From NCBI GenBank assembly GCA_025677815.1, contig JAIXMP010000071.1, positions 1-64,000 of the forward strand: a stretch of DNA of 64,000 nucleotides, read 5' to 3'. The notes under the pieces are model-generated. The model did no database searches and was not told where the DNA came from. It worked only from the letters and a program-made list of their open reading frames with translations. Position numbers and translations under genes: made by a program. This stretch comes from Phascolomyces articulosus (Eukaryota > Mucoromycota > Mucoromycetes > Mucorales > Lichtheimiaceae). This document shows, one piece after another, positions 1-64,000 of this stretch (position 1 is its first letter; the number at the start of each line of letters is the position of its first letter).

Positions 1-3000
1 TCAAAGGAAGGTAGATCTTCAATGATTTTTTAACTTTTTATCATAATAACGCCCCTTTCTTTTTTTGTATGATTGTTGTCAAATGGTAACACACACACAC
101 ACACAAGAAGAAATATTCAGAAACATGAAAATCTAATTTTAAACCATTAACATCCATTGATCACTTTTATTGTGATGATGCACCATTATACATCAAGGAT
201 AACAAGTCGAAAAAGAAAAAGAAAATTCATTGGATAAAAATGGAAATTCTGGTGAACATGGCCAAAATTGTTCATTTTTTTTTAAGATGGTGTTACAGAA
301 AAAAAATAAACAACAGCAACCTTTTCCCAAGAAGGGGCTGTGTAAAACAACTACCATTCATAATAAAGAAGAATAATCATCAGCCACCCTCTTTTTTAGT
401 TAAAACAAAATCATTCTCGTCCTGGAGCATTCTACTCTATGTTTATTAAAATAAGAAGAATTCAAATGATAGATAGAATATTAAATAACAAAATAAATAA
501 ATAAATCATCATCATCATTAAATATAAAATATTGACACGATCCAAGATGATTTTTGTGTTGCTATTTTTGGCTACATTTATAGTTTCAAGTGAAGAGCGC
601 CATATACTTCATTTCTTTTTTAGCTTATCCAATGGAGATGAAGGCATTAAAATGTAAAAAAAAAAAAAAAAAAAAAAATTGCTGATTTCAAACATAACCC
701 TAATATAAAATGATATTGTCTATGGGTCATTCTATATATCTATATATACTCCTTGAAAAATTGAATGACAATTCCATACGTACAAACAAGAAATTTCCCA
801 CATGTATCTTTTGAGAGTCATATGTGCAACCCAAAGTAACTTGATTTAGAAAAGGTCCAATTCTATTTATTATTAAAACACTCCTACTCCGTTACGCTTT
901 GTGGTTTATATACTTTCTATTAAATACTGTGAGGAAGAAAATACCATGAATAATAACAAATAAATAAATAAAGGAAGAGATATAGTAAGACTGATTTTTT
1001 TTGCGGGTTACTCAAATACTTAGATAAAAAATAATCATTGTAAAAAAAGGTAATGTGTGGATCTTGAAGGTAGTTATAGTGCATTTATGAATATTCAATT
1101 CAGCATATTGGTTTCTTTCATTGTAAACAGTGTACTGTCCCTTTTTTTTCGTTATGCTATTGCCGTCATAAAATAATATAACATTATATCGTCTAAATGC
1201 GTGATTTTATTCTTATAAATGAAACCATTTACATCATACGCATTAAGAAGTACAAAGGAAAATACTTTATTATATATGTACAATTACAAAGTGATAACTT
1301 CCTACTTGATAATAATATAAACAGGTTTGCGGGTTTGTTCATCGTGTTTGTGATAGATCCGTTTTTCTTTTCACCTTCAAAAACATAATTACTATGGGGA
1401 AAGTATTTGATTCTAGTTCTAATATTGGTATTAAAACATGTCGTTGGATGGATTTGTTTACTTGAAGAAATAGTTTGAAACACATGTGTCAATAAATATG
1501 ATCATATATGTCGCTACTTTTGTTTCAAAAAAAAAAAAAATAGATTGGATTAGAAGATACATTACAATTCGTTCGATCAATAATAGAAAAAAAAATGGAT
1601 AAATGTTATTTTGTATTGATCTCTTGTTGCCACTGTTGCTTCTACTTTTTGATATTGGGCTGAAAATAAAATGTTCATGATTGTGTTATTAGTTTAGTTG
1701 TGATGGATAATGTTGAATGATAACGTGTATTAGCGTGACAGTGCAATAATATTTCCTTGATGATGATCTATTAGTAGTTTTTTTTTTTGCTTCAAATCAT
1801 CAACACATGTACAATCTGCTCGTTTGAATGAAATAGTACATGCGTGCAGCTGCTCTAATATGTTGCATCCGTATTTATAATAAAGGAATGATGGATGTGT
1901 GTTTATATCTAACAGTAGCCTTCTGGCTCGACAACAAAAAAGACCGCCAAAATAATGAAAAGCAATAGAATAACAGATAACTTGTATGGAATCCTTTACA
2001 TGAAAACTAGGTGAAGTATTTGGGCATTCATATGAAGAAAAAGACAATCCCATCGAAGAATAGATGATATCAATACTATATGATAAAGAATAAAAAGTAC
2101 TTATCGCGAGTGCCAAAGCGAAAGATTTCATAGAATGCCCATGTCAACAAGGCATACGAGTTTTTGAATGAGATGTTTTGATGACAAGACAAAATACTCA
2201 ATGGTGTTTTTTTTTGTTTTTTTTTTTTTGGTTTCCGTGATAGAAAAACAAACACTGTTTATTTGAATCAAAGGTCTGGTCGTTGATTTTCCATTACATA
2301 TAGAAGCTATTACACGCCTTGATTGTGCAAAACAATAGAGGGAATCCATGTAGCAGGAAACTGAATGAGATCCCAACTCCAGAATTAAACTGAAGAACGG
2401 CAAGAACATGAAATTCACCCTAAAGAAACCACCTACAGAAACAAGACAGCTAACCATGTTTCCAGGAAGGTATGATATTACGGATGATAAAAGATCCATG
2501 ATGAAGAATGGTCACACTACGAGTCAAAGGAGATCCAAAGCACACGTCCTTGGCTTGATCTGGATAGAGCCCTCAGAAAAATTGTAGATACCCCAGCATG
2601 TGACTGATCTGGCCTTCAAGAAACATATTATATATTTATGTATCATTCAATTAGTTACGTGTCTTTAAATCTATGAAGGATCAGTTGGATATGCAAGAAA
2701 AGAAGAAAAAAAAAGACTGATCCTATTAATAAGGTAAAAATGTCTCTTATTTTGCTCCATGCTAAAAAAAATACCCTGATGAGCAATACCTGGAAATGGC
2801 ACAAGGGATATTCTACTTCCCTTTAAAACAGCGTAATAATAACTACTTTCACTTGCTATGAAAGGAAGAAACCCTCGTTGCAATAGATGGGAATTTTTTT
2901 TTTAAAAAATAGGTTATATTATGATTCAGGACATGTTTCTAAGAATGTTTAATACCATGAATCAATTCTTAGATTTCAATGAGTGTTATCAAATGGCTTC

Positions 3001-5211
3001 TTTTATATAAAGGATAGAAACTTTATTAAATGAAGTGTCTTATTTTTTATAAAAATTACACGAGTACGAAAAAAACAAAACAACTGAGAGAAGATAGAAT
3101 ATATTTTTTTACTACGCGAAAGTCTACGGTTCTACTTAACAGAAGAGGCGGCTACAAAAATATGTCCACTCTCCTCAATGAAATACACGATAACACAGGC
3201 GGCATAATTAAAATGAAAAGTTAAACAACTTGCTATAGAAGTACTATGATAAATTCAATTTAGAAGAAAAATATTCAGAATATATTCAAATGTTTGTATG
3301 TACAAAATACCCCAAATTTGAAGATTTTTTAAATATCTTTCGAATATGCCTATTTTTTTTGTATACATTTCGAATATTTTTAGCTTTTCAATAATAAAAA
3401 ATAATTAAAAATATATTCGAAGTATGTAGAATTTTTTTGAACATGTAAATTTTTTATGACCTTAAAAATATACTCTGAATTTTTTCACTTCTATGTGTAC
3501 AACTATGTAATATTCCATCCATTTGACAACTATCTAACTGTAGTGGAAAATGGATGCTCATCTGAAAACTCCATATTATTCCAACTTATTTATTCTACTG
3601 TGCCCTTCTTTTGTATAATATCTTTCTAAGAAGTCATATAATCAAACTTTTACCACCAGAAGAGACTGGTTTTATTGAAAGGATGATGTTACTCATATTA
3701 TTGAATACCTGGTTCTGCTAGAGATATACTTTTTTTTCGTATTTGAAGGATCCATGTTATTACTAGAAGGGTACCTTGTTTTGGCCGGAATTCACTTATT
3801 GCTTTTAGGTATCCCAGTTTCCGGGCAGATAAGTGAATTCTTCAGGTAGTTTGGGGTATCCAATTTATTATGAATATTTGCAATTACGCGGTTGCTATTG
3901 AGGACATAATGACAGGGAAGCTATCATTTGATAACGCGCTGAATATATATCTAATTTAATTATTACATTCTGATGACCGGCATCAATAAGCAAGCGACCT
4001 CATAAAATCCATGAATGACACCCAATGCAATAAGCATCGTTCTCTATCATTACCTATGGTCCAATAGATTATACATGCGACTTATTATACTCATTGCATA
4101 TTCGCCACGTTTTACTTTTATAACAATGGATTTTTAGCCCTGTCCATCTTTTGTTGCTTACAATGATTCTTTTATATCGACTTTACCTGTATAATAAGCA
4201 TAAAACAAAAGTTGAATTGACACAATAGACCCTTACTCATCGATTTGTAAGTTAAATAATGGAAAATTTTTGAATAACCAATCATTGTAAAGAAGTTGTT
4301 TGATTATTGATACATTTTCATAAAAGTGCCGCTTTGATTTTTGTTTGTGGTACAGATTTCTTTTGTTGGATTTAATTCTAAGACTGGAATTCAAAAATAG
4401 AAACAAAAACAGCTGAAACTTGCAAACAAATGATTTGTTCAGGGGAATATGGACTACTTGTAAGCAAAATCTTACAATGATTGCTGAATGGGTTAACCTT
4501 TAGCAATTATTTGAAATAATCTCTCTCTATGGGCAGGGTTTTTTTTTAATAAGAGAAACAAGAAGTATTCTTTAGTGCCAATTTATTGTGGAAGTTTCTA
4601 GTACTGATGTTCATAACAAGGTGCATCCTTTGAATAACTCAGTTTTTGAGCATAGTCGTCAACTACTTACTTTATTGGAAGTATATGATTTTTATTTGTA
4701 ATTTCAAAAAGGCTATTTTTGATTAATATTCATCCACAACCAATAGTTATTCTACCAGTGATACGAGCTTGAGGTATGAAGATGGTGAGGTGCAACAATC
4801 AGAATTGAGCCACACTCACAATAGTACTACTTTTTGTTTATAAATCTGTCGTAAAAATGTCAGTCTAATTAGAGTGCCGATACAAAATTTGCTTAAAAAA
4901 CCCTTTTCATTTTTTTTTTTTTTTTTGGAAGAAAAAAAAGTTTTATTTCTCACTTGACCAACTTTTTTTTTTTGTTACCTCATTACCAAATACACACACA
5001 CATACCACTTCACACCACCCTAAAGGCCTACACGTTTTACAACCAGAAAGAAAAAGGGGGGTTGAGTCAAAGGAATACGGGAATATCACAACAACAACAG
5101 CAACAACAACAAGGGCCAACCCACAATATAATACACGGTGTGTGCACGCGCGTTTTTTTTCCTTAACTAAATCAGCTCCCCAGAAAAAAAAAGAGGCGTG
5201 CGCATTGGTCG
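1..5211. other. Gene-poor AT-rich tract
   Basis: No convincing gene is visible in the first 5.2 kb. Both strands carry short open frames broken by stops, poly-A/T runs (657-679 poly-A; T-rich run near 4910-4926) and short CA repeats (92-104). A 12-bp inverted repeat lies at 3788-3840, and 3250-3480 is rich in TTCGAA-type motifs. Minus-strand frames at 1730-2131 and 2128-2499 begin with true ATG codons but lack recognisable domains. The last 300 bp, purine and pyrimidine rich, probably hold the promoter and 5' leader of the PHD gene at 5212. Confidence 0.6.
3788..3840. repeat. 12-bp perfect inverted repeat
   Basis: GAATTCACTTAT at 3788-3799 is the reverse complement of 3829-3840, with a 29-nt spacer. 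It could form a small hairpin or be the relic of a small inverted-repeat element. No gene is attached. Confidence 0.5.
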
Positions 5212-7732
5212 ATGAAAAAAAGAGACAGTTCATTATCTGATTCTGATATATCGTTGCAATTGTCTGATGCGTCACCGTTATCGTCTGATTCTTTCAGCGA
5301 AGAAGACGAACCTTATGCTCATGGACGATTTCCGGATATGAAAGACAACCACCATTCCAACAATAATAAAAAGAAAAAAAAGAAAAAAGAAGAATATTGT
5401 ATATGTCGTAAAGGGTATGACGGTAATGAATTCATGATTGCTTGCGATGCTTGTCAAGGTCAATATCTATACAATTTTTTTTTCACACACACACACACAC
5501 ACACATCATACAACATACAGACACATCTTTGGAACTCCTTTTATATATAAAATATACTAAACCTTAAATAAAAATGTATATAGAATGGTTTCACGGTCGA
5601 TGTGTCGGTGTCAATCCAAATACGGTGACAGACCAATACTTCTGCGCAACATGCACAGCGAAACATGAAGCTGAGGCGAAAAAAGCAAAAGAAAAAGCAG
5701 ATGCTGAAGCAACTAGAATATTAGTAGAAGCAACAGCAGCAGCAGCAGCTGTAGCGGCTGAAGCAGCCAAATTAGCGGAAGCAACAGAAAAGAAAGGACG
5801 TAAAAGCAAAGGTTTGTTTTTTATTTTCAATTCATGCTCTTTTTTCTATAGGAGATGACACCATATTGAATGCTCTTTTCTGTGTGTGTGGTGAATATAG
5901 GGGGTCGTAATAAAAAAGGACGACGGAAAAAGGAACCTGTTAAATTACCTGAAGTACGAATATCTCTATCACGCGAAGAAGAAGAGGATTTGGATGATAT
6001 TTGCCCCATTTGTGATACTGAATGTACCTGTGGAGCGGCAGCAGCACCTCCTTCCGAAATGATCGACATTACAATGGATGATATATCGACTAATAACAAT
6101 AATACCAACAACAACAATAACAACAATGCGATTGAAAACCCCATCGCTACAGATATATGGAAAGTAACTGAAGAAGAAAAGGTAAATCATGATCATCAAG
6201 TCGTTGTTGTGGAAGGATTTGAAGAAGAACATCCAGTGGATAAAAAAGGTCGAAGGAAATCTAAAAAGAAATACGCAACAAAAACCATTCCACCTCAACA
6301 ACAACAACAATTACAACATTCATCTTCTCCTCCTCAACCACCGGGAAAAACCGAACCAACACCTTCTCCTCTCATGAAACAGAAATATGATGTGGATGAA
6401 AGCGATGAAGGGGATAACGACTCGCTTCTTATGTCGGACCACCGAACAGATATTGAAAGCAGAACGACTGGATCATGTAATTCGAGTATACATATCGATT
6501 CTGGGGATGATGAGGATCTAGAAAGAATTGAAGAAGAAGCCATCATTGAAGAAATGGAAGTTCAGGACAGTGTATTTGACGACGACGATGAGGAAGATGA
6601 AGAGGAAGAAGATGATAGTGATGACGAAGCTTATTATTATTATGCTGAAGAGGATAGCGATGTCAACAACAACGCGGGTAGTAGCAATCAATTCATCCAA
6701 CAACAAGAAAGTGATATTGGAGAGATGGAAGAATATCCAGAATACCATGGTGCAGGTGGATGGTCGTCTTCGGAAGAAAGCGATGATGAAGAAGATTATG
6801 ACACTCATTACGACAGTCAACTAGAAGAGGAGGATACCACAGCTCATACGACGACAGATGATAATGGAGTATTGTTTGACAGCATTGCGGCGGCATTCAT
6901 GCAAATTCTTGCACCACTGACGGATAGTAGTCACGTGGATTTCAGTACACTTGGGTTAGGAAATGAGGATATGACCAATGGTGGTAGTAGTGGACGACGT
7001 CCTTCTTTACCTAGTAGCGCAGTATCTGCTCATGGAGGGAATCATGGTACTACCACAGATGAATTTGAAGCCCTCAGTGCATTATCTGGATTACCGATTC
7101 AACAATCATCCCCATTAGAAACCGTGGCAGAAGAAGAAGGGGGAGCAGAAGACGAAAGAGAAACGATGGATCATCATCCTATTGGACCACCCTCCTCTCT
7201 TGCAGAAGAAGGTTCATTATCAGCCCTTGCCACAGCAGCTGCAGCAGCATTATCCCAACAAAGTTTCCAAGAACAATTATTAGAGTTAGTCACAGCAGCA
7301 GCAGCAGCTTCTTCCTCCACCTCATCCACAACGGCCACCTCATCCTCTTCAGCACCAACAACCCCTTTAGTACAAGATGCTGTTCTGGATGATAATCATA
7401 AACGAAGTGCAACAACACCTGTCATGTCTTCAACTACTCTTGCATTAGAGCCTCACAATAAAAAACGACGAATATCCAATGCAAGTAGTTCAAGTATTAG
7501 CTCCCAGGTGGAGGCTAATAATTATAATAGTAATAACAGTAATGAACCCGTATCGATGGATGAACTTGTAGATACATCACAATTATACACACAGTCCTCA
7601 TCTCGATCTCCTTCACCTGATCCTGATGAACTAGATACCCGACTGTCTCGCGATTTGTCTCGTTGGCAACGCGTTCCTATCGGTGCATTTCGTTTAATGC
7701 GATCAAAAAACAAACTTTGGCTTGAACGCTAA
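5212..7732 (+). CDS. PHD-finger nuclear protein (3 exons)
   Basis: Exons 5212-5458, 5584-5811 and 5901-7732 join in phase to give 768 residues. The first intron splits the PHD finger: ...CDACQ joins EWFHGRC..., restoring a canonical finger (about residues 62-106; C4HC3 with CICRKG and CATC). PHD fingers usually read histone H3 tails, so a chromatin role is inferred. After the finger come an Ala/Glu-rich coiled-coil-like stretch, basic patches (KKGRRKKEP, KKGRRKSKKK), a second Cys cluster CPICDTECTCG (about residue 187), long acidic and Ser/Thr/Ala-rich disorder, and a C-terminal block ending WQRVPIGAFRLMRSKNKLWL. The Cys cluster plus C-terminal block may mark a fungal regulator family (an IFH1/CRF1-type relation is conceivable but unproven). 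The exon 1 donor is GTCAAT, less usual than GTAAGT, but the finger demands it. Confidence 0.82.
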
Positions 7733-8177
7733 AAAAAAAAAAAAACCAAAAAAAAAGTTGTAGATTTTTCTTCATTTTCATCATGACACATACATTTTGA
7801 TATTTTTATATACACAAACACACACGCATATTAGCATTTCTTAACCATCTATCCCTTTCCTTTTGTCTTTTTTTTCGCTTCATTTTCATTTTCTTCGTTC
7901 TATTACCCACTTTACACCATGACATGCCCAACTCATTTATATTTCCAAAAAAAAAAAACCATTGAAAAGAATAATCTCCCTCCCTCCCTTTGTACAGAAA
8001 AAAAAATCCAAGTCTTACAGAACTACAAAACACAAAAAAATAATAATAATGGGTTGTACATTAATCTTTTTTTTTTAAAAAAAAAATCATCCATTTATAC
8101 ACATTATTTTTTATTATTATTTATATTACACACTGAAAAAGCACATGCCAATTAAAAAGAAAAATTATTATTATGTA
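7733..8177. terminator. Convergent 3' region of PHD gene and PET100
   Basis: AT-rich spacer between convergent genes, with poly-A/T runs suited to 3'-end formation of both transcripts. Short open frames here are low complexity; no gene is seen. Confidence 0.45.
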
Positions 8178-8511
8178 TTATTTGCTTTCTTGTTGCTGTT
8201 GTTGTTCTCGATATTGTCTCCATCGCTCTTCTCTTTGTGCCTTCAAAGTAGCTAACGTATCCTTGACTTCATCTGAAGTAGTAGGTGGTTTCTAATAAAC
8301 AATTATTATTATTATTATTATTATTATTAGAATGAAACAAGCCCTATTCCATTTATCTATTCGTTTTAACAAAAAGGAAGGGATATTAAATATACATACA
8401 GTGGTTGTTTCATAATCGGGCCAAAATCGAATGCCTTTGACATGCTTGTCATAGAAATCAGGGCCACCAAAGTAAAGCATGACACCTACAGGGAAAAATA
8501 CATAGAATCCA

Positions 8512-8546
<35 letters not shown>

Positions 8547-8644
8547 GGGTATTATAAATGAATTTTTTCTTTTAAATTCATTTCAATTATTCAATTGATT
8601 CCCAATGAACACACCTTGACAACTTCCAAACGAGGTCCACCCAT
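8178..8644 (-). CDS. PET100: Cytochrome c oxidase assembly protein PET100
   Basis: Three exons on the minus strand: 8615-8644 (MGGPRLEVVK), 8400-8513 and 8178-8291, all phase 0, giving 85 residues. The protein begins with a short MGxPxLEVxK leader, then a single membrane segment (FGFYVFFPVGVMLYF), then FYDKHVKGIRFWPDYET and a Gln/Arg/Glu-rich tail. This is the layout of the PET100 family (about 70-110 residues), an inner-membrane protein needed to assemble cytochrome c oxidase subcomplexes. The first exon is only 30 nt and is missed by simple ORF finding. Intron 2 carries an ATT repeat (8299-8330). The gene is divergent from SART1, with 186 bp between the start codons. Confidence 0.85.
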
Positions 8645-8830
8645 GGTTATAGTATTTATGCTTTAGAAACAATTCAAGATACACAAAGCCACTTATTGGC
8701 AGGGTTAAACTTCATGGAAGCTGAAATTGCATTGAAATGCCGCAGTTTTACTATTATGGTGCCCGCCGTTTCTCTACTTTCTTTCTCTCTTTGAAAAATA
8801 TCACACCACTTTTAATATATATATTCTGTC
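8645..8830. promoter_or_regulatory. Divergent PET100/SART1 promoter
   Basis: The 186-bp gap between two divergent start codons must hold both promoters and leaders. It contains a CT-rich tract (8772-8792) and an AT-rich stretch close to the SART1 start. No specific site is recognised. Confidence 0.5.
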
Positions 8831-11222
8831 ATGGCAGAATCGATTTCCTTGGAAGAGACAAAGTAAGAAACTATTTTTGTAAAAAAAAAGTTACCATGTT
8901 AATAGAATTTTAATCGTATGTTTTTTTTTCTTCGTGTACACAACTATAGTGCATTAAGAGCCAAATTGGGACTTCCAGCATTAGGCGGTGTAGGTGATGG
9001 GGATGACGCTGAAGAACAACCCGCCGATCATGATCAAGAAGCCTATGACAATTATCAAAAACAAAAAGAGGATGAACGAAAGGAAAAAGAAGCTGAAGAA
9101 ATTAAGGCAAGAATAGAAAAGTAAGTAGAAAGCTATAGAACGCCCACATGGTTTGTCTTTTAACATTAGAGTCTCATCGTATTTCACTTTTTTTTTTTTA
9201 AAAAAAAAACATAGATCAAAGAATAGAAAAAAGAATCGAGAAAAGTTAAAAGGCAAAGGGTTAGGTGAAGCTGATAATGACAATGACGAAAGCACCTTGG
9301 ACTGGATTCGTAAATCAAGAAAACGACAAAAAGAATTAGCAGAAAAACGAGAACGGGAACAAGCCGAGATGGATGAGTCATTTGCTAATGTCGAATACAG
9401 TGCTAAAGATTTATCTGGATTAAAAGTTGGTCACGACATTACCGAATTTACCGAAGGAGGAGAAACGATCTTGACATTAAAAGATCGTGGTATTCTTGAA
9501 GACAATGACGATGATCAGGACGAACCGACTGATGAATTAACCAATGTCAACTTGGAAGACAAAGAACGATTACAAAAGAATTTGGACAATAAAAAAAAGA
9601 AACCAGGCTATAATCCTTATGATGATGAAGAATTTGTCTTGGGAGGTAAAAAAAAGAGTTTGCTACCTCAATACGATGAAGACATGGGACCTCAAGGATT
9701 CCAGATTGGTCAACAAGGTCGAATTAATACATTAAAGGAAGAGAAACAAGAATTATCTGTTTCTGAAAAACTTAAAGCACAAAGTTTAACGTATCAAAAA
9801 ATGCAAGAAATCAAGGATTATTATACCCAGGATGAAGTCAATCTTGGTTTCAAAAAACCCAAAAAGAAAAAGAAAAAGGATAAGTTACGAAAGCGTGTCA
9901 AGCAACAAGATGATGAGGACGATGAACGACCATCTCAACCACCATCATCGGAAGCATCAGCAGCGACGAGTGAAGAAATAAAATCAAAAGCATCAAAACC
10001 AAAAATCATCGATACAGATACAAGTTTTGTGGATGATGATGATCTTCAAATGGCTTTATCACGAACTCGACGCGCAGCGAATCGTCAACGAGAAAAGAAA
10101 TCCAAAAAACTGACACCAGAAGAAATTGCTCGATCCATTACTACTGAGCGATCAGAGCAACAGGATGAAGAGGAAACGACACAAGAGGAGGAAGGTGGAT
10201 TAGTACTTTCTGAAATGAGTGAATTTGTTAACTCCATTGGTACAGAAGCTGTATTTACACCACGCGAACCAGCACGATCTGTTCGTGAAGCACAAGCTGC
10301 TGCTGCAGCTTCTACACCTACTAATGAACAACCTATACAAGAAATGTCCACAACTACTACTATGGAAGAAGTTCCTGATGAAGAAGATGAACCTATGGCC
10401 TCCCCATCCACACCAGCAGCATCAGCAACCAACGAAACAGAAACTGAACAAGAAGAAGAAAAAACCGCCATCATGGAAGAACCATTAGTAAGTGGTGGTA
10501 TGGCCGCAACCTTATCTTTACTAAACCAAAAAGGATTTATTGCCAAACCCACCGAAGAACAACTTAAACGTGATCGTATCCAAAGTGACCGAATGCGATG
10601 GATTGCCGAACAAAAAAAACGCAACGTTCAACGAGAACGGGAACGAGAACAAGAACGTAAAAAACAACGGGAACGTGATCACCATAACAATAGCAATAGT
10701 CAACTACGTGGTCGTGATCGAGATCGTGAACGAGCAAGAGAACGAGAACGTGAAAGAGAACGAGAAAAAGAAATTGAAGAACGGGAAGCCATGCGTGATT
10801 TTGAAAAACGAATGGAAGGTTACAAGCCCGATGTGAAATTGGAATATTTTGATGAACAAGGTCATCAAATGAATACCAAAGAAGCTTTCCGATTCATGTC
10901 TCACAAGTTCCATGGAAAGACCTCGGGGAAGACCAAGACTGAGAAACGTATGGCCAAGTTAGAGGAAGAATTGAAGTTGAATATGATGAGTAATAATGAT
11001 ACACCTTTGAATTTGGCGACCAAGTTGTTGGAACGACAACAAAGAACGGGTAATGCCCATGTGGTGTTGAGTGTAGGGAATCGAGGGGTGGCAGCGCCCA
11101 GTACATCAGAATTGGCTGCTGCTGCAGAAGCATCTTCATCTGCTACTACAGCAAAGAAAACGGCCAAACGACCAAGAACAGATGATGGTGTGGAAGGTTC
11201 TAATGATAAGAAACGAAAATAA
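8831..11222 (+). CDS. SNU66: U4/U6.U5 tri-snRNP protein SART1/Snu66
   Basis: Exons 8831-8862, 8950-9120 and 9215-11222 give 736 residues. The spliced N-terminus MAESISLEETNALRAKLGL matches the conserved SIEETN-LRAKLGL start of SART1/Snu66. It is followed by charged coiled-coil sequence (REKLKGKGLGEAD, TLDWIRKSRKRQKELAEK), a long Glu/Arg/Lys-rich middle with RERERE repeats, and the conserved C-terminus (LEYFDEQGHQMNTKEAFR, SHKFHGKTSGKTKTEKRM, DTPLNLATKLLERQQ). The protein bridges the U4/U6.U5 tri-snRNP and is needed for spliceosome activation in the nucleus. Length is near the usual 580-800. The first exon (11 residues) is fixed by in-phase joining to the conserved motif. Confidence 0.95.
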
Positions 11223-11416
11223 AAAATATTATATCGTTTTCATTATTAAAAAGTCCATCTATATTTTTTTTGTGCATATAAATTCGATGAGGGGTTAACA
11301 ATTTACACTTTGTTTGGTATACATGTCTTTTTTTATATTTCTATCTCTATGCGTTGGTTGTCAAAGAAAAAAAATGATGTGGGGAATAATTATATAAAAG
11401 TGGATTTTTTTTCTTT

Positions 11417-13487
11417 CTATAGTTGACCTGTGGAAAATGTAGGTGTAAGACTAGGTGTCACACGAGGAGATAACAAAGTATAATCACCACCGGGGGGTTG
11501 TAATGCAGGATCCGAAAAATCATAGACCTCATCATCAGGTACATGAAGGCGCACAGGATGTTGCAAATGCGTTTCCACTTGAGGATGAATTATATTATCA
11601 TTGGTATTTTTTTGATGCAGAGGCTTGAATAAACAAAAGATGAAATGAAGAAAAGAAGCACAGCGTGGATAACGATAGGGTATATAAGCCTTGGTACTAT
11701 CTAGATGATCACATGTCAATATGGGACTAGCTCTTTTCTGTTCCAATCGATGTGGATCATCAGAGGAAAGACGATATATGGTACTGGGACTATTGAGTGG
11801 ACTTGTATTAATGCTGCTTGGACTGTTATTTCCACCCAATGTTGAGGTACGTGAACTAAAGGGAGCTTCTGGACTTTGACGACGCATAGCTAAGGGCATC
11901 GTGACGCATCGAACGGGTATGCTTTTCGTGTTTCGTTTTTTGATTCCCGTGGATCGTGTCTGTTGTTGTTGTTGTTGTTGTTGTCGTCGTCGTCGTCGTT
12001 TGTGATAGATTTCTTCCTCATCATAAATCTCTCGGCCGTGTTCTCTGTCACCATCATTCTCGCCGCCAGCACGATGGATCAAGGGTTCAGGAAAATTACA
12101 TTGATTACAGTTTCGTATCAAGTCAATATATATTTGTTTATCAAATGGTTCGTAGGGTGCAATTGTAATTCGTTGATATTCTTCCACGTAACGACGATAC
12201 CATTGTTTGAATTGTTCAGAGAGAATACTGGTTACAGTTGGATCCGTAAAGAATATAATAGTAATAAAAACACCTAATCTATTTATTAGTTTTTCACCCA
12301 TTTTCATGTAGGTTTTGCTTTTCATTCTTCTCCTTCCTTGCCATTTTGATAAAATCTCACCTTCCAAACTACCAAACACCACACCAAACATGGCAAGTTC
12401 ATAAGGCGTGTTGATACCTTCTTTAAAAACGACCGTTTGTGATACAAATCCCCATATATTTGAAATAAAGGGAACTAGAAAAAAAATTGTAATAGTGAAT
12501 ATCTATGTCTCAAGAAATTTGTTTTTATGGAGTTGTTCAAAATAAGAAGAGCGGGCACTTACTTAGTGGATATAATACACAACGGAATAGTACACGAGCA
12601 ATCAAGGCTGACTGTTGTCTTCGTTCCACGGGTGAATGTCTAAGAATTGCACCGAATTTAATGTATTGTTCTCGAATCAATTTGATCGTGGCAATGATAG
12701 AGCATGCAAATCCAACGATCACAAGAAACATAAGAAATGAATAATGCCATATCTAACAGTAAAAATAAAATAGATATGTTTAATAGAGAGCTTGTCAAAT
12801 TTTTTAAAAATATATCTAATTTTCCTTACCCATACTTCATCTCCACAATGGCTACTTTCAAAATATATATCAAACCTAATAAAATTTCATGCACTAGGAT
12901 CAATAAATTGGGGATCATCATCTTTAATTAGAGTTCCATTTTTGTTTCTACCCTTTCATCGATCGTCTTATTTTATCTCTATATTACCAGCAAGAAGCAT
13001 ATCCTTTTGGACGAATACAAGGATGTCTCGAAATATACGTGGGCACCGCAATCGATCCAAGACCAAAAATAATGACTGTCGAAAAATACCCAAACTGCAA
13101 ACGATACGTACTGGCTTTCACATTAAGTACAAAGACAATCAGTAAATTAATGCCCACAACGGTCAAAAACCCAGTACAAAGAATGGAAAAAAACATAAAG
13201 GCGACACCTAAACATAAACAAGAACGGGAATCATCGCGTATCGAAATGATAGTAATACTCATGGCGGAAAAAATAATATTGGATAGTGTAGCAAACCAGA
13301 CACATCGTAAGGAAACACGATCTGCGCGTTGACGTTGAATATATCGTAAATATATGTACGTGAGAGAGGTTATCAAAGAAGAAAGTAAGGATACAGAAGA
13401 ACAGATCACTGAGGTACTTTGTAGTTCTCTGAATTGTTTTCTACTCAGACCCAAATAAGTCGCTTCTAATGCTGAAAACCGGTCCAT
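11417..13487 (-). CDS. Git3/cAMP-receptor-like G protein-coupled receptor
   Basis: Five minus-strand exons (12988-13487, 12830-12875, 12563-12752, 12361-12474, 11417-12273) join in phase to 568 residues. The first ATG in frame is at 13487; the frame is open further upstream but without ATG. Seven hydrophobic segments are seen: three in exon 1 (SSVSLLSSLITSLTYIYL; WFATLSNIIFSAMSITII; FFSILCTGFLTVVGINLL), one at its end (FGYFSTVIIFGLGSIAV), then IWHYSFLMFLVIVGFACSII, IPFISNIWGFVSQTV and ELAMFGVVFGSLEGVFITII. A Cys in loop 1 (SRSCLCLG) and GYASCWF in loop 2 can form the usual disulphide. This is the layout of fungal glucose/nutrient-sensing Git3/CAR-like receptors, which act through Galpha and cAMP. 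The long cytosolic tail is Arg/Gln/Ser rich and probably a phosphorylation target. The ligand cannot be told from sequence. Confidence 0.8.
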
Positions 13488-13967
13488 AACATGGGAAATC
13501 AGGTTTTGATATTGGGTGTTGAATGTATAAGAAGGTAGGTATAGGATCAATAAGGAAAGAAAGTAGGAAAACAAAAAAGAAAGCTTTTCTCTTGCTGTTG
13601 TTTGATCTAGCAAGAACCCTTGTATTTTCTTTTTATGAATCTTTTTTCCATGGTGTTACAAAAGCAAGGGTTCTTCTTTCTGTTCTTACAGTTAGTAATT
13701 CTTTTTCTAAGTCTGAAACTAGGCAAATGAAAACTTATATTCTTATGTAAGATACACACGCTAATTTGATCTTTTCTTTTATATAACGCCACAATTCCAC
13801 AATGCATCAAAATGCCAACCTTTGCAATTTGATTGGTTGATCTTTTTCTCAACCTTTTTAACAAAAAATAAGGGGGAAATAGAAAAAAAAAAGTAATAAC
13901 TCACTTTTTTTTCCATCGTTTCGTTTGTAAATAAGTTATATATACATCCATTGACTATACTGCCATT
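13488..13967. promoter_or_regulatory. Divergent GPCR/SEC11 promoter region
   Basis: 480 bp between divergent start codons. The GPCR frame stays open to about 13613 but without ATG, so it is treated as leader. A run of A (13883-13892) and T-rich stretches lie near the SEC11 start. No operator is recognised. Confidence 0.45.
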
Positions 13968-14827
13968 ATGTTTGCAGAACTACGACGAATGAATGGACGA
14001 CAGGTATTTTTTTTATGATGGATGAGCATAGATTCAATGACGTTGTCCACTTAAACGTTAGATGTAAAAAAATAGGTCGCGTTACAAGTCTTGAACATTT
14101 TAACGATTGTGTCGACTGCCCTCATGATTTGGAAAGGGCTTGCACTTACATTGAATACTGAGAGTCCTATCGTTGTTGTATTAAGGTAAAAAGAATGAAT
14201 GAATGGGTTTGATAACTTATGTAACATATAGAACTTAAATATAATTCATTATATAGTGGAAGTATGCGGCCTGGGTTTGACCGGGGCGACTTGTTATTAC
14301 TTTCTTTACCAGAAAATGATCCAGTTGATATCAATGATATTTGTGTATTTAAATTACCTGGACGTGATGTACCTATTGTCCATCGTGTCATTAAATTACA
14401 TGACGAGTAAGACCGATATATTTCATTTTCAATCATAATATAAAAGAGGCTAATACGCGCGAAACTTGATGGATTGATCTAATCTTTTTTTTTAAAAAAA
14501 TAAAAAAAGTGCTACGACCGGAAAACAAATGCTATTGACCAAAGGTGATAATAATTCAAGAGATGATCGTGGATTATATGATTATAAACAAATGTGGATT
14601 CATCGTGAACATGTTGTTGGCAAAGTAAAAGGGTACGTCTTTTTGAAATGAATTAACGGAAATTCAAAAAAAAAAGATGACATGTGTTGAATTAATTTAC
14701 ATATATTCATTATTTTAGTTTTGTTCCTTACGTTGGTATGCTGACAATTCTTATGAATGATTATCCTTGGTTAAAGTTTGCATTATTAGGCGTAATTGGA
14801 TTATTTGTTCTTGTTCATCGTGAATAA
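13968..14827 (+). CDS. SEC11: Signal peptidase complex catalytic subunit SEC11
   Basis: Five exons (13968-14003, 14076-14185, 14257-14406, 14510-14632, 14719-14827) give 175 residues, the usual Sec11 length. Visible motifs are LRRMNGRQ; a membrane anchor within [18 protein letters not shown]; the catalytic-Ser box [12 protein letters not shown] (Ser51); [10 protein letters not shown] (catalytic His91); and [14 protein letters not shown] with the conserved Asp residues. The C-terminal [25 protein letters not shown]...LVHRE is also conserved. This ER-membrane serine protease removes signal peptides from secretory proteins. The SURF4/ERV29 cargo receptor follows 300 bp downstream on the same strand. 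Every exon junction keeps the conserved frame. Confidence 0.96.
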
Positions 14828-15127
14828 TTTTTGTATTATAATAAAGGCATTATTATTGACAATATAAATGTTTGGGACTGGTTGAGTAAAAGTGTTGTCG
14901 TATGTAAGCACAGTGCTAAAGTGAAAAATCTCACGTCGTACAACTGGATTTGGTAAATTGGTTTCCATATCACTTCATCCGAGATTTTCTTGGTTTAGAC
15001 ACAACTGCCACTAAGAGAGAGAGGGAGAGGGTCCTTTTTTTTTTCTGTGTTCAAACACAACTACTTCCTTTCCTTTTATTTTTCTCTCTCTCTTTTTTAT
15101 TATTATTTATTAACAAACAAACATATC

Positions 15128-16117
15128 ATGTCAGAGTTCAAGGAACGATTGGAAGAATTGAGTTCTAAAGCAGAAGATATTATTGACAGTATAGGTCAAC
15201 CTTTAAAACCTTATATTCCCGTTATTGGTCGCTTCTTGATTGTCGCCACGTTTCTTGAAGATGCCCTTCGAATCTCGACCCAATGGGAAGATCAAGTGTT
15301 ATTTATGGAACAACGCCGTAATTTCCCTTCTTTCCTTTCCCATCTTTTCCTCGGTCTTAATGTTATTGTAAGTGTGTTTTACATATATATATCAAAAGGG
15401 TAGAGGGACGGGTGACATAGTTTTATTTGGAGGTGGAGACTATGTATACATGTAATCATTTTAGAGTTATGAGAGAAAAAAAGCTTACTTGAAAATATTC
15501 TATATTTGAATAAAATAATGATATAGATTATGACTGCAGGCTCCATCATGGTGATCGCCAAACGCTATCAAAACTATGCCGTATATGGTCTATTGAGTAC
15601 CGTGGTAGCTCAAGCCTTAGGCTATGGTTTAGTCTTCAACTTTCAATTCTTTTTACGCAACTTATCCGTGATTGGCGGTCTTGTCATGGTATTATCAGAC
15701 TCCATGCAACAAAAAAAGCGTCAGATGTTTGCTGCATTACCCCAACTTTCAGAAACAGATAAACGTACCTATTTACAATTGGCAGGTCGCATCTTGTTGA
15801 TCTTTTTATTTATTGGTTCAGCTTTCCATGGCGAATGGAGTTTTACTCGCGTCATTGTCTCTCTTTTAGGCTTGGTCGCTTGTATCATGGTTGCCGTTGG
15901 ATTCAAGGCGCGATGGTCAGCCATGTTTTTGGTCTTGTTCTTATCTGTTTTTAATATTTTGATTAATAACTTTTGGTCTGTCAGTCATAGTTATTTCAAA
16001 CGCGACTTTTTGAAATATGACTTTTTCCAAACCCTTTCTATTGTTGGTGGATTCTTGTTGTTGGTCAATATGGGTCCTGGTGGATATTCAATTGATGAAA
16101 AGAAAAAGGCTTTTTAA
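15128..16117 (+). CDS. ERV29: SURF4/Erv29 ER cargo receptor
   Basis: Two exons (15128-15367, 15527-16117) give 276 residues. The N-terminus MSEFKERLEELSSKAEDIID precedes the conserved PYIPVIGRFLIVATFLEDALRI. Multiple membrane segments follow, with FNFQFFLRNLSVIGGLVMV and the C-terminal FFQTLSIVGGFLLLVNMGPG. The last four residues KKAF fit the KKxx COPI retrieval signal. SURF4/Erv29 proteins cycle between ER and Golgi and load soluble secretory cargo into COPII vesicles. Length matches the family (about 270-310). The leader is CT-rich (15085-15095). Confidence 0.96.
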
Positions 16118-16443
16118 ATAACTAACAATCATTTCTTTCTTTCATATTTCAATTTGTATACTTTGTTATATGTACTATATATATATATATCTCTTTGACA
16201 TCATTCAACTTCAACATATTCTTTTTACCTTTCTTCTTCTTCCTCTTGAACCCTCATATCTTGAACAAACCAAAATTAAAAAAAAGAATGTATTTTTATA
16301 TCTTCCCACTTTCTTTTTCACACCCAAAAAAAAAAAAAAATTATTAATAAAAAAAGAACCACCAACACAGTAATGCTGGTCATTTGATATAAATGTTTTA
16401 TTTTCACATTCATGTAGTAAGTTATCTAAGTATCAAGTTGCAA

Positions 16444-17885
16444 TCATGGGATGACAAGTTGTGGTGGCTGTTCTTGCTCTGAACCAGTCATATATTTCCG
16501 GCGATGTTCCGTGATCGTGTCAAGCAGGTTGATTATCAGCAACTTTTCATGAATCAATCGTAATTCTCCTGTTGGTTTATGCTCTTTTAATGATACAACA
16601 AAATCTTGTAAAATCCATGCTGAAATGATGTAGAGTGTATCGGTACTGAATCCAAAATTACGCATGATACGACAATAGGTATGATCAATCTATGTTATAT
16701 ATAATTTGTCATAAAATATATAAGTGACGCAAATGATTGTACATATATATATATATATATATATGGATATTCAGGGTTATTGGGATGATCGTACCTCTTC
16801 CGTTAATTGTGCTACAGCAGATGCCCATGTTTCAGCAGATGACTTTGAATGATTACTATTATTCAAAGACATTTTCCGTACCTTGGCATCGATTGCCTAT
16901 ATACACATTGATCGATATGTTCAACAAAAAAAATATATCTTACTACAAACAAACAAAAAATTTACAAACATACCGCATCTGCTTTGTTTCGAATAAAAAA
17001 TACAGGCACATCATATTCTATTGCTCTTCTTGCCAACTTGACATCAGTAGCCATGAGTCGTTCTGCAGAAACGATGAGTAGTGCATCAAAGGCGCCCAAA
17101 AAATATTCATGAAAGTAATGTTTTGTTCTCATTCCATCGTGAATAACCACACTGGGCATGTCCCAGAGCATTAATGATCGTAATAATGGATGCTTGTACC
17201 CTCGTGACTTGAAGGAAGAGTAGGGTAATCCATTAACTTCTGGCGTTATTACGTTGTTGTTGTTGTTATTATTATTTCGTTGGTGATGATTGCTAGTGTT
17301 TGTCTCACGTACTTGAGCGGCATCTTTATGAGTATCTCTATATCCCAATAATCCATTTAATAATGTGGACTACAACACATACACAAAATTTTGTTAAACA
17401 AAAAAATAAATAAATTGTAGGGTAGGTGACACATTTATTTCTTCTGATTACATTAGAGTCTTGAAATAGAATATATTTACCTTTCCAGTCCCTGGACAAC
17501 CAATAATAGCCACATTATAATAATTATCACTATCTAATCCAATTTTTTGAAAAGCCTGTTCTCGATACTCTATGGAAGGTCGTAATGGAGGAGGGCGACC
17601 AAACAAGGCTTCCATAGATTGCCACATGACAAAAAACGGCGCGAGTGGCGATGCCACCACACCAAATAAAAAACCAATTGTACCATCGACCACATACGAT
17701 CCTGTCAATAGTTCTTCTTGAAGTCTTGAACCAAACTCATAAGCACCAATGATAGGACAAGCAATCACGACAAAAGGCGATATTAATGTCCATCCAATGG
17801 CTTGAATCCCTTTTTTGGCACTTTCCACCACCCATAATCGTTCCGCAGTAGTAGGATTCTTTGTATTGGATTGATTTAATCCCAT
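16444..17885 (-). CDS. IRG-like (immunity-related) GTPase
   Basis: Four minus-strand exons (17481-17885, 16974-17369, 16795-16896, 16444-16689), all phase 0, give 382 residues. The N-terminal third has two hydrophobic segments (about residues 31-50, IGWTLISPFVVIACPIIGAY, and 67-92, GTIGFLFGVVASPLAPFFVMW), then a Ras-like G domain. G1 is GCPGTGKS (about 129-136, split by intron 1), followed by TLLNGLLGY; a G3-like element is LWDMPSV; G4 is IRNKAD (about 261-266). An Asn-rich insert (eight Asn) sits between G1 and G3. The C-terminus is helical (TLYIISAWILQDFVVSLKEH). Length and motif order resemble interferon-inducible IRG GTPases. In vertebrates these act in cell-autonomous defence; the fungal role is unknown. 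The membrane-like N-terminus suggests membrane anchoring. An alternative is another septin/AIG-type P-loop GTPase. Confidence 0.7.
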
Positions 17886-18446
17886 TTTGTTCGTTGTGGA
17901 TATTAATATTATTATTGCTATTGTAGTTAGTTAGTATAAGTGGGTATATGGATTAGTAATGAGTATGTATATTAGCAAAAAAAAGAAGAAAAATAATAAA
18001 AGAAAGAGAGATAAGCTGTGAAAGGGTCAAAATCAGATCTCAAAAATATTTAAACTTTTTTTTAGCTGAGTTATTTCAATGTGCTTTTTTAAATGATGAT
18101 AAGAAGTAGGGCTTATTCGCTTTTTTTTCACGCGTTTTCTCGTATAGATACTAAAAGAACAATAATAATAAATGAATCACATCCTTAAATCTAATAATAA
18201 TAATAATAATAATAATAGTACTACTAGTAGTATTGAATGATAATAACCTTTGATCAAGACTTTATTGGGTATTTAGGATATGGAATAGAATCATTATAGA
18301 TTTCTTTTAGTCCAGATAGATCATTATGCGAGAAATGTTGTATGCTTAATCCTGACTTTTAAATATGTAAGCTTTCTTAAGGGAAGCTTTACCACTTTCA
18401 TTTTGAAACAGTCTTTTTTTTTCTCCCGTTGGGTGTGCTTTCAATA
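17886..18446. promoter_or_regulatory. Divergent IRG-GTPase/DENND11 promoter region
   Basis: 561 bp between divergent starts. It holds an (ATA/TAA)n repeat (18194-18217), a symmetric ACTACTAGTAGT-type stretch near 18220-18233, and AAGCTTTCTTAAGGGAAGCTTT at about 18370-18390, which is nearly palindromic. No known binding site can be assigned. Confidence 0.4.
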
Positions 18447-21104
18447 ATGGAATTAAATCAATCAGATGTGAACGCGTCTTCCATACCATTAACAGAGAGG
18501 TAAAATAAAAAACACGATAGAATAACCACTTGACGTTTCGAGAATATATATATATAACTCATATTATGTAAAATAGCTCGTCCTCTCAACAACAGCAAAG
18601 CAAAATTTCACCCCCCATGGATTCATTGGAACCACCCACCGAGATTGTATCAGAGGAAATGGCAGAGATTGCCGAAGATAATGTGGTAGCTGTATTTGTT
18701 GTAAGATTTGATGTGATTCATGGCAATACGATCGAATGGCAATACCCGAAAGGTGAGTGTAAAGTTTATATTATAAACTCGAAAAAAAATGTTTGTTTGG
18801 TTATTCATAAAAAAGGGTTCATCTTTTATAGAACTTGATTTGGATGGTATTGAATATCAAGCGATTTGTAGTGGGCATCATAATACTCGTTCAGATATAG
18901 TGTAAAGAAAGATCTTTTATTCTTATATATAGACGCACTTTATTAGTATTATTTTTTTTTCATCGAGACTGATTCCATTGCATACGGATATGCAATTTTT
19001 TAGATATTTTACAAAACCCCCGTATTTTGGTGTAAGTGTATTTCGTAAAGTGGATAATGCAGAAGAAGGTCAACGAGGGGCATGTATGCGATCTGTTGGT
19101 GTCATGGTGGAACCGAACGAAAATACAGGGCCTAATGCTAAAATATGGATTCATGGGCACGCATTAAATACATTAGCAAAGTAAGCAAATCATACATACA
19201 TCCTATCTATCTATCCGTAAGAATAGTTGCCAAAAAAAAAGAATTAACTACTTTTTGCCTTTTTAGAGCTTTGGATTTTGAGACGGATGACAATGAACAC
19301 ATGTACAAACACTTGCATCACTATTTTGAAAAACATCGCTTACAACATAGAGCTAGTTCCCTCAATTATCCAGGTCTTTTCACTTCTGATTTGAAATCCT
19401 TTCGACCTGCTACTTTGTTATATTCCAATTACAGTACGATGCCTTTTGCCAAACTATTCGAACAATTAGTCTCAGTAGAACCACGTCCTCCAATGGAAAT
19501 TGTACCCCGTTTGGATGCATTTCCCTTTTTTGTGGCACAATTGGGACCTCAAACCTTTGTCTTATGGAAAGCCGCCTTGTTGAAGAAACGCATCCTGTTC
19601 CTGACCACACCACCATTGCAAAGAGCCTGTGGATATGGTAAAAAAAGAAAAGAAAAGAAAAGAAAATCACTATTATTATTTATCCCTAGGATATATCCAC
19701 AAAGAAAGCGCGAGTGTGTCTAATATATATATTTTTGAAAAAAAAATAGTGTATAATACCTTTCTTCTTGGTGTATTACCAAAATCACCTCTCTTTAAAA
19801 CCCATCGAACACTTCATCCGAAATATGCTATTGGTGTCAATGATATTGCTGATCTCTACGATTTTTCAGATGGCTATGTAGCATGTAAGTTCCACTCCAA
19901 AATAAAAAAAGGTGGGGAGGGGAAAAGCATGATGGTGCCTAAGGAACGGGAATTGACTCCATTTATATAAATGATGTATAATTGATCGAAATGACCCTCC
20001 AAAAATAATAAAATATAGGTACTTCGGATACCATTTTTGAGAGTAAGACAGAGCTTTACGATCTACTTATAGATTTATCAAATAATGAAAATGAAAAGAA
20101 CAACACAAGATCATGGTATGCCTTTGCTCAAGGTACACCAAGAGTTGAATCCACTTGTGAATTACCCCATCGTCACAATGCAGCCGATTTCCATCGATTT
20201 CGATCCGCCATTCGACAAATTTTTGATACAGCCTGTAGTATGGGATTTGGACAAGACGATGCGGATTTAAATGATCAATTGGATGGGGCTTTGGAAAGTA
20301 AAGCAAATTGTTTGGATGCGATTCATACAGCTGTATTTCAGTTGATCTTGTGGTGTTACCGTCCACCATATGCTTCTTCTCCTCAACAACCAAAACAACA
20401 ACCAACATCTTCATCATGGCAACGATTATTTGCTGGTGGTGGAGCAGCAGCAGCTGTATCATCAAAACAAAATCGTCGAAAAGGATTACAAGATGTTCCT
20501 ATGGACCCAGAAGAACAAGAAGCTTTATTATTAGGCAATGGAGATGATTTGGCGGATGAAGAACGTGATGCGTTGGAAATTAATAATAATGATGTATTTG
20601 ATGCGGTGGTGAGACGAGCTTCGGAAGAACATACACATCATCAACAGGAAGGAACGCATAGAAATGAACAAGAACAACCGGTGCGGGACACCAGAACATT
20701 GGGAGTACATGAGAAATTAACAGCAGCTCTTGTTGGGTAATGTAACAAAAAAGCATTGTTTTGAAGCACCCATAGATGTGAGTGTGTGTGTATGAACAGG
20801 AGTTTTCTTATGTTCTCTTTTTTTTTTTGTATGTAGTTTCTTCCATACTTTATCGTACCAGACACTTGTCACCTTGGATAATTTACTATCCTTAAATGAT
20901 AGTACCGGCGATCCAAGTGAACCTATTTTATTATCCCCACAAGACATGATTCAATTGGGTTTACATCCCACAGACGATGCAATCTTTGTACAAGAATTAT
21001 CTTTATTGTACTTTCACAAGACAGTTCAAGTGGCCAACACATGTCAAGGGGCGTGTTGTAATAGTTGTTGTAAAAAAGAAATACATGGATCCATTCGAAT
21101 ATAA
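18447..21104 (+). CDS. DENND11/LCHN-like DENN-domain protein
   Basis: Eight exons (18447-18499, 18577-18752, 18832-18901, 19004-19180, 19267-19637, 19750-19884, 20019-20736, 20837-21104) give 655 residues. The conserved core begins NVVAVFVVRFDVIHGNTIEW...DLDGIEYQAICSGHH and continues SDIVYFTKPPYFGVSVFRKV and RSVGVMV, the hallmark order of the LCHN family (DUF2347). Later blocks include NTFLLGVLPKSPLF and a C-terminal VNDIADLYDFSDGYV segment. The middle carries Gln/Asp/Glu-rich low-complexity sequence and the tail CQGACCNSCCKK is Cys-rich. DENN proteins usually act as Rab GEFs or Rab regulators in membrane traffic; the Rab partner is unknown. The exon 3/4 junction (VYF) was chosen because only it restores the conserved motif. 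Confidence 0.83.
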
Positions 21105-21197
21105 AATATTCCCTCTCCCTCTCCATTCCTCTCTTTTTTTTATAATTTTTTTTTGTTAATAGTAATAATAATATATTTACAATTATTTAATCATGGA

Positions 21198-22266
21198 TCA
21201 TGAAAAAAATGCACCGTATCGATACAGGGCTATTGCTAATTCTACGGTAGATGCTGATTTTACCACACCATACCCTTCCTTATCGAGATTCTCCCCTATC
21301 CTTGCAATATTGTAACAGGGCAAGGTGGATAGCTTTCCCTGTGGATTGATAATTCGATGGTGTTGATAGAAGGGAGTTTTTTCATCTGTGGAGGAGATCA
21401 AGATGCATTGATACGTGATCTCATTGGAAGAAGATTGCCAAAGATCATTTTCAAGACGAGATAGTTCTTTTAGATAGTTGTTGTTGTTTTTATAATGGTT
21501 TTGTGCGTAGAGAGCAATTTCATGGTGTATTATTTCCATGGTATCCTTTTGAAACTCGGCTTTGCCAAGAAATATGAGTTTGGACCCTAATCATAAACCA
21601 ATAAACATCAAGTCAGCAAACCAAGTGGAGGTTTTTTTTTTAAAATATATATTTTAATTGCATCAATCACAAAAATGTACCTTTTTGAGATAGTTCATCA
21701 AAAATAGGACGTCGTAAACGAACATAGCGTTTTATACCATTCGGGCCTGATGGTTTCGTCCGTCCTACTTCAGGTAATGGATATAATTTGTTCTTATATT
21801 TATCTTGTACCATGCCAAATCGTAAAAGCATTCCTATTTAGGCAAAGCAGATATTTATTGTTCAATATATTTATATGCCAACCTATGGTTGTTTGATCTA
21901 CTGTTGGTCTCATTGATTTTGTTCCTCTCTTGTTTATTATTCTTACGTGATGGAAACATGCGTCGATGGTACATACATAATCGTAATGGCGATGCCAACA
22001 TGGCAGCTTTTTTCGATATACAAATGATAATGAGTTTATTAATAATAATAATAATAAAAAAGAGAGAAAAATATAAATATATTCGCGTTATAATTACCAT
22101 ATGGACTTGCAGCCACTTTATCCTCCAACGTATTTAATTTATCATGTAATGAATGTGTTGCCCATGATGGACGTTTGGATTTTTTTAACGCGTTTGATGT
22201 TAACTTTTGTGCAAGTTTATCAATACAGCGACCAATATCTGTGCTTTTTCGAGTAGTATGATTCAT
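21198..22266 (-). CDS. Unrecognised conserved-looking basic protein (4 exons)
   Basis: Exons 22098-22266, 21947-22006, 21681-21833 and 21198-21586 join in phase to 256 residues. I do not recognise the family with certainty. The protein is basic and starts MNHTTRKSTDIGRCIDKLAQ. It has a compact block ASPYAAMLASPLRLCMYHRR followed by MFPSRMLLRFGMV, then LYPLPEVGRTKPSGPNGIKR and LRRPIFDELS, and ends YRYGAFFS. No membrane segment is present. The dense Arg/Lys and lack of low complexity suggest an RNA-binding or ribosome-associated (possibly mitochondrial) role, which is inference only. The 60-nt second exon is short but is needed for frame. The gene converges on the DENND11 gene with 93 bp between stop codons. 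Confidence 0.6.
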
Positions 22267-22637
22267 ACAGGATTTTCAAAAAGTAATGTTACGCTTTGCA
22301 AAAAAAAAAAAAAAAAAATTCTGATACAATATTTATGTTACATATTTCAAAATTGATATCACTCTGCTCTCATTAATTTTTTTGCATGTTCTGATTTTTT
22401 TTTTTTTTTTTGCGTATCAATCATTTCGAAAATAGATGATGTTTTCTTAAATATGCTTGATTATAGTATTGTGGATTAATTTTATTCATAAATGACTGGT
22501 ATTACAATATATTTTCTAAAACATTGAGCAGATAGTAATTAATTAAATATATAATCTTGTAAAATGAAAATAAAAACAAAAAAGCAATTTTTGTTCAATT
22601 ACAAGTTGGCTTCACCGGCTTTACATCTGTCAAAGAA

Positions 22638-22891
22638 CTAAATAGCATGGCAAATTCGTCCTTGACAATCTTCAGGAGTGACAGTTAAGCTTGATTCTGT
22701 TATTCTACCCCTTAAACTGCCATCCTTTGTCAAGCTGTCATGTCTAACACTACCTTTTACTTTTGACCAAAACTCTTCAATGGGGTTGAGGAACGGGGAG
22801 GAGTATGGTGCGAGATAGACACGATCCTCAATCATCTTTCTAATTTCAGTGTTTGTATGGATTCGTGCGTTATCCATTACTAAATAATAAC
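22638..22891 (-). pseudogene. Transposase 3' exon, left copy (DDE_3 superfamily)
   Basis: Last exon of a Tc1/mariner-IS630-like transposase on the minus strand. It encodes GYYLVMDNARIHTNTEI, then LAPYSSPFLNPIEEFWSKVK. The catalytic D of VMDNARIH and the E of NPIEEFW are kept, which defines the DDE_3 C-terminal half. The first catalytic Asp and the N-terminal DNA-binding region are missing because upstream sequence folds back into the other arm. Not functional alone. Confidence 0.85.
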
Positions 22892-22980
22892 CTAGTTATA
22901 AACAACTGTGAGATTATGACTCGCCTATGATAATAATCTGATTTATGACCTATATTTCGTTAACCACTTTACCTTTCATA

Positions 22981-23364
22981 GCATTTATTAATGAGTTAAC
23001 GGATACTCTTGATGCCGATGATATGAAAGGTAAAGTGGTTAACGAAATATAGGTCATAAATCAGATTATTATCATAGGCGAGTCATAATCTCACAGTTGT
23101 TTATAACTAGGTTATTATTTAGTAATGGATAACGCACGAATCCATACAAACACTGAAATTAGAAAGATGATTGAGGATCGTGTCTATCTCGCACCATACT
23201 CCTCCCCGTTCCTCAACCCCATTGAAGAGTTTTGGTCAAAAGTAAAAGGTAGTGTTAGACATGACAGCTTGACAAAGGATGGCAGTTTAAGGGGTAGAAT
23301 AACAGAATCAAGCTTAACTGTCACTCCTGAAGATTGTCAAGGACGAATTTGCCATGCTATTTAG
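22981..23364 (+). pseudogene. Transposase fragment, right copy with partial upstream exon
   Basis: The unique 41-bp spacer plus the first bases of the right arm encode the end of an upstream exon (22981-23029: ELTDTLDADDMK). It is spliced by an 81-nt GTAAAG...TAG intron (23030-23110) to exon 23111-23364, identical to the left copy. The joined reading DADDMK|GYYLVMDNARIH is what one expects just before the second catalytic Asp of DDE_3 transposases. The gene is therefore 5'-truncated exactly where the sequence turns back. Stop codon at 23362-23364. Confidence 0.8.
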
Positions 23365-23599
23365 TTCTTTGACAGATGTAAAGCCGGTGAAGCCAACTTG
23401 TAATTGAACAAAAATTGCTTTTTTGTTTTTATTTTCATTTTACAAGATTATATATTTAATTAATTACTATCTGCTCAATGTTTTAGAAAATATATTGTAA
23501 TACCAGTCATTTATGAATAAAATTAATCCACAATACTATAATCAAGCATATTTAAGAAAACATCATCTATTTTCGAAATGATTGATACGCAAAAAAAAA

Positions 23600-25098
23600 T
23601 AAAAATCATAATGCGCAAAAGCAGTTGAAAAACCCAGTAGATATTTATCATATAGACTTTATGTTCTTTATTCAATTATGTAGTTCTCAGTACAATAATA
23701 AGAAATTATAAATCTCAATATATGCCATCAACATATAATGTAATTCATATACTAATTATTTTTGCACTTGTTAACAGATATAACTGAAGAACATAACTTT
23801 GTCAAGAATTGATCTTTCCACACACATGAGCATAAGCTTTTAACTATATTCCTCAAGTATGCCTTATCCGACCACGATAACCCCTATCCGTGTAACATTT
23901 ACAAAAAAATATCTTTTGGGTAAATTCAAGCACTTTTTGATAAATTTTAAACCAGAAAAACCCAAATTCCAGTTTTTTTTTTTTTTTGATACTTTCACCT
24001 GGATTCTGGTTTTTTCCGAGCAAATTCCCGGAAATCTTTCTTTACGGTTAGCGAGCGGTTAGGGTTTTGTTTGAGATTTTAATAATAATAATATGTATGT
24101 TGCTACTGAAGATTGTTCAATCTAAGAGAGCGTCATAATGTTGGCTCAGTATATAGTTGTATTATTGGATGAAAAGTTCGTAGATTTGATGACGCGTGAA
24201 AAAAGAAATGATGGTGGTGTATTATGATGTGGTATTTTTTTTTTTCAATTACAATATACAGGATTTGAAAGTTTTTCACTTGATAACATATTTTGATTTT
24301 CATTCCGTAATTACAATTGATTGATTTTATCATAGTGGAACCAATTCTAATTTATTCTTTTTTGGATAGTATATATTGTTGCTATATCAATAACATGAAT
24401 GATCACACTGACAGCAGCTAAAGTTTTGTTTGGCACCAGGGACAAAGGTGTCATTTACACGTACATAAAAGAGGTATTCATTTCCATTGGAAGACGAAAA
24501 GTATACTTCTATTTAAGATTGAAGTGTGATACTATTGCTAATAACAATTGTAATATTATCATCAATAGCAAACACTAATATAGCACAAGCTCATTTGCGA
24601 GCTTGCTCCGAATCAAAAAACACATGTCTCTTCTTCAGTACGACTGATAGAAGAGAAAAATACCAATGGTTTCTTTGTATTTTTAACAATAAATTTTACA
24701 AAGGAAATCACTGAGGAGAACGAATATCGTTCAAAGGTAACTGTTGTATTTTTTTTTTTGTTTGGGAAACGAATTCAAGGGTTAATACCATTTGTTGTTG
24801 TTGACAAAGTGCTGCTTTACTTTTTGTATCGTTATCAAATAAAATTGTATGATTTTAGTTTGTACGATCGAGCATCATTTCGAAAAACAAACGATGTATA
24901 CATTCAACCTATTATAGGCACACAGAAGTTACGGTATATAAATGAAGTATCATTGGATGATAAGTGAGATGATAAAAGTTATATCAACAAGGAGTTAAAA
25001 AAAAGGGGTGCTGGTGGAAGTCATTGGAATAACAGGTGTGTGGTCCTTGAGCCGAATTATCCAAAAGCAATGAACCTTCTTTGAAATATCTATATAAC

Positions 25099-25139
<41 letters not shown>

Positions 25140-26273
25140 GGTTGGGCAGGCTCTCTGTTTGACCTCATCTTTCCTTATCTGGGTGAAATTTCGGATCTAT
25201 AACAACCAAAGAACTAAAAGCTTATTATTCAGTTTATCCATTCTACTACATTTCTATACCCATCTTTAGTAAAAGTAACAAGCATTTTTCTTTAGTATAA
25301 TAAAAGTATCTATTTTTCATATGTGTTTAACTCTATTCATCTACTCTCTCTCAATTGAAGACACTGTATACTATTATACAAGAGTCATTATAATTGTAGC
25401 AGTCATGTATATATTTAAATGATGATCTCAAACTATTAGTATTTTACAATATTCATGAAACAAATAAAAATAATGATCTATTTAATAGAGAATACAATTG
25501 CAGACCACAGAAAAAAAGTAGTAATGGATCTCGAAATCGTTAGTATATTATTTTAATGCATAATTGTAGATGTATTTAATATAGTAGTAGTAGTAGTAGT
25601 TGCAGTAGCAGTGATAGATCATTATAGAATATTCATCAAAATTATCAACCATCTTGAAACATGAATAACATTTCCAAAAAACGATATTTACTGATGCTTT
25701 ATAAACTGTTGAAGCAAGTGCTAATGATGCACCATCCATCAGATATGATTCCTTCTGCATACCTATATAGTTATTTTAAATATTTTTTTCCCATTATTTC
25801 AAGAATATCCTACACTCCAATATATATATATATATATAACCCATGAAATATACTTCATTTGTTAAGCATTTCCTGACGGAAGAAAAAGTTGATCCAATCT
25901 TCAACCAACAAAACGACCATCCATGATCTCGATTTATCTTTCTTTCTTTTTTTTAAAAAAATATTATCATCTTTATTGAATATTGATTATAAATTCACTC
26001 GGTAAATCTTACCGAAATATTCATGATAGAATAAAAGACATCGGTTATATGCGCCGGGGGGTGGGGGAGAAAGAAGGAATCTATTATACACTTGTAAAGA
26101 CTTTCCTCTCCACTTCTCACAGTTTGAGCAACAAAAAAAAAAAATAAAAAAATCGGCGCTTGAATCTCACAAAGTTACCATATCTGGTAATTCTTATTTC
26201 CTTTCAAAAAAGAAAGCAAGAAAAAAAAATTTCTCTTTCCTTTTTTTTTTTTTATTACCAATAGAGAACTATA
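23600..26273. other. Gene-poor tract between palindrome and spermidine synthase
   Basis: 2.7 kb without a convincing gene. It holds a 33-nt poly-A (25100-25132), TAG repeats (25580-25601) and a G-rich patch GGGGGGTGGGGG (about 26057-26068). A minus-strand fragment near 24414-24500 reads NEYLFYVRVNDTF...NFSCCQCDHSCY before a stop and may be an exon relic. The last 60 bp before 26274 are poly-T/C rich, typical of a fungal leader. Confidence 0.5.
25100..25132. repeat. 33-nt poly-A run
   Basis: Uninterrupted A run in gene-free DNA. It may be a retrotransposon tail or simple slippage; nothing recognisable lies directly upstream. Confidence 0.7.
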
Positions 26274-27650
<1,377 letters not shown>

Positions 27651-28469
27651 ATTTTTTAATAATAATAAAAAAAAGAAAGAAAGAATAAAAAAAAAGAAGT
27701 TATTTGTTTTTTTATTGAAATAAATAAAAAAAAGTTTGAGTTTTATCTTTTTATAGAGTATATATGAAATGATAACTATTTCTTACCGTTTTTATGCATT
27801 GATACTACTATAATACAAAGATCTAAAAAAATGAGCCTTACCTTTTTTCTATAATTTACTTTTAAGCCAAACTCATCGAAAATTCACTGTGAGTTTGGTG
27901 TATATATATTTCTAAATTATGCACATCTATATAAACACACACACATACATACATTAATTACTGACCACAAGGAAAAAACACATACACTGACACCCACCCA
28001 CCCACCCACCGCACGCACACACACAACAGGGGAGATAGATCTCTGTTATCTAGATATGGAGCGGGAGAAACGTCTTTTTCTTTACAGACTGACCAAAGAC
28101 GAGGAAGTGCCAGCCGATAAAATTTACAACCGCGGGGAGAGAGAGAGAGAGGGAGAATACAAATAAATAAAAGGGGAAAAATAAATAAAAAAAAAAAGAA
28201 ATAAAAAGTACACTAGTGCTACAATGAAGAAAATGGAATGAACGATGCAAAGGTTTTGAAAGGATATCCAAAAAAAATATGAAGGAATTATAAAGATGTA
28301 AAAATGTATAAGATGATGAAAAGGGCGGAGGACGTTTCTCGATAAGGTTTTGTTGTTGTTGTTGTTGTTGTAATAATAGATTAAAAAATAATAATAATAA
28401 TAGTGTATAAAGAGGGTAATACCTTTTTTTTTCAACCGTCGTTCAATTCCTTATATATATAAATATATC
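27651..28469. other. Spacer between convergent SPE3 and SLC35F genes
   Basis: 819 bp with AT-rich 3' signals just after each stop, CACCCACC repeats (27989-28012), a GA tract (28135-28152) and a (TTG)n tract (28349-28369). No gene is seen; minus-strand frames here are low complexity. Confidence 0.5.
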
Positions 28470-30162
28470 TTAGGAGGATTTGGGTTCAACCTTGATAGAG
28501 GAAGAGACTTCCAATTGATCAGTATGAACACTTTCCTTATCCATAGAATGATCTTGTTGATTCGAACCCACTTGAACTTTTTCATCCGTTGTTACTTGAG
28601 GTTCAATGGTATCAAACCAAAAACCAAACCATTTGAATTTTCGATGTCTTCGTGTAGGATCATTAGGTTTTTGAATGACGGGTTCTGGTGTTGGGAATAC
28701 ATAATACAAAGCAATACCCAAAATGATCACGACAAATGCAATAGGATACAAGAAACCGACCTATATAGAAAAAGCATATATCACATGTAAGTCATCAAGA
28801 TCTTTTTTTTTATCTTTTCACACACACACACACACACACGCACATACATACACATGAGATATACCCGATTGTTTTTTTTCCATCCCATTATGCTTTACAA
28901 TCTAATATACACACCCAAAAAAAAAATACTTACGGTATAACCAAAAAGACCCAAACCAAAGATCAAACTCCAAAAATCACTGGTCATCAATGATAAATTA
29001 TACAAGACGGCACTTCCCCAACGAAACATGACAGGCGCCAAGGAATATAAAATCACCATACAAATGGTATAAACAATCACCATAGCAACAGCTTCACCAT
29101 TATTGACAAATGTTGAAAATTCCTCCCTTTCCAAAATCATAAGTTGAACAAGATTGATCAATGTAGCAAACAAGGTAAAACTTCCATTGACTTCATAAAT
29201 AGGATATTTACGAGACAAGTATTCGACACTGGTATTACTGATACCATAAAATGTGGTACCGATAATGACGAAAAAATTACCCTTGACAGGATCACTAGCC
29301 ATCCAAGATTGACCTGCCATGGCATCACTGCCTACAACCATACCCGTACCACACAAGGCTAAAAAGATGCCTACGTATTGAAGCCATCGATAACGGACAC
29401 GGAAAAAGATCAAGGCAAGAATCACACAGGTGGGAGTACTCCAACAATCTAATAACATGACGGATAACATACCAGTATAGGCATAAGCTTTGACGACCAA
29501 GTAATTACCTTCGACATCGACCCATCCGAGAAAAAAGTCTAGAAGGGAGGGGGGGGGAGATGTGAGATATTTATATAAAATAGATAGATAGATAAATAGA
29601 TGGATAGAAAAAAAAACTTACAATAAACACCTCGTTCCCAGAATTGATTACACCATGCTTTAAACCCACGTCTCCAAATAGCATAAGGATTATAGATAAG
29701 AGCCAATACCGCACTATATATATTTATAAATATTTGTAAATTTCATTCATTCCATAATATATATATAAATCTGAAAAAAAAGACTTACTAAACCAAAAAA
29801 GTTTGAGTGGTAGGTGCATTAAAATTATAATCATTTCCAAGTTTAGTAGAAGTGACTACAGTTCCCGTAATGCATAAAGCCAAAACTAATATAAAAAAAA
29901 CAATTAAAAACATATTCCCTATTCCCTCCCCCAACACACAAAAAACCCTTAACTTACTTTGACCAAGAATAAGAACACGCCAAAATTTGATACTTTTCAA
30001 AAACCCAAGCCTCTCTTTCCAAGTTTTGCCTTTCCAACTCCATTCTCGTTTTTCTTTTTCTCTTTCCAATTGTTCTTCATAATAATCAAAAGGAATCGAT
30101 GATGTCTTTTCAATATCTTTATTTTCTACCATTGATTTTTGATCGATCGAGGGTTGATCCAT
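28470..30162 (-). CDS. SLC35F-type membrane transporter
   Basis: Five minus-strand exons (29958-30162, 29789-29885, 29622-29713, 28934-29538, 28470-28760) join in phase to 429 residues. A charged cytosolic N-terminus (residues 1-60) precedes about ten hydrophobic segments, e.g. LALCITGTVV, CVILALIFF, YVGIFLALCGTGMVVG, FFVIIGTTFYGISN, TLFATLINLVQL, AVAMVIVYTICMVIL, SLIFGLGLFGYT and FVVIILGIALYYVFP. The motif FFLGWVDVEGNYLVVKAYAYT is characteristic of the SLC35F1/F2/F6 (DUF914) branch of the drug/metabolite transporter superfamily. The protein probably sits in an endomembrane; the substrate is unknown. The tail is charged and hydrophilic. ATG at 30162 is the first in frame. Confidence 0.85.
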
Positions 30163-30669
30163 CTTTTTTGTTTTTTTTTTGGGAGTGATAGAAAGAAAAA
30201 ATAGAAAATAGGAAAAAAGGGAAAAAGAAGTATAATTGTTTGAGTTTCTCTGATTTATTTTTTTTTTAAAAAAAATTGTTTTTTCGGAGAAGAAACATAT
30301 CGGGTATTTGTGTTACGGACCGGATCTTTTTTTTTTCTGTGTTTTCCAAAAATTTGGTTCCTGTTTTTGTGTGTGATCCACAACCACTCATAAACAAAAA
30401 AAAAAGACAATCCTGTTTTATCAATAGAGAATATGTAAATTTTTTTTAATAAGAAAAAAGAAAAAATAATAATCATGAATTGAGGGAAAGAAGAAGAAAA
30501 AAAAATTGTTACTGGCCAAAATGAAAAAAAAATAATAATAATAGAAAGTGGCATAAAAAAAATAAAGTCATATATATAGCAAATATACGAAAAAAAAAAA
30601 ACATAAATTGTGGGCAAGAAGAACAAATAAATGAGGCATATAAATAATAATAATAATAATAATGTGGGG

Positions 30670-30705
<36 letters not shown>

Positions 30706-30819
30706 ATATGATGATATAATATGTTTGTTTGTTATAAGTGTAATATATATATGAAAGAGAAAAAAAAATATGTATAGAAAAAAAAAGTGAGAATTCAAAA
30801 AAAAAAAAAGAGAAAAAAT
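30163..30819. other. Low-complexity spacer upstream of SLC35F, downstream of STE12
   Basis: 657 bp of A/T-rich simple sequence with TAA repeats (30643-30662) and a TA microsatellite (about 30675-30700). It must hold the SLC35F promoter and the STE12 3' end. No gene is supported. Confidence 0.5.
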
Positions 30820-32826
30820 TTATACCTGATCCACCAAATAATCGTTGACAAAGGGAGTGGGTATTAAAGGAGCGTGTGTATTATAAAATTCGACAAAATC
30901 TTGACTATTATAATCAGAAGCAAGAAATGAAGTAGATGTAGCAGAAGTAGTAGAAGAAGAGATATCATGGGGTGGAAATGCCAAAGTATCATTATACATG
31001 GTATCCATCGTTATCATGTCATGATGATTGGACATTAAAGGTGTACTATGACTGGATGTAAACGTCAAGGATGGTTGTGGTGAAGAATTCATCATTGTCA
31101 TAGGAAGAGGTGGATGCATTAATTTTAATTGATGTTGCAAATGCATCATGGCTAATTTACTATCCAAAGGTGTTGTTATACCATCATTACCACCGGAAGA
31201 AGGACTTGAATTCGAACTATTATTATTACTACTACTACTATTACTACTACTACTATTATTACTATCATTCCTTGTTGTAGAAGATAACATCATGGGTTGT
31301 TGCCAATGAGGAGATGAAGAAGGTGTTGTCCAAGTAGTAGTAGTAATAGGTTCTTGTTTAATGATAGCAGTAGTATTTTGTTGAAAATCCCAATCTGAAT
31401 CATGCATTGGACTCATAGTACTACTTCGACTACTACAAAGACTATTAGATGCTGTAGTTGTAGAAGGAACTCCTAAATGAGGTGGCCATTGTTGTTGGGG
31501 TAATGTTGATTGAAATTGATTCCCATGGATACCTTGATCATGACTAGTACCATAATTATGATAATGACCTCCTCCATGATGATGTTGATGATTATCTCCA
31601 TTTCCATGATGATTATTTGTACCATTGTTATTACCATGCTGATGATGGTTATTATGACCAGTACTACCACCATCTTGACGATAATGATGATCATTATCAT
31701 CATCATCTTTTTTTCTTTGTTGTTGTTGCTGTTGTTGTTGTTGTTGTAATCTTGAACGATCATGTGTTTTTCGATGTTGTGCTAAATTATCCGATCTTGA
31801 AAATCGTTTACCACATTGTTGACATAAATAAGGTCTTTCCATAGTATGTGTTCTTAAATGACGTTTCAAATGTTCCAATCTTTTAAATAACCGACCACAA
31901 GAACCCAATGGACATGTATATGTTCGGTTCGGATCCGTACCATCTTCTCCCATATTGGCTAAAGCATTAGTTGCAGAGGCCAAAGCGTTGTACGACGTGG
32001 TCGATAAAAGGGGTGGCGCAGGTTTTTGTAAAAGTGGACTACTTGTACTACTTGTAGGTAGCACTGTTGTTGTTTGGGAAAGCATCGGATGGTGGTGTTG
32101 CTGCAATGCATAATGGGGTGAAAAAGTGACTGTTAAATCAGGATTTGAAGTGGAACGATGATGGTGCCTAATAGGTCCTCCTGATGTATTACTATTACTA
32201 CTTGTCGTGGATGAATTTGTTGTCATCGTCTGATGAAGTAGATGAGGAGTCGTCACGATGGTAGGTGATGAGGTAGTAGAAGAAGAGGGTGTTGTTGTAC
32301 TAGTAGTACTAGTAGTAGTGGATGACAAAGATGCAGCTCGGCGTCGGCGTTGTTTATAGGTAGCCGATCCTTCAAATAAAGATACCATACCAATCAATGC
32401 TTTGGATTTTTTACGTAATTGATGTTGTTTAGATGAAGGATAATGATGATGATGATTCATTGTTGTCATTTCTTCTGAAGTCAAATCCAAATTACCAATC
32501 GCGTGAGAGATAGGTTCCATAGTATTATTATTGGGTGTATCTAAATTCCCGTGTGATAATGATACGTTACTATTGCTTCGGGACCTATGTTGTTGTTGTT
32601 GGTGTGACTGGATAGGAAAACTAGTGTTGGGTTGCCACGATGCTCTGTTCATGTGTGCTCCTCCTTCACTTCCCGACAGTGTGGTTGTAGCACTTGGTGT
32701 CCAAGCCATAGCCCATTCGTCGTTGTCTGTCAACATGTCATCATGATCGTCTACATTAATATAATATATTTCAAAAAAAAGAGGTTTGTCGTAGGTTGGT
32801 ATTTGTTGTTGTTGAAACGTTTCACA

Positions 32827-32869
<43 letters not shown>

Positions 32870-33282
32870 ACATAGAATATATATATATATTTAAAAAAAA
32901 GACAGCATAGACATATATATATATATATATATATGTATAAAAGAAATAGTATAATATATATATAATAGAATAGAAAAAAAAATCATTTGGTTGGTATATT
33001 TATATATTCTGTTTTTTTTTGCGTTGGATTTGTGATTGGGAAGTGTGTATGTATGTGTTTATTCTCTTTTTTTTCAACAGTGTGGTGTGAGGTTTTTTTT
33101 TTTTTTTTTGAAAGGAAAAAAAAATACGTTTTATATATATATATGTATGTGTGTGTATTTTTTTTTAAAAAAAATAAGGGATTCAGGCATTACCTTCATT
33201 CGACAAAAGAGCATGACGATGATGGTCACCATTAGAAGTATTGGTTAAAGTAGGAAGATTATTATTCGAAGACGACGACGAC

Positions 33283-33317
<35 letters not shown>

Positions 33318-34058
33318 CTGTTGTTGAGACCTACCAGATACTACAGCTTCATCCTCAAGGGCATGAGCGGTAGCAGCAGCTGATAATGCCATAGACTTTC
33401 TCAACTGATCAAACAATTCATGCGTAGAATCCAACGATAATGAAGTAGCTGGGTCAGCGACGGCGATACTTGTAGGTTCTACACCAATCTTTTCCCTTTT
33501 CAAATCACGTTCAAGCGCGTCCAAGAACAATCGATCATGAGGAACTGAAAACCAATAAAAGACTTTTTGTTTCTTTTGGGTTCGAATACAATTATTCTTG
33601 TAAAGCATATCCAAAAATTCGGATTTGGGTTCTTCCAAACAAGCATCATTTCCAGGTTTTAAATTACGTAGGTCAGAAAAGACGCCTTCTTCAAATTTCT
33701 TGAGATTACATACAGGTCGACCAAATGCATGGAATCGAAAGACTAAACATCGAACAATATCTGTTCCTGTAATATGAAATAAATGATTCCAAAAGACACA
33801 AGACACACTTTCACCCGTGGGTAATGCAAAGGATTTGACGGCTCGTTCTGGATCCCAATCATTCGTGGCTGTTGCTAAGAAATATTTTAAATCGTCAATT
33901 TGAGTTAATCGGTCTTGTGTATCGTAGTTCGTGGGACGTGGTAGACTTAACATTGGTGTATCGTTGTTATTACTGTTGTTGTTGTTGTTGTTGTTATTGG
34001 TGGACGACGTGTTGTTACGACCACCGTGAGAGGTGGTCGACATAGTGATATTTGCCAT
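30820..34058 (-). CDS. STE12: STE12-like transcription factor (homeodomain plus two C2H2 fingers)
   Basis: Two minus-strand exons, 33194-34058 and 30820-32750, join in phase to 931 residues. Exon 1 carries the STE domain (about residues 48-175), including [60 protein letters not shown] and [21 protein letters not shown]. Exon 2 carries two tandem C2H2 fingers (about residues 568-620): [23 protein letters not shown] and [21 protein letters not shown] (strings abutting). Joining both domains in one protein is the SteA/Ste12-like arrangement. These factors act downstream of MAP kinase cascades in mating, filamentation and invasion. Long His/Asn/Gln/Ser/Thr-rich regions flank the fingers. The two domains lie in separate ORFs and are linked only through the 443-nt intron. 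The stop could instead be read through a GTATAA donor, but no further exon was found. Confidence 0.88.
32751..33193 (-). other. Unusually long intron of STE12
   Basis: 443 nt, several times longer than other introns here, with GT (GTAATG) and TAG ends. It contains a 39-nt GA repeat (32829-32867), several TA repeats and T runs. Confidence 0.7.
32829..32867. repeat. (GA)n microsatellite in STE12 intron
   Basis: About 19 GA units without interruption; on the transcript strand it is a CT-rich tract that could serve as a polypyrimidine element. Confidence 0.9.
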
Positions 34059-35021
34059 ATAATAATAGAGAAGTTTTTTTTTAATTCGTTTTTTTTTTTT
34101 TTTGGTGGTGGGTTTTTGTTTTTTTTTTGTTTTTGATAAAGTTGTTGTATTTAATAAATTGGTACTTAAATAAGCTATAATACAGATATATAAAAGAAGT
34201 AATTGAAAAGGTAAAAAAGAGAGAGAGAGAAAAAAGAAAAGAAAAGAAGAGAAGAAGAAAAAAAAAGGGGGGTGGAAAGAAAACGAAGTTGGATTAGAAA
34301 AAAAAAAGACCAAGTTTAATAAACACAGAAAATATGCAATAGAAAATAAAAAGGAAACGAACCGACACACTATATACTCTCCCAACACATCTTTTTTTCA
34401 TTCACGCCAAAATCTTTTCTATAATGAGATACCCAACCTGGGGTCGACTGCTCTCTCTCTCTCTCTCTCTCTCTTTATTACTTCATAGTGTAGTAACAGT
34501 GTAAGTTTATATTCATCATCTAGTTATAAAAAATTAAGCTCCCTTTTTTTTTTGGGCGGTAAAAAATAAACCTATAAATTCCAAAAAAAGGAGAGCATTT
34601 TTTTTTTGGGGGAGAGGGAGGAAGGAAGATGTAAGATGGATGATGGGTGAAAGAGTGGGGTATTAAGGAGATATATTTATATATATATATATATATATAA
34701 AGGGGGGGGAGGAGGGAGGAAGTGGATGGATGATGAGTGTGTGTGTTGGGATTTTTTTTTCTAACAGGGTAAAAACTTAGCAACTCTATCATTTATTATG
34801 TCACTTAGCAACAATAATTCAAGTAACATCCATAATATATATTTTATTATGTAACCTTAGCAACAACAACATTTATTATATTAACTTGTCTTTTTTTTTT
34901 CTTTTGTTAAAAAAAAAGGGAGTTTGGAAGAGGGACCCCACAATTATAAGTGAAAAAGAAAAAGGTTTGCTGTTTTTGGTATCATGCATGTAGGATGATA
35001 AGTCTATAAATCTCATCTCAG

Positions 35022-35052
<31 letters not shown>

Positions 35053-38000
35053 ATCAAGACGAACCCATCTTTTTTTTTTGGGGGGGGGGAGAAGAGATAA
35101 TTACCTTTTCATGTCATCATTTTAAATCATTTATTTAAAAAGAATCAATGAATAAATAATGTTGAGTGATATTTATATATATGTGTGTATATGATGATGA
35201 ATGGGTTTTTTTTGCGCACATACCCAAACCATCATCAGTTCATTGGATAGCCCAAAAGAAAAAAAAGATGATGGTCCCCATAAAAAAATGTGGTTTTGTA
35301 GATCACATTGTATCATCGTTTAGTATCCCCACATTTTTATTATTGCATAAAATGGACAAATAATAGGTACCTACTATTTTGGCGGGACGTTTTTTTTTTT
35401 TTGTTACTTTACGAAAAACGTATCATCCTATTTTACCCAACTAATTTATTTATTTATTTGTTTGTTATATCCATTGTATTATAATGCAGTATATATACAT
35501 GAGAAGAAAAGAAAGTGATTAGTTGCTAATTAGTCCTTGAGTAAAAAAAATAAAAAAATCTCCTTTTGTACATAATGATGTGTTATTTTTTATATAACCT
35601 AATATGAATAAGCAGGGCCACTCATCAAAAAATTTCGGATCGGAATAGATGATTTAAAGTGTTGATTGCCGATAAATTTGATGATGGAGTAAAAAAAGCC
35701 GCGTGGAATCGCGTTTTTCCCTATTTCATCATCTATCATCCGGAATGACTCTTCCGATCATAATAATGTCATTTTTATTTATTATGCGTTGTAGTAGGTT
35801 TATATATACTCTACTCAGCTTTTTTTTTTCATCTGTATAAAAAAAATTCTTTATCCTATAAATATATCATCATCATCGTCATCATGCTTTAAAGTAATTT
35901 CTAATAGGTTCATGTTTATTCTGTTAGTTTTTGTTTTTTAGTTTTCCGCCCATAAATATGTAGTGTAACCCATTGTCGGATTATATATATATTATACTTT
36001 TTTTCGATATTTGAATAACAATTGGGTTTATATAGATGATGCTCATATCAATTAGTTTATTACTATAACACTTTCTGTATTAAACAACATTGATGTAAAC
36101 AAAGTTAAAAGAGAACTGAATAATTTTTATTTATATAATCAGTAAAAAAAAACAGTACTAATAAGAGTAAAAATGAGAGTACATCTTCTTTTTACAAAGA
36201 AAACTATTTACATAATGTGTGTTGGGGGATGGAAAAGAAAGAACATTATAAACATGACCTTCCTCATCAAGAAGAAGAAGAAAGATGAGACAATGTAACT
36301 TGTGCAGCTTTTTTTTTTTATTTTTTGATGCAAATGTTTATTAGAAGAAGATATACTTTTTTTATTACAAAACGGAACTTTTTTTGTTTCATAAAAAAAA
36401 TAATTGTCTTTTTTATTTTTTATTTTTTTACTATTACTACCTATATTGAAAGAGAGAGAAGACGACAGATCATATTCTTTTACAACTATACACAGTTTGA
36501 TAATATTTAAAAAGAAAGATAGTAATCACTTAAAGGGGTGCCAAAAAACAAAATAAATTATTGTTAAGTGCGACACATTTTTTTATTGTTGTTGTTTTTT
36601 ATTATTCTTATGCATAATAACAAAAAAAAATACACATTGAATTTTTACATTTGAAACAAAAAAAAAGTTGTCTTTTAAGAACCTGTTATTATTATTGTCA
36701 AGAAAAGAAAATAGAAACCCGTTTTACTTTTCAATGTTTTGAGTGTGGGAAAGAGTCTATATCCTTCCATATTAGAAGAAGATTTAAGGTACATTTAGAT
36801 GGTTTAATACGTAGCAGAGGATCTTTTTTAATTGTGATACACTTGAAAAAGTACCAAATAAAGTAATATTGAGAATTGAAAAAAGAAAGAAGTCTTTCTA
36901 TAAGGATAATATAGATACATCTCATCTGAAGTAAATCATGATTGATATATATTAAAACTTTAGAATGTCGTGATTAATTAACAATTTCATCTTTATATAT
37001 GAATCTAGATAGATTTTTATAATATTCATTCATCAAAGATACATTATTATGTTCCATCTTAATTTTATGTAGTATGTAGACAATGTCATGAAAATTAGAT
37101 TTTAGATGAAAATAATTATTATAACGCAATCCCATTTCATGAACAAATCAAGTTATACTAAATGTGCTACGCATATAAAAAAAAATAGTTATAAATGTTA
37201 AACTTCTTGGGTCATTTTTGATAATGTTTACTTGGTACGTATGAATCAATAAATTCCCAAAATATAACATAAATGAAAGTATTTTTATTTATTCCAATGC
37301 AGTGATCATGTTATACATACCTTTTTTTTTTTTTATTATGAAAGCATGTGGTTCTTTTGATTTGAATGGGCAGATCATAAAGTATCATCATCCTGCATAT
37401 TATTCGTTAGTAGTGTTAAAATCCATCACCCCATCATTTTGTAAATGCAAGAACAATTAGATCAATATATGTATATATATGATTTTCTTCTCTCCCCACA
37501 ATAAATAGTTGACAGGATTGTTAATATCAATGAGTACATTTTTTTAATTGACAAAGAAAAAGAATTCATCTGGTGACTTGTATATATATGATAATGTTGT
37601 TTTCGTTGATCAGATGATGATTTCAATAAAAAAAAAAGTGCTCGTGCGCATGCATCCTTTTTTTTTTTTTTTACTTTTCTTTTCTTTTCATATCTTTATA
37701 CTTTTTGAATTTCAAAAAGTGTTTTTTAGTTCTTCTTTCTTGTTTATCATTTGACCAAAAAAAAGATCCTCATGACCAAACATCCTATCACAAAAATGAA
37801 TGATACGTTTTATTACCCTTGATTTTGTTCATTCATAGATCGACTTTGTTCAACAATGGATGACGATTTTTTTTTTATCTTCATGGTAAACTTTTTTTGG
37901 GTTGTCAATTACAAAAAAAAATTAATTGGAGATAACGTGTACATTCATCATTCATCTATTACGTTGTTATTATCAAAAAAGTAAACACGTCTCCTTCCTT

Positions 38001-38466
38001 ACCCCCCAAGATATATTGTTTAGAGATGCAAAGAGATGATGATGTTGGCCTTATATATAATATATATATAATGAGTAGATTGATCTATAGATGACAACAA
38101 ATAGTTCTTTTAAATCTTTCCACCATTTATTTAGATCCATTTTATAATAAATGATAACATGACTTTTATAAAGTCATCATTCTATTATTTTATATTATAT
38201 GAATATATAACATATACTATGTTATACTAATCCCATCAACAAGGGCCAATAAAGATATTTTTTTTTTAAAAAAAAACAAAACATGGATTCAACTTTTTTT
38301 TTTATTATTGGTAATATTATAAATGATGAAAATATGCAAATGAGGGAGGGGGAGAGGGTTGTTTATAAACAAGTTGTTTCATAGAATGCAAAAAAAAAAG
38401 AAAGAGGAAGAAGAAAAAGAAGAGTGAAAAGAAAGAGATGATGCAAAAAAAAAGTATTTATAAATG
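34059..38466. other. 4.4-kb gene-free tract upstream of STE12
   Basis: No supported gene in 4.4 kb. The part next to the STE12 start is purine-rich (pyrimidine-rich on the mRNA strand, consistent with a long leader). It contains a 28-nt CT repeat (34448-34475), a 28-nt poly-T (35022-35049), G runs, and repeated TTAGCAAC/TTAGCAACAA motifs (34775-34870). Small frames such as 36651-36866 show no domain or codon bias. It could be a long regulatory region for STE12, the 3' region of the 38.5-kb gene, or both. Confidence 0.55.
35022..35049. repeat. 28-nt poly-T run
   Basis: Uninterrupted T run in the intergenic tract upstream of STE12. Confidence 0.8.
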
Positions 38467-40435
38467 TTAGTGTTGTTGTTTTCGAAAAACAAAATCCACA
38501 TATTGTGTATTTGGAAGACAAGCAACTTGAATTGAAATAATTTCATCTCCCATCATATTGGTAGGATAGTAAGCTTGTCCCCGGCTCGGAAGTACCAAAA
38601 CAGGTAATTTTCCTTGTCGAATATGAGAGTCAAAAAATTCAACACCTTCTTCTTGTTCTTCTTCATACGGAGGAGAATACATCATCATCCCTTGATAAGG
38701 AACAGGTTGTTGTTGTTGTTGTTGCTTTTTTTTCTTTTTCCTTTTTTTACGATTGATTTTGTTCATCTTTTGTTGATAATCGGTTAATAATTTTTGATTG
38801 ATATAATCAAATGTGATCCATACATTTGGTTCATCTGTATTATTATTATTATTATTATTGTTGTTGTTTTCGTTGGATGTAATGGCACGAAACACCCATA
38901 CGTGTTTGAGATTGGCTATCTTCCATAAATGCTTTGAATCTTGTAATGGAAGTTGGGTATTGGATGAGTTACTAGAATTGTTTATAAGAGTGGTATCACT
39001 GATATTATTATTATTGTTCATTGTTCGGGTATCTTGTTGCTGTTGTTGTGGAGATGCTTGTTGTTGTTGATAAAAGTCTTGATGTGATGGATTAGATGTA
39101 GAAGTAGGGATATGATTATATAATTGACGTAAAAGATCTGCTTGTTGTTTAGAATCAAGAGCATCCCCTAAAGGTCCTTTGGATTGAATAGAATGTACTC
39201 TACCAATAGGTGAAGCAATATGAGGTGGGGAAGGAGTAAAAGGACTTGATGGAGAAGATGATTTATCACGACCTGTTGAAAATATATAGGATAACCATCC
39301 TTTTTTCTTTTTTGGTGGTGTGGAAGAAGAAGAGGCTGTAGACATGGAAGGGGTGGTTGTGATGGAACTTGGCTGTTGCTGTGATTGTGTTGGTTGTTGT
39401 TGTTGTTCAATATTGGTTCCAGTGGATACAGATTGATTCGGTAATGATTCATGTGAACCTATCAATGAATGATGTAATGGTGACAACTGTTCCTGTGGTG
39501 ATGGTAATGAGGTGTGTTGCTGTTGTTGTTGCAAGTCAAGTGCTGGATCCGTAGGGTCCAATGGATCATCGGCTAATACCAAAATATTTCGTTGAGCATT
39601 GGCTTTGGCTAATAATTCATTTTCATTTAATGTGTCATCATCATCATCATCGTCGTCGTCATCATTATTGTTGTCATGATCATTTTCTTCTTCGTCATCA
39701 TCGTTATCCGCACCATCATCATCATAATAATATGCATTGTGAGGAATCTCGGCGCCAAGAGAGGCTGAACGACGCCGCAGATATTGTTGTTGCTGATGAT
39801 GGTGATACCAATCTTCTTCTTCCTATATGTTAAATTTTAAAAAAGGCAATTTGTTTTAGCCCTAAAATAAAACAACAACAAAAAAAAAAAAAAAAACTCC
39901 CATTCCAGCCACTCCCGAAATAAATAAAAAATAATACCTCTTGTTGACTATCATAATATGCATCATCAAAAAATTGTCTTTGTTTTGATAATTTTAGTTC
40001 TCGACGAGTTTTTGCGGATATAGAAGAAGATCGTCGTCTTCGAGGAGATTGTTGTTGTGAAGTAGAAGCGATTCGCCACTGTGATGAAGGTGGAATACGA
40101 TAAAGATCTTCTTCTACTTCATGAAAATCGTGATAAGAAGGATGACGATTTAGTTCATGAGTTGTATTTCCATAACGTCTTTGTCTGGTATTGGTAGAAT
40201 TAGACCGACGACGTTGAGATGGAGGAGGAGGATGTGAATGTGGATATTGATGACAATAAGGATCTTCACAAAGAATGGCTGTTGAAGAAGGTTGTTGTTG
40301 TTGATTTCTTACAGGTCTGGAAGTAGTAGTAGTATTGTATAAAGTATTTCGAATAGAATCGGCTTGATGATCTAATCGATTCATATGTCGTCGAACATAA
40401 TCATCATAATCACGGTTACTTAATGATCCAAGCAT
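38467..40435 (-). CDS. Unrecognised low-complexity protein with a compact C-terminal domain
   Basis: Two minus-strand exons, 39938-40435 and 38467-39822, phase 0, give 617 residues from the ATG at 40435. An AG precedes this ATG directly, so an extra upstream exon is possible. The N-terminus is Arg/Ser/Gln-rich (RRRRSSSISAKTRRELKLSK), then an acidic Asp/Glu run (residues about 200-230), LAKANAQRNILVLADDPLDP, and Gln/Pro/Ser-rich disorder with a GWLSYIFSTGRDKSSSP patch. The last 160 residues look folded: HLWKIANLKHVWVFRAITS, PNVWITFDYINQKLLTDYQQ, FFDSHIRQGKLPVLVLPS and QVACLPNTQYVDFVFRK. The two W-containing segments and VLPSRGQAYYP recall a WWE-like fold, but this is weak. Function unknown. 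Confidence 0.65.
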
Positions 40436-41108
40436 CTATGTTAACATATATAGATGATGGATTCTTTATTTCCATACAATAAAAAAAAGTTTATTTGATT
40501 TGATAATTATTATTTTTTTTTAAAAAAAAAAAGTGAAAGAGAGAGAGAAAAGGAAAAAGGAAAAAGGAAAGAGAGAAAATCACACCTTTGTAAAAGAAAA
40601 ATAGAGAGATGATCAGCCGGTTTTCTATTGCTGTTTGGTCCTGGGGCCAGATTTTTTATGTATGACAAAAAAAAGAATTTTGCTGGTTGGTATCATATAT
40701 ATATATATATATAAGGTTGTTGTTATTATCATTTGCATCAGTATTTCATTCGGGCTGGCTTATTTGGGTATAGTTAAAACAAACGCCCCTCTTCTCCCTG
40801 CCCCCTGCTAATGACTTATATATAAAAAAAAACAAAATAAGCAATTACTAGGAATTAAAAAAAAAAGCATAAAGAAGAGAGAAGAACGTGGTAAATTCAC
40901 TTTTTTTTCTTATTATGCAAAATTTAAAGCCAAGAAACAAAAAAAAAGTATTATGTGTCTATAAATTTTTTACATCCGACTCTCTTTTTTTCTTTCATAT
41001 AAACCTGCTTTAACTCCTTTTTTACTTTCTTTTGATACATACATACATACTTAACTTTTTTTTTTTTTTTGCATTCCCATATTATTTTTATATAAAAGCA
41101 TAATTATT
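40436..41108. promoter_or_regulatory. Divergent promoter region (unknown protein / Zn2Cys6 regulator)
   Basis: 673 bp between divergent starts. It holds GA-rich and A-rich tracts, a TA repeat (40697-40713) and a pyrimidine-rich leader just before 41109. No specific site is recognised. Confidence 0.45.
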
Positions 41109-41153
41109 ATGCATTCCTATTCATCTTCCAATACACAACCTAACAACAATAAC

Positions 41154-41190
<37 letters not shown>

Positions 41191-44100
41191 GACTTGCTGC
41201 CATGTATTTACCTTCTCAACAACAACAACAAACACTAATTCCGCGCTCGGCAACGGCGCCGAAATCACACTCAACGATCCAACCTCCTCCAAATTCTAAT
41301 TTAGAAGGATCGCACACGTCATTACCAATACCTACTTCTTTATCCACTGAAGACTCTACTATGGATCCTACTCGTCAAAAACGAACAAAGAAAGATCGTG
41401 CATGTAAATTATTATTATTATTAGTTTTTGAAAAAAGATCAAAAAAGTTGCATAACTTGTCAAACCATTATTGATTACTCATTTTTATTTTATTTTTTTC
41501 TTGAAAAAAAAAATACTTGTTATTTTTTTTAAATTCATTTTTAATAGGTGATCTATGTCGAAGAAAAAAAATACGGTATGGTAAATTTTATTTTTTAATA
41601 ATAATAACAAGAATTTAAATATGCTATAGAAAGAGAGGTATATATATATATTATCGAAACTCAAATAAGCTTTTTATTCCTTCTAACGGCATTGGGGGGG
41701 GGAATGGATAAAAAAAAATAGATGTGATTATAGTCAAGCATATCCACAATTATCTTGTACTTCTTGTAAAAGTTATGGAAAACAATGCACGTTTAATGAG
41801 GTAATTTCTTCTCTCTCTTATTGTTGTTTATTAAGAATGGATGAGAGATAAAAAAAAAATATCGTCCTCTCCCATCCCCCCCAAAAAAAACTGACAGGCT
41901 ATTAACATGTGATATATATATATATATAATTAAGGCTGCGAAAAAGCGCGGACCACCTAAAGGATATGTGGAAGGATTAGAAAATCGATTACGAAGGATG
42001 GAAGAAATGTTAATGAATGTGGCTAATGCGGGTCGATTATCGCCTGAAAGTTATCAGGATTTGATACAAGAGAAAGGGAATGATATATCTTCTATAACAA
42101 CAAAGAAACGATCTGAAAAACGACAAAAAATATCACCTCCTTCTCCTACTTCTTCTACTGGATCTACAACCATGATTCAAGAAAATGCTTCAAGTCACAA
42201 TGGTGTGACCAACCCTCTAGATAACAACAATGCCGATCCTAATAATAATAATAGCGGTGGTGCTGGTGGTAGTACGGCAGATTCGTATTCCTATGTGGGT
42301 AGTTCTTCTGGGTTTCATTTACTTGGCAAGTTATTTCCAAAAAATAGTTTTCCATCCCATTCCAATATTTGTTCTTCAGATTTTGCTGAAGATGAATCTG
42401 ATATGATGGTGGAACGATTACCTGAAGAACCTATCAGTCTAGTGTCCATGAATGATATAGAGAGTTCACATCAATGGGAATTACCTCATAAAGATGTTGT
42501 TGATCGATTAATTGAATTGTAAGTAGGGGGATGTATATCTGAACAAACGAACAAATTAAAGGAAAGGGAAGGCTAACCTCTTTTTTTTTTGTCTGATATA
42601 TATATATATATATATATTAGATACTTTAAAAAGATGAATGTATTTATTCCCATTGTGGATGAAGCCGATTTTTATGAAGAATATAGAAAAGAAACAGGAA
42701 GCACGATTCCTCGTAATTTAATCCTTGCGATATGTCGAGCGTCAGCTCGATTATTAGATGAAGATGATTGGGTGATCAAGAAACATAATATTAATCGTAC
42801 CGATCTTTTTGTTGCCTTGGCGGATGCTTTAATATGTGAAAACATTGATTTTATGAGTCCTACGATTGATAAGATTCAAATCTTATTATTAAGTTCATGT
42901 AGTGCTCGGAAATGGGCTGCTGAAAGTACGGATTGGTTAGGTATTAGTTTAGCTGTTAAAATGGTAAGTTGAAATGTGGTTATTGGAGGGGAGGGGGAGG
43001 GAAAATAAGGAACTAGAAAGAAAGAAAAAAAAGTGATCCATTTTTTTTTCCAGAAAATATATAAATAAATAAATAAATGGGATATTTTTATATTGATACA
43101 ATTATGATTCATGATTTTTAGGCACAGGACCTTGGGTTACATCGATCCAATACACAATTAGGTATTCCAAGTCATAAGATGGAAGCACGAAAACGATTAT
43201 GGTGGTCTGCTTATGTATTAGATAGATGGATCTGTGCCACTTTGGGCAGGTAAAGTATATTTATCTATTCATGCAAAAAATAAAATAAAAATAAATAGTG
43301 TTTGGTTATATAATCAAAATTGGGACATGTTTATATAAGCAAATGTATCCGATCATCATCATCATGGCTTTTTTTTTTGACACTCAAAATAATCTCCTAC
43401 CCAAAAAAAACCCTTATCCATTTTTTTTTTTTTCAATTAGACCACTCACCATATCGGATGCTGATTGCGATGTTGAATTACCAATGACAGAAGGAAATAA
43501 TCAATATGCATTTATTCGTTATTTTACCACATTATCCGCGATTCTTGGTGACATTCTTCGTATCTTATGTTCCCCGCGTGCTCGAAGTTTTTCTGATAAG
43601 CGTCGCGGAATGGATGAAATTTACCGGAGCCTTAACACAACCTTGGAAGAATGGGATCAAAGACTTCCGAACCAATGGAAATTCAGTGCCACTGAGATGG
43701 AGCGTATTGGAAGAAAGGATTTAGATTATGATCTTGAAATTAAACTGAATTTTGGAGGTAATGAACTTTTGTTGTGCTAAAAGAAAATGGGTCAACTTCT
43801 CTCATTCTAATGAATGATATTATATATATATATATATATAGCTGGGCAATTACGATTAGCGTATTATTCTGTATTATTATTATTAAAACGACCCTTTGTT
43901 GCCACCAGTGAAGGAAATGAATTCGAAGTTCCGGATGAATGTTATGACGCTATCCAATCCATTTTAAATATTGCAGAAGTGATGCAGGTGAAATCTATGC
44001 TGAGTTTTAGTTGGTCCCTGACAAGTAAGTAATATCATCGCATCATTCATTTGAATGATAAAAAAATGATAAGTGTGCCTTAAAAAAAAACATATAACAC

Positions 44101-44352
44101 ATGTGTAGCGGTGAATCAAAAAAGACAGGACGGAATAAGAAAAAGCTGATTATATAATCTACAAAATAGGTTACATCATGTTCCAAGTATTGATAGTGAC
44201 CCTGTTACTGCTCCGAAGTCCTGATCAACAGATTGCCACGAATGCTGAAAAATGTGTTGAACGATTATTGAATCAATATCGAAGACTTGAGACTTATATT
44301 GCTGAGGTAACATACTATTTTTATTATTATTTTACTAGAAATGCCATAGTAA

Positions 44353-44388
<36 letters not shown>

Positions 44389-44903
44389 CCATATGGGTGT
44401 ACAATTCTAGTACTTTACGGAAAGTTTTTTTTTTATGGGAAACTTGAACAAGAACTTTAATTATATATGATTTATATAGCCTTCCGTCATCCCAGTATTA
44501 GAAATTTTGGAACGATTGGTTAAAGATACAAATAATAAGAAAGAAGATCCTAAATTAAAATGTTCTTCCTCATCTTCGTCATCCTCATCCACATCTCATG
44601 AAAAGAATGCCTCTTCTACTTCCATATCCTCTTTATCAGGAATTGAATCCACTGCTTCGTCAGGCGAGGTGACACGTGCATCAGCAACAGGAACAACAGA
44701 ACAACAACAACAATATGGAATGCCTCTCTGGGGAGCATCCAGTGGATTAGATTGGCAAGGCACGTGTTTCAAATTTATTTATTTATTTATTTAGTTAATA
44801 TATGTAAAGAAATGAAACGATCTAATGATGAAATATATATTTTTATATAGATTTAATGGATATATTAGCAGATAGTGGATATCAAGCATTAAAAGGGAAA
44901 TAA
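41109..44903 (+). CDS. Zn2Cys6 fungal transcription factor (11 exons)
   Basis: Exons 41109-41403, 41548-41575, 41722-41800, 41935-42518, 42621-42963, 43122-43249, 43441-43757, 43842-44024, 44170-44306, 44480-44759 and 44851-44903 give 808 residues. The binuclear cluster CDLCRRKKIRCDYSQAYP...CTSCKSYGKQC (about residues 99-128) is assembled from three small exons. It is followed by the linker AAKKRGPPKGYVEGLENRLR with a coiled coil. A fungal_trans domain spans about residues 330-600 (FKKMNVFIPIVDEADFYEEY; AQDLGLHRSN; RKRLWWSAYVLDRWICATLG). The protein is a DNA-binding regulator; the KKRGPPKGY linker is common in Mucoromycota Zn-cluster proteins. N-terminal Asn repeats and a C-terminal Ser-rich stretch are disordered. 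The last intron (44760-44850) uses a GC donor. Target genes are unknown; GALT lies next downstream but a link is speculative. Confidence 0.88.
44760..44850 (+). other. GC-AG intron
   Basis: The last intron of the Zn2Cys6 gene begins CAAG|GCACGT and ends TATAG. Only this donor joins ...GLDWQ to DLMDILADSGYQALKGK in frame and makes the CDS divisible by three. Confidence 0.7.
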
Positions 44904-45528
44904 TAATAAAATAGCATTTCAATTCATCCTTTCATCACCATGATAAAAAAAAAGGGGTCCTTCTCTATTAATAATATACGATGGTTACATTGGTATATTA
45001 GCTTACCGGATATATATTATTATTCACACACACACACACATACACTTGTAGTATTATAATAAGCAACAGGGACCTTTTCTCTCTCTTTCTCTCTCTCTGT
45101 TACAAAACAATCTTTTTTTTTAAGGTTTCTCAAACAGAATTACATAACCCTATGTATTAGGTCGGACAATGCATTTTTTTTTATCATGTTTAAACTTCCG
45201 ACGTGTTATATAATCAAGGTGCAACCGCGGGATTGGATGGAAAACCTTAGCAAAAAGGAAGCTAAAACTAGCAAAAATATATAAAAAAGAAAAGGGGAAA
45301 ATACAACGCAACCTTTTTTTTTTTTCATTATATTTCAACTAGACTACCACACACAGGAGAGGAAAAGAAAAAACAAAACCTATACCTCTTCTTTTATATA
45401 CACTATCTCTCTCTCTCTCTCTCTCTTTTTTTTTTATATACATACAAAGAAGTATTCCCTCCCCCACCTATATCTATTATCAAACGAATCTATAAATATA
45501 TCAACAAAAAAAATAACAACACATCATT
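44904..45528. promoter_or_regulatory. 3' region of Zn2Cys6 gene and GALT promoter
   Basis: 625 bp with CA repeat (45027-45040), CT repeats (45081-45098 and 45404-45424) and a TATAAATATA box-like stretch at about 45490-45500 before the GALT start. No gene is seen. Confidence 0.5.
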
Positions 45529-46676
<1,148 letters not shown>

Positions 46677-46969
46677 TTTTTTTTTCTTCTTACATATATA
46701 CACTACTACATTTACATTTATATACACACACACAACATACACACACACACACACTTTTTATATACACTCTTACATTTTACAACTGCAACTTCAATTCCCT
46801 ACACAGACAACATTTCTCTCTTTTCATCAACTCCATTTTTTTTTTATCTTTATTATAAAAAATTTTCAATTACTAAAAAAAAGAAAAAAATGAACAAATA
46901 CAAAATCACTGTAGATAATAACACATAATTTGTATATAATTTTTTTTTATTATATAAATATATATATCT

Positions 46970-47220
46970 ATTTTAGACTCTGGTGGAAGTGGCGACAAAA
47001 ACTGTCGTCCTTTCTTAGACTCTTGCTTTTTTCCATCCTCCAATGTTGTTCCACTTCTTTTCTTACTACTTCTTCGTCTAATACTACTACTACTACTACC
47101 ACGACTACGACTACGACTAATTTGTCAACTTTGACAACTCAACAACAACAACAACATCGTCATACGAATGGAAACGAAAAAGTGACTTCAGCAACAACTA
47201 CTACATCATCATCATCATGA
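46970..47220 (+). CDS. Possible 3' exon of a Thr-rich small protein
   Basis: Open from a TTTTAG acceptor-like site, reading LWWKWRQKLSSFLRLLLFSI, a Cys pair, then Ser/Thr-rich sequence and QQQQQHRHTNGNEK to a TGA at 47218-47220. The poly-Thr stretch uses ACT, ACC, ACG and ACA, which hints that the protein is selected rather than the DNA repeat. No upstream exon joining in phase was found, so this may be spurious or part of the GALT 3' region. Confidence 0.25.
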
Positions 47221-48315
47221 TAATGATTTTATACTTTCTCTCTCTCTATGTGTATGTGTATGTCTCTCGCTCTTGTTTGAACCCTGTTTTTTTTTCCTTT
47301 TGGTTATATAATAACAAGACAAAGCATGATTTTTCCACACACCCTTATTATTTTGACTTTTGGTGAGAAAAATATAACTTCTCCCACCTACTTATTTATT
47401 CTTTTACCCAAGTATTCGGATAACCCACAAAAAAAATATCAGTTTGTATTACTTTATTTCTTATTTGTTTCTATTATTTATTATTTCTGTACATTATATC
47501 CTATTATATTCTATTATTTATTTATTATTATTATTATTTATTTCATGGCAATAACATCCCATTTTTTGTTTTCCAAGCAATTTAATAGTATCATGAGGAT
47601 TAAGCAATAGAAGGGAGGAGGAGTGTTGTTTTTTTTAATAAATTAAATTGTAAGTGGGAACCTTTTTCTAAATCAAGTTACTTTGGGTTGTACATTATGA
47701 TGTATGGGAAATTTATAAAAGTTATGAAAAATGTTGTCAGCAGACAAAATAGACTGATGAGCAATTTAAATACTTGGAATATTATTCAATAGTATAATAT
47801 ATATATATATATATATAATAAATGTAAGAATAATCTATTGAGCGTTTTTTTAACTTTATCTTTCAATAGGAACATGGACTAATAGATCACTGGTTTCTTT
47901 CCCACTGTATAGCCAGATGATGATCCCGCCCCTCTCTCCCTGAAACAAAATAATAAAGTTAATGGTGCGGTTTATATAAAAGTACTTTTTGTCTTAGAGT
48001 ACTAGGTTTTTTTTTCTTACACCTTGAAGAATACTTTCTTTGAACCATAGGTCTGTAGTTTAAAATTTTATTTTATTATTGTGGAAGATTAGTTGACCTA
48101 CACCTGTAGGTATTTGGGAATAAAATTAATTAAATGGATGATTAAAAGGCAAAACTGAAAAAACCTCTAATAGAGGAAAAAGTAATGCTTGATTACGGTA
48201 TACAAAGTAGTGATAATGGAGATATATAATTAAAGTATAAAATATATATTGTGTGGAGAAAGAGAGAAAGTGGGAATGGGTGGTAAGAAAGAAAATAACA
48301 CACCTAAGTGTGTTA
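47221..48315. other. AT-rich gene-free spacer
   Basis: About 1.1 kb with TTA repeats (47517-47539) and a TA run (47797-47818). No coding signal is seen on either strand. Confidence 0.5.
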
Positions 48316-48603
48316 TTCATCATATATAGCTGGCTGTTCTAGTTCTTCTTCTGGGTCTGGTTCATTATCATCATCAAATATTTCGTCTGGATGGCTCAGG
48401 CGATCGATCTCTCGTATGACGTGAATCAATGCTGGTCATGTTTTATCCCATTAACCAAATGTAAAGACATCCTTCAGATCGAGGTAAACTTGTTCACTAT
48501 ATGGTCGATTGCTTGCATATTGTTTGGGAGGCTAGGGTATTTCTCCAAAAGCTTCGGTTAAATCTCGGAATCTTAGCTGTAGTAGAGTGCACTTGGAGAA
48601 ATG

Positions 48604-48608
<5 letters not shown>

Positions 48609-48634
<26 letters not shown>

Positions 48635-48636
48635 TG
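48609..48636. repeat. 28-nt poly-T run
   Basis: Uninterrupted T run inside the decayed gene region; it breaks any reading through this point. Confidence 0.8.
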
Positions 48637-49952
48637 CTTTACTTGACACCATAGGTCTGTTAACTGATTAAAAAGGTAGCGTAATTATTCTTAAAATTTA
48701 TTTTGATTATATATTATTTAATGAAAATATATGTAAATGCTGTTTTGGTGGGAACATATATGATAAAGATTGAGAATGAAAGAGAAAATATTGTTAAAAT
48801 GGTGTGGGATGAGTAATATTGAATTGAAAAATATAGTGCGAAAAAAAAAATAATTACTTTAAGCCAAGAGAGTGAGGCGTCACTGGTTTCTCTACTTCCA
48901 CCTCTTCGTCCTGATAATGATGGTGTATGCGAAAAAACTTGCTGATGAGATAAATGATTTTGTTGATGAAGACGATGATGATGCAACTGAGAAAAGGAGT
49001 TGCGGCTGTTACTTCATGAGGAATCTAGTACTGGGTGGAATACTAGTTTCTATATCTTCAATAACTTATAAAATGGTGCTTTTGATTGATGAAATGTACT
49101 TCATGATTGCTAAAACGTTGATTGAAAATACTCCAATATTGGATGAGGTGATTGTATATCTTGAAGTGTGATTAATACGGCATATAGATCCACAAGCATA
49201 AAATCCATGTTGATCAAATAAAAAGAATAGCCTACTATGTAAACATAGTTTCATCATGAGTACATTTGCATCGCTGTTTTAAGTTCAAAATGAATAAGCA
49301 TAATAGAGAAACATTTTTACCCATCATTATGATTCCAAACGTAGATATGTAATTCTTTTTGTCAGGATATTTTTCAAGCATACCAAGAACATTTGAATTG
49401 TGATTCGATCATTTCCTTCGTGTCAGTTTCTCCTTCATCACTTTGTCATAGTAAAAATTCCTGGTGTCATTACTTTTCTTTTTGGACACTCCATGTACGA
49501 TTATTATTATACTATTCTTTATAACTCTTTGTAATGTGCAGCACTTTCTGCTTAACATCTTTTACGTTCTTTTTAAATCTCTTATTATCTTTATTATTTA
49601 TATTGGCTACGGTTCTTTTATCCGCCAAAAATAATTACGACAACTTCTTGCTGCTTCATCACACAGCTATATTCTCCTCTATCGTATAAAATTCTCAAGT
49701 CGACTTTTGTGTCATGACCTTTCCGTTTTCCAAGTAGTTCGTCCTGCGTTTTGTTTTTACTTATTGCTACTCTCTCCTGTTCACCTCTAAGATGTACATA
49801 ATCATATAAATAACCATCAGCACTTTGTAATAAAACTAATGCCATTAATAATGAAAAAAAAAGAATCCCCAGAAAATAAATATAGTTACCAATGTACTAA
49901 CTACCATTGTATCATTAAAAGAATATCTGATCATGGACCAAATTCAGCAAAT

Positions 49953-50001
49953 TGTTATATCATTTTATAAATTGTTATATCATTTTATAAATTGTTAGAA
50001 C
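49953..50001. repeat. Short tandem duplication (about 20 bp)
   Basis: AAATTGTTATATCATTTTAT occurs twice in direct tandem followed by AAATTGTTA, within a likely intron of the decayed gene. Confidence 0.6.
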
Positions 50002-50159
50002 CTTTAAAGAAATTTTATTTATAACACGACATCAATTGAATAATACATTATCGAAACAAGGTAATGGTATAGTTTTTGTTTTGTTTTGTTTTTGTACGGA
50101 TATACTGTAGCCAAATGTTCCATGATACAGGTTTTTGCACTAGATTCCATGCATCTTGA

Positions 50160-50167
50160 TTTAAGTT
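50160..50167. repeat. Left target-site duplication of the MULE
   Basis: TTTAAGTT directly precedes the left inverted repeat and recurs directly after the right one at 56780-56787. Eight bases fits the 8-11 bp typical of Mutator-like elements. Confidence 0.9.
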
Positions 50168-50344
50168 GAGAATTACTACACGCGTAGGCTTCATTCGAAG
50201 TCAGATAGGTTATTATTCGAAGCCAGACTACACGCGTAGGTTACACACCAGTCATCTTAGGACCAACCTACGTGCAACCTACGCGTGTAGTCTGACTTCA
50301 AATACTATACAACTTGTGCGACCTGTCATACTACATGCGTGGTC
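50168..50344 (+). repeat. Left terminal inverted repeat of the MULE
   Basis: 177 bp matching the reverse complement of 56624-56779 with few substitutions and one 21-bp insertion near 50190-50210. It contains three copies of a CTACACGCGTAGG-type unit, some followed by TCTGACTTCRAAT, in both orientations. These are likely transposase-binding sites, since ACGCGT is itself palindromic. Confidence 0.85.
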
Positions 50345-51580
50345 AGACTCCAGTTTAATAAATGATAAAGAAAAAAAAAACCCTTATAATGCAAATCTGA
50401 TTTACCTCATACATTGTTACATAAATTTGTGAAAATCAATAAATTACACAACGGGCACTTCTATTTTAAAATATCATAATGACATAGTGTTTTATCTAGT
50501 AGGAACATTTGCATAACACAATATTATTAGAGGAATGATCAACATTTTCATTAAATTACACATCTTATACATCTACATATGAACAGTTGCTAGTGATAAT
50601 CAATCAAACACTGATGTCGATTACTATTATTATGGAAATTCCATGAATGCACATATAGATCATTTATATTGCGATATAATTATGTTATTGTCAAGGAAGC
50701 ACATATATACAGATCATTAAAATATACATAACCTTGCATAATTGGGATGGTATATACAACTCTATCAAGATCTTAAAATTATACAGTTTTTAAATAAAAT
50801 GAGTACAAGCTATAATAGTTACTTACTGATAGTAATGCTTATTATAGATATTAATATGTTAACTCACATATATAATGAAACAAAACAGTTGTAAGCAAAT
50901 GCAGCTTATTAGCTATTATACATATATATATTGATGATGTATAGATTTGTGCTATTTAATGAATTCTTACAAAATATGTTTGTAAGGTATATAAGCGAAG
51001 TAGTAAATATATGGTGCCTGTAAAACATTGCTCAGCACACAAATTTGCTAACATATAATGGAGGTTGATGGTCGACATTCCCATTAATATGTTTTTTTTT
51101 TGGTCTCTATATACAATCTCATGCTTAATCGTGCATATGATTTGTCATCTTTAGTACTCCATAGATACACATGTCAATCAACAAAATATATGTATAATTT
51201 TATGCCGTGTTCATAATCTGCATTTCGATTTTAAACATTTTTTTTCTAACATTATATACAACCACATGTTCGGCTAGCATGTGCATGATATAATATTCTA
51301 AATATTACTTGGTCACATATGTTGTTGATCATTGACTTTATGGGCTACCTATTATTGCAATTATGCACAGCATGATATGATATACACGGTGCATCTCATT
51401 TAAAGCAGATCAGCACTTGAATATGATTAATACTTTAGTCAAGTAATACTTGGTCTTACAGGAACAACTTTTTTACGTATTTAAGTCTTGATTTGATGAG
51501 TATATAAATAAAGTTGGTTGAAACATCAAAAAATATTATCACTACATTTTTTTTGTTATAACTACAACATTACCTATATC
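50345..51580. promoter_or_regulatory. Element-internal 5' region of the MULE gene
   Basis: 1.24 kb of AT-rich non-coding DNA between the left repeat and the first ATG. TATAAATAAA at 51502-51511, 70 bp before the start codon, is a plausible TATA element. No ORF of note. Confidence 0.4.
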
Positions 51581-54500
51581 ATGTCATTATTATTTCCACA
51601 ATCTCTTGAAGATATCCTTAACAAGACGGATTACAAAACCAAAGATGAAGCATTCGCAATTGTTCAGAACTACGCGGCCAGAGTAGGCTTTTCCGTCATT
51701 AAGTCTAATAGTGGTATTTCTTATTGTACCTTTGAATGCTGCCATGCTGGATTACCACGAGCGGGCTCAAGTAATAAGGATGAAGGTAAAAGAAATAAAG
51801 GAAAATGTGTCATATGAAGGAAATATTTTTATTTCTATTCAAATAAACAGATATTTTTTGTGTTAGCACTATATTAAATATGCTGTTTACATCTTATATA
51901 GATCCTACAGTGAAGACATACAAAGATAAAAACGGTATTGAGAAAAAAAAGCCGACTCGTAAATCAAGAAAGACTGGCTGTACTTGGAAAATCAATATTT
52001 CATGCAGCGATACCAATAACAACCGATGGAAATTTTCAACAATGTTATCTGACATCCCAGAGCATAACCATAATATGAGCATGAATCCTTTGATATACCA
52101 TGAGCACCGTGATAAAGATGTATACGAACGCCAAAATATTATTAGTCAACTAGAAGCAGGTATTGCCCCAGGACAGATTATGAAGCAACAACGTGTGAAT
52201 CTGCCACCACCATCAGTAGCAACAGCACTACCAACTCAAATTCCAGGACTTGCTTCTCAATCTTTCTTTGGACAACCATTACCATATCCACCTACTCCAG
52301 TTATTACACCTATCTATGTTGCTGCACCAATGTATGTCACTGCACCAACAACAATAACTCAACAACCAAGATATATAGGTCACCACAATATGATTCCAAA
52401 AGATTTATATAACATTGGGCAAAAAATTCGTAAAAATCAAAATAACCGCGGTAATTATCAAGAAATGTATTTAATTACGACCTTTTTGGAACGACATGGA
52501 TATATATATCGTTATGATACCGACAGCACTAAAAATCTCACCAAGTCTATTTTTACAACACATACAACATGTATTGAAAAGGCACGACGATTTCCTGAAG
52601 TTATTGTGATCGACTGTACATATCGCAGCAATCGAAACATGATGCCCTTACTCAATATTTTAGGTGTCAGCAACTTGGGTGCAGAAAATTACCGTAGTGA
52701 CAAATTACGTTCATATTATATTGGAAGTGCTGTGATGTCAGACGAAAAAGCATTATCGTATGATTGGGTGGTTGAAAAATTGGCGCAAGTCGTCTGGGCT
52801 CCTGAAAGCGGTTCTACACCAAAGCTTTTTGTTACTGATGGTGATAGTGCATTAGCAAGTTCATTGCATAAACATTTTCCTGGTGTTCCGCATATCTTGT
52901 GTGTATGGCATATCAAGAAAAATTTTTGCAAGAAGGTGATGCAGCATGTAGATCGAGAAGAGTTGAAGGAGGAATACGAAGCAATTATTGAAACAATCGA
53001 CAGGTTGTTATGGTCAAGAACAATCGATAAATTTGAAGATGCTATCGGTGACTATAAGAAAGAAGTAAAAAGAACATGTGGTAGTAATAAAGTTGGGGGA
53101 GCGGATATCATTAGATATCTTGAAGAAGAGTAAGTAAAAAAAAAAAGTATAATATACCTTTATTTGATTATATAACACAGTAGTGATAGTTAAAAAAATG
53201 GTGTTTAACATATTAATCTAAATCTACATTTGACATTTTATTATAGAATGCTTCCATTCAAAGAACGCTGGGCTGGTCCCTGGGTAGAGTCTTACATCCA
53301 TTTAGGTGCAAGATCCACGCAGAGAGCTGAAGGTTTTCATGCGAATCTAAAGAAAATAATTGATCGCCCTGGTCGGATGCTACATACATTTGAAAGTATA
53401 CATGAATACCTTAATAATGCTGTAAGTAATAAATAAAATTAAGAAAAAGTGTAGATATTTCAAAAGAATAGTCATATAACCTTTCAGAGTACTCTAATAC
53501 ATGAATAATACTATATAAATTTATTACAATTTATAGGATTTTAAAGAAGATATACAACAGAATCGCGAATGTCAACTTACGTGGATAATCGAAGATAAAG
53601 CCACACCAAATGATAACCGTCTCAGGAAACAGATTGGACACCTACAAGGTACCATATGCCACTTTGCTCTATACAAGACATTGGGAGAGATTCAAGCTTC
53701 TCGGTACATGAATGAAGACATGTTGCTGGAATGTGGTATATTTTGCGAAGCAAAAACGAATTATAACTTACCTTGTCGTCATGTGTTATACCAATTCTTG
53801 GATAAACCTCTGGACCCTGAATTATATCATGAACGATGGTGGCTAACACAACCGACAGGTAATAAATTTTAAATGACAGTTTATTATGTACTCTATTTTT
53901 TTTTAAAAAAAAAACAGAACTATTTAGACTAATTTTATTTTTCTGGTTGATGTATATGATATAATAGACAATATCCTCAAGGGATCACTTACTGAAGATA
54001 TAGGAAATATTGATACTATTGCTGGCACTGATGATGATCTACAAACATTTAATCGGTATCAAGAAATGAAAGAAAGAATTGTTACAACATACATGTCATG
54101 TCAAAATAACCAACAGCGTCAAGATTTAATTACAGCAGTTAATTCTGCATTGAAAAAATTCTCCCCTGTTCCTGTTGAAAACCTTGTTTTACCCAAATCT
54201 GTCAAAACTAAAGGCCGTCCTCCAAAAAAATCGATTGGTTCAAGAATACCTTCGGGCTGGGAACAACTTGAGGAAGAAGCAAAGGAGAAACAGAAGCTTA
54301 AAGAAAAAGAAGCCAAGCAATTGAAAGAAAAGAAACCCCTTTCACCTTCAAACAAACCTCTCATCCCCCATCGAAACAAGCGACCGAAGAAGGATGAACC
54401 AAATATGAATGATGAACTACTCAAGAATGATAAGAGTACAATGTAAGTAAACAAAATATATAAATAATTACTATCAAGATACGAAATATAAATTGATTAT

Positions 54501-56208
54501 ATAATATATATTTGTATAACTAATAATATTTATAATATTCAATATATATATATTTCTACAACTTTAGCATTTTACACCGAGATATTCCTTTGGAAAACAC
54601 AATTGAAGCAGTCGAAATTATAGATGATGGATGGTGTGGCTTTCGTACTTTAGCTTACATTATTCACAAGGACCAAGACAAGTATTTGGATATTAAGGAA
54701 AAAATGTATTCATATGTCAAGGAAAATGAAGACCTCTGTTATACGTATGTTTGCCAAGGACATGCTACTGTATTTAATGACTTGCTTAAACGGTTGGCAT
54801 ATGGTATTGTACCTAGGTTACGAACTCGCTCTGTCTGCTACAAGGAATATTGGTTTGATGCAGCTCAAGATGCTCAAATTGCAGCAAACGCTTTCAGTAT
54901 ACCTATCGCTGTTTATTCTGATGGTAGTGTTCATGAATCAATACTTTATCTTCCATATGACTTACCTGATGGACAGCCCTTACCAGAAATTATGCATTTT
55001 GTTAATGGCAATCACTTTCAAACCATCAAGACAAAACGGTTTCCACGAATGACTTGGCCTCCTATTCTCCCTCAACCCATGGCAATCTGGGAATCTCGTG
55101 GTCGGGATCAAAGTGAATACAAGGCAGCTTGGAAGTACATACATAGAAAGAAGTATCCCAAAATTACAAGCACAAATGGATCTTCCAAGCAACCGATTGT
55201 TATAGAAGATGATGATGACAAAGCCTCTAGTAAAGATAAAGTTTTGGAAGAACTAAGAGAAAAGTTAAAGACAATTGAAGCCATACCAGTTGAACGAGGT
55301 ACGTACATTATAATAGAGTAAAAAAAATACCAAAGCATAACCTTTTTGAATTATTTTTTAATCTTTAATATTTATAATATTTTACCGTAAATATGAATAG
55401 TCATATATCCATGCCCGTTCTGTGGAACTTCACTTGGTGACCCTATGCCAGAGGCTATCAAGAAAGTGTACGACGAATACGTCCAAAAAAATGAACAGTA
55501 TCGGAAGGATAGAGAGAAGGAAGCTGTAGATAAAGATACCCGATTTATTCAAATTCGCACAATAACTCGAGACCTACAATTGACGTTCCAGGAACAAATG
55601 AATTTTTGCCAAGTCCATAAGATTGAATTGATTTACAAGCCAGAGGCTATTGAAAAAGGCTATCCACAAGATATAAACTTCAGGGCATTGCCAGAGCGAA
55701 TCTTGCCACATCTGGAAACACTTGTTGAAATTGCCAAAGGAAAGCTTTACAGTCCTTTTCGTGATAATGAGGAAGCCTTTTTTAAGGAAAATAAAAGATT
55801 CGTAAAAAGAAGTGTCATGGCAAGAATGTCTCGTATGGAAATGTATACGGTAATTATATTTGATATTGTTATAAGTACTACTTTCTCTAGCTTGTTTTAT
55901 ATATATAAATTAATGTAACAATGTTATAATTTTTTTAGAGCGGATATTATGGAATACGAGGTAGAGATGTTATGTTACGAGTCCTACAACGTGAGTTACT
56001 CTTTACAAAGAAGATAGCAAGTAAAGATACAAAACCATTGGACGAAATCACATTCATACAGACTATCCTTGTACCCGAATGTAGTATTCTCCTAATCCAG
56101 CAAGATTTGGATATATCATATTCTGAAGCATATGAAATCCTAATTGGCAGTCATAAGTATGGCAATTATACATATAATGATGTTGTGGATGAGGACTATG
56201 ATGATTAA
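51581..56208 (+). CDS. MULE transposase fused to OTU protease and RTC4-like domain
   Basis: Eight exons (51581-51785, 51902-53129, 53247-53421, 53537-53858, 53968-54442, 54568-55298, 55401-55849, 55939-56208) join in phase to 1,284 residues. Domains in order are as follows. A FAR1-like DNA-binding region (about 10-135) has CTFECC, GCTWKI and EHNHNM. A MULE DDE core follows, with candidate catalytic Asp306 (IDCTYRSN), Asp381 (VTDGDSA) and Glu506 (RAEGFH), plus HILCVWHIKKNFCKK. A SWIM zinc finger (602-618, CGIFCEAKTNYNLPCRH) precedes a Lys-rich linker with GRPPKK. An OTU cysteine protease domain (about 815-960) has DDGWCGFR (Cys825) and FVNGNHFQ (His951). A C-terminal RTC4-like domain (about 1046-1284) has CPFCG, FCQVH, SGYYGIRGRDVML, FIQTILVPECSILLIQQD and a DEDYDD end. 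It should catalyse cut-and-paste transposition; OTU domains remove ubiquitin-like modifiers. The role of the RTC4-like part is unknown. Confidence 0.88.
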
Positions 56209-56623
56209 AATGATGCATCCTTGAGTAATATCATAGTAATTATAATAAGATTATAATTATTTTCTCTCTTTCTTTCCCACCTCTCTTCCCATTTCTTCTT
56301 CTTCTTTTTTTTTATTACTTTTTCTCTTTTCGATATTTCTTCCATTTTTTCTTCTCTTTATATCTGTCACCAATCCCATTAGTACTATTTTATTTTTAAT
56401 GATGTACATTGACATCTTTTTATATGTAATGGAAAAACTTACAATATATAAATATTCTTTAAAAAAAATACTTTTATGTATCTTTTTCTTCTTTTATGTA
56501 GTTAAATGATCGTTATTTTTGATATTTATTTTGTATTAGTTTTCGTTGCAACTATATATCTTCTAATATTTCTGACTTAATTGTAAATGGGAGAGACAAC
56601 ATACACAGTAAGATTGAGAGTGG
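56209..56623. terminator. MULE gene 3' region
   Basis: 415 bp of pyrimidine-rich sequence (TTCTTCTTTTTT blocks, 56265-56365) and AT-rich sequence with AATATATAAATATTC near 56443-56457. It presumably holds polyadenylation signals of the transposase transcript. Confidence 0.4.
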
Positions 56624-56779
56624 GACCATGCGTGTAGTATGACAGGTGGCACAAGTTGTATAATATTTGAAGTCAGACTACACGCGTAGGTTGCACATAG
56701 GTTGGTCCTAAGATGACTAGTATGTAACCTACGCGTGTAGTCTGACTTCGAATAATAACCTACGCGTGTAGTAATTCTC
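56624..56779 (-). repeat. Right terminal inverted repeat of the MULE
   Basis: 156 bp, reverse complement of the left repeat without the 21-bp insertion. It carries the same ACGCGT-centred subrepeats (three full copies). Confidence 0.87.
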
Positions 56780-56787
56780 TTTAAGTT
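56780..56787. repeat. Right target-site duplication of the MULE
   Basis: TTTAAGTT, exact copy of 50160-50167. Confidence 0.9.
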
Positions 56788-58400
56788 TTGTAGATCCTCA
56801 TAAGTTTTCTAAATGTCAGTTACAAGTAAAATAAATTATCCCATCGTTAATATCCAATTCAAATAAACAAATGATTTATATAAAAAGTCAATACTTACTA
56901 TTGAGTTTCACCAGGGTCTGATAAAACTCTATATTCTCTTCTACTACAACGCCAGACGGTAATGTCCTCTTTGTATTACCTATGTTTTTGTTAAGTGTTT
57001 TTTCCATCCGATCGATAAGGGATGTTGATGAAGTAGCAGTAGGTATTATAGATTGCGCAGCAGTATATGAGGTTGCTGCAATAGGCGGGATCAGAGTAAG
57101 CAGCAGGCCGCGCCGACGCAGTGGGAGTGGTGAGGAGATTCAATTTCTTTCGTCTTCAACTTAATCTCATACCAATCAATTTCACCAATGATCTTATGAA
57201 GAATTCATCAAGATTGCTTGTTACATTATTCAGTTTGCTGGAAAAAAGGCATTGCTTAAACGTGCGTTATAGGCACGTTTTAGTTCGTTTAAGCAAAGTT
57301 TTCTATTAATAAGCTATACCCTTAACAAGCTATTATAACGCACGTGATAAGACTCTTTTTTTTTGTAGTGTATATTGAGAAGCTGGTGGCAGTAAAAATA
57401 TATTTACACATTTGTTTCATTACCCCCATTTATAAATAGCAACCCAATATCTCTTATTTAGGTTGTTGTTCACGTCCAGTAAAGTAGAGATTTGTTCGAG
57501 AAAATATGCTAATGAAGGTTTGTTGGCATGTTCGAGATATGAAGAAACAGCTAAATATATTTAAAAAGTAAAATACAATGATTAAACGTGTCAATTATTG
57601 ACTTTTTACCTTGAAAATGAATTTCTTCACAGCTTTGAAGGTTTGGCACGCTCTCAGTCGGTGTTCACATAGTGATAAGTGTTTGCTTGAGTGGTATGTG
57701 ATAGGAATAAGTCAGATATACAGAGTAAAAGGCACCTGGTTGGATGCTTGATATTTTTTTTTGAGAGATAAATCAATATAGAAGAAAGTATTCTATGAAC
57801 CAGAAGGAAATGGATACTGATACAAATTTGGTTGTGCATTATACAAGCTGAAGAGGACACGGGCAATGATGGAGTAACTACTGACAAGAGATTGAATATA
57901 AGAAGGAACATATAGCGAAAAAAAATAGCAGAATATATACAGATATTGAAGAAGGGGGTCCCAAGGAAAGGTCAAACAAGTCTATGTTCCACACACTGAC
58001 CATTTTAAAGTACAATCATAAAGGAAATGTAGATACAAATAGAACAATATGCGTGTGTGGATGTGGTGAAAGAGTGACTTGTGTAATACATCTAGGGTAA
58101 CCAAAAACTTTCTATTACATTTTTCGTGTGTACATAATACAAAATTCAAATTATAAACTTACTGTGTTTTTTTTACGCCACATTCCTACGTCTACGCGTT
58201 TGCACATCTGACAACCACATAAGAAGTTGAAAGAGGTGTTTTAATATATGCATCCAGTATCATTGTTATAAAAAGAGTGTACTAAATTACCTGCTAAGTC
58301 AGGATGGTAAGACGTGGCCCTGAGAAACCCATACTCATTATTATCCTCTCTTGGTTATTGAGAAGGATGTAAAGGGAGGCTATAGAAAAGAAAAAGAGAA
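56788..58400 (-). pseudogene. 5' part of the decayed gene split by the MULE element
   Basis: Minus-strand coding-like pieces in transcript order: near 58310-58370 (REDNNEYGFLRATSYHPDLAG before a GTAATT donor-like site); near 57610-57690 (SLCEHRLRACQTFKAVKKF before GTAAAA); 57430-57540 (VSSYLEHANKPSLAYFLEQI, then STLLDVNNNLNKRYW); and 56895-57140 (SLIDRMEKTLNKNIGNTKR, then TLPSGVVVEENIEFYQTLVK, before GTAAGT). The last piece is a TTTAG acceptor followed by KTYEDLQNL at 56788-56817, which runs into the target duplication. Exon phases do not all match, so the gene seems broken besides the insertion. Family unknown. Confidence 0.45.
57252..57344. repeat. Nested inverted repeats
   Basis: TTGCTTAAACG (57252-57262) pairs with 57286-57296. 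CGTGCGTTATA (57261-57271) pairs with 57334-57344 and, in part, with GCACG at 57273-57277. Two alternative hairpins share one arm. It may be a small MITE remnant. Confidence 0.5.
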
Positions 58401-59895
58401 ACTATTTTATTAGTAAAAACAGCATTTCATAGAATGATAAACTACACTTTTCTGATTTTTTTTTCTTGCCAACATCGTACTTTATGTACGGTCAACCCTC
58501 ACCTGTTCCACTCCAGTTGTGAAAATGTTCTACATTAATGCAGCATTTTATTGGGATTGACGCCTCGTAACTTCAACACTGGTTTGATCAAATTTATGTT
58601 TATCACGGTAAAAAAGCCTCGTAATGTGCAACAAAGATAAATACCAGATCCTTATCCCATTTATTAATAAAGTATACATATCCAAGCTAAATTTCGATGT
58701 ATATGATTCTAGTTGTATAAAAACTTACATTATTTTATATAATCTTTGATTTTTCTACATTATCATTACTATATATTATTGTTTTCCAGTTTTTTACCTT
58801 AATATGGTGATTTAATATGGGTATTTTTGTACAATTTCAGTTAAGATATCGATAATCATACTATATGGCTATACTATATACTCCTGAATATTGCAAAACC
58901 TTACCTAATGCATCAAATATCGTGGAATTGTCAAAGTGAAAAAAAAACGAGGGTTGACTGTACTCGTGCAAAAAAAAAAAAGAAAAAAAAGAACTTACCG
59001 TGCAAAAAAGCAACGAGAATAGCCGAAGAAGAAAAAGAAAAAGAAAAAAAATACTTTTGTGATCAATTCACACTGACAGCTTGTATTTCAGTTATGGGTT
59101 TGACCAGTTTCAGTGATGTGCAGTCTCATAAAAAAACAAAACAACAATGTGTATATCTGGATAAACATCTAGAGTAGCATCAACTCTAATATAGCAAGGA
59201 CCTGCTGTTCCCACTTTAGCAAAAACTCACTTTCTGCAACAGATTTTAGGATATTCCTCTGTTGCAAAAACCGAGGGGTGGGTTTAACGGTAACAACAGT
59301 AGTCTGACGAAACAAGTCAATACACTATTCACAATGAAAGAAATTCATAATAAAACTGAATATTCCTAAAGTACCACTCTAGCTACCTCCAAGAATAGAT
59401 TTTTAAAAAAAAGTGAATCCTCATAAAAATATGACAAAGATGGCTCTCCTATTTGATTGTATCATTGTAATAGGATCATTATCCGTTTTCTTGTACATTG
59501 TGCGTTTTATATTCTTACAAGCGATTATTAAAATCAATAAAATGGATATCCATGGGATGGTTTTGTGAATCATAAAAAAAAACCATAAAAGTGGAATCTC
59601 TGTGGTGGTTTAAGGAAGATGTCCCCTAATCTTTTTAACTGGAAAATGTTAATCCGTTTATTTCACCAAGCACTTATCTTTTTTTTTTTGTAGAATATCA
59701 GGGACTTGTCATTTTATTTTTACTCACGATTGAATCATTTTCATTGGGTCTTTATTACTAATCTTCCAGTCAGTATGAATACAATCAAATTTATGCACTC
59801 AATATAAAAAGAAGACAGCCATTTTATTTTTCAAGTCTTTATTTTTATTTATTTATTTTACCTTTCAAACTTCCAAACAGAATATATACATAACT
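58401..59895. other. Gene-free spacer before the DapA-like gene
   Basis: About 1.5 kb without a supported gene. A plus frame 58908-59177 is Lys/Glu repeat-like and unconvincing. Around 59230-59275 CTGCAACAGA and TCTGTTGCAAA form a short inverted repeat. 59815-59870 is T-rich leader sequence of the next gene. Confidence 0.5.
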
Positions 59896-60783
59896 ATGGC
59901 CCGTTTTATTCCTTACTCTGTCGCCATGGTGACCCCATTTACCAAAGCTGGTAATCTAGATGTTGCCAATGTTCCTGCCGTCGTCAAGTATTATTTGAAT
60001 CACAACATTCCGGGATTACTCGTGAGTGGAACCACAGGGGAACAACATTGTATGACCATTGCCGAACGAAAAGAATTATATCGATTGGTCGCTGAAACCA
60101 CGGCCGGGACCGGATGCCAACTCTATGCAGGTGTTGCTGCTTTCAAGACCGAAGACGCCAAAGAATTAGCAGCCGCTGCCAAGGAAGCTGGATTTTCTGG
60201 TATTATGCTTGGCTTCCCTCCCTATCGTATCCCCTCTCAAAGAGAAGCTGAAGTCTATGTCCAACAAGTCGCTTCTGCTGCTAAAGAATTACCTATTTTC
60301 CTTTACAATAATCCACGCCGCAATGGATTCAATGTGGAACCTGAAACGTTTGCTCGTATTGTGAAGACAGTGGATAATGTCTATGGTCAAAAAGAAGCAG
60401 GCTTTCCAGAAAATGTCAAGAAAATGAAGACATTGGTGGATCCAGGTCTTCTCGATCAATACAGTTTCTTTTCTGGTTCTGATTCTTCGTTTATCGATGC
60501 GTTCACCAAATATGGTTATACAGGTCTTACTTCCATTGCTGGTAATGTCTATCCAGATCAAGTCAAAGCCATTGTGGATCATTTACAAAAAAATCAAGTG
60601 CAGCAAGCGGAATCGATCATGGCATCGATTGCTCCTGGTATCAAACTTTTGGAACAAGCGGGAATAATTCAGTCCGTCAAGTATTTATTACGTAAAAAGA
60701 ATGTTCCTATTGGCTACTGTCCTCCTCCCATCTTGGATGTCAGCGATGAAATGAAAGAAGCATTAGATAAAGAATTTTCTTGA
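59896..60783 (+). CDS. DapA/NanA-family class I aldolase/lyase
   Basis: Intronless, 295 residues, the standard length of the dihydrodipicolinate synthase / N-acetylneuraminate lyase family. Family hallmarks are the start PYSVAMVTPFTKAGNLD, SGTTGEQHCMT, the catalytic Tyr in FLYNNP (Tyr137), and the Schiff-base Lys in VYGQKEAGF (Lys166). Others are SGSDSSFIDAFTKYGYTGLTS (split here by length) and a C-terminal KYLLRKKNVP. The enzyme should form a Lys imine with pyruvate or another 2-oxo acid and cleave or condense it. Fungi make lysine by aminoadipate, so a true DHDPS role is unlikely; 4-hydroxy-2-oxoglutarate, sialate or deoxy-sugar acid aldolase are candidates. The lack of introns, unlike most neighbours, fits bacterial transfer. 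Confidence 0.88.
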   Translation: MARFIPYSVAMVTPFTKAGNLDVANVPAVVKYYLNHNIPGLLVSGTTGEQHCMTIAERKELYRLVAETTAGTGCQLYAGVAAFKTEDAKELAAAAKEAGFSGIMLGFPPYRIPSQREAEVYVQQVASAAKELPIFLYNNPRRNGFNVEPETFARIVKTVDNVYGQKEAGFPENVKKMKTLVDPGLLDQYSFFSGSDSSFIDAFTKYGYTGLTSIAGNVYPDQVKAIVDHLQKNQVQQAESIMASIAPGIKLLEQAGIIQSVKYLLRKKNVPIGYCPPPILDVSDEMKEALDKEFS

Positions 60784-60935
60784 AATCAAAATAAAAAAAT
60801 GTACTATGAGTCCATCCTTATACATGGATCCTATATATAATTTTATTCCAAACAACATAAATAACAAAATGGTTTATTGAACAATATAAAGTTGTTAAAT
60901 CATATTACAATTTTGAATGAGTAAAGGAGGTGGTT

Positions 60936-61466
60936 TTATGATAATTGCTTGACCATAATTTCATCTGTATCTAACTTATCACCAATTTTAAATGTATGCG
61001 TCCCCACTTTTTGAAAACCATATTTTTCATAAAACTTGATCGCCTTTGGGTTAAATTCCCAAACACCCAACCAAATCGTCTTTTTACCCAAGGCTTGAGC
61101 TTTGGCAATGGCTTGTTCTAACAACTGTTTCCCAATGCCTTGACCAGCACAGTTTTTGTCCACATAAATACGTTGTAATTCAATGGATTCTTCAGGGGTA
61201 CTACCAATAAAATCATAAATCTTTTCAGAAATTCTTAATTGACAAAAGGCCACAGGATGATCCTCTGCATTGAAAGCCATAAAAGTAAACATATTGGCAT
61301 TTGTTAATTCTTGTGTTTGGATTTCTGTGGTATAGGTGGTAGCTAAAAAGGCTTCAAGATCTTCTTCTGGATTATCTACACCAAACGTATCTGCGAAAAT
61401 TCTGGCACCTAGTTCAGAAAGAGCTTTTGCATAAGTGACGTCAGGTTGTAAGATTTTGATGTCCAT
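60936..61466 (-). CDS. GNAT-family N-acetyltransferase
   Basis: Intronless, 176 residues, minus strand, convergent with the DapA-like gene (152 bp between stops). N-terminal LQPDVTYAKALSELGARIFADTF is followed by MAFNAEDHPVAFCQLRI. The acetyl-CoA site is RIYVDKNCAGQGIGKQLLEQ (motif Q/RxxGxG/A as GQGIGK), followed by IWLGVWEFNPKAIKFYEKYGF and an FKIGDKLDTDEIMVKQL end. This is close to the bacterial PaiA/polyamine-type or ribosomal GNAT layout. The substrate is unknown. Like its neighbour it has no intron, which may reflect acquisition from bacteria. Confidence 0.9.
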   Translation of the reverse strand: MDIKILQPDVTYAKALSELGARIFADTFGVDNPEEDLEAFLATTYTTEIQTQELTNANMFTFMAFNAEDHPVAFCQLRISEKIYDFIGSTPEESIELQRIYVDKNCAGQGIGKQLLEQAIAKAQALGKKTIWLGVWEFNPKAIKFYEKYGFQKVGTHTFKIGDKLDTDEIMVKQLS

Positions 61467-61722
61467 AATGATGATGATAATTTAGTTATAATATAGAATG
61501 TAGAATATGAAAAAGGGTGGATAAAAAAAAGAGATAAAGAAAAAAAAAGGAGGAGATGTATGTGTCATTTAGACTAACATTGGTTTTAATTTTAATACGG
61601 AGATTAAAAAGGTCCCGTAAGTGTTGGAATAAAAGTTCTTTTATTTTTATAAATAATGCAAGTTATATATCTATCATACACACTTTTTTTCTCTCTTCTT
61701 TTATAATTCAACAAAAGAGTTA
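61467..61722. promoter_or_regulatory. GNAT promoter and Zrg17 3' region
   Basis: 256 bp of AT-rich spacer between the GNAT start and the Zrg17 stop, both on the minus strand. Nothing specific is recognised. Confidence 0.4.
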
Positions 61723-63971
61723 TTATTGTTTAATAATGCTCACAGTCAATTCACTTCCAGAATGACCACCATCCAATTCTGTAGCATCCACACTAGTTAA
61801 TCCTTCCAACTTTTGATATACAAATTGTAATACAGATTGTTCATCTGCATCTGGTTTGACTTGGATTTCTAAGGTACCCACACATTTGCCATAAGTGTTT
61901 TGCCAAAAATGAATACGATCAATTGCTACTACATTTGGATTTTGTCGGATCTAAATGTCAAAATAGATTATTAGCTGTCAAAAAAAAAAGAGATAAACCC
62001 TAGATTATTGTGTTGATGTCAATAATGGTTCTTTTTACCTCTAAAATTCGACTTTCAATGCCGGATCGAGCGACATCAGGTGTGGTTTGTAATAATAATT
62101 TGGCAAGAGCAGCCGCTGTAGGTCCTCCCAAATAAAGCATGACAGCAGATTCACCAAAGGCAGTAAATTTATCCATGAAGGGAGATGCCATACCAAATAA
62201 AAATAAGATCAATACAGCCAATCCACAAGAGACAATAGAGAAGGAATAAATATTGGATAATAAAATCTTGATGGCATTACCACGGGCACGATTCAACACA
62301 TTATAGGAGAATCCATGAACGGTGGGTGGTGAACGTCGCAAGTCTATCATACCTAAATCAGTCATCATTTCTTTCTCTTCAAAATGATCCATTTCCCCCT
62401 GCTTTTGCTTTCTACTCCATCCTATCCTTCCACTGAATAATATTTCCCCATAACAGATAGAATACTTTACATCGAACAAAATTTTCATGATTTCTTAAAC
62501 TGACACTGGATAAGACGGTGGCACTCATGGCAATACACATGATCAAAAATCCACCAAAACCTAATCGTGCTTCATGATGGTGATGATCTTCTCCTGAAGT
62601 GGATGAATTATTCTTTTCCATTAATAAATGTTCAAGGGATTCCTTGGTGGTATACATGGTAACAAATAATAAATAAACAGTGATGGCCATTGCAAATACA
62701 ATTTCATATCGACGTGCTCTGTTATCATCATTATTTACATTAAAGGTCAGTCAGCCTTTTTTATCTCTCTTTTTTTTTTTATCGTTTCATTACGTAAAAA
62801 TATACATATATAGATTGAATCATTCGTTACTTACGCAAAAGGTCGTTTTGTGTTGATGGCAAGGAATGCTGGATTGGTTCGAACAATATCGGATACAAAT
62901 AAATTGAGAACACCCAAAGCATCAAAAATGACAAGATAGGAGAATCCAACAATGGCTATTAAAGCAAACAAGATGAAAGAGCTATGTTGAGTTTCAATGC
63001 GATACTTATATATATATATATATATATATATATAACAATGGATCTACAAAAAGCACAATAACACTTTTTTTTGGGATCCCAATTAACCCCCCAAAAAAAA
63101 CTTACATGCACTATCTCTGGATGTACCTGTCCACCAAACTAAAGATCCAATGGTAATATGAATTAAGAACCATGTAAAGATTGTCTTTTGCATTGGTGCT
63201 AAATTGGCAAAAATTTCTGACCATGAAGGAAGAGGGGGTACATAAACATGCGGATAATGATGATGGTGATGATGATCGTCGTGTCCATGTACGTGTCCAT
63301 GATCGTGACCATGATCGTGTCCGTGGTGATCGTGTCCACGATGATCGTGACCATGATGATCGTGTGCGTGTGCGTGTGCGTGTCCATGGTTGTGATCGTG
63401 TTCATGATGATGATCGTATGCATGTGGTGTATATCCTAGGGTATTCTGTTGTTCATGACTATGGTCGTGTTGGTGATAAAGATGAGGCGACGATTGTTGT
63501 TCTGAGGGAGTATGATTATGTACGTGTTGTTCATGACCATGGGCAAGATCATGAGAATGGTCGTGTACGTGATTGTGTTGTTGTTCTGATGTAGGCTTCT
63601 CGTGCTAATATAGAAAGGGAGACGGATGTCAACTTTCTGTAATACTAAAAAAAAATAGACGTCTACTTACCTCGTGTACAATTTCGGCACGCGATGCACG
63701 TAAAGGAGCTCGTGAACTTTGAATGGCAACTAATTAAAATAACACGTTTTTGGATGGATAGGATTAGAGAGAGAGAGAGAGAGAGGTATATAATACAAAA
63801 AGGACCAAGTGTGGGGCTTTTTTTACCAGGTGCAATAGATGGCGCTGTTCCTGTGGATGCTAAAGGAGGGGTGGCCGTAGGTGTGGCTGCACCAGGCAAT
63901 TGTTGATGTTGAACCAAAGGGGATTGTGGCCTTCGTTTTGTAAATTGCCTTGTGGACTTGATGGTAGACAT
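61723..63971 (-). CDS. Zrg17-type CDF zinc transporter with His-rich N-terminus
   Basis: Seven minus-strand exons: 63827-63971, 63671-63729, 63102-63604, 62835-62981, 62471-62718, 62039-62352 and 61723-61950 (547 residues). Exon 3 carries a long cytosolic His/Asp/Gly repeat (HDHGHDHGHVHGHDDHHHHHH), a likely metal-binding region. Membrane segments follow: FTWFLIHITIGSLVWW, FILFALIAIVGFSYLVI, EIVFAMAITVYLLFVTMY, LGFGGFLIMCIAMSATVL, FSIVSCGLAVLILFLFG and VMLYLGGPTAAALAKLLL. A cytosolic CDF C-terminal domain (RIHFWQNTYGKCVGTLEIQV...) ends the protein. The order fits the Zrg17/ZnT6 group that pairs with Msc2/ZnT5 to load zinc into the ER and secretory path. The exon 3/4 junction stays in frame only with a GTTTTT donor at 63101; the better GTAAGT donor 4 nt upstream shifts the frame. 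The gene may continue upstream, but ATG at 63971 fits. Confidence 0.8.
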
Positions 63972-64000
63972 ATTTTTCAGGACAGGGCAAAAGGCAAAAG

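Follow-up and report, generated by a model that had tools for sequence, protein, structure and literature searches.

The window analysed here, 64,000 nucleotides of Phascolomyces articulosus DNA (contig JAIXMP010000071.1, positions 1 to 64,000), carries what we take with good confidence to be a structurally intact, autonomous-type Mutator-like (MULE) DNA transposon with one eight-exon gene for one 1,284-residue transposase. The predicted product almost certainly joins a transposase, an OTU-type protease and an RTC4 module in a single chain, and the RTC4 module very likely came from a host gene.

Architecture of the transposon and its gene

The complete element extends from 50168 to 56779, about 6.6 kb, as delimited in the sequence by terminal inverted repeats (TIRs) and a target site duplication (TSD). 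An earlier reading of this DNA, made from the sequence alone, had given the feature as 51581-56208; this is correct as the span of the gene, while the transposon is larger. TIRs of 160-190 bp stand at both ends (left, 50168-50355, plus strand, starting GAGAATTACTACACGCGTAGG; right, 56618-56779, minus strand). Each contains three exact copies of ACTACACGCGTAGG, and the arms 50206-50350 and 56618-56762 are 93% identical over 145 nt. They are flanked by a perfect duplication of TTTAAGTT (8/8 bp; 50160-50167 and 56780-56787), which lies in the range of 8-11 bp tabulated for MULEs in the available part of PMC6446971. The assignment to the MULEs is based on this 8-bp TSD, the TIRs, a PF10551 match above cut-off and a DDE triad.

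The spliced coding sequence of 3,855 nt encodes 1,284 residues and a stop codon, with no internal stops. All seven introns are GT-AG and measure 89-125 bp, and the in-phase exons proposed earlier were recovered exactly, with Asp306, Asp381, Glu506, Cys825 and His951 at the expected positions. On the plus strand, exon 1 (51581-51785, residues 1-68) carries the start codon and the beginning of a FAR1-like region, the remainder of which is found in exon 2 (51902-53129, residues 69-477) together with a linker and the part of the MULE core that holds Asp306 and Asp381. Exon 3 (53247-53421, residues 478-536) contributes Glu506 to the core. Exon 4 (53537-53858) encodes the SWIM-like Cys/His cluster CGIFCEAKTNYNLPCRH from residue 602, and exon 5 (53968-54442) a lysine-rich linker with an AT-hook-like KGRPPKK at residue 725. 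The putative OTU domain with Asp822, Cys825 and His951 occupies exon 6 (54568-55298, residues 802-1045). Exon 7 (55401-55849) holds the zinc-like part of the RTC4 module (CPFC at residue 1050, FCQVH at residue 1114) and the start of the RTC4 domain, whose core and the stop codon are in exon 8 (55939-56208).

The MULE core, as anticipated, passes the Pfam check clearly (PF10551, residues 302-409, E = 3.6e-20, 72.7 bits against a cut-off of 27.6). Its complete triad is kept in the relatives C46 and C78; Asp381 is altered in C35 and C68, and Glu506 is retained in C35, C46 and C78 and replaced by Lys in the decayed C68. The FAR1-like region is likewise present (PF03101, residues 29-127, E = 1.1e-5), yet its 26.6 bits fall just below the cut-off of 28.1. 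SWIM fingers follow the motif CxCx(n)CxH. What had been called a SWIM finger stands as a SWIM-like cluster, spaced C-x3-C-x9-C-x-H and with Tyr for the last His in C46 and C78, and not as a Pfam match, since SWIM is absent from the eight families listed for the window protein at E up to 10.

A second locus, C71, is 99.9% identical to the window element over 6,612 bp and lies in unrelated flanks; no TSD was seen there or at the short C45 copy. The genome thus holds at least one near-identical copy, C71, whose missing TSD reflects a non-textbook arrival or a duplication since lost. At C35 the element is flanked by a separate, perfect TSD (TATTTAAA, 8/8), and that of C68 matches at 7/8 positions (TATTTAAA/TATTCAAA).

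The OTU domain and the origin of the RTC4 module

For exon 6 the best-supported reading is a predicted cysteine protease domain of the OTU type, complete with catalytic triad. With E allowed up to 10, Pfam OTU (PF02338) was found neither in the window protein nor in its OTU piece, and it is not listed for the database proteins P0001, P0002 and P0003 either. All four in-genome relatives scanned gave matches beneath the cut-off (15.2-21.5 bits against 23.3; E = 0.018 in C46, 3.5e-4 in C78, 0.032 in C24 and 5.2e-4 in C64). Because the domain stays below the Pfam threshold, we searched solved structures instead, with a profile of five in-genome sequences. The best matches were to OTUD5/DUBA (PDB 3tmo and 3pfy; E = 9.2e-9 and 1.6e-8), and OTUD1 followed at 2.3e-4. 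The similarity to OTUD5 is significant for profile positions 3-51 of 146 and weak over the rest; DGxC is aligned, and the region of the final His falls in a weak second stretch. Asp822, Cys825 and His951 are present in all seven relatives aligned at the triad. The sequence-only reading had staked its case on profile hits to both RTC4 and OTU. RTC4 passes, whereas OTU fails on Pfam in the window copy and is upheld by the match to the OTUD5 structures and by the conserved triad. The transposon OTU is probably an active deubiquitinase.

The RTC4-like domain proposed for the C-terminus is borne out by PF14474, well above its cut-off (residues 1159-1272, E = 5.1e-18, 65.8 bits against 23.7). The module as a whole consists of CPFC...FCxxH followed by PF14474; it had no match among 177,635 PDB sequences at E up to 1. 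The genome also has an RTC4 gene that stands alone, on C15. It encodes a protein of 471 residues (PF14474, E = 1.9e-22, 80.1 bits), 33% identical to the transposon module. The motifs CPFC, FCxxH, GYYGxxG and LVPE are common to the module and to fungal RTC4 (PF14474, the C15 gene and yeast Rtc4). The C15 protein stands alone behind a long low-complexity N-terminus, whereas the transposon module is fused behind MULE and OTU.

The new observation is that the stand-alone gene has both introns of the transposon RTC4 module. Its intron A (phase 1) splits a codon four residues before CPFC, as transposon intron 6 does, and its intron B (phase 0) stands immediately ahead of xGYYG, as does transposon intron 7. 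Since both agree in position and phase, the module was very likely captured as genomic DNA, introns included. Common introns alone give no direction, and the C15 gene could conversely descend from the transposon by domestication. We consider this improbable: the C15 protein is nearer the Pfam consensus (80.1 vs 65.8 bits), and family profiles for MULE and OTU found no match in the examined 3.2 kb upstream of the gene. RTC4 is moreover an ordinary, general fungal gene, and for this reason we favour capture from host to transposon.

A probable fused protein, apparently under selection

MuDR consists of two genes, mudrA and mudrB. On this model the MULE transposase would end near 54446, and the OTU and RTC4 parts would form a protein of their own. 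Retention of intron 5 would indeed bring the frame of exon 5 to a stop at 54444-54446. However, no Met lies between the preceding in-frame stop and the DGWC motif of Cys825 in any of the five readable copies (window, C71, C35, C46 and C78), nor in frame ahead of CPFC/CLFC in any of six (window, C35, C68, C13, C46 and C78; C71 is outside this count, its sole CLFC match being unrelated and out of frame), so that a separately started protease is unlikely. The splice sites of introns 5 and 6 are conserved in C35 and C13, with donor 6 of C13 shifted by two bases, and both acceptors are conserved in C46. Over the whole gene, intron sites are at the same positions for 7/7 introns in C35 and for some of those in C68, C13, C46, C78 and C70. 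A relative about 45% identical keeps the full domain order; the order is the same in C78, and also in C46, there with exon 8 displaced. Outside this genome, MULE and OTU are joined in predicted proteins of Circinella minor (two) and Zychaea mexicana (one, by our own profiles). Two separate genes are therefore very improbable. The in-phase exons, conserved intron sites, lack of an upstream Met, order kept in the distant relative and joining of MULE with OTU in two other fungi make the single fused protein, predicted as such in the sequence-only reading, highly probable. A chance open reading frame or false splice was ruled out by the Pfam E-values and the conserved splice sites.

C64 was dropped as a witness to the full order. 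We scored it with profiles that left C64 out, since keeping it in made five of the six circular. MULE (8.8e-55), OTU (5.9e-40), SWIM-like (4.4e-10) and FAR1-like (7.9e-8) parts were recovered, the zinc and RTC4 parts failed (0.75 and 0.67), and Pfam RTC4 reached 13 bits (E = 0.11 in the whole-library search). C64 accordingly reads as a predicted FAR1-MULE-SWIM-like-OTU protein, with an RTC4 tail only possible. In C24 and C23, the OTU adjoins a different 542-residue frame without significant Pfam match, and RTC4 was looked for beside this OTU and not found.

MULEs are described as picking up host gene fragments (PMC6446971 and PMC6431247, in their available text), and the OTU and RTC4 parts might be functionless cargo captured in the manner of a Pack-MULE. 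The substitution pattern argues against this. Between the window copy and C46 (~65% identity), the one relative for which dN/dS is usable, C78 being saturated overall, dN/dS is 0.20 over 1,198 codons: 0.18 in the MULE part, 0.25 in OTU and 0.18 in the zinc part. For the RTC4 core, where synonymous change is saturated, pN is 0.25 and pS 0.86. The OTU triad is retained in relatives at 35-45% identity, and an OTU match lies downstream on the same strand at 14 of the 29 MULE matches in the genome. Passive cargo is thus a most improbable account, and both the OTU and RTC4 parts appear to be kept under selection.

Possible roles and related systems

In the mechanism that we propose, the FAR1-like region would bind the ACTACACGCGTAGG repeats of the TIRs and the DDE core would cut and join DNA, while the OTU domain could strip ubiquitin from the transposase or from cut-end proteins so that the complex stays stable. 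The suggestion made on first reading that the transposase might protect itself from turnover is reasonable, and self-deubiquitination is plausible; that the OTU acts on the transposase complex itself is possible but rather doubtful. The RTC4 module may be a docking domain with which the transposase binds a nuclear partner of host Rtc4, a tentative proposal that falls somewhat short of even chances. Less likely still is the fuller scenario, in which this lineage took the working domain of host RTC4 with its introns and fused it behind a deubiquitinase, both were selected, and the transposase competes with or mimics Rtc4 at DNA ends; if true, the element would be a natural probe of what Rtc4 binds. 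That the element's insertion is guided towards telomeres, or chromatin resembling them, by the RTC4 module, as had been suggested on first reading, is unsupported and very improbable: although genetic studies tie yeast Rtc4 to telomere maintenance, its function is called unclear in the same available text (PMC6162548), the window copy sits between two host metabolic genes (for a galactose-1-phosphate uridylyltransferase and a dihydrodipicolinate-synthase-family protein), the target duplications of the copies are AT-rich and nothing more, and the nearest contig end is about 12, 38, 25 and 271 kb away for the full-length C71, C80, C68 and C35, respectively, a measure by which telomere proximity was judged because TTAGGG x4 had 0 matches in the assembly.

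Ubiquitin-family proteases recur on unrelated transposases. In this element one of them shares a protein with an RTC4 module of probable host origin; the introns speak for capture, and there are signs of constraint. The window copy has an open frame, which makes the roles of both testable by simple domain deletion. The element is also a way into the study of RTC4, a fungal protein that takes its name from a link to telomeres and is without known biochemical role.

Protein-database searches matched 1 of 8,000, 0 of 7,537 (OTU-RTC4 part) and 3 of 7,994 scored candidates. None of the matches carried RTC4, the three distinct ones ending within or just after OTU, in a search insensitive at such distance, as the OTU-RTC4 query missed even P0001. 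No MULE-OTU-RTC4 protein was found in the open-licence literature searched, in keeping with the earlier view that it is unusual for a transposase to carry an RTC4-like module.

Transposases with protease tails are as such familiar. The available text of PMC2836005 lists Mutator elements with Ulp1 and Helitrons with OTU, and suggests that the proteases act in transposition or repair. The Ginger1 transposase described there is of the DDE kind and ends in an OTU or Ulp1 protease, and so shares the C-terminal-side OTU of the window protein; its core is of the Gypsy-integrase type and no RTC4 is listed in that text, whereas the window element has a MULE core and RTC4. The MULE-Mucorales group (PMC6446971, available part) resembles the window element as a Mutator-like transposase of Mucoromycota with one ORF and a listed SWIM finger, but differs in its 10-bp TSD, 40-bp TIR and lack of any other motif, against an 8-bp TSD, TIRs of 160-190 bp, OTU and RTC4; the words OTU, protease and telomere are absent from the main text of that paper as available. 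Plant MULEs, as cited in the accessible portion of PMC2836005, carry a protease for ubiquitin-like proteins as the window MULE does; theirs is ULP1, of the SUMO-protease type, with RTC4 unmentioned, whereas the window MULE combines an OTU with RTC4.

The element and its fused gene

The complete DNA transposon spans 50168-56779 and encloses the eight-exon gene. Both of its ends start with GAGAATTACTACACGCGTAGG, its inverted arms (50206-50350 and 56618-56762) show 93% complementarity, and the 8-bp TTTAAGTT borders the element on either side as a target site duplication (TSD). According to a motif search, ACTACACGCGTAGG is present in three copies at each transposon end, and the rest of the window contains none. 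The eight in-phase exons proposed by the sequence-only reading were reproduced on splicing: all seven introns are GT-AG (89-125 bp), the 1,284-residue frame is free of stops, and all five active-site residues named in that reading lie in place.

In the OTU frame there is no Met between the preceding in-frame stop and the DGWC motif in any of the five copies with a readable motif, and therefore an OTU protease with its own AUG would lose the catalytic Cys. The zinc frame has no Met ahead of CPFC/CLFC (six of six readable copies). All seven window intron sites occur at matching places in C35 (copies and relatives are named by contig). Among the sites resolved in the other copies, C68 has six introns with both sites preserved and, for intron 6, the acceptor; in C13 introns 4-7 have their sites preserved, the donor of intron 6 lying two bases away from expectation. 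In C46, acceptors 2, 3, 5, 6 and 7 match exactly, as do donors 3 and 4, and donors 2 and 5 are displaced by roughly two bases. The sites preserved in C78 are donors 3, 4 and 7 plus acceptors 3, 5 and 7; in C70 they are donor 7 plus acceptors 6 and 7. In the protein database, our own profiles found MULE-type and OTU parts joined in two proteins of Circinella minor and one of Zychaea mexicana (P0001, P0002 and P0003). None of the three reaches the RTC4 part or has OTU in its Pfam listing, and for the Zychaea protein Pfam shows no MULE either.

Domain assignments

The predicted MULE and RTC4 domains were borne out by Pfam, both well above cut-off (E 3.6e-20 and 5.1e-18, respectively), and the FAR1-like region matched slightly below it (E 1.1e-5). 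Neither SWIM nor OTU was matched in the window protein. The proposed SWIM finger is retained as a SWIM-like Cys cluster at residue 602, and the OTU domain was recovered by a structure-profile search. The window OTU piece scanned alone gave no Pfam family, and four in-genome relatives scanned singly (C46, C78, C24, C64) scored 15.2-21.5 bits, below the cut-off of 23.3. A profile built from five sequences (window, C46, C78, C24, C23) and searched against the PDB listed 12 sequences to E 1. Four are OTU proteins: OTUD5 twice (9.2e-9 and 1.6e-8), OTUD1 (2.3e-4) and OTUD3 (0.63). The remainder comprises three sequences annotated as RNA-dependent RNA polymerase (E from 0.0059 to 0.34) and five with other labels (0.33-0.45). 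Significance is confined to the first 50 profile positions, around DGxC. Asp822, Cys825 and His951 are present in all seven relatives aligning there (C35, C68, C13, C46, C78, C24, C23), although C68 and C13 carry a stop at 824. We conclude from these comparisons that the exon-6 domain is an OTU domain overlooked by the Pfam model. The linker contains KGRPPKK at residue 725, an AT-hook-like motif, which is found as KGRPxKK in C68, C13, C46 and C78 and is changed in C35.

Copies, constraint and decay

We searched the genome (G000, 47.4 Mb, 110 contigs) for further copies. A full-length copy at C71:12516-19121 is 99.9% identical, lies in unrelated flanks and has no recognisable TSD. It differs by a single substitution plus the loss of six bases across five places, with exons 6 and 7 each hit once; these differences could be assembly errors. 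C35 (97.4% identity) has a perfect TSD of its own, but its frames are broken, its aligned residues include two stops and it carries D381G; C68 (95%) has 19 stops. More distant are C46 (about 65% protein identity, one stop, exon 8 moved by about 4.9 kb) and C78 (about 45%, all eight exons collinear, 8 stops). Out of these six copies, all full or nearly so, the window copy alone has a spliced frame that stays open and a complete set of active-site residues. Five inverted TIR pairs spaced 0.6-1.8 kb apart are probably non-autonomous relatives: C15:999702-1000384, C57:103264-103933, C28:406994-407605, C45:910905-911830, which retains part of the RTC4 exon, and C19:1012482-1014239.

A same-strand OTU match lies downstream of 14 of the 29 genome MULE matches, two rows on C38 being one place. 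This assignment is tentative for C40, C100, C19 (two), C43 and C32, because five of the matches behind it rank among the six weakest (E from 5e-5 to 6e-4) and the remaining one has E 6.4e-4. Of 13 RTC4 matches, five are preceded by MULE and OTU (C80, C71, C35, C46, C78) and one by OTU (C13), two are truncated pieces in the stretches examined (C45, C70), and one is a stand-alone gene (C15); the count also takes in C32, C67, C44 and C1. The broken RTC4 exon of C68 lies outside these 13 and was detected by tblastn. At C24:16500-20500 (L068) and C23:15000-18800 (L069), a transposon-related OTU frame stands behind a different, 542-residue frame. The latter has no significant Pfam match, and its DVTYKA and NAVESFH resemble MULE motifs by eye only.

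Between the window copy and C46, dN/dS is 0.20 over 1,198 codons, with values of 0.22 for the FAR1 part, 0.36 for the first linker, 0.18 for MULE, 0.11 for the SWIM-like part, 0.21 for the second linker, 0.25 for OTU, 0.48 for the acidic linker (31 codons) and 0.18 for the zinc part. Synonymous change has reached saturation in the RTC4 core (pS 0.86, pN 0.25) and also in the comparison with C78. The OTU and RTC4 parts thus appear to have been constrained about as strongly as the transposase core in the single informative comparison, that with C46. Overall ratios against the near copies (C35 0.48, C68 0.55, C13 0.49) fit decay following insertion, as expected.

Three aligned parts of C68:102000-109200 and window 50168-56100 (loci L018, L038, L040, L051) show 233 C-to-T/G-to-A changes, 14 reverse changes and 23 transversions. 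The change rate is 103/252 at CpG, 115/793 at CpA, 7/348 at CpC and 8/590 at CpT. With the window copy assumed to be the ancestor, the pattern resembles RIP or decay driven by methylation. RIP is typical of Pezizomycotina. Other transposon pairs share the bias, from C24 to C23 (L068 vs L069; 82 vs 14 reverse) and from C64 to C95 (L070 vs L071; 102 vs 24), and it is slight in C35 (45 vs 39) and C13 (59 vs 44).

Origin of the RTC4 module and relation to known systems

The genome's top RTC4 match is the stand-alone C15 gene (471 residues, PF14474 E 1.9e-22); our MULE and OTU profiles had no match in the 3.2 kb upstream of it. In a two-sequence comparison its protein and the transposon module share 33% identity (79/240 residues, E 1e-36), and both introns of the C15 gene coincide exactly with transposon introns 6 and 7. 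The former is in phase 1, in the codon four residues ahead of CPFC; a two-column gap was placed between this intron and CPFC, upstream of which there is no homology, and leaves the residue count unchanged. The latter is in phase 0, in the same alignment column immediately before xGYYG. By our own estimate, the probability that two introns fall together at random within roughly 720 coding bases is around one in 10^5 or lower. Thus, the module most likely came from an RTC4 gene in the form of genomic DNA, prior to the split of the window copy from C46 and C78. The opposite direction, from transposon to host, would make the C15 gene a descendant of the element, which we regard as quite improbable.

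Architecture, ends, past transposition and constraint are established at the level of sequence. We hypothesize that the FAR1-like region binds the TIR repeats and the DDE core carries out cut-and-paste, while OTU would deubiquitinate the transposase complex or host proteins bound at the ends, and the RTC4 module may dock onto a host partner. The suggestion that RTC4 steers insertion to telomeres found no indication, the window copy being flanked by a GalT gene on one side and a DHDPS-family gene on the other. Yeast Rtc4 is described as a protein whose function is unclear, located in both cytosol and nucleus, with a genetic link to telomere maintenance and Zap1-mediated repression under zinc deficiency (PMC6162548).

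Literature searches for RTC4 with transposase and for RTC4-like returned no papers; they covered open-licence papers only, which does not prove absence. The combination of Mutator, transposon and OTU domain retrieved, in the same literature, only the Ginger paper (PMC2836005), which suggests a role in transposition or repair for the OTU/Ulp1 domains of other transposons. Unlike the MULE-Mucorales group, which the accessible part of a published MULE survey (PMC6446971) lists without OTU- or RTC4-type domains, the window element has both.
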